IMG/VR virus record: IMGVR_UViG_3300028840_000557 | Span: 1-33,951 of that record | Length of the DNA: 33,951 nt | Source of the DNA: a virus | Strand: one strand, 5' to 3' | In this document: piece by piece, positions 1 through 33,951 of the stretch | Numbering within the stretch: position 1 is the stretch's first letter | How the letters are laid out: every line of letters begins with the position of its first letter | Program-made: the position numbers and the translations under genes | The notes under the pieces: model-generated | Told to the model about the DNA's origin: nothing | The model's database searches: none | The model's input: the letters and a program-made list of their open reading frames with translations, nothing else

Positions 1-144
1 AGCCTCTTGGATCCTTTCTCTCTCCCTGGTCAGGTTCTCCTCAGAATAGACGCTATCCATGATGTCACGCACCATTAATGCCCTCGCCTTGGTGTCTGCC
101 TCAACGGTCTCCTGAGCAAACGTGATAGCACCGGTCTCCTCGAT
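1..144. repeat. Direct terminal repeat, copy 1
   Basis: These 144 bases are identical, base for base, to 33808-33951. The repeat lies inside a continuous reading frame, so joining the two ends restores an intact gene. This is what a circular or circularly permuted genome gives when an assembler leaves an overlap. A genuine short terminal redundancy is the alternative; sequence alone cannot separate the two. The unique length is 33,807 bp. Confidence 0.95.
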
Positions 145-861
145 CCTGCTGCCCAGATGTTTTTCCTTGATCATGGACTGCGATACCATACCATTCAAAC
201 AGACCACGTTCATCTGAAAAATGCGCAGTTCCAACAGTGAAGCACCGAAGTCGCTGTTCCTGATCTGTGCGCCAAATACGGTAAATACGATACCATTCTT
301 CTCTGTGGGTATCTCCACCACCCTGGGCAGGATCACCTCTGCAAAATCCCTCAGCTCTCCATGGTTGGCATCTACCAGCACGCTCCCTGCTTTCTGTGCT
401 GCTGTCAGGAAAGCCATAAATATAGCTGCAGTATTCAATCGCTTGTACTTATCACTCAGCACCGCCTTGGCAGTATCATTGACCGTCCGCACCAGGAAAT
501 TCTTTTTCGGCACATTCTGGGTGTATGCGTTCAGCCTATCGGCAAATACCTTGCGCTCCCATTCTGAACCGGAAGCCTCACGCCTCAAGTCACGGGCATT
601 GATCCCAAACCTGGTAGCCAGCTGATAAACTGCATTATCGTGCAGCTTGAAGTGTTGCGTTCCTTCCAACGACTGAGGCTCAGGCCATGTAATCTCGACC
701 TCATTATTGTTGGTGAAATGCAATGAACGGGTAGGGATCAGGAAATCGTTCAAGTTCTGCCCTGTCCGCTCGATGTGTTTGATGCTCTCCACGATGTCGT
801 GGCTCTTTCTGGCCAGCTTCTCGCTCAGCCTTCTTTCTAAAATCGCTTTTTCTGTACTCAT
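1..861 (-). CDS. DUF932-family phage protein, N-terminal 287 codons (gene wraps around the circle)
   Basis: The gene starts at ATG 861 behind the A-rich leader CCAAAAATCAAAACA and stays open to base 1. It continues in frame at 33807 to a stop at 33559, giving 369 aa. The family resemblance (DUF932, 'phage/plasmid-like protein') rests on the central block around residues 125-145 with LSDKYKRLN and the later VVCLNGMV segment near residues 219-226. Proteins of this family are common in phages and plasmids, often near recombination genes, and their function is not established. Here it is the second gene after the large non-coding region, so it is probably expressed early. It is followed by a GC-rich hairpin (33530-33551) and a Cys-containing unknown protein. 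The family call is by recognition of motifs only. Confidence 0.75.
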   Translation of the reverse strand, partial: MSTEKAILERRLSEKLARKSHDIVESIKHIERTGQNLNDFLIPTRSLHFTNNNEVEITWPEPQSLEGTQHFKLHDNAVYQLATRFGINARDLRREASGSEWERKVFADRLNAYTQNVPKKNFLVRTVNDTAKAVLSDKYKRLNTAAIFMAFLTAAQKAGSVLVDANHGELRDFAEVILPRVVEIPTEKNGIVFTVFGAQIRNSDFGASLLELRIFQMNVVCLNGMVSQSMIKEKHLGSRIEETGAITFAQETVEADTKARALMVRDIMDSVYSEENLTRERERIQEA

Positions 862-897
862 TGTTTTGATTTTTGGTGAATAATTAAGGTTGTGGGT

Positions 898-942
898 GGC
901 GGAACCCCGATGTTCCGCATCAGGATGGTGATCCTGACCGCC
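898..942 (-). promoter_or_regulatory. Tandem hairpins between the 54-aa gene and the DUF932 gene
   Basis: Two perfect inverted repeats sit side by side: GCGGAA/TTCCGC (899-904 with 913-918, 8-nt loop) and TCAGGAT/ATCCTGA (920-926 with 931-937, 4-nt loop). An outer GGCGG/CCGCC (898-902 with 938-942) could enclose both, so alternative folds are possible. No T-run follows on the minus strand, so this is not a simple intrinsic terminator. It could act on mRNA processing, stability or translation of the DUF932 gene. The structure is seen; the role is a guess. Confidence 0.5.
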
Positions 943-974
943 CCAGCTGCTACCCCTGGCGCACCCTGTCGGTT

Positions 975-1139
975 TTAATCGACTTTATAAGTTTCCAATA
1001 CTTCAAGCTTGAAAATTCCATAACGCTTGTAAGCCATCCAGGCTTTGTGGTGCAAGTCCACCTCATCCTTAGCTATGAACAAGTCCAGCTGATCAGGGTG
1101 GCCCTCAACGAATTTAAGGTTAACAAGATACTTTTCCAT
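975..1139 (-). CDS. Small unknown protein, 54 aa
   Basis: First gene after the large non-coding region in the direction of transcription, so a likely early gene. I chose ATG 1139 because the leader CTTAAAAATCACTATC matches the start context used throughout this genome; in-frame upstream starts at 1199 (ATG) and 1244 (GTG) exist but lack it. The 54-aa product is acidic/basic mixed, has no Cys and no membrane segment, and contains an aromatic-rich middle (AWMAYKRYG). I do not recognise a family. A 98-nt stretch with two hairpins separates it from the DUF932 gene. Confidence 0.6.
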   Translation of the reverse strand: MEKYLVNLKFVEGHPDQLDLFIAKDEVDLHHKAWMAYKRYGIFKLEVLETYKVD

Positions 1140-1461
1140 GATAGTGATTTTTAAGGGGTTACGTTTCGCGGTAACAGTTGGTCTTGATCCCGTTTGCATC
1201 GTGGCTCCTGCCTCTGTTACCTTGCCAAGCCGATCACTTATCACATGCAGAGTGTGCCTGTTTTTCTTCCTGCGTCCTGTACAGGCCGATAACTCTGCTG
1301 CTTACATTTCCTCCTTGACTGTATGAAATAATTGAAAATTGACCTTTAGGCTCCCCACATTGCACCCCCTACATTCACCTGGCGGTTTTTCGGTTCCTCA
1401 ACGACTTTACGGCTGCGCCTCCTGCCGGTCAATCCTAATGCCTCAATGAACAAACTGAGAA

Positions 1462-1491
1462 CAAAATACACCTTTCGACACTAATAGACAA
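1462..1491 (-). promoter_or_regulatory. Candidate Bacteroidota-type promoter for the early genes
   Basis: On the minus strand, TTG at 1491-1489 is followed after 20 nt by TATTTTG at 1468-1462. This is one base short of the Bacteroidota -7 consensus TAnnTTTG, and the spacing fits the -33/-7 layout of that phylum. It would give a leader of about 320 nt before ATG 1139, which is long. It is the best such site in the gap but not a strong match. Confidence 0.3.
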
Positions 1492-1750
1492 TACGTGACA
1501 CAATATTTATAAACATTATAAAGAAGTGATGATCAGGCGTTTGTGCGTATTCGTGATGTACAGGCACATGCGCACGCGCGCAGGAACCGGCTGGCTGCTG
1601 AAACATTACCGAACAATCGAGGACTTCAGGAAACACCGTATATTCAAACTTTAACCGGCTTCTGATATTACCATACCACCCGTTCGGAGATAATCTAATT
1701 CCGTGAGTCTCAATCCGTTAGGATATATCAGAATCTTTCGTATTCAGGCA

Positions 1751-1778
1751 TAAAGAAACCCCCGACTTTTGCCGGGGG
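1751..1778 (-). terminator. Intrinsic terminator ending the virion gene block
   Basis: On the minus strand CCCCCG (1778-1773) pairs with CGGGGG (1764-1759) around an 8-nt loop and is followed directly by TTTCTTTA. The opposite strand has no T-run after the hairpin, so the terminator is directional. It lies about 50 bases beyond the stop of the last gene of the block (1827). Confidence 0.85.
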
Positions 1779-1826
1779 CTACCTAACTAAACCTTAAAAT
1801 CAGATACATGGGATGTACGAACAGCG

Positions 1827-2027
1827 CTAAATTACAGCTTTTTCCTGGGATAAAAAAATCTTGAAACTGCCCACCACTTGACGCAACCGGCAAGACGTTC
1901 GGACAGAGTTTTTACCTATCGGCTTCGCATCTGTCCGCCTGGTGTTCCACTCATGGATCAGCACCTGCCGGTCACTATCCGACCAGCTCTTGCGCTCCAT
2001 GAACTTGAGAAGCTCTGCTGTTGTCAT
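1827..2027 (-). CDS. Unknown small protein, 66 aa
   Basis: Last gene before the terminator at 1751-1778. I chose ATG 2027 because its ATGA overlaps the TGA of the preceding gene (2024), the coupling seen all over this genome. A longer frame from ATG 2102 would overlap that gene by 79 bases and is less likely. The product is mixed in charge; residues 1-30 look helical (TTAELLKFMERKSWSD) and the C-terminal part is basic (NSVRTSCRLRQVVGS). No family recognised. Its position after the virion genes does not define a role. Confidence 0.55.
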   Translation of the reverse strand: MTTAELLKFMERKSWSDSDRQVLIHEWNTRRTDAKPIGKNSVRTSCRLRQVVGSFKIFLSQEKAVI

Positions 2028-2326
2028 TCGACCCCGAAGTGTTTCTTCAATCCGAGGTACATACCCAAGAATACGGCTGGCTTCACCCGCCAGGTATTCC
2101 ATACCGTACCGAATAGATCATTGTGATCCTGCACAAGCTGACGGTAATCATCCGTGCCGACCACAAATTCCGTGACCTCTTTTTTTAGGTAAGCAGGTAC
2201 CTTTGATTTGGCCTCAGTCCTCTTTGCGCTCGTTGATTTTCGAGCTTTCGGCTGAGCCTTGGGTTTCGCTGCTGCCCTGGTTGTTGATGCCGATTTTTTG
2301 GCACCTGTCGTCTTTTTCGTTGCCAT
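2024..2326 (-). CDS. Small protein with lysine/alanine-rich, histone-like N-terminal tail, 100 aa
   Basis: ATG 2326 follows the typical leader CACTTAAAATATC. Residues 1-45 are almost entirely Lys, Ala, Thr, Ser, Arg and Pro, like histone H1 tails or the N-terminus of the small terminase of this phage (21506-21973). Residues 46-100 form a compact-looking aromatic domain with WNTWRVKPAVFLGMYLGLKK. The basic tail suggests nucleic-acid binding, but I do not recognise the C-terminal domain. The gene is coupled by an ATGA overlap to the 66-aa gene downstream. It could be a DNA-packaging accessory, an internal virion protein or a late regulator; the sequence does not decide. Confidence 0.8.
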   Translation of the reverse strand: MATKKTTGAKKSASTTRAAAKPKAQPKARKSTSAKRTEAKSKVPAYLKKEVTEFVVGTDDYRQLVQDHNDLFGTVWNTWRVKPAVFLGMYLGLKKHFGVE

Positions 2327-2339
2327 GATATTTTAAGTG

Positions 2340-2696
2340 TTAAAATTCAAGTATAGTAAACGCTACTGCAAATATAAGGAATATCACCCTGCAGAAAGTC
2401 ACTCCATGCGTAGGGATCCTTTTCAATGTCTTATCCCACCAGCCAACATCTCCCACATAGCTCCACTTCTGCCCCTTCGCCAGATTCTTAATGATGTCAA
2501 AAAAAGCCACCCTGAAAGCTACATACGGAAATATCACTATCCACGACTCCATGAGCACACCAGCAATCAGCAGTAAAGGCTTCTCAAACATCTCGACAAA
2601 GTGTCCTGCATCGCCACTGCCTTTCTCATTTAATCCATCAGCAACAGCTCCGATTATAACAGATAACGTTAACAATGTAATGTAAACAGCCGGCAT
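2340..2696 (-). CDS. Integral membrane protein, 118 aa
   Basis: I chose ATG 2696, whose A is shared with the TAA of the preceding gene (TAATG coupling); the frame upstream of it only has a TTG start inside that gene. Hydrophobic segments lie at about residues 3-20 (VYITLLTLSVIIGAV), 39-63 (PLLLIAGVLMESWIVIFPYVAF, running on) and 97-117 (VTFCRVIFLIFAVAFTIL). Between the last two lies a polar loop with WSYVGDVGWWDK. Three membrane passes in a late gene would fit a holin-like or envelope-acting role, but the lysis genes are elsewhere (26953-28266). No family assigned with confidence. Confidence 0.75.
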   Translation of the reverse strand: MPAVYITLLTLSVIIGAVADGLNEKGSGDAGHFVEMFEKPLLLIAGVLMESWIVIFPYVAFRVAFFDIIKNLAKGQKWSYVGDVGWWDKTLKRIPTHGVTFCRVIFLIFAVAFTILEF

Positions 2697-3058
2697 TAGT
2701 TCCTGGTTGTGTTTTTGGATGCAATAAATCGACCCTCCCAAACATACTCTGGAATATCCTTTCTTAGCAAATCATGGTAATAGTTATGTTCATCGACCTG
2801 GTGAACTCCATGCAAAGTTACCTCGTTATTGTTGACTCCACCAACAGTTAAAGTTCCGTCTGTTGTCCTAAGTCGAATAACAACAGCGCTTAAAGGGTCT
2901 TCGGGCTTGTACTTTACTTGCATTTCCAGCTCAACCCCCGACAAATTAACGGGGTTGCCATTAAGGTCGGTGACTGAATATGCTCCCTTCCGGGCTAATT
3001 CCGATCCAGGATAATAGCAAATATTTAATGTGGCAGGGCCGTCTGTGCAAGTTGGCAT
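2696..3058 (-). CDS. Accessory tail/baseplate protein with BppU-like Ig-type domain, 120 aa
   Basis: The pattern resembles the N-terminal domain of lactococcal-type upper baseplate proteins (BppU) and their relatives. An early ELEMQVKYKPEDP strand pair is followed by a Gly/Asn turn (VGGVNNNEVTL), an YYHDLL strand and a closing WEGRFIAS strand. Such domains are small beta sandwiches that attach accessory proteins to tail tips. The gene sits in the adhesin cassette next to the phosphoesterase tail protein and overlaps the next gene as TAATG. ATG 3058 is preceded by an AT-rich leader (AATTTTAAAACTTAC). The call rests on pattern recognition, not on alignment. Confidence 0.6.
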   Translation of the reverse strand: MPTCTDGPATLNICYYPGSELARKGAYSVTDLNGNPVNLSGVELEMQVKYKPEDPLSAVVIRLRTTDGTLTVGGVNNNEVTLHGVHQVDEHNYYHDLLRKDIPEYVWEGRFIASKNTTRN

Positions 3059-3081
3059 ATCAAGTAAGTTTTAAAATTCTT

Positions 3082-3273
3082 TTATCCGTCATTCCATTCT
3101 GCAGTGTCTATCCAATCGCCAAGATCATTCCAAACACCAGTTTCCAATATCCATTCAAGCGCGATAAGAATTACCCTATATCCATTAGAAATTAGCTTGG
3201 TTATTAGATACCCATTATCATTATCGTTTGATACTTCATATTTAATAGCCGATGACGAAACCAGATAACCCAT
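3082..3273 (-). CDS. Small unknown protein with Trp-Asp repeats, 63 aa
   Basis: Lies between the phosphoesterase tail gene and the BppU-like gene, with one base before and a short gap after. The C-terminal third repeats a W-x-D pattern (VWNDLGDWIDTAEWNDG), and the middle has a hydrophobic stretch (YRVILIALEWIL). Short Trp/Asp-rich ends like this occur in tail-associated proteins of Bacteroidota phages, but I know no defined function. It is AT-rich like its neighbours and probably part of the same acquired cassette. Confidence 0.6.
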   Translation of the reverse strand: MGYLVSSSAIKYEVSNDNDNGYLITKLISNGYRVILIALEWILETGVWNDLGDWIDTAEWNDG

Positions 3274-3274
3274 T

Positions 3275-4528
3275 TTAATAAGTTATAAGTGGATCAATGC
3301 CATAATCGCCATAAGGCAATTCGTCCCCTTCTATATTAGAAGGATTCCCATATCTTAAAAGCTTAATCTCTTTATTGTCAGTATCAACAACAATAAAAGT
3401 CAGCATGTCCTTTGTCCCTGTTTCTTTCTGCCTGGTATACCCAGGGGAGCTTGAACTCAAAGACGGGATTTCAATATTATTGTATTGATTGCCATTTATT
3501 GTAATCTTACTAATTATTGGGTAATGATCATGTCCGCAAAAGTAACTAACAAACACCCCATTAAATCCATTAATCGTAGAGAAATCAACATTCAATGAAA
3601 ATTCAAAATCGGTTGTCGTGTCATTCATTACAACCGTTCCTTGCTGTGCAAAAGCATCAATAATATTCTGAACAGCCTGTTTACTTGTATTGTAAGTAGA
3701 TGCGGTTTGTAAAAGCTTATGTCCAAATATTATAACGTGGTAATCCTCGTCCGGTAAGTTTAAAGCCGTTTCCGCAAGCCACGTTAATTGTGCTTGAGAG
3801 TAGTTTATGGCGTTTTGAGTGTAAGTATAATCCGTCCCATCATTAACCTGGGAAACGTCATTTTCATCAAGCACAATTACCCGAACTTTAAATTGGTCGG
3901 AAGTAGTTGGGCCGGACTGTACATAGTCTTTATAATAATAATTGGCATTGCCAGAACCCGCAACAACATTATTAACATTGGCAATTATGGGGTCTATCAA
4001 TGATGTGCGTAGTTCTGCCTTGGACATAACCGTGTCAACGGCATCCCCGTAAAGCGCATTCATGTCATGGTTGCCAATCGCAAATAAAAGGTCAACGGCA
4101 TAGGCTGCGCCTATAACAGCCAATTCAGCGTATCTATCTTTAAAAACTTGTTTGTCCGGGTCTTCCCTCATAAAGTCACCTTGCACCACCATAGCATGGA
4201 CTATCTGTTCTGGGTTAATATCCGAGTTCCTTTTATCCCATTTTATCAGTTCAATAAAAGTATTGGCCCTGTCCAAAGCATCTAAATCCCAGTGCATGTC
4301 TGGACCTGAACCAATAACGAAATTTGATTTCATGGCTGAAGCGGCACCGGTTTGTGGGTCACGCCTACGAAAGAAAGCAGGAATACGCTGAAGCCCCTGC
4401 ATGATATTACTTAATTGCCATATCGGTATATTAGCCACACCCGAAGCATACAACTCAGTGAAGTTATCATTGATTGCATTTCTGGCAACCAGTCCAGAAT
4501 CGCCATTATTTATTGTGGTCTGCGCCAT
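3275..4528 (-). CDS. Tail-associated protein with calcineurin-like metallophosphoesterase domain, 417 aa
   Basis: Residues 1-27 (TTINNG...NAINDNFTELY) match the virion-anchoring start common in phage tail and head fibres. Residues 70-340 contain every motif of the binuclear metallophosphoesterase fold in order: D77-x-H79, G117-D118, G152-N-H-D155, G269-H270 and G332-H-D-H335. The enzyme family hydrolyses phosphoester bonds with two metal ions. In a tail protein the likely targets are phosphorylated surface glycans, lipid A or teichoic-type polymers, or diester-linked decorations; the substrate cannot be read from sequence. The C-terminal 80 residues are beta-rich. The start ATG 4528 overlaps the TAA of the upstream adhesin gene (TAATG), so the two are made together. 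The DNA is AT-richer than that of the capsid genes. Confidence 0.85.
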   Translation of the reverse strand: MAQTTINNGDSGLVARNAINDNFTELYASGVANIPIWQLSNIMQGLQRIPAFFRRRDPQTGAASAMKSNFVIGSGPDMHWDLDALDRANTFIELIKWDKRNSDINPEQIVHAMVVQGDFMREDPDKQVFKDRYAELAVIGAAYAVDLLFAIGNHDMNALYGDAVDTVMSKAELRTSLIDPIIANVNNVVAGSGNANYYYKDYVQSGPTTSDQFKVRVIVLDENDVSQVNDGTDYTYTQNAINYSQAQLTWLAETALNLPDEDYHVIIFGHKLLQTASTYNTSKQAVQNIIDAFAQQGTVVMNDTTTDFEFSLNVDFSTINGFNGVFVSYFCGHDHYPIISKITINGNQYNNIEIPSLSSSSPGYTRQKETGTKDMLTFIVVDTDNKEIKLLRYGNPSNIEGDELPYGDYGIDPLITY

Positions 4529-5853
4529 TATGTTATTACCCCTTTAGAGTTTGAATCCATGTAAGCCTCAAAAGCATCTTGGAAATCACCACACTCAGCA
4601 GCAGTTAATGCACCCCCCATGAAAAACATTGATAATTGTCTGTTTGAAGGTTGTGCTAATCCAGACCCTATCGTATTTATACCAAAAATATAAACATCGC
4701 CATTGCCCACGCCATCCGAGCCAGCGTCATCTTGTGTTTGTGTTTTATTCTCATAAAAATATCGAGTGGGGCTGTTTTCTCGCACAGACGCCCTGAAACC
4801 AAGCGCACTTGTGACTGATATAACTGCTGAATCATTATCGTTAACCCTACTAATCATTGAATCAGTAGTGCTTCTTAACCCTATTTGCACATCATTATCC
4901 GCATCATTTAGGCCGGCCTCTATTGTGGACGCTTTTTGTCCATCTGTCCTTGAATATAACCCAATGGAAGCGGAGTCTTGGGCGTAATTTGTTGCATCTG
5001 TGGAAGGGTTATAGTTAGAATTTACGTAAGAATTTGCCGCATCACCCGCTAACCCCTCTAAAGAAACAAACGGCATTGAACCACCACCAAGAACTATTGT
5101 TGCATTATTCGTTCCTGGGTTAATCCAATTTATAAGAGCCTCTGAAGCCGCATTGCTTTCTTGTGCAAACACGTAGAATACATCAAGTTTCGCCCAAATA
5201 CCATCAGCAACTAACGCCCTGACCAATATATCTTGTGCTGCAGCAACATCAGCGCTTGGTTTGTTGGTCATGGCATTATAAACAACCTGGTATTCGGGAG
5301 AATAGTCTTCGGAAACAACACTGACGTTGCTGAAATTGTCAAATGGTGTAGACGTATAATCATCCATGAATATCGCCAGGTCGTTATTTGTGCCTGTCAA
5401 TACCAAATCAAGACCTTTCTTGTCTGTTGCGGTCGCCCCGGATACATCCGACCCGCCAGAAGCCACTAAGCCCCTATCTCTACCGAACAGCCTGATCTTA
5501 TTCTGGAAATCCAAAGTCCAAATAACCCAACGGCCTTTTTTAAGGCTATTTAGATTAGCAAGGTCTGCCGGCTTCACATGAAACAAGGTCATGGTGATCG
5601 TCTGTGTTAGAAACGATGTTCCGTTCTCTTTGGAAACGGTTGGGGTTTCCTCAAAACTTCCAACATTATCAACCATGTCAAATTGAAACAGGTTTATTGG
5701 AACAGCCCCAAGGTCTGTAATTTCACCGCCACTTTCAACAATGCCAGTCAACGACGCAAAGTCATTGTATTTTGTGAAAAATATGGTTTTAATTCCAGCC
5801 CGTCCAGTTTGACAAGCACCCAATAAACGGCCATTCGTTAAATCGCAAGTCAT
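4528..5853 (-). CDS. Chimeric tail protein: tail-tube-like N-domain fused to adhesin C-domain, 441 aa
   Basis: Residues 1-185 are a clear paralogue of the 182-aa protein at 8291-8839. Both open with CDLTNGRLL and share GRAGIKT, DFAxLTG, ESGGE, GRWVI, LDFQxKIRxFGR and ADKKGLD or TDKKGLD. That protein looks like the tail tube subunit. Residues 190-441 are a different module beginning YNAMTNKPSADVAAAQDI, then KLDVFYVFAQ, WINPGTNN and SLEGLAGDA, a pattern found in Bacteroidota phage tail appendages that resembles LamG/jelly-roll adhesins. The simplest reading is a tail-tube domain duplicated and fused to a receptor-binding domain, so that an adhesin can be built into or onto the tail. ATG 5853 follows the AT-rich context AAAAAATTGAAGAT. 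Confidence 0.75.
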   Translation of the reverse strand: MTCDLTNGRLLGACQTGRAGIKTIFFTKYNDFASLTGIVESGGEITDLGAVPINLFQFDMVDNVGSFEETPTVSKENGTSFLTQTITMTLFHVKPADLANLNSLKKGRWVIWTLDFQNKIRLFGRDRGLVASGGSDVSGATATDKKGLDLVLTGTNNDLAIFMDDYTSTPFDNFSNVSVVSEDYSPEYQVVYNAMTNKPSADVAAAQDILVRALVADGIWAKLDVFYVFAQESNAASEALINWINPGTNNATIVLGGGSMPFVSLEGLAGDAANSYVNSNYNPSTDATNYAQDSASIGLYSRTDGQKASTIEAGLNDADNDVQIGLRSTTDSMISRVNDNDSAVISVTSALGFRASVRENSPTRYFYENKTQTQDDAGSDGVGNGDVYIFGINTIGSGLAQPSNRQLSMFFMGGALTAAECGDFQDAFEAYMDSNSKGVIT

Positions 5854-5865
5854 ATCTTCAATTTT

Positions 5866-6423
5866 TTAGTTGTCTCCAATATACCAGGCTTTACGCTCGT
5901 TAGGCTTAGTGTAGCTTTCCAGGTTTAGCCCTCCTGAATAATTCGTTTTTTCTGGGCTTATCTCACCGCTGACATATTCCAGATATTCCGGATAGTCTGC
6001 GCTGTTAGCACATAAATGATCGATTAGCCTCTGCTTGTAGAACTCTCCCTGCCCCCGGCACATCTCAGACAGCTTGTCGATGTCTGTTAAGCTCACTGGT
6101 GTGCCATCATCTACGATCCTTTGTATAATACCACTATTCACAACCTTGATGCCCCAGAAAGGCAAGCCTGTATAGCATGCGAACCATATCACGACACGCT
6201 TTATGAAATCGTTATGCAGGGTCAGGTACGGATCAGCCAGACTGTCGGCTGTTAAGTCCGTCATGATCTTCTCATAGAGGGGCTGACCAAGCACTGGCTG
6301 TACCCATTTATCCTGAGCAGCCAGTAGGTGAGGGGTAACGTAATCCCAATCCATGTCGTCACTGATCGGTGCCAGCTCCTTAAAGGTCTCCTCTCGTACT
6401 ATCAGTATCTCGTCCCTTGCCAT
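5866..6423 (-). CDS. Head-tail adaptor (DUF6712-like connector), 185 aa
   Basis: The sequence has the features of the small all-alpha adaptor that sits under the portal. These are an N-terminal DWDYVTPHLLAAQDKWVQPVLG segment (positions about 25-46), then LYEKI, a central FIKRVVIWFACYTGLPF and a GII-repeat-like NSGIIQRIVDDG. This pattern is the Bacteroidota-phage adaptor family annotated as DUF6712. The start overlaps the portal stop as TAATG (6423), so portal and adaptor are translationally coupled, as expected for partners in the connector. The rest of the neck proteins lie far away at 16771-17971. Confidence 0.7.
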   Translation of the reverse strand: MARDEILIVREETFKELAPISDDMDWDYVTPHLLAAQDKWVQPVLGQPLYEKIMTDLTADSLADPYLTLHNDFIKRVVIWFACYTGLPFWGIKVVNSGIIQRIVDDGTPVSLTDIDKLSEMCRGQGEFYKQRLIDHLCANSADYPEYLEYVSGEISPEKTNYSGGLNLESYTKPNERKAWYIGDN

Positions 6424-8201
6424 TACGTCAGATTTTCATTGGTTGTCGTTGCTTTCTCATCTCCCAAACTATCGACCACCTCTGTCGGTGTCTGTGAAGG
6501 GCTCACCGTCTTGTCATTCTCAAGCCCCTCGTTTGGTAGGAACTGCCCTTTCGGGTTTCTCTTCCTGAAGAATACCAGGCGGTGCCATTTATGGCGACAT
6601 CCGTAGCTACCTTTGTAATCCCATATTGAATAGATACCAAATTCCGGATTAGCCTGCTCGCTCGTCATCGTGTCGATGTCTTCCTTTCGGTAGATGTAGT
6701 TTAAGTCAAGCACTTCTGCACAGAAGTCCCTGTTCTTGTCATCCCTCGGCCCCCTGTACTCGTACCGGATTTTATACAAGCCACGGTCAAGATAGCTCGG
6801 GTCTTCAGGATCGCTGGAAATGTTCTGAAAAGCATCTGGGCGCAGCCTCAGCTTCACACCCTCAGTTGTCAGCATACCGTCATCCTCGATCAGCACCCAG
6901 CCCTCAGCTTCCAGCTCCTCCCTGCTCTCGCCTTTCTCCTTCAAATGCCTTATTATTGGAATTATCAGCTCCTCCGTTATTACCTGCTCGCCCTTCTTGC
7001 TGAACTTCGATTGCTCGTCCTCAGTGGTAGCCTCCGCATCGTCCTCATCGCCTTCAAGCCATTGGCTCGGCTGCAACGTCTCGATTGTGGCCTCCACAGG
7101 CCAGTTGTTCACCTTGAATATTTCAGACAACTGCTGCAAGATGATCTGTTGCATCGGAATGACGACCATTTTATTCATCAGCAACGAACTGCTTTCAAGC
7201 TCCTCCGCATTGTTTCCCAGGCCCGTGCTTTCCCTGATCCCAAACAACAAAGGTGAGGGTACACGGTGTGCGATCATAATATTTTTCGATACCTCTGGCA
7301 TCAAATCCCTGAATCTGCGCTCAATATTCGCTGGCTCATGGGTGTCGAACGCTACCTTCTGCTCCTGGTTATTGTTATACACGAATACGATCTTCGCCTG
7401 CTTCTTGCCGGTAAATTTCTGCATGAAATTGCGCTCGATCCTCGCTTTCTCCTCCTGTGGAGGCTCCCCGTTGAAGAACTGAACCACTGAACTCGGAAAA
7501 AACCCGTTCTCAATATTGTTCAGATGAAACTCACCTATCCGGTTATCAAGCAGTATCCAGTTCATCCCTCCAATATACGAGGGGGTGCTATAATAATACT
7601 GGCTCGGCCTGTACTGCTTCACGAACATCATTTGCTTCGCCTCCGACCTGTCTGCTGGATCGTAAGCCTTTATGCGCTGAGGCTTGAACTTTGGCTTACG
7701 GTATTGAGACCAGTCCCAGGACACAAAGTACTCATCGATTTCATTGGTTTCCTCGTTGACCTTACCGCTACGTACCTGCTCAGCCGGTGTGTGGTAGACC
7801 TCAGCAAAACGGGTGCGTGCCTTATTCCAGATCACCGTCCAAGTGAAATAGCCATGTAGGTACAGATCGAACGCTGTCTTGCCGATCAAGTCCTCCAATG
7901 TATCGCCCTTCCTGTTCACCCTCTTGCGCCAGGTCTCCACCTCAACGATCTTGCTATCGAACGTCACCCCTTCGCCCGCTATCATCTGCACAATACCATT
8001 TACAAGGGCCATGTGGGTGGGGCTTTGTAGCCATGCTTTGATCAGCTCGTTCGGAAACAGGTTGTCATCTCCATAAGTAACAAAAGCCTGATAGCTTTTC
8101 TCGCTGGCCACCGGAAGCTCGATCTCCGAAAATGCCTGTACAGATATTATCGGGTCTTTCCTGTCCGTGGGTTTGACGGTACTCTTTTTTTCCTGTGCCA
8201 T
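6423..8201 (-). CDS. Portal protein with C-terminal MuF-like domain, 592 aa
   Basis: I chose ATG 8201 (MAQEKK) because it follows an AT-rich leader (TTTTGATATAAATTCT); the upstream alternative is a TTG. Residues 38-380 are the portal: YGDDNLFPNELIKAW near 43-57 and the GIRESTGLGNNAEELE stem/wing segment near 321-336 are typical of Bacteroidota-phage portals. The portal is the dodecameric channel through which DNA is packaged and which docks the terminase and tail. Residues about 470-550 carry YEYRGP, RDFC494, YRKEDI and GCRHKW (534-539), the Cys/His pattern at the end of MuF-type minor head proteins, so a MuF-like domain appears fused on. It is placed after the capsid gene rather than after the terminase. 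Confidence 0.85.
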   Translation of the reverse strand: MAQEKKSTVKPTDRKDPIISVQAFSEIELPVASEKSYQAFVTYGDDNLFPNELIKAWLQSPTHMALVNGIVQMIAGEGVTFDSKIVEVETWRKRVNRKGDTLEDLIGKTAFDLYLHGYFTWTVIWNKARTRFAEVYHTPAEQVRSGKVNEETNEIDEYFVSWDWSQYRKPKFKPQRIKAYDPADRSEAKQMMFVKQYRPSQYYYSTPSYIGGMNWILLDNRIGEFHLNNIENGFFPSSVVQFFNGEPPQEEKARIERNFMQKFTGKKQAKIVFVYNNNQEQKVAFDTHEPANIERRFRDLMPEVSKNIMIAHRVPSPLLFGIRESTGLGNNAEELESSSLLMNKMVVIPMQQIILQQLSEIFKVNNWPVEATIETLQPSQWLEGDEDDAEATTEDEQSKFSKKGEQVITEELIIPIIRHLKEKGESREELEAEGWVLIEDDGMLTTEGVKLRLRPDAFQNISSDPEDPSYLDRGLYKIRYEYRGPRDDKNRDFCAEVLDLNYIYRKEDIDTMTSEQANPEFGIYSIWDYKGSYGCRHKWHRLVFFRKRNPKGQFLPNEGLENDKTVSPSQTPTEVVDSLGDEKATTTNENLT

Positions 8202-8290
8202 AGAATTTATATCAAAACACAAAGGAAGGGACGCTTGCCCCTATCCCTTGCGTCAGGTCAATCGTGCCTGTTGGTGATCCTTCTGCCTCA

Positions 8291-8839
8291 TTAATAAGCC
8301 GGTGTTACAGTTACGCCAGCGAAATTATCAAACGGATTGGTAGTAAAATCCTCGAGGAATATGGCATAGTCGTTCTCCTCAGCCATAAAGGTCATGTCCA
8401 GACCCTTCTTATCTGCTGCAGCTACACCACTCGTCTCGCTACCTCCATTCGCAGTACAGCCGTTGTACCGACCAAAGACCCTGATTTTATCTTGGAAATC
8501 CAAGGCAAAGATTACCCATCGGCCCAGCTTCAGGTTGTTCAAGTCTGCCAGGTCTGCCGGTGCAATACCAAACAGCGTCAGCGTCAATGTCTGTGCGATA
8601 TAGGATGTCCCATTATCTTGGTTCGCATTCACCGCCTGCTCGAACGACCCTACATTATCAGCCATCTCAAACCTGTGGATGGTGATTGCATCCGTTCCGA
8701 TGTCAAGTTCACCGCCAGATTCAGAAGTGCCTGTCAAAGCAGCAAAATCAGCCAGGCTTGCATAGAACAAGGTTTTTATCCCCGCTCTGCCTACCATACA
8801 TTCGTCTAATAGGCGTCCATTCGTTAAGTCACAACTCAT
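8291..8839 (-). CDS. Probable major tail tube protein, 182 aa
   Basis: The length and pattern (SYIAQTLTLTLFG, then LGRWVIFALDFQDKIRVFGR, then AADKKGLDMTF) fit phage tail tube subunits, in which a beta-barrel ends in a strand of this type. It is the only gene in the virion block with that pattern apart from its own paralogue, the N-terminal half of the 441-aa protein at 4528-5853. It lies between capsid and portal genes. A head or neck protein is the alternative. ATG 8839 follows ACTTCATACTGAT. A long hairpin (8862-8901) separates it from the capsid gene and may set its dose relative to capsid. Confidence 0.6.
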   Translation of the reverse strand: MSCDLTNGRLLDECMVGRAGIKTLFYASLADFAALTGTSESGGELDIGTDAITIHRFEMADNVGSFEQAVNANQDNGTSYIAQTLTLTLFGIAPADLADLNNLKLGRWVIFALDFQDKIRVFGRYNGCTANGGSETSGVAAADKKGLDMTFMAEENDYAIFLEDFTTNPFDNFAGVTVTPAY

Positions 8840-8861
8840 ATCAGTATGAAGTTATGTTAAG

Positions 8862-8901
8862 ACCAGAACCGGCACAGAAAAAGCAACAAGCCGGTCCTGA
8901 T
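8862..8901 (-). promoter_or_regulatory. 12-bp-stem hairpin between capsid and tail-tube genes
   Basis: ACCAGAACCGGC (8862-8873) pairs with GCCGGTCCTGAT (8890-8901) over 12 bp, with 2 G-U pairs in the minus-strand RNA and a 16-nt loop. On the minus strand it is followed by CTTAACATAACT, not a T-run, so full termination is unlikely. It could protect the capsid mRNA end or reduce read-through. Confidence 0.6.
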
Positions 8902-8916
8902 CAAAACTGGTGAAAA

Positions 8917-9828
8917 TTACGCGTCAGCGTGGAACACTACTTCCTCGAACCAGCCTACCTGCACACCCATGGTGGCATAGGCAGCAAAGCGCACATTGTC
9001 GCTTAAATCGACTTCGTGCATATCCTTCAGCTGAACTTCATTGAAGTTGCTTACGGACTCGGTTCCGAAATACAGGTTGCTCTTATGTGAAAGCACCATA
9101 TTGGATGCCTCCATACCTGGGGCAACGTAAATAGGAATACCCACAAAGTTGAGGGGCTTGTCGCCAGCCTGGTACTGATCCATGAACCCTTGGTTCGCCA
9201 GTGCCTGCTTATAAGCTGCGGCACAGTTGGGAGCTACCCAGAAAGCAATATCGGGAGCATTGAACCAGGACTGAGCAGCTGCAATGTCATACATCGCACC
9301 CAGCTGAGCCACCACCAGGGCAGCGGTCACCAATGCTGGGGTGGTCTTGTTTCCTGCTGCTACGCTGGCAGTAAACTTCTTAATGAACCCATCGATCAGG
9401 GTATAGGTGGCACCTGCGGTGTCTCCCTGCCAGATCGAATACTCGATCTCCTGACCTACATGGCCCATGATCTCCTCGATCACACTGTCCACAACGTCCT
9501 GCGCCAGAACCCTGTCTTGACCAGTGCCCATGCGGATGCTCGACCAGTCAACGTGCTTGAAATCTTTCTTACACATCTGCAGGTTCACCTCGAATGCTGC
9601 CGGGGTCAGGATCTGCTCATCAATGGTTACAGTACCAGCAGGCGTAAAGTCACAGGTGGGGGTTGCGATGAACCCTGAACCGGCAAGCCTACGGATGTGG
9701 TATGCTTTGTTTACATCGTCCTTGACAGTCAGGTTCTGAACAGAATCTGCTTTGAAGAACATTTTATTAATCAACTCAGTTGCGGCTTCGCCTACATAAC
9801 TGGTTGTTAGTGAGGTTGTTGTTGCCAT
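8917..9828 (-). CDS. Major capsid protein (HK97-fold), 303 aa
   Basis: The protein starts ATTTSLTTSYVGEAATELIN, continues with KMFFKADSVQNLTVKDDVN and ends with a beta-rich domain (SNMVLSHKSNLYFGTES...DNVRFAAYATMGVQVGW), the signature of major capsid proteins of Bacteroidota siphophages. It forms the icosahedral shell. Neighbours fit: protease-scaffold and decoration protein upstream. No separate N-terminal delta domain is visible, in line with a scaffold supplied by the upstream gene. ATG 9828 is preceded by TTTAATTTAAAATATT. Confidence 0.85.
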   Translation of the reverse strand: MATTTSLTTSYVGEAATELINKMFFKADSVQNLTVKDDVNKAYHIRRLAGSGFIATPTCDFTPAGTVTIDEQILTPAAFEVNLQMCKKDFKHVDWSSIRMGTGQDRVLAQDVVDSVIEEIMGHVGQEIEYSIWQGDTAGATYTLIDGFIKKFTASVAAGNKTTPALVTAALVVAQLGAMYDIAAAQSWFNAPDIAFWVAPNCAAAYKQALANQGFMDQYQAGDKPLNFVGIPIYVAPGMEASNMVLSHKSNLYFGTESVSNFNEVQLKDMHEVDLSDNVRFAAYATMGVQVGWFEEVVFHADA

Positions 9829-9858
9829 AATATTTTAAATTAAAGTTTTTAAATCAGA

Positions 9859-10272
9859 TTAAGATGGATCAGTTGCGGTGATCGAGCCAGCTGCGCTTCC
9901 AAGTCCCTCAACGTACCAGTTGGTTCCATCGCATTCCAGCCTGATCTTGTCACCTGAAACAGCTGTACTCGCAACGAAGTTGATCTGGTCTTCGTCCACG
10001 GCAGCAACCAACGCTCCATTAACAGTCAGCACACCGCTGATATTATCGCCCTCTGCACTATCAACGATCCATGCAGTAGTCGGTGCGGTTGCACCTACGA
10101 TAAATTCAAAGTTCACACCAGCTTTCAGAGCTGGCAGGGTAATGGTTCCACCACCGGCAGCATTCATGAAGATCAGCTTCCCTGAATCAGCAGCGGTCAA
10201 AGTGATGTCGTCAGTGACGACCTGCACATTCCTAAAAATGCGCTCCGGATTATTACTATAAGTTGTTGGCAT
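9859..10272 (-). CDS. Capsid decoration/stabilising protein, 137 aa
   Basis: A small beta-rich, Ala/Gly/Thr-rich protein with LTAADSGKLIFMNAAGG, TITLPALKAG, FEFIVGATAPTT and a closing SGDKIRLECDGTNWYVEG. This repeated-strand pattern is common in small virion proteins encoded between protease and capsid genes, and fits a shell decoration protein. It lacks Cys-rich or enzymatic motifs. ATG 10272 follows AACTTTAAAAACGTAAATT. The role is inferred mainly from position and pattern. Confidence 0.65.
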   Translation of the reverse strand: MPTTYSNNPERIFRNVQVVTDDITLTAADSGKLIFMNAAGGGTITLPALKAGVNFEFIVGATAPTTAWIVDSAEGDNISGVLTVNGALVAAVDEDQINFVASTAVSGDKIRLECDGTNWYVEGLGSAAGSITATDPS

Positions 10273-10292
10273 AATTTACGTTTTTAAAGTTT

Positions 10293-11144
10293 TTACTTGC
10301 TCGCCTCTTTCTGCTGACGAACATACTTACCAAGCCCGACAACAATCTTCCTCTTGGTGTCTGCGCCTTCAGGATTTTCGTCCTTATTGTCGTCACCAGG
10401 CAGGTTGAACTCCTCACGCATCTTCGAGATGGATGTCTCAAGGCCCTTGAGCTTCTTGTCAGTGTGGGTCTTGAAGTTGGAAATGATCTCTGCGAGACCT
10501 TCAATGAGCGCATCGATCTGCTCTGCTTTCAATCCATCGCCAGACATTTCTTCATCGTCCTCAGCATCGGCTTCTCTCAGATCGCCAGCTACACCGTCCT
10601 CAGTAACTACGAGAACCTTACCGTCCGCCAGTGTGTATTCACCTGTTGGTACCGGCTGCTCCTCGCCATCGACAGTATGCGTGATCTCGGCTCCGACCTC
10701 AAGGGTTTCGCCCGGGAAATTGATTGTAACAGACGCACCGTCTGCATTGGTCGCCTCAACAGCTCCGAACTTATCCTGCTCGGCTCCTTCGCCTTTATCA
10801 TCGTCCTCGGCTTGCTCTCCCTGTTTCGGCAGGGAAAATTCGCCAGGCTCCTGAATAAGCACGATCTTACTGTCACTATCGACCTGAATTTTGCGCCCAT
10901 CTTCAAGGACATACTCGCCATCCTGAATATTATACTCAGAACCGTCCTCGAAAATTCCGATAAGCTTCTCACCAACAGTAAAGGTCTCATTCTTTACTTC
11001 GATATCCCACTTTGAGATTTCAGTGATGATAGCCATTTTAACGCGCTTGGTGGTATCGTCACCGCCTCCCTGCTCATCATTCTCGAACAGGGCACGGATT
11101 TTGGACAAATGAACGTCCAGCTTTGATTTTTTCTTGGTTGTCAT
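10293..11144 (-). CDS. Possible nested scaffold protein (internal start), 283 aa
   Basis: ATG 11144 lies in frame inside the protease-scaffold gene, exactly where the protease domain ends and the scaffold begins (MTTKKKSKLDVHLSK). It is preceded by GTTAATTAAACAATCCACAAAC, an AT-rich leader like those of the separate genes, although it lies inside coding sequence. This repeats the known nested protease/scaffold arrangement of lambda C/Nu3 and others. The product would hold the acidic repeats and the C-terminal coiled coil but no protease. The internal start is an inference. Confidence 0.5.
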   Translation of the reverse strand: MTTKKKSKLDVHLSKIRALFENDEQGGGDDTTKRVKMAIITEISKWDIEVKNETFTVGEKLIGIFEDGSEYNIQDGEYVLEDGRKIQVDSDSKIVLIQEPGEFSLPKQGEQAEDDDKGEGAEQDKFGAVEATNADGASVTINFPGETLEVGAEITHTVDGEEQPVPTGEYTLADGKVLVVTEDGVAGDLREADAEDDEEMSGDGLKAEQIDALIEGLAEIISNFKTHTDKKLKGLETSISKMREEFNLPGDDNKDENPEGADTKRKIVVGLGKYVRQQKEASK

Positions 11145-11702
11145 GTTTGTGGATTGTTTAATTAACTCCTTTGCGAATACACCCTCGACAGAAAATCCCT
11201 CGACCCCTTTCTCCTTTACCAGCTCCCAGACCTCATCGTTAAGCACTTTGATCTTCACGAACCAACTACCCACCGGTAAGTCGAAGCCATACATTGCCGA
11301 TTTGTCCTTCTCAGAATCTTCGACAAGCCATGTTTCGACCACGGAAAGGTCGTTCAGTGTAGCTTCATGCTCCAACGTCATGCTGCTCTGTTTACCTTGA
11401 AGTAGGAACTTCTCGGATAGTTCCCGAATGGTATCTGCTGTAAAAAACACGAAAAATTCTTCACCGTCATTATCGACACGGTAAATAAGTTTGTCCGGTA
11501 CCATTGCAGGGCCAGCTACGATCCGCTGCTCCTCATCAATGGTCTTAAACGCAAAGGCCGGGTTAGGTTTCACCTCACCACTGGCCCCCTCCTCACTGAA
11601 TGCGATCCAGTTCTGTTCGATTGCTGGATGCTTCACAAGTGAGATTGCGGTGATACCCTCACCGCTTCCGTCTTCCGATAATTTAAGCTCGATTATTTTC
11701 AT
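10293..11702 (-). CDS. Prohead protease fused to scaffold (XkdF-like), 469 aa
   Basis: I chose ATG 11702 (MKIIELKLSEDGSGEG); a TTG lies 18 bases upstream within the promoter. Residues 1-180 match XkdF-type phage proteases: ITAISLVKHPAIE, then RIVAGPAMVPDKLIYR, TLEHEATLNDL, VVETWLVEDSEKDKS and GVEGFSVEGVF. Residues 187-469 look like a scaffold: very acidic, with two similar beta repeats (EYVLEDGRKIQV and EYTLADGKVLVV) and a C-terminal coiled coil (about 405-440). The protease cleaves scaffold and capsid during maturation. An in-frame ATG at 11144 with its own leader could make the scaffold separately. A promoter (11718-11750) stands directly before the gene, making it first in the head operon. 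Confidence 0.8.
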   Translation of the reverse strand: MKIIELKLSEDGSGEGITAISLVKHPAIEQNWIAFSEEGASGEVKPNPAFAFKTIDEEQRIVAGPAMVPDKLIYRVDNDGEEFFVFFTADTIRELSEKFLLQGKQSSMTLEHEATLNDLSVVETWLVEDSEKDKSAMYGFDLPVGSWFVKIKVLNDEVWELVKEKGVEGFSVEGVFAKELIKQSTNMTTKKKSKLDVHLSKIRALFENDEQGGGDDTTKRVKMAIITEISKWDIEVKNETFTVGEKLIGIFEDGSEYNIQDGEYVLEDGRKIQVDSDSKIVLIQEPGEFSLPKQGEQAEDDDKGEGAEQDKFGAVEATNADGASVTINFPGETLEVGAEITHTVDGEEQPVPTGEYTLADGKVLVVTEDGVAGDLREADAEDDEEMSGDGLKAEQIDALIEGLAEIISNFKTHTDKKLKGLETSISKMREEFNLPGDDNKDENPEGADTKRKIVVGLGKYVRQQKEASK

Positions 11703-11717
11703 GCTCCTGCGTTTTGA

Positions 11718-11752
11718 CAAAGTTAAGCTACCGTATTGTCACTTAAAAACAC
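11718..11752 (-). promoter_or_regulatory. Phage promoter A, before the head module
   Basis: On the minus strand GTGTTTTTA begins at 11752 and TAACTTTG ends at 11718, with 18 nt between GTTTTTA and the -7 box. TAACTTTG is a perfect match to the Bacteroidota -7 consensus TAnnTTTG. The same arrangement with identical spacing occurs at 20242-20276 and 30481-30515. The box ends 15 nt before ATG 11702. A small inverted repeat, ACACTA/TAGTGT (11749-11761), directly before the T-run may also weakly terminate the tape-measure transcript. Confidence 0.6.
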
Positions 11753-11766
11753 TATTAGTGTGCTTA

Positions 11767-13383
11767 TTATTCCAGCGTCACATCGGCCTCCCTCTGTTTC
11801 GCTATCTCCTGCTTAGCCGTTACCTCAGATTCAACGACATACGCCTTGGTAGCCTCCCTCCTCGTGGTGTCCTGTATGATGTTCACATCCGATGCAATCC
11901 CGACATCCGCATTGGTCAGGTTAGCCGATGATACAGATGGTGCTGCCAAACTTACGCTCGGCACCGATGAGCTTGTTGAGACCCCTGGTGTCTGCGTCTG
12001 TGCGATCCTTCTTACGTTCGCCATACCTGCTGCCAGTGCAGCAATAGCTGCCGGTATAGCCAGCACCGGCCCTACGACCGGAATAGCAGATACTGAGGCA
12101 TGCGTTGCCTGAGCCCCTTGTATCGCTGACTTGGTGGCATCAGCTATCTGAATACCCTTTGCCAGCTTCGACCCCTCACCTAAGAAAGTGGTCAGGGCGT
12201 ATAAGCTGTCCTGATAGATATTACGCTTGGCATTGGCTGTGTCCTGCTCATTTTTCAGCTGCCTGTCCGCCTCCTGCTGTTCTTTCCTGAACCGCCTCTC
12301 GGTCTGCTCAACCAGCTCGTCCGTCAGCTCCTTGTTGATCTTCTTGGTCTCATCAGCCATGTATTGCTCCATCTCGATATCGAAGTCCGCCATATCCTGT
12401 GCGAACTGCTTATCAAGCTCCCGCTGCTCAAGCTCGGCTGTCACCTCTGCCGACCTGCGATCCATGTATGCCTGATCTGCTGCCTGTTTTTCGGCTTCCT
12501 CCTCTGCTGCTATCGCCTTGCGCTTGGATGCCCACCTGGTATCAAGCTCAATATTGCGGTTTATCAGCTCCCTTTCTTTTGCCAACGAAGCAGCCCTGCG
12601 GTCGTCAAGCGTTGCTTCGGCTTGCCGTAGTGACAGGTATGCGTCCCTCTCGTCCTCAGTACCCTTGGCATTTTCAAAGGCTACCTGCGCTGCCCGTACC
12701 CTCTGCTCCTGTACCTTCAGCTGCTCGACCAGAATCTCTTTCTCCAATACGCTCGCTTCCGCCAGGGCCGACTTCTGATCTTCATAGCTGGCAGTCATGT
12801 CACGGGTGATTATAAGCAGCTCCTGCACTCTGGCTCTCCGCTCACTGGTGAAAGTCAACAGGTCAGCTTCCCCTGTCCTGAGTGCCTGAGTAATATCGAA
12901 CAGCTCCTTGGCATTTTCTGAAGCCTCTGCCATGCGATCCCGCACCCCTTCCATTTCAATGCGTGCCAGCTTCCAAGCATTTTTAATGCCTATGGTTCTC
13001 GCCATAGCAATGGCTCCTGTTGCCTCACCAAGCGACCGCCTCATCTCATCACTGCTGGCTTTCGTTGCGTCAAGTGATCTGTTTAAAGCATCAGCCCCTT
13101 CCTGAGTGAAGAAAAAGGCTTTCCCCAAAGCCAACGCTGCTGTCGCCACCGCTGTGAATACAAGCACCAGCGGATTAGCCAGCAATGCTTTCGCTGCTGC
13201 GCTTATACCCTTCAGCCCGCCCTGCACTTTTGCTAACGGGCCAGGCAATGCGTTCAGCTGGTTATCCAGATCAGATGTGGATGCTGTTACATCCTTCTGC
13301 GCCTCCTCGACATTCTCAAGTGACTTGACCGCCTCATCCGTTTGGATGTCGATCTTTCTGACGATTATTTCTTCTTGCGCCAT
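11767..13383 (-). CDS. Tail tape measure protein, 538 aa
   Basis: A long, Ala/Glu/Lys-rich helical protein. Residues 1-60 are coiled coil, followed by a hydrophobic stretch near 78-105 (LLANPLVLVFTAVATAALALG is split by the membrane-like core). A very long coiled-coil region from about 105 to 385 follows, with many EQRELDKQ/RRFRKEQQEADRQ heptads. A Gly/Ala-rich helical region (SAIPVVGPVLAIPAAIAALAAG) and a Ser/Pro/Val linker then lead to the end. This architecture is that of the protein that sets siphovirus tail length. With the usual 1.5 angstrom per residue, 538 aa predicts a tail near 80 nm. The first 19 bases overlap the small gene at 13365-13511. Confidence 0.8.
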   Translation of the reverse strand: MAQEEIIVRKIDIQTDEAVKSLENVEEAQKDVTASTSDLDNQLNALPGPLAKVQGGLKGISAAAKALLANPLVLVFTAVATAALALGKAFFFTQEGADALNRSLDATKASSDEMRRSLGEATGAIAMARTIGIKNAWKLARIEMEGVRDRMAEASENAKELFDITQALRTGEADLLTFTSERRARVQELLIITRDMTASYEDQKSALAEASVLEKEILVEQLKVQEQRVRAAQVAFENAKGTEDERDAYLSLRQAEATLDDRRAASLAKERELINRNIELDTRWASKRKAIAAEEEAEKQAADQAYMDRRSAEVTAELEQRELDKQFAQDMADFDIEMEQYMADETKKINKELTDELVEQTERRFRKEQQEADRQLKNEQDTANAKRNIYQDSLYALTTFLGEGSKLAKGIQIADATKSAIQGAQATHASVSAIPVVGPVLAIPAAIAALAAGMANVRRIAQTQTPGVSTSSSVPSVSLAAPSVSSANLTNADVGIASDVNIIQDTTRREATKAYVVESEVTAKQEIAKQREADVTLE

Positions 13384-13511
13384 CTTCGTAGGTGTTTGAA
13401 TTTCACCGGCAGTCTCCTGCTCACCTCGTCCATCGGCCTCTGATCCGTGTCGATGCTTAGCTTGACAAGCTGCCGTAAATTGCTGAATATTATCTGGTCA
13501 ACGTTCTGCAT
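13365..13511 (-). CDS. Small basic protein between hub and tape measure genes, 48 aa
   Basis: ATG 13511 lies 4 bases after the TAA of the hub gene (13516), and the frame runs 48 codons to a TAA inside the first codons of the tape measure gene (19-base overlap). The product opens MQNVDQIIFSNLRQL and ends with the very basic KFKHLRRWRKKK. Tight packing on both sides supports it as real. It occupies the place where tail chaperones often sit, but is far too short for one; the chaperone candidate is at 17934-18676. No family recognised. Confidence 0.55.
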   Translation of the reverse strand: MQNVDQIIFSNLRQLVKLSIDTDQRPMDEVSRRLPVKFKHLRRWRKKK

Positions 13512-13515
13512 TGGG

Positions 13516-15591
13516 TTACTTAATAAAGGTTATCATTGCTTTGATCTTGGTCGCTTTCTTCACATTCGGTGAATAGTCCCTGATCTCAAGGATGCGCAGA
13601 CCCACCGGTGTGCCGTTCAGTGTGATAATGACGGTATCAGCAAAATCGAACTCCGCTATATCTATCGGATCAAGGATAGCCTCGAACTCTACGATCTTGA
13701 TCCCTTCTGCGTACCTGTCCTGTAACATATTCCGGAAATACCGGTTGTACAGCCCCTGCTCACTCGGTGCTGAAACAATGGCAGGGCTGGGTGGTGACCA
13801 GTACGTGAAATTCAAGTCCAATGTGGTCGCCAATACATTCCAGCTGCTCGCTGAATACAGCCTGAAGTTGCTGAAATATGGGAAAGTAGTCCTTGCTGTT
13901 GTTGCCCCTCCTGATGCGTCCTGAGTGTAGTACGTCTTCCCTGCTGCCTTCGTGCCGTTGTAATAGAATAGCTGCAATCCCGGGGCTTTATACTCGATAT
14001 TGTCCTCAGACTCATACATCTTGGCAACTAACAGGTCTGCATAGGCTGCACTCGCTACGCTCGATATGATCTCCTGCACCGGACCTGGTGAGAACAATGC
14101 GAAAGGCTTCATCGCTTCCTTCGTGAACGGCAACCTGGTGTCCTCCCTGTACGATCCATACGCCCGGCCTGCAATATCCCGGTACTCAGTGTTCAGCACA
14201 TTATTGGCATGCGTCAGCTCCAAATTGACCGGATTACGCAGCTCACTGTTCACCGGCCTGACTCTCGGACTGTTCCTTATATCCACCTTATCAGACCAGT
14301 CTTTCTTCGACCCATAGGTAGCCATGTATTGATCCCAGGTATCAATATTTATGCGCTTCTGCTCATCCTGCCAGATGATGAGATTGAATATCTGAAGCAC
14401 TCCCTTCAGGAAGTCTATCTGCTTGATATTTGTCCAATACTCAGACGGGTCTACACTTGTTCCGGTAACAGTGACAGATGTTAAACTGAATTTGTATGAC
14501 GCTGAAAACCCAACCGAACCAGTTGCTGTATATCCTGAAGTAGCAGCCACTCGTATATCCACCGTGTCACCTGCTGCAAGGGTCAAGGCTTTCCCTGTCA
14601 CAGTAACACCTGCGTTCCAAGTGAAGTTTATATTGGATCCTGACAGCACGTTATTCACATACCAGCCATAGTAGCAGGTCTGTGTTGAAGGTGTGCCTGG
14701 TGTCGGTGTGAAATTGAAATCGAAATAGTACGTCCCTGCTGCTGGGGCTACATATTGGAAATTCGTATTGTCAAAATCTGCATGAACAGGCGAACAGATG
14801 TACTTCAGCTTCCTGACTGTCGTATCAAGTGTTACCGAACCCGATGTATGAGTTGCTGAAAACATCCCTATCAGCGACACGAATGAGCTCAACGGGTTAT
14901 TTGCCTGGACGTATATCTCCTCGACCTCTGACTCACTGAACCAGGTACCTGTCAGGGCCAGCCCCTGCGCTGAAAAGATCATCCTGATCAGCTCGTTTAA
15001 TCGAAAGGCTGGGATGCACTCATTCAAGGTGATCGGTGTGCCGGTTGTGGATATATCCTTCAACACATTTGCAGTCGTGCTTTTCTTGTACAATCCATAC
15101 CCGAACCCAAAGTCATGGATCGGGAATACCATATCGCCACCAAATATCGTCCGCCCCCAAGTGGTCACAATCTGTGAAGGGGTGAACGTCCAGCTGCTCA
15201 TGTCCAAGTCGCTTATCAGGCTATCGCCAAGCAAGGTCTTGATCAGGAATATAACACCAGATATCGAAATACTATACTCCTCATTATCTGACCGCACCTC
15301 TTCCAGCTTCAAAGTTCCTTCAAGGATTATATTGGAATTTTCCAGCAGCCAACAGTTGGGTGTTTCTGCAGGACTCCACACAGTACCCACGCTTGACGGA
15401 TCACCAAACTGACCAAAGAAATAGTCATTCCTTGGAGTGCTGGGCAATACGAATGAACGGCTGAAGCTACCCTTCCGCTTCTCAATATCCAACAGCTCAG
15501 CAAAGGTCTTGGTCAGCGCTATCGGGCTGTCCTCGCTTATGTCCAATTCATACCTGGAACCGTCTATCAGTTCAGTGATCAGCTCTATCAT
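13516..15591 (-). CDS. Tail hub/baseplate protein, 691 aa
   Basis: The N-terminus (LDISEDSPIALTKTFAELLDIEKRKGSFSRSF, here split by my reading at residue 31) followed by VLPSTPRNDYFF is typical of the large tail-tip proteins of Bacteroidota siphophages. A middle part with Ser/Thr/Gly-rich strands (about 280-375) looks like an inserted carbohydrate-binding or Ig-type domain. The C-terminal part ends in beta strands (TVIITLNGTPVGLRILEIRDYS). Such proteins close the tail tube at its tip and carry the fibres. The gene is coupled by ATGA (15588-15591) to the preceding distal tail protein, its probable partner. Confidence 0.65.
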   Translation of the reverse strand: MIELITELIDGSRYELDISEDSPIALTKTFAELLDIEKRKGSFSRSFVLPSTPRNDYFFGQFGDPSSVGTVWSPAETPNCWLLENSNIILEGTLKLEEVRSDNEEYSISISGVIFLIKTLLGDSLISDLDMSSWTFTPSQIVTTWGRTIFGGDMVFPIHDFGFGYGLYKKSTTANVLKDISTTGTPITLNECIPAFRLNELIRMIFSAQGLALTGTWFSESEVEEIYVQANNPLSSFVSLIGMFSATHTSGSVTLDTTVRKLKYICSPVHADFDNTNFQYVAPAAGTYYFDFNFTPTPGTPSTQTCYYGWYVNNVLSGSNINFTWNAGVTVTGKALTLAAGDTVDIRVAATSGYTATGSVGFSASYKFSLTSVTVTGTSVDPSEYWTNIKQIDFLKGVLQIFNLIIWQDEQKRINIDTWDQYMATYGSKKDWSDKVDIRNSPRVRPVNSELRNPVNLELTHANNVLNTEYRDIAGRAYGSYREDTRLPFTKEAMKPFALFSPGPVQEIISSVASAAYADLLVAKMYESEDNIEYKAPGLQLFYYNGTKAAGKTYYTQDASGGATTARTTFPYFSNFRLYSASSWNVLATTLDLNFTYWSPPSPAIVSAPSEQGLYNRYFRNMLQDRYAEGIKIVEFEAILDPIDIAEFDFADTVIITLNGTPVGLRILEIRDYSPNVKKATKIKAMITFIK

Positions 15592-16766
15592 GGTGCAAAG
15601 TTATCTATGGACTTCCTGAACTGCATCTGGTACTGGTGCAATCCATCGTTACGGCTTGTCTGCAATCTCAGTGAGTTAGGTACGACCGTCACCTCCTCAA
15701 GCGTCCCGTCTGCATTGGTCATCAGGTAGCACTCCTCTGTCGCTAACAAGTCCTTAAACATCTCATTTACAGCATCGTCCATCCAGTCGGTGTTCAGTGT
15801 AAGCATATCGGACGACTCAATCCCATACCGCCTACGGCCTGTGGTCAGCTCTGACTGCTTAGGCTCTGCATTGACTGTCGTGCGCTGCTTCTTGGAAAAC
15901 GACATGAACGACCACTGAAAGAACCGATCCCTGAACATGACGATTTCTTCATCATCAACACAGGTTTCAAGGTTCTTATAAATCTCGAATGTTTCCTCAA
16001 CAGTATCAGCCCCTCCAATGGAAGGCCGGGTCGATAGTCGTATCTCGATGCTACCATAATCAGCATCGTCCGACTGCCCTGACTTATACAATGGGCAGTA
16101 AACAACATCCAGGTAGCCAGCTACCGTCCGGTCAAACTCCCAGTTATCGACCTGCTTTGTATTGCCGTCAAGGTCTCTCCATGTCCTGCGGATATTCATG
16201 TATGGGTTGGTCCCTGTCGCTGTCCAGCTCGGGTCATCTGTTCTTATCGCTACCATTATTCGGGAAAGGCCTGAATAAGGAATGAAATCAGTCAAGCCAT
16301 TATACTGCCACCAGTTCACGATACCCCAAATATCGTTCGCTCTGTCTGTCCACCCACGCCCTCCGATGAAGGTAAGCAGTGAGCCGGTGTTTGTGGTGAA
16401 CACGCCTGATAGGTAGTACTGCTCCTTGATCTGAACAGTGAACGTGATATTGGTATCTTCAAGCTGTGCCAGGGGCCAGGCCTCCTTTGTGATTTCAGTC
16501 GTCTTGCCATACGCCAATCGGCTTAATTTGACAGCCAGCTTGAACAATTCCGATACATCGAAAAAGCCATTCGAGGCTGTACCATCTATCGGCACAGTAT
16601 ATTTCGTCCCTACCGCTGAGCCACCAGCTGTCACCTCTGCCACATAACGAAACTGAGTGACGTTTGCCGTGCCATAAATGGTTGAGGTCAATTCAATGAC
16701 CGCTGGGTATGATACCGAAATTACGTTCGGTGAGACTGAAGGGTTGCTTACTACAGTTACTGCCAT
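15588..16766 (-). CDS. Distal tail (Dit-like) protein, 392 aa
   Basis: The protein has the layout of Bacteroidota-phage tail-tip proteins that precede the hub: an N-terminal strand pair (QFRYVAEVTAGG), a FDVSELFKLAV motif, then ITFTVQIKEQYY. The C-terminal domain contains LNTDWMDDAVNEMFKDLLATEE and ends QYQMQFRKSIDNF. The final DW...LL...VYL-like domain is shared across this family. I infer a ring at the end of the tail tube that binds the 691-aa hub. Only 4 bases separate it from the neck gene upstream. No enzymatic motifs. Confidence 0.6.
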   Translation of the reverse strand: MAVTVVSNPSVSPNVISVSYPAVIELTSTIYGTANVTQFRYVAEVTAGGSAVGTKYTVPIDGTASNGFFDVSELFKLAVKLSRLAYGKTTEITKEAWPLAQLEDTNITFTVQIKEQYYLSGVFTTNTGSLLTFIGGRGWTDRANDIWGIVNWWQYNGLTDFIPYSGLSRIMVAIRTDDPSWTATGTNPYMNIRRTWRDLDGNTKQVDNWEFDRTVAGYLDVVYCPLYKSGQSDDADYGSIEIRLSTRPSIGGADTVEETFEIYKNLETCVDDEEIVMFRDRFFQWSFMSFSKKQRTTVNAEPKQSELTTGRRRYGIESSDMLTLNTDWMDDAVNEMFKDLLATEECYLMTNADGTLEEVTVVPNSLRLQTSRNDGLHQYQMQFRKSIDNFAP

Positions 16767-16770
16767 CGCT

Positions 16771-17289
16771 TTACTGTTTTAGAACATCATCAAGATAATC
16801 GTTTATATCGTCCGTGAGGGCTTTCCCTATCACGTCATCGAACTTCTTATAATTACGGGCAAAAGCATAAGTGAAAAACCGCCTCGGCCTGATCCCTCTG
16901 GCATGTATGCTCCTCCTGATCGGAAACTCAGCTGACATAGGAACATTTTTCAGCTTGAGCCAGTTGCTCAGGTCGCCACCTATAGCTTTCTTGCTCGACT
17001 TGAACCTGTACTCCGGTCGCCCTTCTGACTTGTTATACGCTACCGGCATCGACTTGCCATTACGGTAGTGCAGCTGCCCTGTTCCCGATACTCCCTTATC
17101 CAAGAAAGCACCGTAAAGGCTCATAAAGAAGGACAGTGTGCCATCCCTCCACCGATAACCTATGCTCGACCACAGGCTCCTGGTAGCATTAGCATGCTCC
17201 CGTGTGAGGTTGCCCCTTGCATCCTTCACCACAGCTTTGGCAAACTTATTCACCGCCTCATCCAATCGTGCAAAGCTAATTCTCGCCAT
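16771..17289 (-). CDS. Neck/tail-completion protein (HK97 gp10-like), 172 aa
   Basis: A basic 172-aa protein with the pattern of tail-completion proteins. YGAFLDKGVSGTG lies near residues 59-71, then YRFKSSKKAIGG, and the block FPIRRSIHARGIRPRRFF lies near residues 122-139, followed by a helical end. In this family the block 'RSI..RGI.P..FF' is the best recognised feature. It joins the head connector to the tail tube. Its start overlaps the end of the 75-aa gene upstream by 14 bases. Confidence 0.7.
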   Translation of the reverse strand: MARISFARLDEAVNKFAKAVVKDARGNLTREHANATRSLWSSIGYRWRDGTLSFFMSLYGAFLDKGVSGTGQLHYRNGKSMPVAYNKSEGRPEYRFKSSKKAIGGDLSNWLKLKNVPMSAEFPIRRSIHARGIRPRRFFTYAFARNYKKFDDVIGKALTDDINDYLDDVLKQ

Positions 17290-17503
17290 CCGGTCTATTC
17301 ATTTCGTACCAGTGTTCAAAAAGCACCCTCCGCCTCTTGTATGCGTCAGGGTACCAGGTTATCATTTGTGGGTGTTCAAGACCCCTGCTTTCGTACTGCT
17401 CCTCTGTCTCTCCCTCCTCAATCTTCAAAATCAACGAAAAGCCCTCAGTTGCTTTCGAGGTTTCAAGTTCCGTTTCGGCATGTATATTACGTTCACCGTT
17501 CAT
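17276..17503 (-). CDS. Unknown small protein in the neck gene group, 75 aa
   Basis: I chose ATG 17503 (MNGERNIHAETE); the frame continues 12 bases upstream only to a TTG. The protein is acidic with a hydrophilic core (LKIEEGETEEQYESRG) and an aromatic end (MITWYPDAYKRRRVLFEHWYEM). It lies between the terminator-like and completion-like neck genes and overlaps the latter by 14 bases, so it probably works in neck or tail assembly. I do not recognise a family. Confidence 0.65.
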   Translation of the reverse strand: MNGERNIHAETELETSKATEGFSLILKIEEGETEEQYESRGLEHPQMITWYPDAYKRRRVLFEHWYEMNRPDGEN

Positions 17504-17530
17504 GAGATAATCCAATTAACTGAGTATCAA

Positions 17531-17971
17531 TTATGTAGGAACCGTGTAACATTCATAGCCCTTGCTCATCGGTACCTGTATAGCCACCTGCCAGCCACTC
17601 GATAAAGTGTCATGGTAGTCGTAAAGGGGTTGCAGTGATACATCGTTCTCGGTGTAGATCAGCTGCTGCTGGTTCAATGTCGCCAGGATATTTGTCAAAG
17701 CCGTGTGCATGGCACTCATCACTTCCACAATGTCCGACCGGTCTTTCTTCACCTTACCCATGCACAACAGAGTGAAGTTGAGGTATATCATCACCGATCC
17801 CTGTCCACCAGTGATAGGTGACTCCTCCGTGCGGATGAACCCTCTTGGCCATTCGTGCTTTTTCTTCGTGTCGAAGTCAAGCTCCCTGCCATCGTCCACA
17901 CTGTATAAGGCAGGACTGGCATTCATTACTGTTTTAAGACTTTCTACTGCGTCTTGATAGGTCTGACTCAT
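17531..17971 (-). CDS. Probable tail terminator/neck protein, 146 aa
   Basis: The size, the position next to the completion protein, and the pattern of a helix (YQDAVESLKTVMNASPALY), mixed strands (MIYLNFTLLCMG) and a long helix (DIVEVMSAMHTALTNILATL) are those of tail terminators, which cap the tail tube at the head end. The family match is by shape and context only. Its start lies inside the end of the frameshifted chaperone frame (38-base overlap), so the two are probably coupled. Confidence 0.5.
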   Translation of the reverse strand: MSQTYQDAVESLKTVMNASPALYSVDDGRELDFDTKKKHEWPRGFIRTEESPITGGQGSVMIYLNFTLLCMGKVKKDRSDIVEVMSAMHTALTNILATLNQQQLIYTENDVSLQPLYDYHDTLSSGWQVAIQVPMSKGYECYTVPT

Positions 17972-18676
17972 ATCCGTAATAAGTTATCGTTTCCATAATG
18001 CCACGCTTCAGCGCACTGTCAAAATTTAGGAATTGTTTCCCGGCAACAGTGTAGATAAAGTTATACCAGCCCCACGCATCACCTCCTCCACCGTCAGTTC
18101 CGGGATTTGGGGGAGCGATTCGTCCAAAATATGCAAGCACCTCTGCGTGACGTGCAAAAAAAAACCGGTTGCCCCCTTGACGACATCCAGCGTCATATCC
18201 TTCAGGAATATCGCCTGCCGCTCCTGCCTCTCTGCCTGTGTCTCCGTGACATACGATTTCAGCCTGTACTTATTGCCCAGCTTGGCATCTATCGGCCTGT
18301 ACAGCACAGCCATGATTTTATGAAGGCTCTCTGCATACACATCAGCCTTGGACATCGCATCAATATCAACGAACGCCCCTGTCTCCATGTCCCGCACATC
18401 CTCGATGAAAGCATACTTTCTCCTCCTGTACTTCACCACTCGATGCAAAGCTGTCGATGTCTGCAGGTTGATCATATCAAAGATGCGGTTGTATATCGAA
18501 TCCAAGTCAGCATACAACACCTTCGCAATCTCCTGCGGACTCCTGCCAGTCATGATAGCCACCGAATGCACCTTCTTAGCAAACTCGTCCATGTTCTCGT
18601 TGGCGTCAATCAGCAAAACCCGCTGCGCCTGTTCCAGAGTGATGTCACTCAGCTCCCTCGGTACGTTCAGCTTCAT
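17934..18676 (-). CDS. Tail assembly chaperone, long form by -1 frameshift (about 247 aa)
   Basis: Ribosomes that slip back one base on the T9 run (18156-18164) leave the zero frame after Phe173 and add 74 residues in the -1 frame, ending at TAA 17934. The -1 frame is open from the slip site through that stop. The added part begins FARHAEVLAYFGRIAPP and contains DAWGWYNFIYTVAGKQFLNFD and ETITYYGYESDLS. These are the features that end this chaperone family when it is encoded in one frame in other Bacteroidota phages. This is the counterpart of lambda GT. No good start codon of its own precedes the -1 frame (only a GTG at 18140), which favours frameshifting over a separate gene. Confidence 0.75.
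18026..18676 (-). CDS. Tail assembly chaperone, short zero-frame form, 216 aa
   Basis: I chose ATG 18676 (MKLNVPRELSDITLEQAQ); the upstream in-frame start is a TTG inside the preceding gene. The block MDEFAKKVHSVAIMTG, the VDIDAMSKADVYAESLHKIM segment and the MAVLYRPI motif identify the tail chaperone family of Bacteroidota phages, equivalent to lambda gpG. It coats the tape measure protein during tail assembly. After the T9 slip site the zero frame reads 43 more residues to TAA 18026. The tape measure gene is five genes downstream rather than adjacent, which is unusual. Confidence 0.75.
   Translation of the reverse strand: MKLNVPRELSDITLEQAQRVLLIDANENMDEFAKKVHSVAIMTGRSPQEIAKVLYADLDSIYNRIFDMINLQTSTALHRVVKYRRRKYAFIEDVRDMETGAFVDIDAMSKADVYAESLHKIMAVLYRPIDAKLGNKYRLKSYVTETQAERQERQAIFLKDMTLDVVKGATGFFLHVTQRCLHILDESLPQIPELTVEEVMRGAGITLSTLLPGNNS
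18156..18164 (-). other. Slippery site for -1 frameshifting (T9)
   Basis: In the zero frame the minus strand reads GGT TTT TTT TTG, so both T_TTT_TTT and T_TTT_TTG heptamers of the X_XXY_YYZ type are present. An AAGGGGG run lies about 6 bases upstream of the slip region and could act as a stimulatory element if the host anti-SD uses it. Downstream pairing is weak (GCAC/GTGC, 4 bp). Confidence 0.75.
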
Positions 18677-18914
18677 CCTTGCGCCATTTACGTGTGACAA
18701 ATTTCCAGCCGCTCATATCTTTGAGCTTCTTCAGCTCCTCCTGCTTCTTAAAAAGTAGATCCTGCGTCTTTCTGAACGCTCCCCTTGACTTACTCAACTC
18801 ATGCGCCAGCCTCTTATTGCTGTCGAATAGCTTTAAGCATTGCGTGATGAGCTTCTGCTTGTCATAGACGACCAGCTCCCGCTCAAGTTCTTCTCGTTTT
18901 AGTTCCTCTGCCAT
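18645..18914 (-). CDS. Small coiled-coil protein before the tail chaperone, 89 aa
   Basis: A highly charged, helical protein. Residues 2-65 are rich in Lys, Glu and Leu in heptad-like spacing (LKREELERELVVYDKQ, then FKKQEELKKLKD), ending in a basic WKFVTRKWRKDE segment and an acidic tail. The last 32 bases overlap the chaperone gene, implying coupled translation. ATG 18914 follows AACATAAAAACCAAACACA. Coiled-coil partners of tail proteins are common here, but I cannot name a family. Confidence 0.65.
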   Translation of the reverse strand: MAEELKREELERELVVYDKQKLITQCLKLFDSNKRLAHELSKSRGAFRKTQDLLFKKQEELKKLKDMSGWKFVTRKWRKDEAERTEGAE

Positions 18915-18926
18915 TGTGTTTGGTTT

Positions 18927-19502
18927 TTATGTTCGTTCGTGCATACCCAATTTAATATAGCAAGTAGACATGATGCAATTTTTATCTGTCTTAGCCCACA
19001 CAGTCCAGTTGTCTGCCGGTGTCGCTGTGAATATCCCATAGCCCTGGACTACCCTCTCCTTATCCTTCTCGACAAGGTGAATCTCTCGTGAAGCTTCAAA
19101 CCCATCATATTTCTGCGTAACAGTCAGCAATGTGTTCTGCTCGCTCGACTTTATGCAATACTCAGCATAATAATCGACCCCGAAACTTCCCTGAATTTTC
19201 AGCTTGTTACCATCGGAAGCTTTGAACTTACTCAGGTAGTTGTATATCTCGGTGTCGTAAAAAGTGACCTGCTGCTCGACCCCTGCCACAAAAGGAATGG
19301 AATACCCAGCTTTAAGCTCCAATGCGATAGCTGATTTTATTTCGGCCCCTGGGCCAATGTCAAGCCAGTTATAGCCATCTCCATAAATCAACTGGTGATC
19401 GCTTCTCAGAAAAAGGATAGCCCCCCTGTCAGGCGGTATACCGAAATGACTATCAACGACCTCAGCTTGCAATTTGAAAGACGTACTCCTGATTTCAGAC
19501 AT
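18927..19502 (-). CDS. Putative virion appendage protein, 191 aa
   Basis: A beta-rich protein whose N-terminus contains FGIPPDRGAILFLRSDHQLIYGDGYNW, split here at residue 20 of that stretch. Its logic resembles the short 'data/sheath-like' starts of tail or head fibres (compare AIVFDESSQTYKISDGTQW in the next protein at 19506-20225). The rest is strand-rich, without enzymatic motifs. Three bases separate it from that neighbour, and both probably form one surface appendage. No named family. Confidence 0.55.
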   Translation of the reverse strand: MSEIRSTSFKLQAEVVDSHFGIPPDRGAILFLRSDHQLIYGDGYNWLDIGPGAEIKSAIALELKAGYSIPFVAGVEQQVTFYDTEIYNYLSKFKASDGNKLKIQGSFGVDYYAEYCIKSSEQNTLLTVTQKYDGFEASREIHLVEKDKERVVQGYGIFTATPADNWTVWAKTDKNCIMSTCYIKLGMHERT

Positions 19503-19505
19503 ATC

Positions 19506-20225
19506 TTACGATTTGACGTATTCAAAGTCACTGCCCGGTGCATCCACCTGGATATGAGTGTCCAAATCCATCGCCAGCTCAGCCAACGATGAGGGATCAG
19601 CCCCGGCAAATAAAGTGCTTGCGTTTGCGGTGTCCCTCCACAATGCAATGGTGAGTAGGTCTGAGATGTTTGCATTCGACAGGTCAATATCAGGGAACAG
19701 TGAAATCTGATTCAGCACCCCTGATGTATAGGTGAAAGCATGGGACTCAATCACCCCGAACGTGAAATTGGAATAGTCGGTCTCAACAGCTCCCGCCTGT
19801 CCGTTCCTGTCCAGCTTCCACCCCAACAGCCAGTTCGGTATGTTTGCCGACTGCTGCTTCCAATGCAGGTGAGGCTTCCCATTCGTGGTCAGCTTCCACC
19901 AGTGTTGGAGCTGTACGTGTTGGATAATGACTTCCTCCGTGTACCTGGCATTATTGTCAAACTGAATAGCCCCATTGAACGGATTGTATGAGTACCTGGT
20001 CGCTGCTACGTCCAGCCTCTGACCAAACAACGGGCCAAGCATATCGACCCAGTACGTGTTATTGTATGGTGCAGCAATTATCTCGTGCCATTGCGTGCCA
20101 TCGCTGATCTTGTAGGTCTGTGAGCTCTCATCGAAAACTATGGCCCCTGCCTCCATTTTCAAACCGGTGGTATTTGCCACGCTACCGGCCTTCACCTTGT
20201 ACCCTGAATTTGTAAGTAAAGTCAT
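19506..20225 (-). CDS. Putative fibre/appendage virion protein, 239 aa
   Basis: I chose ATG 20225, which follows the standard leader CAAAAATCAGGGAT and promoter B; the longer frame upstream would run over the promoter and into the terminase gene. Residues 25-55 give a short 'GAIVFDESSQTYKISDGTQW' repeat found at fibre N-termini. The middle has NGKPHLHWKQQ and IPNWLLGWKLDRNGQ, a pattern of phage surface proteins of jelly-roll type (HPHLHW-like). The C-terminus is helical and acidic. It is the first gene of the tail transcription unit. Head fibre and tail appendage are both possible. Confidence 0.6.
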   Translation of the reverse strand: MTLLTNSGYKVKAGSVANTTGLKMEAGAIVFDESSQTYKISDGTQWHEIIAAPYNNTYWVDMLGPLFGQRLDVAATRYSYNPFNGAIQFDNNARYTEEVIIQHVQLQHWWKLTTNGKPHLHWKQQSANIPNWLLGWKLDRNGQAGAVETDYSNFTFGVIESHAFTYTSGVLNQISLFPDIDLSNANISDLLTIALWRDTANASTLFAGADPSSLAELAMDLDTHIQVDAPGSDFEYVKS

Positions 20226-20241
20226 ATCCCTGATTTTTGAC

Positions 20242-20276
20242 CAAAGTTCAGTAATTCTGTACTCACATAAAAACAC
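20242..20276 (-). promoter_or_regulatory. Phage promoter B, before the tail module
   Basis: On the minus strand GTGTTTTTA starts at 20276 and GAACTTTG ends at 20242, with the same 18-nt spacer as promoters A and C. The -7 box departs from TAnnTTTG only in its first base. It fills the short gap between the terminase stop (20278) and ATG 20225, which is the only free space in this area. Confidence 0.55.
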
Positions 20277-20277
20277 A

Positions 20278-21528
20278 CTACGACACAGAATAGCTTCCAA
20301 AGTTCGGGTTGCGCCTGATATGAGCCACCCCGTACCTGATTCCATCGATGCCGTGATCCCAGCCCTTGACAGGCTCTCCCAAGAACTCCCCGGTGTTTTT
20401 ATCCTTCTTATATGAATACCTGCGGAACTCCTTGATCGTGTTGGTGCTGTCCTTAGTCACATTCGTAACAAAGCCCTTCATCGTCCTCAACCCATGCCGT
20501 ACACTGTCTGGCCCTTTCACTGAAGGGATCACATTCAGACCCATACCCCTTAACTCTGCATTCGACTTCGGCTCTGCTGAGTCTGCCACAATCTCGACCT
20601 GCGTCCTCAGCTTCAGCAGCTGCTCATGGCTCATCTCCTCGATGTCGTCCATCTCTTTGAATATCTCCCGCTTCAGACAGTCATGGATGTCTTTATTGAA
20701 CATACCAGTCTTATACTCGATCTCTCTGGCCCAGAACTGACCATCTGAATACATCAGCTCGTTTATCGCTGTCGGGTCTTGACTGAACCCATAATCGACT
20801 ACGAATATCCTGCGCTTGTATTCCTCCGGTAAGGCATCGCACTTCTGCCAGTTCTTCCCCTCCTCAAAGATCAGCCCTTCCAGTGATCCATACTTACCCA
20901 ATACATAGACCCTGTAAAAGTTAGGGTCGGTGTTGGCTCTTGTTTCCAACGCATCGATGATGCTCTGCTCGACATGTGGGTTATCGTGATACGTGGCATG
21001 TATCACCGCCACATCATCCCTCTGATCTTGCAGCTTGGTAGCCCAGAACGGTGCTACCGGATTCCAGGTGAGGAGTATCTGCAGCCTCGTCCTGATCTCC
21101 ACCTGGTCGAATATCCCTTTCTTGACGACATACGCCTCATCTATCAGCACCAGGTCATGCCTCATGGCTAAGAATCGCAGCTCCTCGTCTGCCGGTACGA
21201 ATTGTAGGATTGAGCCCTTCGGAAAATAGTAGGTATTGTCCACCTTGTTAAACCGGTCGGGGTCGTACTTCCTTCCCATTACGATGGTCTGCCAGTCCCT
21301 GAACACGGATTTCTTTATGACCGGCACCGACTCACCGATGACAGTGATCACCAGCGGTACCTCGCTCACCTCGCCCCAGGTGGTGATATATTGAAGGGCC
21401 GATATGGTCTTGCTTGATGAACTACCCCCGTATAGACAAATAATCCGCTTATCGACTACCTCTGACAAGCGGGTGAACACATTCGTAGTGACGAACGGCA
21501 CATTGTTATCCGGTGCGCTTCTTATCAT
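20278..21528 (-). CDS. terL: Terminase large subunit, 416 aa
   Basis: All motor and nuclease motifs are present: Walker A GGSSSSKT (34-41), Walker B LVLIDEAY (126-133), a coupling motif LLTWNP (152-157), and nuclease acidic residues at D245 (VVDYGFSQDP), D316 (IVADSAEP) and D391/D395 (GWDHGIDGIRYG). The enzyme pumps DNA into the prohead and cuts it. The order and spacing fit the PBSX/SPP1-type family (Terminase_3). Length is normal. The start overlaps the small subunit by 23 bases. Promoter B lies immediately after the stop. Confidence 0.95.
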   Translation of the reverse strand: MIRSAPDNNVPFVTTNVFTRLSEVVDKRIICLYGGSSSSKTISALQYITTWGEVSEVPLVITVIGESVPVIKKSVFRDWQTIVMGRKYDPDRFNKVDNTYYFPKGSILQFVPADEELRFLAMRHDLVLIDEAYVVKKGIFDQVEIRTRLQILLTWNPVAPFWATKLQDQRDDVAVIHATYHDNPHVEQSIIDALETRANTDPNFYRVYVLGKYGSLEGLIFEEGKNWQKCDALPEEYKRRIFVVDYGFSQDPTAINELMYSDGQFWAREIEYKTGMFNKDIHDCLKREIFKEMDDIEEMSHEQLLKLRTQVEIVADSAEPKSNAELRGMGLNVIPSVKGPDSVRHGLRTMKGFVTNVTKDSTNTIKEFRRYSYKKDKNTGEFLGEPVKGWDHGIDGIRYGVAHIRRNPNFGSYSVS

Positions 21529-21973
21529 TGTGTTTGTGGATCACATCCATCACACGGTTCACAGCAGCCTGGTTCTCCTTCACAATGAAAGCCGGTTTAT
21601 CCTCGATGCTTATCTCCTGACGCTCCACATAGCCCCTCGACTTCATTCTGGTCTTTGCGAAAAATATCGTCATGGTGATATTCCCATCCTGTATAGCCTT
21701 CATTATCTTGGACTCCACGAAATCAAAAGAAAACTCCGTCACCTCCTCTGCCGCTGCCGCATACTTACTGTCCGCCTTGATCCACCGGTGATGGGTGCTG
21801 CGCTCAATCCCTACCGCTTTCGCTGCTTGGGATATATTGCCCAGGTTCTTTTTCAAGGCTTCCAGCATCGCTTTCTTTTTTACCGCTGTTGCAGCCCGTG
21901 GCGATACCGCCCCCTTCTTTCTGGGAGCTTTCCTGCTCTGCTTAGCCTTTGCCGGTGTCTTTTTTGCAGGCAC
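21506..21973 (-). CDS. terS: Terminase small subunit, 155 aa
   Basis: The start is a GTG at 21973, two bases after the TAA of the preceding gene; the first ATG is 35 codons later, inside the basic tail. Residues 1-35 are Lys/Ala/Arg-rich. Residues 40-70 form a helix-turn-helix (NLGNISQAAKAVGIERSTHHRWIK, split here by its turn) that would bind the packaging site. Residues 78-110 (DFVESKIMKAIQDGN, FFAKTRMKSRGY) are typical of this family. It recognises phage DNA and hands it to the large subunit, whose gene it overlaps. Confidence 0.9.
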   Translation of the reverse strand: MPAKKTPAKAKQSRKAPRKKGAVSPRAATAVKKKAMLEALKKNLGNISQAAKAVGIERSTHHRWIKADSKYAAAAEEVTEFSFDFVESKIMKAIQDGNITMTIFFAKTRMKSRGYVERQEISIEDKPAFIVKENQAAVNRVMDVIHKHNDKKRTG

Positions 21974-21975
21974 GG

Positions 21976-22164
21976 TTATTCCTTTATCGGTGAAGCATGC
22001 CCAGCTTTTGGTAAATACTCCGCCATTAGCATTTTCTCAACAGCAGTGGAGGCACTTGCTGCATCAACAGCATCACCATCAACCTTAGCTCTCGGAATAC
22101 ACGACACAATGGAATAAATCTTTTCCCAAAGTTCCGATCTTGATACTTCGCTTCTGTTTTCCAT
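21976..22164 (-). CDS. Unknown small protein upstream of the terminase, 62 aa
   Basis: ATG 22164 follows CATAAAAATTACAACT. The product begins MENRSEVSRSELWEKIYSIV and has an Ala/Asp-rich middle, with no membrane segment or Cys cluster. It sits between the second glycosyltransferase and the small terminase, with 17 bases before and 2 after, so it is translated with packaging genes. No family recognised. Confidence 0.65.
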   Translation of the reverse strand: MENRSEVSRSELWEKIYSIVSCIPRAKVDGDAVDAASASTAVEKMLMAEYLPKAGHASPIKE

Positions 22165-22181
22165 AGTTGTAATTTTTATGA

Positions 22182-22943
22182 TTATACGCCTTTGATTGGC
22201 ACTGAGACTCTACCATTGAGGAGATCGCCCATTTTCTCGGCAGGCATCTTATACCGGATCACTCCCGATCCCCACTTCTCGATGATCGCTTTGCAATACC
22301 GCTCCTCGTATTCCATCGTCCTCATGGAAACTATTCCGCCTGCGTTGTCTCCATGTCCACAAAAATACGCCATTTTCTCCACACGGAGCAGCTTCCTGTA
22401 CCGGTGCATCTGTTGTAAAGCCATATCGTAGTCGTCCTTGCTTCCCATTGACTCATCGAATAACAAGTCATGGTCAAGATGTACCTGAAATGGCCCAAGG
22501 GTTATATTGGTAAGGCTGAAGGGTCTGAACTCCTTGTACTCACGCTCATCGCCCGCTGTCCTCTGTGATACGCCCCACATCTTACAGCCAAAGCCATCCG
22601 CTACCTCTGTGAATTGATTCAGGACTGCGTTGACTCTCTGTTTCGGTAGCTTGATGAATGAGATGAATCGCTTCTGCTCCCTGGTTCTCCCCTCCATGTA
22701 TAACAGGTGCCTCACATCATCGTCCAACATGAGCAACGGTCGTGGGATGTTTTGCAATATCCAGTTGCGCTTCTTTGCAATGTTTCCATCCGCCTCATCC
22801 GGAATTACGATCATGCGCTTCTCGGGTAACACCTTCAGGTACTCGTCCCTCTGTGATTCAGGCAGGACATATTTTGCGCCTGAGAAGTAAAGCTTCCCCT
22901 CCAAGTTGTGCGACCGCTTGTATGTAGGTATTACGATGTTCAT
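22182..22943 (-). CDS. Glycosyltransferase, TET-associated (TAGT) type, 253 aa
   Basis: A GT-A-fold enzyme with the N-terminal signature IPTYKR (5-10), a DGNIAKKRN nucleotide-binding-like segment (52-60), the metal-binding LDDDV (73-77), an acidic catalytic-looking block (FDES...DDYDM, 162-174), GGI (202-204), KWGSGV (223-228) and a C-terminal PIKGV. The family (TET-associated glycosyltransferase) is known from phage DNA-modification gene clusters, where it adds sugars to modified bases. A close paralogue is at 24791-25510. The start ATGA overlaps the radical SAM stop. No 5-methylpyrimidine oxidase or hydroxymethylase is visible in the genome, so the acceptor base, and even DNA as substrate, is inferred. 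Confidence 0.75.
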   Translation of the reverse strand: MNIVIPTYKRSHNLEGKLYFSGAKYVLPESQRDEYLKVLPEKRMIVIPDEADGNIAKKRNWILQNIPRPLLMLDDDVRHLLYMEGRTREQKRFISFIKLPKQRVNAVLNQFTEVADGFGCKMWGVSQRTAGDEREYKEFRPFSLTNITLGPFQVHLDHDLLFDESMGSKDDYDMALQQMHRYRKLLRVEKMAYFCGHGDNAGGIVSMRTMEYEERYCKAIIEKWGSGVIRYKMPAEKMGDLLNGRVSVPIKGV

Positions 22944-23653
22944 TGTTCCTCGTGCCTGAAGTCCTCTGGGTATTCGATATATCCAATAACCGGCAACAGC
23001 CTCTTAAGGTTTTTCTTCGGCTTCACTGTGGTGAATTTGCCCAGCTCATAAATCAGCTCCTGCAACTTCTCCCCATCCGGTTCTGGTAGTTTATTGCCTC
23101 CTGAATCTGCTCCGATGTTTACCTGTTTTGGCCTGCACTGTTTTACAAGCTCTACCAATTCCTCCAGATCAAAGTCCATTACCGGCTCGATGGTCACATA
23201 GGTATCGAATGATTCAGCCAACACACCCAGCCAGTTTGCCCTGTCCATGGGTGTCGGTGTCCTTCCCATCTGAACATAGTTGCGATTCGTCTCAATGGTC
23301 ACACATAATGCTGAGCCCTTCGGAATGATCTGCCTGAAATCATACATCAACTGCGGATTCTTCGTCTGAAACAAATACCTGTTATCTGGGTACATGGAGC
23401 AATGTATCAAAGTGTCCGCTACCCAGCCGTGCTTTATTCCTTCTGCAAACAGGTCACAGGATGAACCCACAAAGATGAAATTACCAATGCCCAAGTTCGT
23501 GCGAAGCTCTTTTTCATCCAACCGTACAGGGTTGAGGTTTCCCCACCGCTTCATGTAGCAATAGTCGCAATCATGTGGGCAGGCTCCCTTCACAGCATTC
23601 CAGGTGTGCGTCACCCAATCGTACATATTGCCTTTCGATTCATTGAGTCCCAT
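22940..23653 (-). CDS. Radical SAM protein of the phage Gp37/Gp68 (DUF5131) type, 237 aa
   Basis: The radical SAM cluster is CPHDCDYC (residues 25-32, C-x3-C-x2-C) in the setting WNAVKGACPHDCDYCYMK, as in DUF5131/Gp37-Gp68 phage proteins. FVGSSCDLFAEG, QTKNPQLM, VTIETNRNY and VTIEPVMDFDLEEL follow in the family order. Such enzymes bind a [4Fe-4S] cluster and cleave S-adenosylmethionine to start a radical reaction; the phage substrate is unknown. It is coupled on both sides (TGATG with the DUF7694-like gene, ATGA with the glycosyltransferase), so it is probably functionally linked to the latter. Confidence 0.8.
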   Translation of the reverse strand: MGLNESKGNMYDWVTHTWNAVKGACPHDCDYCYMKRWGNLNPVRLDEKELRTNLGIGNFIFVGSSCDLFAEGIKHGWVADTLIHCSMYPDNRYLFQTKNPQLMYDFRQIIPKGSALCVTIETNRNYVQMGRTPTPMDRANWLGVLAESFDTYVTIEPVMDFDLEELVELVKQCRPKQVNIGADSGGNKLPEPDGEKLQELIYELGKFTTVKPKKNLKRLLPVIGYIEYPEDFRHEEQ

Positions 23654-24006
23654 CAGTTCATATCGTCTTTAGGGTGGTTGTTTATTACCGGCTTCTGATC
23701 GATCTCAAACAGGTGTAGGGTGTTCGGGTGCATATTCACAAACTCCGCCTCCGGTGGGAATATCTGCGCCATGTACACATCGTCAGGCAGGTACTTGTAC
23801 CGGGCAAACTTCAGCTCTGCATAAACCGGCAGCCGGTTCGGCAGGGATATGCTCAGGTGCCATTTATCATCGTCCAAGCTGAGTATGTAGCCCACCTGTA
23901 CGACCCTGAAGCCGATCAATTTCTTGCCGACCTTCGCCCTGAACTCCTCCTTAGTGCAAGGGAGAGTTAAGACATTGTTCTCGTTTCCATCTACTGCGAT
24001 TTTCAT
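23653..24006 (-). CDS. DUF7694-like phage protein, 117 aa
   Basis: I chose ATG 24006, which follows the standard leader CCTAAAATCAGAGAA and overlaps the stop of the 38-aa gene as ATGA. The segment KWHLSISLPNRLPVYAEL followed by an FPPEAEFVNMHPNTLHLFE block matches small phage proteins grouped as DUF7694; their function is unknown. The start of the radical SAM gene overlaps its TGA. I therefore read it as part of the same translation unit as the modification genes. Confidence 0.65.
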   Translation of the reverse strand: MKIAVDGNENNVLTLPCTKEEFRAKVGKKLIGFRVVQVGYILSLDDDKWHLSISLPNRLPVYAELKFARYKYLPDDVYMAQIFPPEAEFVNMHPNTLHLFEIDQKPVINNHPKDDMN

Positions 24007-24119
24007 TTCTCTGATTTTAGGTTTTTGCACTTCGACTTGAGGGTATCCGGGCAATGAGAACACATCCCATCGCAATCGGATGCCCACAAATACAATCGAT
24101 CTAATAGTTTCCGGAACAT
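24003..24119 (-). CDS. Tiny four-cysteine protein, 38 aa
   Basis: ATG 24119 shares its A with the TAA of the preceding gene (TAATG), and the TGA at 24003-24005 overlaps the ATG of the next gene (ATGA). The frame fills the space between them exactly. The product, MFRKLLDRLYLW...SEK, has four Cys at positions 16, 20, 23 and 31 (C-x3-C-x2-C-x7-C), enough for a zinc or iron-sulphur site. The double coupling is the main evidence that it is real. No family recognised. Confidence 0.65.
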   Translation of the reverse strand: MFRKLLDRLYLWASDCDGMCSHCPDTLKSKCKNLKSEK

Positions 24120-24244
24120 TACCTCCGGTTTTTCCTGCCTGCCGACTTTCCTTTTGAATAAATCATGTAGCCGAGGACAAAGACAATAATTCCAATCGCA
24201 ACTATTCCTGCGATGGCTCCGAATGTAAGTGTTAATGTGGTCAT
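24119..24244 (-). CDS. Single-pass membrane micro-protein, 41 aa
   Basis: ATG 24244 follows CACCTAAACATATCATT. Residues 4-29 form one membrane helix (TLTFGAIAGIVAIGIIVFVL plus GYMIY), followed by a basic tail (SKGKSAGRKNRR), which predicts the tail in the cytoplasm. It lies directly after the endolysin gene, so a pinholin or lysis regulator role is possible; other holin candidates are at 27441-27918. It is coupled to the 38-aa gene by TAATG. Confidence 0.7.
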   Translation of the reverse strand: MTTLTLTFGAIAGIVAIGIIVFVLGYMIYSKGKSAGRKNRR

Positions 24245-24271
24245 AATGATATGTTTAGGTGAATATTAAAA

Positions 24272-24787
24272 TTATCTCAATTCAAGGTGAGGCATATCAA
24301 TGAAAGTGCCAGGCTCAAGAAACTGCGTATCCCTATCCCAATCAGCTCCCGATCTCAGCTGGTGTTCGATCTTGCCCTGTCCATGCAGCCATTTACCAAT
24401 AGTCAGGAATGAACCGACCAGCACCATCATGTGCGCTTTATCATATCTCAAATCAGGCCTGCCAGGGATATAAGCAGATACATCAATGGCATATCCAAAG
24501 CCATCCGCTTTTTTCTGGTGGTTTGATTGCTTATGGTAGCCATCACAATAGGTAACTACGCCACCAGTCTTGATCCATGCCTGCGGGTTCGTCCTCGGCA
24601 ATCCACCGGCATTACTGTACGTCCGACCTATCTGCCAGAGCTTGTGCTGCTCCTCCTGCGTCCTGACTCCATCGGTCAACGTGAAATCAATAGGTGAGCT
24701 CTCTGTCGCCACCTTGATAATCTTGATCAGGTCATCGTGTAGCCCTGACTCCAATACTTCGATACTTCTCTTTCCAAGTGTCCACAT
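24272..24787 (-). CDS. Endolysin, M15-type (VanY/L-Ala-D-Glu peptidase-like), 171 aa
   Basis: The fold is that of zinc peptidases of family M15. FTLTDGVRTQEEQHKLW lies at residues 35-51. A zinc-binding H90 in SNHQ is followed by D102 in AIDVSAY, and the closing DMPHLE supplies H167; SGADWDRD matches the late loop of phage L-alanyl-D-glutamate endopeptidases. It cuts peptidoglycan cross-bridge peptides at the end of infection. There is no signal peptide, so release depends on a holin. It lies about 2.2 kb away from the spanin-holin group, wedged between the first glycosyltransferase and the micro-membrane gene. Confidence 0.85.
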   Translation of the reverse strand: MWTLGKRSIEVLESGLHDDLIKIIKVATESSPIDFTLTDGVRTQEEQHKLWQIGRTYSNAGGLPRTNPQAWIKTGGVVTYCDGYHKQSNHQKKADGFGYAIDVSAYIPGRPDLRYDKAHMMVLVGSFLTIGKWLHGQGKIEHQLRSGADWDRDTQFLEPGTFIDMPHLELR

Positions 24788-24790
24788 AGT

Positions 24791-25510
24791 TCAAATTCCT
24801 TTGTATGGTGATTTAGGTGTTAAAAATACGCCTCGCTTCTGATCCCAATTAAGAACATCGCTTCCCCACTTCGTCAGCAGCTTCTTGCTGTCCGCCAGGC
24901 TCTCCTCCTTCGATTCTATCCCTCCGGTCTGCTTCTCGTCTTTCATCTTGCAGGTCAAGCTGAAATGATTAAACCGCAACGCTCTGCTGTCTCTGTGAAC
25001 GTGCTGCAGCCAGAAGTCCATGTCCGACTGACGGTCAAGTGATTCATCGTACCGCAGCTCAGTGATCAGTAGTCCTGTCACCGTGTAAAAGAACCGGCCC
25101 AATGAAAACGGTAGGTTTACCTCCTGGTGCAACGGCTGCACATCGGCACTGAACCCAAACAGGTGAGCGCCAAAGCCCTGAGCCACATGGAAAGCATTGT
25201 GTAACAGACCCATAAATTCCCAATCCATCAACAGCTGATTTGATAAAGTGGACTGTACCGATACAAAGTCATCGTCTATCATAACCAGACCCTTGTTGCC
25301 CCTTTCCAGAGCCAAATCAATACAGGCATTCCTTTTCCTTGCGATATTCCCGTCTCGTTCATCCTTGATCGTCAATACCCTGCCAGGATAGTTCTGCTCG
25401 TAGTCCTCTCGCTGTGATTCAGGAACCACAATGTGCGCCTCGGGAAAGTACTGCGCTGTCGGCTGCTGTGCCGGTCGGCCATAGGACGGTATGAACAGCT
25501 CCCATTTCAT
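24791..25510 (-). CDS. Glycosyltransferase, TET-associated (TAGT) type, second paralogue, 239 aa
   Basis: It shares an ordered motif set with the protein at 22182-22943: IPSYGRP (7-13), VVPESQRE (28-35), DGNIARKRN (53-61), MIDDDF (77-82), GFG, YDES...DMDFW (154-167), GGIES (196-200), KWGSDV (214-219) and the C-terminal PYKGI. Two diverged paralogues in one phage suggest two sugar additions or two acceptors. The start overlaps the ParB-like stop as ATGA (25507-25510), so ParB-like protein and glycosyltransferase are translated as a pair. A host-glycan target is the main alternative to DNA. Confidence 0.75.
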   Translation of the reverse strand: MKWELFIPSYGRPAQQPTAQYFPEAHIVVPESQREDYEQNYPGRVLTIKDERDGNIARKRNACIDLALERGNKGLVMIDDDFVSVQSTLSNQLLMDWEFMGLLHNAFHVAQGFGAHLFGFSADVQPLHQEVNLPFSLGRFFYTVTGLLITELRYDESLDRQSDMDFWLQHVHRDSRALRFNHFSLTCKMKDEKQTGGIESKEESLADSKKLLTKWGSDVLNWDQKRGVFLTPKSPYKGI

Positions 25511-26085
25511 AGCCTGTTGATAACCGGTGCGCCCTTGATCACACGCCCGATACCTATCTTCTGGGATTTCACGGTCTTGATAGCTGACTTGACGTTCTTC
25601 AGACCCAGCTTCTCGACCGCTACCTGCCAGTCCATTGGGTTATCGAAATACAGCACCACGTAATTATGCTCAAGCAGCAGCTCCTCTGCAAACTCGATCT
25701 GGCCCTTCACATCAGCGCCCGGCCCCTCCTCTGGTGCCAAGTCCCAATTATCAAGCTCCTCGAAAGTGTACTCCTCCGCCAGCACCTCCTCATCCCATGT
25801 ACCGGCCTCCTTGTTGTCCAGGATCACAAACTTACGCCACTGCTCCGGTGTGAAGTCCTCCACCTTCTGCACCCATTCGTCAGGCACATCCTTGTAACCC
25901 AGCTCAAGCAAAGCTCGGTAACGCTGGTTCCCTCCTTGGATTACATTGTCTTTATCAACAGCTAATCCACGGACAGCTAACATTTCAGGAAAGCTCTCGA
26001 TGTCACTCTTCAGCTTCTCCATGTTCGCCTTGGTGATCTTACGTGGGTTCTTCTCATTCGGTTTAAGGTCTGCGAGTAATATCAT
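25507..26085 (-). CDS. ParB-like (ParB/sulfiredoxin-fold) protein with extra C-terminal domain, 192 aa
   Basis: Residues 1-75 have the ParB nucleotide-binding fold: LADLKPNEKNPRKITKANME and the hallmark GGNQRYRALLELG (51-63). Members in phages act as CTPases, nucleases or DNA-binding guides. After an acidic linker, residues 138-192 form a second small domain (YVVLYFDNPMDWQVAVEKL then GLKNVKSAIKTVKSQ), unlike chromosome-segregation ParB. No partner ParA is present, so plasmid-type partition is unlikely. Translation coupling with the glycosyltransferase suggests a role in choosing or holding the DNA to be modified (inference). The upstream gap holds a weak terminator and an inverted repeat. Confidence 0.75.
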   Translation of the reverse strand: MILLADLKPNEKNPRKITKANMEKLKSDIESFPEMLAVRGLAVDKDNVIQGGNQRYRALLELGYKDVPDEWVQKVEDFTPEQWRKFVILDNKEAGTWDEEVLAEEYTFEELDNWDLAPEEGPGADVKGQIEFAEELLLEHNYVVLYFDNPMDWQVAVEKLGLKNVKSAIKTVKSQKIGIGRVIKGAPVINRL

Positions 26086-26167
26086 TGCACATTATCAGTT
26101 TATGGTTGTTACTTGGTTTCCTTCACATCGGCCTATCTGCTGGGTGAAGGATGTTTAATTTCATTCC

Positions 26168-26185
26168 AAAAAAGCTCAGGCTTTT
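26168..26185 (-). terminator. Weak intrinsic terminator before the ParB-like gene
   Basis: On the minus strand AAAAGC-CTGA-GCTTTT forms a perfect 6-bp stem directly at the stop codon of the upstream gene and ends in a T-run of six. The stem is AT-rich, so the terminator is probably leaky. A second inverted repeat CCTTCAC/GTGAAGG follows between it and ATG 26085. Confidence 0.5.
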
Positions 26186-26402
26186 ACCTGATTCTGTACT
26201 TGAGGGCATACTCAAGGATTTTCTGACTCTCTTCGATTTTCCCATTGCCTGTCGATGTTATGATAAAAGTTTTATGCAGGTAGAACGGCTCCTTCAGCCA
26301 CTTCCTCAACGTGGGCTGCGATACATCCAAAAACAAAGCCCCCTCCTTCCGGTATCGGAAGTTGAGGGCTCGCCCTTTTTCAGTGTCAAGAATAACGATC
26401 AT
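26184..26402 (-). CDS. Small putative helix-turn-helix protein, 72 aa
   Basis: I chose ATG 26402 because it overlaps the stop of the preceding gene as ATGA; ATG 26417 is five codons earlier. The segment RYRKEGALFLDVSQPTLRKWL (split at its turn) looks like a helix-turn-helix: a helix with Ala, a turn, then a recognition helix with Thr-Leu-Arg-Trp, similar to NUMOD or MerR-like small DNA binders. The flanking short strands (MIVILDTEKG and HKTFIITSTGNGK) make a wing possible. A phage regulator is plausible but unproven. A terminator follows the stop. Confidence 0.6.
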   Translation of the reverse strand: MIVILDTEKGRALNFRYRKEGALFLDVSQPTLRKWLKEPFYLHKTFIITSTGNGKIEESQKILEYALKYRIR

Positions 26403-26581
26403 ACCCAGTGTTCGCATGTATATTCCCCGGCCTGCTCATTGTAAGCCAATGATTCTACCAGGGATGGCTCACCTACTTTATACCTGCTGCATCGCTCACA
26501 AGGTCTGCGCTTATATTTCCGAATCCCAGGTATCAAATAGCCTCCGCATTTTTTTAGAGACTTCTTGCTCGGTTTAGCCAT
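26399..26581 (-). CDS. Small Cys-containing protein, 60 aa
   Basis: A basic 60-aa protein with a C-x2-C pair (CERC) and two further Cys, the last in CEHW at the end; together they could hold one zinc ion. It is coupled on both sides (TAATG at 26581, ATGA at 26399-26402). No family recognised. Basic charge plus Cys pairs would fit nucleic-acid binding. Confidence 0.6.
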   Translation of the reverse strand: MAKPSKKSLKKCGGYLIPGIRKYKRRPCERCSRYKVGEPSLVESLAYNEQAGEYTCEHWV

Positions 26582-26901
26582 TAGTTTAATTCAATGTTCC
26601 GCTCTCTCATTTCCATACGGTCAGTGAGTCGCTTATAGGCTTTCTCTGCTCCCTCCTTCGTGCTGGGTGCATAAGCCGTGTTTCCAAAGTCCTCGTTTCT
26701 CGGGAACAGCTCCTTCGCTTTCAGCTCGACCTTTTTTCCTTTGATTGTGATAGTCTTTGGCTTCTGCTCCCTGATAATAAACACCTCATAGCCGATGATC
26801 TCACCTTCGAGACATACATCATACATGGCTACGTGCCGGTTCCTTTTCACCAGGTTGTGGGTGAATACTTGCCGCTTAATTTCTTTGCGTAAAGTTTCCA
26901 T
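26581..26901 (-). CDS. Conserved phage hypothetical protein, 106 aa
   Basis: The pattern (RNRHVAMYDVCLEGEIIGYEVF followed by an IREQKPKTITIKGKK strand, then FPRNEDFGNTAYA and a helix with AEKAYKRL) is that of a small protein found across many tailed phages, of unknown function. Coupled by TAATG to the gene downstream. The sequence 26907-26914 (minus TACCTTTG) just before ATG 26901 matches a Bacteroidota -7 box, but it lies only five bases from the start codon and would give a leaderless message. Confidence 0.65.
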   Translation of the reverse strand: METLRKEIKRQVFTHNLVKRNRHVAMYDVCLEGEIIGYEVFIIREQKPKTITIKGKKVELKAKELFPRNEDFGNTAYAPSTKEGAEKAYKRLTDRMEMRERNIELN

Positions 26902-26906
26902 ACCAA

Positions 26907-26946
26907 CAAAGGTAGGAAAAATATTTGTACGTGGAGGCCTCTGCGT
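26907..26946 (-). promoter_or_regulatory. Possible promoter with adjoining palindrome
   Basis: TACCTTTG (26914-26907, minus) matches the Bacteroidota -7 consensus, but no TTG or GTTTTTA lies at the -33 distance. Just upstream is a palindrome centred at 26937/26938 with GAGGCCTC core and ACG/CGT arms (26929-26946). The palindrome could be an operator, or part of a weak terminator for the lysis unit. Low confidence. Confidence 0.25.
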
Positions 26947-26952
26947 GAAAAA

Positions 26953-27444
26953 TTATTTCACTGACTTAATAAGGACTACTATCAAAGTCAAGGCGAACAG
27001 CCCTACCATTACCCAGAAAAAAAAATAGCTCGTCACCGGTTTCTTGACCGGCACCTTATGAACTACCTGGTTCGTGTAGACTATTGTATCAGTGTGTAAT
27101 CGAATTGCGCTGTCCAGCTTAAACTGAAGCACTGAGTCCTTCTGCTGCAATAACAATTTCAGCTTCCGGTTTACAATCCACGCTTTAGCTGTCGCCAGCT
27201 CTGTCTCTACCCTGACAGGATCAACAGTGACATAAATAATCGAATCTTTGGTAAGGATGATCTCTTTCTCAGCATAAACTGTATCGCCAGGGAGGTACTT
27301 GTAAACGATGGTGTCCTTGTACTCAGTGTGGTGGACTGTTTCGATCTGGGTGATCGTGTCCGGTGGAAATTTGACCAGGCATCGCTGCTGCGTGACGCAA
27401 CCGGTCATTAATATGGCAATGAATAATATGAAAAGCTTTTTCAT
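26953..27444 (-). CDS. Unimolecular spanin (u-spanin), 163 aa
   Basis: The N-terminus MKKLFILFIAILMTGC is a lipoprotein signal with C16 as the lipidated residue, and residues 140-160 are a C-terminal membrane helix (SYFFFWVMVGLFALTLIVVL). A lipid anchor for the outer membrane plus an inner-membrane helix on one chain is the architecture of u-spanins such as T1 gp11. They fuse the two membranes to finish lysis of Gram-negative cells. The middle is a Thr/Val/Asp-rich strand region with a long helix (100-125). It overlaps the holin-like gene upstream as ATGA. It implies a host with an outer membrane. Confidence 0.75.
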   Translation of the reverse strand: MKKLFILFIAILMTGCVTQQRCLVKFPPDTITQIETVHHTEYKDTIVYKYLPGDTVYAEKEIILTKDSIIYVTVDPVRVETELATAKAWIVNRKLKLLLQQKDSVLQFKLDSAIRLHTDTIVYTNQVVHKVPVKKPVTSYFFFWVMVGLFALTLIVVLIKSVK

Positions 27445-27659
27445 TTGTCGTTTTTTTCCATGGGTTTCTGACCAAGCTTCAGCCCTACGAATACGCCTTG
27501 TAACGCGGAAAAGGTGGCTACAAGTGCGCCTGCCTCAATACCAGTGAATACCAAGTACGTGCATAAAGCCATATTCCATGCCGACCCAATGACAAAGATC
27601 AGCCTTGTTGAGCTGAACCCTCCATCGTTGCCGGTTAAAAATCGTTTCTGGTTGTTCAT
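27441..27659 (-). CDS. Small two-helix membrane protein, holin candidate, 72 aa
   Basis: Two membrane segments, at about residues 18-38 (TRLIFVIGSAWNMALCTYLV) and 42-62 (AGALVATFSALQGVFVGLKL), flank a short loop, with a basic N-terminus and a charged end (KPMEKNDK). The size and layout fit class II holins of Bacteroidota phages, which often lie next to the spanin. It is coupled to the spanin gene by ATGA. The 62-aa gene upstream is a second holin candidate. Confidence 0.65.
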   Translation of the reverse strand: MNNQKRFLTGNDGGFSSTRLIFVIGSAWNMALCTYLVFTGIEAGALVATFSALQGVFVGLKLGQKPMEKNDK

Positions 27660-27670
27660 AACTTAAAATA

Positions 27671-27720
27671 GGGAGGCAGGCCGTAGCCCCCTCCCTTCTC
27701 TCTCTACGGGGCTGAGCCCC
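27671..27720 (-). promoter_or_regulatory. Competing hairpins between two holin-like genes
   Basis: Three inverted repeats overlap here: GGGAGG/CCTCCC (27671-27676 with 27690-27695), CCGTAG/CTACGG (27681-27686 with 27704-27709) and GGGGC/GCCCC (27708-27712 with 27716-27720). The first and second cannot form together, since the downstream arm of one lies inside the other. The minus strand continues TATTTTAAG. This looks like an attenuator or mRNA-decay barrier controlling the relative dose of two lysis genes. Confidence 0.45.
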
Positions 27721-27729
27721 TGCGTTGGT

Positions 27730-27918
27730 TTACTCTGGGTCTTTGGCGAGCCATCCGGTAATAACAGCAACTAAAGCTCCTGCTCCCTCAAGAACAAGGG
27801 CAACAGCTGCCTGAGCCTCTACCTGAGATTCAGGGTCTACTGTGCCAGGCCAAACAATGCCAGCCACCATTAATACAGCTGCGATCACGCCTCCGATTGT
27901 TGTTTTCCAATTTTTCAT
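27730..27918 (-). CDS. Small holin-like membrane protein, 62 aa
   Basis: The start MKNWKTTIGGVIAAVLMVAG is typical of short phage holins: a positively charged beginning, then a first membrane helix (9-24). A short polar loop with PESQ leads to a second helix (38-57: AVALVLEGAGALVAVITGW). ATG 27918 follows ACAAAAAATTTCATT. Holins form holes in the inner membrane at a set time and let the endolysin out. It lies between the XhlA-like gene and a second holin candidate; which is the holin and which an antiholin cannot be told. Confidence 0.7.
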   Translation of the reverse strand: MKNWKTTIGGVIAAVLMVAGIVWPGTVDPESQVEAQAAVALVLEGAGALVAVITGWLAKDPE

Positions 27919-27942
27919 AATGAAATTTTTTGTGGTTTATTA

Positions 27943-28266
27943 CTATCCAAAATGGATTCCGATTAATACCCCCGCCACAATTCCAATTATCGTAACGGTT
28001 ATTCCGATGATCCACCGGTTCCGCCTCCTTACGATCTCCTTGCCTTTCTCCTGTCCGATCTGATTCTCTTGGAATTTCAACAGCCCACTGATACCAGTTT
28101 GTAAACTACCCACCGTTTTCTCTAAGCTACCTACCGCCCTGTTCAGGGCCGGTACCGTCTGCGACAATCCTTCTGGACCCATTATGATGCGTTCAAGTGA
28201 TGCTACCTTTTCTTGAAGCCTTGATATTTCAGCTTCCTTTTTACAATAAGCAGGATGATCTGGCAT
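27943..28266 (-). CDS. XhlA-like coiled-coil membrane protein, 107 aa
   Basis: I chose ATG 28266, just after promoter-like sequence; the frame upstream only has TTG. Residues 9-60 are coiled coil (KKEAEISRLQEKVASLERI, then GSLEKTVGSLQTG) and residues 84-105 are one membrane helix (NRWIIGITVTIIGIVAGVLIG, split). A basic RRRNR stands before the helix. The same layout is found in XhlA/haemolysin-type proteins that assist holins in Bacillus phages. First gene of the lysis unit. Confidence 0.65.
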   Translation of the reverse strand: MPDHPAYCKKEAEISRLQEKVASLERIIMGPEGLSQTVPALNRAVGSLEKTVGSLQTGISGLLKFQENQIGQEKGKEIVRRRNRWIIGITVTIIGIVAGVLIGIHFG

Positions 28267-28283
28267 TTCTTCATTTCTTCGGT

Positions 28284-28315
28284 GCAAGTTACAAGATTTG
28301 ACAATTCAAAGCAAA
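28284..28315 (-). promoter_or_regulatory. Putative promoter of the lysis unit
   Basis: On the minus strand TTTGC (28315-28311) is followed by 19 nt and then TAACTTGC (28291-28284). The latter matches the Bacteroidota -7 box except for one missing T. The spacing is that of the phylum's -33/-7 layout. It lies 17 bases before ATG 28266 and downstream of a strong terminator, so a new start is needed here. A CACACC/GGTGTG inverted repeat about 45 bases upstream may be an operator. Confidence 0.5.
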
Positions 28316-28423
28316 TGCCCATAGCATTGCGAAATTTCAACGATCTCCTTTTTGCAACGTACCACACCACAGCCGGTGTGATCTGCTTGGTTTGCCCGTG
28401 CGCTGTTGTTGAGGTGATGGCAT

Positions 28424-28478
28424 AAAAAAAGGGGAAACATCCTGCCCAGCGGTCAAGCTGAGTGGTTATGCTTCCCCT
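28424..28478 (-). terminator. Strong intrinsic terminator after the early/replication genes
   Basis: On the minus strand AGGGGAAGCAT (28478-28468) pairs with ATGTTTCCCCT (28440-28430) over 11 positions with one G-U pair, and is followed by a run of seven T (28430-28424, including the paired T). A small inner hairpin (CAGC/GCTG) lies in the loop. It ends the early/replication transcription unit. The stretch 28267-28526 has no believable gene. Confidence 0.85.
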
Positions 28479-28526
28479 CGATCAGAGGTATAAAACCACA
28501 ATGCGTGGTCAAGTTACGAAATTTCT

Positions 28527-28619
28527 CTATTCTCTCCTGTCATCATACTGACCAGGCAACCATACAAAAAACAGCATGTACAGCCACCCAAGTATGAGAC
28601 CTAAAGTTTCTGCTTCCAT
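28527..28619 (-). CDS. Possible membrane micro-protein, 30 aa
   Basis: ATG 28619 stands immediately after the TAA (28620-28622) of the previous gene, and the frame runs 30 codons to a TAG. The product, METLGLILGW-like (ETLGLILGWLYMLFFVWLPG), is one membrane helix with a charged end (QYDDRRE). It lies last before the terminator. Such short frames can arise by chance; the direct coupling and clear helix support it moderately. Confidence 0.45.
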   Translation of the reverse strand: MEAETLGLILGWLYMLFFVWLPGQYDDRRE

Positions 28620-28862
28620 TTAATCGCTTTTAGGTTCTAACTTCGGCCTGCCTTTCTTCAAATGAACATCAGCAACGACTCCTTTATCAATAAAATCCTT
28701 GATTGTGGCATTCTCTCCTTTTTCCCTCACTAATTCAGCAATCGCAATTATATTGACAGCTTCATCAAAGCGGATATTTATATTGCAAAGTCTCAGCCCA
28801 AGCTTGAAATTCTTAATAAACTTTTCGGTTTTGTCCATAGGCTCAAAATATTCAAGTTCCAT
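28620..28862 (-). CDS. Unknown small protein, 80 aa
   Basis: ATG 28862 overlaps the previous gene by 11 bases; a second in-frame ATG lies at 28838. The protein is helical with charged ends (DKTEKFIKNFKLGLRLC, then GENATIKDFIDKG) and a basic tail (HLKKGRPKLEP). There is no membrane segment. The DNA is AT-richer than neighbouring replication genes. No family recognised. Confidence 0.6.
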   Translation of the reverse strand: MELEYFEPMDKTEKFIKNFKLGLRLCNINIRFDEAVNIIAIAELVREKGENATIKDFIDKGVVADVHLKKGRPKLEPKSD

Positions 28863-29127
28863 TTTTCTTATTGAATAAGTGAAAATACATTTCCATAACA
28901 GCTTCGGCTACAGCTATTCTCATCCAAAAGTTACGACCACAAAATTCAAATCCGCTGTGCAATCTTATCTCAATTTCAGCCATCATTGATTCATGTGTGG
29001 TTACTTTTTGGACTTCAGGATGTTCAAAAATCAAATGTCGAATACGACCCATGTTTTCACACATTAGAATTTCATCTCTCCATTTTCTGAGTCGCTTATA
29101 GTACCTCAGCTTTCTTTTTCTGTTCAT
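28852..29127 (-). CDS. Unknown small basic protein, 91 aa
   Basis: The N-terminus is strongly basic (MNRKRKLRYYKRLRKWRDE), followed by a helical middle (RIRHLIFEHPEVQKVTTH) and an aromatic end (FWMRIAVAEAVMEMYFHLF). It is coupled by ATGA to the gene upstream and overlaps the gene downstream by 11 bases. AT-rich like its neighbour. A basic protein in a replication operon could bind nucleic acid, but there is no recognised fold. Confidence 0.6.
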   Translation of the reverse strand: MNRKRKLRYYKRLRKWRDEILMCENMGRIRHLIFEHPEVQKVTTHESMMAEIEIRLHSGFEFCGRNFWMRIAVAEAVMEMYFHLFNKKNGT

Positions 29128-29354
29128 GTCGAATCATTTAAATCAATTCCTTGGGTGATCTCCTGCAAAGCCTTTTCATATCCCAACGTGAAAGCCATCT
29201 GCAAATGCGAGTCAATAGCTGCAGCATCATCGTCCTTCGCTTTCGTTGTGAATATTATCAGGCTCCGCAATCGTACCAGGTTATTCTTCCAAGTCCTTCG
29301 ACCCACGACCTTGTGGTTTATACTCACCGGATGCGACTCGCTTCCTGTATTCAC
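29124..29354 (-). CDS. Unknown small protein, up to 76 aa (start uncertain)
   Basis: The end is clear: the segment KDDDAAAIDSHLQMAFTLGYEKALQ and then the stop at 29124 that overlaps the next ATG (split here at the helix boundary). The start is not. GTG 29354 would overlap the upstream gene by 74 bases; GTG 29306 and TTG 29270 are other choices. The D-D-x-A-x-I-x-x-H-L-x-x-A pattern recurs in short phage proteins of unknown role. No ATG is available in frame except inside the conserved block. Confidence 0.5.
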   Translation of the reverse strand: MNTGSESHPVSINHKVVGRRTWKNNLVRLRSLIIFTTKAKDDDAAAIDSHLQMAFTLGYEKALQEITQGIDLNDST

Positions 29355-29754
29355 TTAATCCAATGAGTAGGTTGTTTACCTGAGTATCTATCGGCACGCC
29401 AGGGTGCTTAATCCCTGCTGCTTCAGTCTCAGGCTTGAGGATTCTATGGTAAAGGATCCAATTTGCCAGGGTCGGATAGTTGATACGTACCCGATACTGG
29501 CCCTGCTTCGCCATTCCATGCTTCAAAGTAGCCCATAGCTGTGCCGGTCTTACACCAGGCCAGCTGACCTGTAACAGATCGTACAGCTCCTCGACCATTT
29601 CCTTCAGTGCATCAGGATCAGGTATCGACTCCATGTTCAGCCTGATACATTTCAGCACCATCGCCATCAGTAGCTCTTTGAACTTGCCAGGGTCTACCTG
29701 CTTGAGCATTGCCGTTTGCAACGCCAGCCCTTTTTCTTGCTTTGCTGGTTTCAT
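29281..29754 (-). CDS. Unknown replication-operon protein, 157 aa
   Basis: Coupled by ATGA (29751-29754) to the replication initiator, so probably its partner. The middle has WPGVRPAQLWATLKHGMAKQ followed by RVRINYPTLANWILYH, a pattern resembling small phage proteins next to initiators, some of which are thought to load the helicase. No Walker motif is present, so it is not a DnaC-type ATPase. N-terminal half helical and Met/Leu-rich, C-terminal tail basic. A helicase-loading or initiator-accessory role is an inference from position. Confidence 0.55.
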   Translation of the reverse strand: MKPAKQEKGLALQTAMLKQVDPGKFKELLMAMVLKCIRLNMESIPDPDALKEMVEELYDLLQVSWPGVRPAQLWATLKHGMAKQGQYRVRINYPTLANWILYHRILKPETEAAGIKHPGVPIDTQVNNLLIGLSEYRKRVASGEYKPQGRGSKDLEE

Positions 29755-30452
29755 AGCCCCGCCTCCTTCATTATCTGATCAGCTTTATCGAACGCTTGCT
29801 TCTGCTGCTGCTTCGATATACCCGATCCCTGCTTCAATTCGTACCAATCCTTCCACCCGTTAGCCATGCTCTGTTCCATCATTTCAATAGCAACAGACAT
29901 ATCGCCATCGGACTTGTTCTGAAGCCTGGTCAAAGCTGTCTGCTCTCCCATAGCTTTATAAGTGAAGCCGTGCTGCTCTTTCCTGTAATCCTTCCACACC
30001 TGCCAACGGTTCAAAAAGAGCTCATCGTCCCAAGGATATGCCAAGGGTTTCGACTTCCCCCTTGATAATCCCCCTTTACTATCTCTCTTTTTTGAATTAG
30101 AAATAGAAATATTAATTGCATCAGCATTTGCTTCTGCATTTGGATCGCTCCCTTTCCACCGTTTTTGAGATGCTGCTGAAGCTCTTTGGCTCTTAGCCTT
30201 TGCTTTCTCTACTTCAATTAACATCCTTGGATTGAAGAACTTGCCATCCTGCGACTGCATGAACTTTTCCTGCACGCAAACGTGACCGCAATTCTCCTTA
30301 AAAAAGGTTTCATCTAAATAGCCTCCGCTGACAGCCTGCTCACAAAGCAGGCGAATGTACTCTCCAATTTCTTCGTCTTGCCATCTCCTGACAGCAAAAA
30401 GAAAGTCCTCGGGGTAAAATACTACACCCTTAAAGCTTATCTGTTTTTCCAT
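29751..30452 (-). CDS. DUF1376-like replication initiator, 233 aa
   Basis: The N-terminal domain (FYPEDFLFAVRRWQDEEIG, then EYIRLLCEQAVSGGYLD, residues about 12-48) with a following GKFFNPRMLIEVEKAK and SAASQKRW block is the DUF1376 pattern of phage replication proteins. The C-terminal region (FLNRWQVWKDYRKEQHG, then VAIEMMEQSMANGWKDWYEL) is shared by many phage initiators. It would bind the origin and recruit host helicase; no phage polymerase or helicase gene is present. ATG 30452 follows the standard leader CTCTAAAAATCAGAGAT and promoter C at 30481-30515. Confidence 0.7.
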   Translation of the reverse strand: MEKQISFKGVVFYPEDFLFAVRRWQDEEIGEYIRLLCEQAVSGGYLDETFFKENCGHVCVQEKFMQSQDGKFFNPRMLIEVEKAKAKSQRASAASQKRWKGSDPNAEANADAINISISNSKKRDSKGGLSRGKSKPLAYPWDDELFLNRWQVWKDYRKEQHGFTYKAMGEQTALTRLQNKSDGDMSVAIEMMEQSMANGWKDWYELKQGSGISKQQQKQAFDKADQIMKEAGL

Positions 30453-30480
30453 ATCTCTGATTTTTAGAGGTTAATAAGCA

Positions 30481-30515
30481 TAAAACTACAAAGCAGCACC
30501 CTCTGATAAAAACAC
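30481..30515 (-). promoter_or_regulatory. Phage promoter C, before the replication initiator
   Basis: On the minus strand GTGTTTTTA starts at 30515 and TAGTTTTA ends at 30481, with the same 18-nt spacer as in promoters A and B. The -7 box departs from TAnnTTTG in its last base. It lies 28 bases before ATG 30452 in a 94-base gap. Two GCAAATG direct repeats lie upstream at about 30525-30546. Confidence 0.5.
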
Positions 30516-30546
30516 CAAAAGGCACTGCATTTGCATATTCATTTGC

Positions 30547-30735
30547 TTATCCGTCCCGTTTTTCGTTCTTCCCCAGGTACATAATGTAGTCCGGTTCCTT
30601 CTCTGATTCCTTGAAGGTATTCGTGAAGATCACGACCCTCGCATTACCGTTGAGGTTTCCACTTAATACCAGGTTACCATTACGGTCTTCGGACTTCCAC
30701 AGTCCGGTAACTTTGATTAATTCACTATTCGCCAT
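30547..30735 (-). CDS. Conserved small phage protein, 62 aa
   Basis: A beta-type small protein: VTGLWKSEDRNGNLVLSGNL at residues 9-28, then ARVVIFTNTFKESEKEPDYIMYLG, split here after residue 45. The TGLW...G...LSG...IF.N pattern is common in small proteins encoded near phage single-strand-binding or recombination genes. Function unknown. ATG 30735 follows CTTAAATTCAAAACA. Probably expressed with the replication and recombination genes. Confidence 0.65.
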   Translation of the reverse strand: MANSELIKVTGLWKSEDRNGNLVLSGNLNGNARVVIFTNTFKESEKEPDYIMYLGKNEKRDG

Positions 30736-30754
30736 TGTTTTGAATTTAAGGTTA

Positions 30755-30982
30755 TTATCTCGTTTTGTGTAGCGGCCTGTTATCCTTCAAAGCATCACGT
30801 AACCGGAACGATCTCAGTGTCTCACCCTCCTTCAGCACGCCTCTCAGCGCCATCTTCGTGTTCATGAAGTTGGGATTAGCAAATGAGGTGGTTCCTCGGT
30901 CAATATCACGAACCACATACCTGTGGCCCACTGCCTCAACAAGCATCAGACTGCCTGCATTCTCAATGATTCTCGCTATCAT
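30755..30982 (-). CDS. Unknown small protein, 75 aa
   Basis: A small protein with a strand-rich N-terminal half (RIIENAGSLMLVEAVGHRYV) and a basic helical end (RSFRLRDALKDNRPLHKTR). It is coupled to the upstream Zn-finger-like gene by ATGA (30979-30982). No Cys and no membrane segment. No family recognised. Confidence 0.65.
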   Translation of the reverse strand: MIARIIENAGSLMLVEAVGHRYVVRDIDRGTTSFANPNFMNTKMALRGVLKEGETLRSFRLRDALKDNRPLHKTR

Positions 30983-31434
30983 AAGCTCATTAATTCATGG
31001 TAGTTGAAATGATCACCCAAAGCCTCAACGATGCTCGTAGTCTCCTCATCGAAGCCCCTGAATTGATTATTATACAAGGATACACGCTTTGGTACTCTAA
31101 TCCTGTTCAGGACAAAGTTATGCCCTTTAGGTGTGATACGCCAGTGGCCTGCACTCTTAGCCCCTTCTGGCCCCTCCTGGTTGTCCTCCTCAATGATACC
31201 CCAAAACCGCAACAATGTCCAGTCATGGTTATTGCGATATTTGTGCTGTCTGAGGAAGTCCTTCACATTCACCCAATCAAGCCGGGCATGGCTGTACATT
31301 CGTATCAATGCCACCGCCATCCCACTGTTGAGCTTCCGCTTGTACAGCTTCACATACTGTCCACAACAGGGGCATGTTACACCCCTGTCGTAGTTGGCAC
31401 GTAAAAATTCCTTGGCCTCCTTTATGGTTTCCAT
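30979..31434 (-). CDS. Zn-ribbon/winged-helix-like protein, 151 aa
   Basis: Residues 20-26 (TCPCCGQ) form the only Cys cluster: three Cys, an incomplete zinc ribbon unless a His or another Cys completes it. A helical part (AVALIRMYSHARLDW, then VKDFLRQH) and a SAGHWRITPKGHNFVLNRI stretch follow, the latter typical of winged-helix DNA-binding domains. The same layout occurs in phage proteins near ERF/RecT genes. Coupled by TAATG to the gene upstream and ATGA to that downstream. Regulator or recombination accessory are both possible. Confidence 0.6.
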   Translation of the reverse strand: METIKEAKEFLRANYDRGVTCPCCGQYVKLYKRKLNSGMAVALIRMYSHARLDWVNVKDFLRQHKYRNNHDWTLLRFWGIIEEDNQEGPEGAKSAGHWRITPKGHNFVLNRIRVPKRVSLYNNQFRGFDEETTSIVEALGDHFNYHELMSL

Positions 31435-31880
31435 TAGAAAGTCACCCTTACATAGGAGGAGGATCGCTTCACCGGTGGGTGGCGCAGCACCCCTTCGACC
31501 TCTGTGGGCTTTTTCAAAGCCTGCAGCACCTTCTCTTCGTCCTTCCGCTCATTGGCAGCCTCGGTCTCTCTGGCTTTACAGTCTGACCAGATTTCATCTT
31601 CGGAATAGTCATACCGTGCGCTCTCTGCCTTGGTGAACTTCACCAGGTTATGTGCGAACGTCTTGTCAGGGTACAGGTCGGCATGATCCAGCACTGCGTC
31701 CTTGAAGTTCTGGTTGTCCTTCACTGCTTTGATGATCTTCTCGATGGCATCTATCTTGGCCCGTACATCCAACGGATCGGCCTCGCCATTCATTACGCCA
31801 GCTACAATAGCTTCAGCGAACATTTTAATACCCTCCTTGTTGGAAGGTATGTCTGCGATAATCGAAATTGCTCTACTCAT
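31434..31880 (-). CDS. Conserved phage protein beside ERF, 148 aa
   Basis: I chose ATG 31880 after the leader CACTTAAAATCAATACA. The pattern (MFAEAIVAGVMNGEADPLDV, then KIDAIEKIIKAVKD, then SARYDYSEDEIWSDCKARE and EEKVLQALKKP) is common next to ERF and similar annealing proteins in Bacteroidota phages. It is helical and charged, with a basic end. No nuclease motif can be seen, so I do not call it an exonuclease. A helper role in recombination is inferred from context. Confidence 0.65.
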   Translation of the reverse strand: MSRAISIIADIPSNKEGIKMFAEAIVAGVMNGEADPLDVRAKIDAIEKIIKAVKDNQNFKDAVLDHADLYPDKTFAHNLVKFTKAESARYDYSEDEIWSDCKARETEAANERKDEEKVLQALKKPTEVEGVLRHPPVKRSSSYVRVTF

Positions 31881-31890
31881 TGTATTGATT

Positions 31891-32112
31891 TTAAGTGTTA
31901 AAAAATCCCATTGCAGGGCCGAAATCGTCTGCATCAGTATAACAGTCTGGTCTACCCTCTGAAAAGATTATTCCGTTCCTCACGTATGAGAAACCAGGAT
32001 ATGGCATACCAGGCTCGATGAATTTGTGACGAATACAGCCACAGATTTTACATTGATGGGTTTCCAGATCATACTCTTTCGTCTCGATCTTTTCCCATTT
32101 ATGCCGAACCAT
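31891..32112 (-). CDS. Small zinc-binding protein, 73 aa
   Basis: HQCKICGC (residues 19-26) gives C-x2-C-x-C with a nearby His, a short zinc-binding pattern seen in small phage proteins. The rest is aromatic and acidic (GMPYPGFSYVRNGIIFSEGR). ATG 32112 overlaps the TAA of the ERF gene (TAATG), so it is made with ERF. Function unknown. Confidence 0.7.
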   Translation of the reverse strand: MVRHKWEKIETKEYDLETHQCKICGCIRHKFIEPGMPYPGFSYVRNGIIFSEGRPDCYTDADDFGPAMGFFNT

Positions 32113-32921
32113 TACTCCGGTTCGTGATCAGGCGGAAACTCACGGCCTGACGGTTGGGTTCCCTGCTCATCGAATCCCATGTTCATCTGCTCACCGTCTG
32201 CGCCAGCCTGCTTCGCCTCTGCCTCCTGACGGTCAAAAGGCAGATCATCATAGGTCATGGCCTCATTCAGCAACCGCTCCTCGTTCGCCTTACTGATCCG
32301 GTACTTGGCTTTGATCTCTGTCACCTTGCCACCGTCAGCCAGGTACTTGACAGCTTTCTGCCATGTATCGGTCACTTTCCCGGCTTTCTCAGGGTTCAGC
32401 CAAGGCTTCTCATCTGCTTTAGCTGCCGTAGAGCCCTTGGATTTTGCCTTCGTTTCGCCCTGTGCATCGGTATCGTCATCCTCGGTCACCAGTCCAAGGA
32501 TTGACATAAGGGCGTACCTGCGCATGTAGGTGATAATTGCACCCTTCGATTGCACGACATTCATACCCTTGAACTCTTCCTTCGGCAGCTCAATCTTGCT
32601 GTCGATCATCTCTGCGCTGTCCACATGAACCACATTCGTAAGGATGTACTCTACACCCTCCCTGGTCACAATAGGCTGGGAAAATACCAAGCCCGCTTTT
32701 TTTAAGTGTGGCTTGATCTCCTCGATGATATGTGGCAAACTACCGTACTTGTAGCTCCATTTACCATCGCCCGCTTCCGCTTTAGACTCTTTCTTAATAG
32801 CAGGGCAGTCCTGCTGAAACACTGCCAAGGCAGCATACACAGATGCCGATTTGACGGTCTTGGCCTCCGCCTTCTTCGCACCAGCCTTGCCGGTCGAAGC
32901 TTCTTTTGCTTTTTCTGTCAT
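32112..32921 (-). CDS. erf: ERF-family single-strand annealing protein, 269 aa
   Basis: The ERF core spans residues about 27-152: VYAALAVFQQDCPAIKKES, then YKYGSLPHIIEEIKPHLKKA, then the hallmark QSKGAIITYMRRYALMSILG followed by LVTEDDDTDA. It binds single-stranded DNA ends and anneals homologous strands, serving repair, concatemer formation or circularisation. An acidic, Gln-rich C-terminal region (230-269) may bind a partner. No clear exonuclease gene is seen beside it. A long Lys/Ala-rich start (1-25) precedes the core. ATG 32921 follows ATCAATTCAAA. Confidence 0.85.
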   Translation of the reverse strand: MTEKAKEASTGKAGAKKAEAKTVKSASVYAALAVFQQDCPAIKKESKAEAGDGKWSYKYGSLPHIIEEIKPHLKKAGLVFSQPIVTREGVEYILTNVVHVDSAEMIDSKIELPKEEFKGMNVVQSKGAIITYMRRYALMSILGLVTEDDDTDAQGETKAKSKGSTAAKADEKPWLNPEKAGKVTDTWQKAVKYLADGGKVTEIKAKYRISKANEERLLNEAMTYDDLPFDRQEAEAKQAGADGEQMNMGFDEQGTQPSGREFPPDHEPE

Positions 32922-32931
32922 TTTGAATTGA

Positions 32932-33117
32932 TTACAGTCCTTGATTCTGTTTTTTAATCTCGAAGATACCCCTGCGAATCAATCGGAAATATACTTCGTA
33001 AATAGGGATTTTCTTACCCTCCTTGAGAGTGAATAGTCCTTGGATTTTCCTTACATCACCGTGTAAGTCTTCAGGCACCATAAGCCTCAGATTAACTTCC
33101 CTGTCGTTGATCGCCAT
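32932..33117 (-). CDS. Unknown small protein, 61 aa
   Basis: The product (INDREVNLRLMVPEDLHGD, then KIPIYEVYFRLIRRGIFE) is mixed strand-helix with a basic end. It shows a ribbon-helix-helix-like arrangement (strand at 7-13, helices after), as in small phage DNA binders, but the match is loose. ATG 33117 shares its A with the stop of the gene upstream (TAATG). It sits directly before the ERF gene. Confidence 0.6.
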   Translation of the reverse strand: MAINDREVNLRLMVPEDLHGDVRKIQGLFTLKEGKKIPIYEVYFRLIRRGIFEIKKQNQGL

Positions 33118-33515
33118 TAGTTGCTCCTTTCCTTTTTAATCATATCAACAAGGCTGTCGATGGCACTGCACCCTTCCTGAGCATGGCCCAACGCCTCGAC
33201 CTCTTTCCTGATCTTGCAGTCGTCCTGCTTCTTGCAGGATGCGCAATCAGGCTTGATCGATTCAAGCATATTTTTCAAGTGGTGATAGATCACAGCCTCC
33301 TCAAACAGCTCGGCAAGCTGTGGGTCTTGATCCATCGCATCGGCCAGCCTTTCCTTCAGACCTTCACCAAGGTCATTAGCCATCAGTACAGAGTGTTTAC
33401 TGTCCATCGCTCCCACAATCAGGAACGGCTTACCAGACAGTATCATTTTCATCACTTGGTCAAGTGCTGTTTTCAGCCCCTTGGCCCCGTGCATTTCATG
33501 TCGTCCTGGTTCCAT
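33117..33515 (-). CDS. Cys-containing unknown phage protein, 132 aa
   Basis: An N-terminal helical part (residues 10-85: TALDQVMKMILSGKPFLIVG, then DLGEGLKERLADAM) is followed by C91-x2-C94-x5-C100 and C116, a possible zinc site. ATG 33515 is preceded by AATCTTTTAAAT. A GC-rich hairpin (33530-33551) separates it from the DUF932 gene upstream, so the gene dose may differ. No family recognised. Confidence 0.65.
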   Translation of the reverse strand: MEPGRHEMHGAKGLKTALDQVMKMILSGKPFLIVGAMDSKHSVLMANDLGEGLKERLADAMDQDPQLAELFEEAVIYHHLKNMLESIKPDCASCKKQDDCKIRKEVEALGHAQEGCSAIDSLVDMIKKERSN

Positions 33516-33529
33516 ATTTAAAAGATTGT

Positions 33530-33551
33530 GGGGCCAGCTCTCACCGGCCCC
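33530..33551 (-). promoter_or_regulatory. GC-rich hairpin after the DUF932 gene
   Basis: GGGGCC (33530-33535) pairs with GGCCCC (33546-33551) around a 10-nt loop. On the minus strand it is followed by ACAATCTTTT, with a weak T-run. It could be a partial terminator or mRNA stabiliser between two early genes. Confidence 0.45.
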
Positions 33552-33558
33552 TGGTTTG

Positions 33559-33951
33559 TTACTTAACGAAATTCGCCATCATACCGCTTGCAATATCCTG
33601 AAGGTCACGCTTGCGGTCTGCGCTCTCCACCTCATTGGCAACGTGAGTGATACCCTGCGCCAATTTCCAGAGGGTGTTCTTCCCCTGCAGCCCATTCTCA
33701 GGATCGCTCTCGTACAAGGCTTTATTCAGCATCTCGACCTCGCCTTGAAGCATGCCGGTCTTTGGCAATGCCTTGACTTCGTTCTGGAAGTCCAGCTCAA
33801 TAGTTGAAGCCTCTTGGATCCTTTCTCTCTCCCTGGTCAGGTTCTCCTCAGAATAGACGCTATCCATGATGTCACGCACCATTAATGCCCTCGCCTTGGT
33901 GTCTGCCTCAACGGTCTCCTGAGCAAACGTGATAGCACCGGTCTCCTCGAT
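33559..33951 (-). CDS. DUF932-family phage protein, C-terminal part (joins to 861-1 across the circle)
   Basis: This is the end of the gene that starts at 861. Residues from the repeat (33951-33808, same as 144-1) are already counted there; the new part is 33807-33559 (82 aa plus stop). It reads SSTIELDFQN-like strands after the REREERIQEA-type helix (TRERERIQEAS), then GMLQGEVEMLNKALYESDPEN and a helical end (AQGITHVANEVESADRKRD). The internal ATG at 33882 should not be taken as a start. The full gene is 369 aa. Confidence 0.8.
   Translation of the reverse strand: MEETGAITFAQETVEADTKARALMVRDIMDSVYSEENLTRERERIQEASTIELDFQNEVKALPKTGMLQGEVEMLNKALYESDPENGLQGKNTLWKLAQGITHVANEVESADRKRDLQDIASGMMANFVK
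33808..33951. repeat. Direct terminal repeat, copy 2
   Basis: Identical to 1-144 over all 144 bases; see copy 1. It ends the window, so the non-redundant genome ends at 33807. Confidence 0.95.

Follow-up and report, generated by a model that had tools for sequence, protein, structure and literature searches.

A ParB-TAGT gene pair beside the terminase genes as a candidate cassette for phage DNA glycosylation without a dedicated base hydroxylase

Introduction

To our knowledge, DNA glycosylation in its known forms requires prior hydroxylation of the base, and the locus described here raises the question of how two putative DNA glycosyltransferases might operate in a phage with no visible enzyme for that step. 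The window, i.e., the whole stretch of 33,951 nucleotides that was analysed, is the complete genome of a small phage with a 144-bp direct terminal repeat, whose left copy (1-144) and right copy (33808-33951) are identical. The original prediction had placed in this genome two paralogous GT-A proteins of TAGT type, one coupled to a ParB-like protein and the other to a radical SAM protein, and had seen in them a candidate DNA-modification module directly upstream of the terminase.

Organization of the locus

All the genes of the block are encoded on the minus strand, in the following order: a ParB-like protein of 192 aa (25507-26085), the TAGT-type GT-A glycosyltransferase GT2 (239 aa, 24791-25510), an endolysin-like protein (24272-24787, phrog_465), a DUF7694 protein of 144 aa (23653-24087), a radical SAM protein (rSAM) of the DUF5131 family (22940-23653), a second TAGT-type GT-A glycosyltransferase called GT1 (253 aa, 22182-22943), a 62-codon ORF (21976-22164), the terminase small subunit (TerS, 21506-21973, phrog_4044) and the terminase large subunit (TerL, 20278-21528, with Terminase_3 and Terminase_3C), whose best named relatives belong to Bacteroides phages, at about 34% identity. 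The gene coupling proposed for the locus is present at both junctions, with ATGA overlaps between ParB and GT2 and between rSAM and GT1, and rSAM and DUF7694 overlap by one base. The placement of all these genes directly upstream of the terminase stands only in part: TerS and TerL do follow downstream, but the endolysin and DUF7694 genes interrupt the block and the 62-codon ORF precedes TerS. The endolysin-like protein probably lies outside the modification cassette. At the DNA level, a search of the block against phage records gave zero matches.

Two TAGT-type glycosyltransferases of different lineages

Both glycosyltransferases score above the Pfam cut-off of 27.5 bits for the TAGT profile PF20691 (40.7 bits for GT1 and 53.0 bits for GT2). 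The two proteins share 31% identity across 257 aligned columns, with an alignment score of 216 that lies far over those of shuffled sequences (mean 32, maximum 54). Their ends, P-I-KG-V in GT1 and P-Y-KG-I in GT2, follow the predicted P-x-KG-[VI] pattern, so that the paralogous pair with shared motifs is recovered, and the acidic DDD motif is intact in both (residues 74-76 in GT1 and 79-81 in GT2). A recent duplication was ruled out as their origin: the TAGT tree (63 rows kept at 85% identity) puts them in different lineages. GT1 belongs to a widespread TET-less ParB-TAGT clade, and the GT2 lineage is shared only with the genome L007, the sole close member found by a scan for it. Scanning the viral contigs with the single GT2 protein gave no matches, and alignments were used as queries instead.

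The predicted structure of GT1 has a GT-A fold (pLDDT 89). Among its viral structural matches, phage TAGTs come on top (E 1e-11 to 1e-17) and the T-even beta-glucosyl-HMC-alpha-glucosyltransferase is one of the best (TM 0.77), whereas GtrB (E 5e-5, TM 0.49) ranks behind many TAGTs. A surface-glycan enzyme of the Gtr/WrtF type is not supported by this fold search with the GT1 model, and the TAGT-type identity of both enzymes is upheld by the profile matches and by the proximity of the GT1 model to phage TAGTs. GT1 and GT2 would probably transfer a sugar to DNA.

A ParB-like protein with a private C-terminal domain

The ParB-like protein is made of a ParB N-domain (approximately residues 1-113), a flexible linker and a C-terminal domain (approximately residues 129-192, encoded at 25510-25701 on the minus strand). 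Its ParB_N score of 23.3 bits is just under the Pfam cut-off of 26.3, PHROG ParB families match it down to 1e-20 and its best Foldseek matches are ParB N-domains (E 1e-3, prob 1.00); profile and fold together place it in the ParB/Srx superfamily. Of the marks of a plasmid or chromosome partition ParB, namely a ParA partner and a parS-binding HTH domain, no ParA was found among the genes scanned. A defence system was discarded as an explanation, PADLOC giving only weak matches for rSAM and a methyltransferase model that matched via the ParB domain.

The region beyond the ParB N-domain matches no known family and carries the motif YVVLYFDN..DW...GIGRVIKG. The domain is confined to ParBs adjoining a TAGT in 91/91 surveyed loci (many of the survey contigs, here and below, are near-copies of one another). 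When the C-terminal domain alone was used for the scan, a TAGT lay downstream in all 69 newly read loci, as the immediate next gene in 66 and slightly further on in 3, and 22 of these 69 loci sit on contigs that the TAGT scan had missed. The domain, modelled with low confidence (pLDDT of about 55-80), may contact the TAGT.

Recurrence of the ParB-TAGT pair near the terminase

Unrelated phages repeatedly carry, near their terminase genes, a two-gene cassette in which TAGT comes directly after ParB. Among the 82 TAGTs with sufficient upstream sequence, 76 have ParB immediately upstream, the commonest spacing being a small overlap, and Bacteroides, Phascolarctobacterium, Victivallaceae, Flavobacteriaceae and Streptococcus all have the pair in prophages or contigs, a prophage of Bacteroides stercorirosoris DSM 26884 being one carrier. 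The linkage expected in relatives is conserved for ParB, TAGT and terminase but not for ParB, TAGT and rSAM. Some cassettes also include a UDP-galactopyranose mutase, an FkbM methyltransferase or a UDPG_MGDP_dh-domain protein, which fits sugar transfer. The literature that we searched gave no description of ParB-TAGT beside the terminase; key earlier work lies outside that search and we claim no priority.

In other phages, the same slot is occupied by ParB-TET, by ParB-TET-TAGT, by ParB-TET-GATase-GNAT-ADDT-kinase or by a ParB fused to a DNA methyltransferase, and the presence of these DNA-modifying enzymes argues that DNA is the acceptor. The ParB of the TET-carrying variants bears a different C-terminal domain, so that a DNA acceptor is transferred to the present phage by analogy of slot and partner.

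Search for a base hydroxylase

Over the whole genome, no match was obtained for a TET/JBP oxygenase (PF12851), a thymidylate-synthase-type hydroxymethylase (PF00303) or a C5-methyltransferase (PF00145), which bears out the earlier view that this complete genome has no visible hydroxylase. TET, thymidylate synthase and C5-methyltransferase were likewise found in none of the complete genomes L020, L052, L082, L143, L152, Javan291 and the Microbacterium phage Jayden, and Pfam models revealed no hidden hydroxylase in the window and 50 relatives. In an all-against-all comparison of eight complete genomes, ParB, TAGT and TerL were the only families common to at least four, and thus no shared hidden hydroxylase was seen. 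The maker of a hydroxylated pyrimidine that marks a TET/JBP-TAGT or T-even-type cluster was not found here.

Proposed mechanism

We consider it probable that the ParB-TAGT cassette glycosylates phage DNA under the guidance of ParB and without a dedicated hydroxylase. The ParB N-domain would bind phage DNA and the private C-terminal domain would hold or position the TAGT, which would move a sugar from a nucleotide sugar onto a base, DDD being the presumed metal/nucleotide-sugar motif. The two TAGT lineages may act on two positions, or sequentially, much as a second sugar is attached by the TAGT of T6-type phages. Because no dedicated base hydroxylase is present, the acceptor would be either a native base or a host-supplied group. 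We infer that the benefit of glycosylation would be protection from host nucleases; modification before packaging is suggested by gene order, its sole basis. A stronger version, which we advance only tentatively, is that ParB and TAGT are self-sufficient, put the sugar directly onto an unmodified base and travel as a mobile pair between unrelated phages at the terminase locus; we know of no precedent for such a direct linkage.

Alternative explanations

A two-step pathway, in which an unrecognised phage-specific or host enzyme makes a hydroxymethyl- or hydroxy-pyrimidine that the TAGT then glycosylates as in T-even phages, appears unlikely. It would agree with the TAGT contexts characterised in PMC13216743 and PMC13390438, which all begin from hydroxylated cytosine, with the dCMP hydroxymethylase or thymidylate synthase near the TAGT of STP4-a and Schubert, and with the many window genes that have no assigned function. 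Against it count the eight complete genomes, which lack TET, thymidylate synthase and C5-methyltransferase and among which no unknown family is common to at least four, and the likely hosts, which come from several phyla. That the TAGTs act on something else than DNA, for instance on a surface glycan or on a protein of the virion or the host, seems to us quite improbable. GT-A enzymes of similar size do modify glycans and proteins, the best PDB matches of the GT1 model are WrtF, TarP and GalNAc-transferases, and no enzyme that would produce a hydroxylated base is visible in the nearest relatives; the viral structural matches, however, favour TAGTs over GtrB-like enzymes by many orders of magnitude in E-value, the partner that recurs throughout is a ParB-type protein and the slot is filled in other phages by enzymes acting on DNA.

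Least probable in our view is that the base receives its acceptor group from rSAM, one of the options first proposed for this locus. Its assignment to DUF5131 is sound (32.5 bits against PF07505, with a cut-off of 28.9), with the CxxxCxxC motif present as CPHDCDYC at residues 25-32 and a score for the generic radical SAM model PF04055 that is under that model's cut-off. Several arrangements speak for a link: the ATGA coupling of rSAM to GT1, a radical SAM/SPASM gene between ParB and TAGT in L326, a radical SAM-like gene directly after ParB in L149, L150 and L175, and rSAM, ParB and TAGT inside 6 kb in L110. Yet L007, the closest relative to carry both TAGT lineages, has no rSAM, none was found in the remaining complete genomes with a TAGT, and most TAGT records are without DUF5131. 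Conversely, a TAGT occurs in 2 of the 50 rSAM-bearing records searched, or in 1 of 49 when L163, a ParB-scan record with a distant rSAM, is set aside. Tested in both directions, the genes do not track each other, and a fixed module of rSAM and TAGT was rejected as a rule, which makes rSAM an optional extra rather than a general acceptor maker. We propose that rSAM, DUF7694 and the endolysin gene are accessory to the cassette.

Significance and related systems

If ParB-guided glycosylation without a dedicated hydroxylase is true, it would constitute a second route to sugar-coated DNA, through a two-gene cassette distributed among phages of several bacterial phyla, would give ParB-domain proteins a new role as guides for modifying enzymes and could provide a compact DNA-labelling tool.

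The TET/JBP-TAGT hypermodification clusters, reportedly first described by Iyer et al. in 2013, are found as ParB-TET-TAGT-TerS-TerL and share with our locus the order of ParB, TAGT and terminase, but this phage has no TET and its ParB a different C-terminal domain. The T-even beta-glucosyl-HMC-alpha-glucosyltransferase (T6-type TAGT, PF20691, phrog_842) has the same family and fold and acts on DNA (PMC13216743, PMC13390438). It adds a second sugar onto already glucosylated 5hmC and is found beside a dCMP hydroxymethylase and an alpha- or beta-GT, unlike the present locus, which has none of these and combines two TAGTs with a ParB partner. Solitary TAGTs, whose presence PMC13216743 reports for 288 of 753 phage genomes with no alpha- or beta-GT, likewise come without the T-even glucosyltransferases; to this we add the pairing with ParB and the position near the terminase, and the cassette may offer a handle on the many that this source reports as unexplained. 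In phages with CmoX carboxymethylcytosine (PMC12783734), ParBc neighbours also place a ParB-domain protein beside a base-modifying enzyme, but this is a C5-carboxymethyltransferase and no glycosyltransferase is involved. Finally, thymidine hypermodification in Rhodococcus phage Tonitrus involves a ParB-like protein, a TET-like JBP, aGPT-Pplase2 and a 5hmU DNA kinase (PMC11955845). There, ParB heads a phage DNA hypermodification operon in which an amino acid:DNA transferase replaces TAGT and TET is present; the gene set of L227 resembles this system.

Organization of the locus

Both glycosyltransferase genes lie on the minus strand where the original prediction had placed them, GT1 at 22182-22943 and GT2 at 24791-25510, and their products match the TAGT family PF20691 with 40.7 and 53.0 bits, respectively, above the Pfam cut-off of 27.5 bits, as well as phrog_842, named 'beta-glucosyl-HMC-alpha-glucosyltransferase'. 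The two share 31% identity, with an alignment score far above that of shuffled sequences; both contain a DDD motif, and their C-terminal ends (PIKGV and PYKGI) have the expected P-x-KG-[VI] form. The predicted ATGA overlaps of GT2 with the ParB gene (25507-26085, minus strand, 192 aa) and of GT1 with the radical SAM gene were confirmed, and the radical SAM protein is indeed of the DUF5131 type, by its family match and a CPHDCDYC motif. This block had been described as lying directly upstream of the terminase: the small and large subunit genes (TerS, TerL) do follow GT1, but after a 62-codon ORF, and an endolysin gene (phrog_465) and a DUF7694 gene, both missing from the original prediction, split the two glycosyltransferase genes. 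Elsewhere in the window, 8291-8839 and 4528-5853 encode apparently paralogous proteins sharing phrog_19091 over their N-terminal 170-180 residues.

ParB and TAGT form a recurrent pair

GT1, GT2 and the enzyme of Streptococcus phage Javan291 were aligned, and the alignment was scanned against 2.9 million viral contigs, which are redundant; of the resulting 260 loci the best 80 were kept and read, as in the other viral-contig scans. Of the 82 TAGTs whose contig extends 400 bases or more upstream, 76 had a ParB directly before them, most commonly with an overlap of a few bases, and for the remaining six the nearest upstream partner was another TAGT or a ParB slightly further up. Chance would give far fewer such pairs, since ParB accounts for about 5% of all genes there (68 of 1306). 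Javan291 itself presents the order ParB, TAGT, a small HTH protein (likely TerS) and TerL, and Microbacterium Quhwahvirus phages carry ParB, a glycosyltransferase and a UDP-glucose dehydrogenase-like protein. The same pair was found by scanning GTDB genomes, in Bacteroides stercorirosoris and in MAGs from Phascolarctobacterium, Victivallaceae (two) and Flavobacteriaceae.

Most ParBs adjoining TET-less TAGTs have in common a roughly 60-residue C-terminal domain (YhVLYFDN..DW...GhGRVI.G), whereas ParBs in TET cassettes, beside radical SAM genes or fused to a methyltransferase have different C-termini. In these loci, mostly chosen by their TAGT, the domain-bearing ParB adjoined a TAGT in 91 of 91 cases, and 16 ParBs near a TAGT, most in TET cassettes, had no such domain. 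Because of this selection, the viral contigs were rescanned with the domain alone: all 69 newly read loci presented ParB with the domain and then a TAGT, as the next gene in 66 and further on in three, and 22 of them were on contigs not among the matches listed for the TAGT scan. The N-domain of the window ParB is modelled with confidence, whereas the linker after it is disordered and the C-terminal part is of poor model quality; the fold search retrieved, above noise, ParB N-domains only.

The tree places GT1 inside the TET-less ParB-TAGT clade, and GT2 groups only with its counterpart in L007, the closest relative with both lineages (74% and 58% identity to the window enzymes); a scan with the GT2 lineage gave no other close member among the matches listed. 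GT1 and GT2 may act on two positions, or add a first and a second sugar in turn, as described for T6 (PMC13216743). L081 and L082 contain tandem TAGTs of other lineages beside a UDP-galactopyranose mutase gene. Such mutase genes occur in or beside the ParB-TAGT cassettes of L081, L082, L152, L345 and L346, a hint that galactofuranose may be the sugar transferred, and the L181 cassette includes an FkbM methyltransferase.

The radical SAM gene is an optional neighbor

The expected linkage of ParB, glycosyltransferase and radical SAM protein among relatives held for the ParB-TAGT pair, but DUF5131 was seen in one of 50 TAGT records. Conversely, a TAGT was present in two of 50 radical SAM records, one of which (L163) has a distant radical SAM gene and was found by another route, and L007 lacks the DUF5131 gene. 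These counts speak against the suggested making of the acceptor by the radical SAM protein as a general rule. Genes of this type nevertheless stand occasionally beside ParB or inside TAGT cassettes (L110, L149, L150, L175, L326), and we read them, together with the GP88 genes, as genes either for optional tailoring or for an independent modification. A radical SAM isomerase reportedly acts in the thymidine pathway of phage M6, which makes a DNA-acting role plausible by analogy.

A radical SAM-like gene directly follows ParB in L149, L150 and L175, with TerL next in the first two, and in L326 (4189-5118) a radical SAM/SPASM gene sits between the domain-bearing ParB and the TAGT. The DUF5131 protein of L106 (7288-7956) has lost the second cysteine of CxxxCxxC (CPHGYTYC). 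In six loci (L013:2302-2919, L015, L016, L310, L318, L321) a GP88 protein (PF17338), possibly a further cassette member, is encoded between TAGT and TerL.

DNA as the likely acceptor

The exact 144-bp terminal repeat of the window record makes the absence of a gene meaningful. As anticipated, no base-hydroxylating enzyme is visible: the complete window genome gave no match in searches with TET/JBP (PF12851), C5 DNA methyltransferase (PF00145) or thymidylate synthase (PF00303), the family to which dCMP and dUMP hydroxymethylases belong. The other larger genes, most of them family-scanned, encode structural proteins, an Erf-like annealing protein, a metallophosphoesterase, a primosomal or replication-initiation-like protein and unknowns. 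The three enzymes were likewise absent from all eight complete TAGT-cassette genomes, comprising six TET-less metagenomic genomes with exact terminal repeats (the window, L020, L052, L082, L143 and L152) and the complete records of Javan291 and Jayden. In an all-against-all comparison of the eight, only ParB (seven genomes), TerL (six) and TAGT (six) recurred in at least four; the Jayden ParB and the L052 and L152 TAGTs were missed at the single-sequence threshold or by the ORF picker. The pair thus appears, from gene content, to travel among unrelated phages with no constant helper gene. The acceptor base may be modified by the host or prepared by an unrecognised enzyme, and direct glycosylation of an unmodified base is possible, though less likely than not.

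That the acceptor is DNA is likely, because the slot between ParB and the terminase genes holds DNA-modifying enzymes elsewhere, because the partner is a ParB, and because the GT1 model (pLDDT 89) is closest to phage TAGTs, including a T-even enzyme, and matches glycan enzymes only loosely; the sugar-related genes of some cassettes fit sugar transfer. The slot is a general site for such enzymes. Marine phages present ParB-TET-TerS-TerL and ParB-TET-TAGT-TerS-TerL, and in an independent ParB scan a ParB-DNA methyltransferase fusion occurred in 18 of 69 loci, and in 15 of these a terminase gene was no more than 5 kb away. ParBc neighbors are also described beside a phage cytosine-modifying enzyme, CmoX (PMC12783734).

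In L227 (1803-6048), as in L225, L226 and L228, ParB, TET, a glutamine amidotransferase, a GNAT protein, an amino acid:DNA transferase (PF18724, 75 bits) and a P-loop kinase directly precede the terminase genes. This marine set resembles the thymidine hypermodification set of Rhodococcus phage Tonitrus, in which ParB also comes first (PMC11955845), and would itself hypermodify thymidine, with TET providing the hydroxyl group. The P-loop kinases of L223 (1776-2300) and L227 (5515-6048) match phrog_800, whose name, 'terminase small subunit', could be a wrong label for a DNA kinase. In other ParB-TET cassettes, TET is followed by a protein of 324-325 aa (L230:3671-4645, L231:3308-4285), with a 324-aa gene at the corresponding place in L233 and L236; the L230 protein has no Pfam or PHROG match, and this protein might be a new glycosyltransferase.
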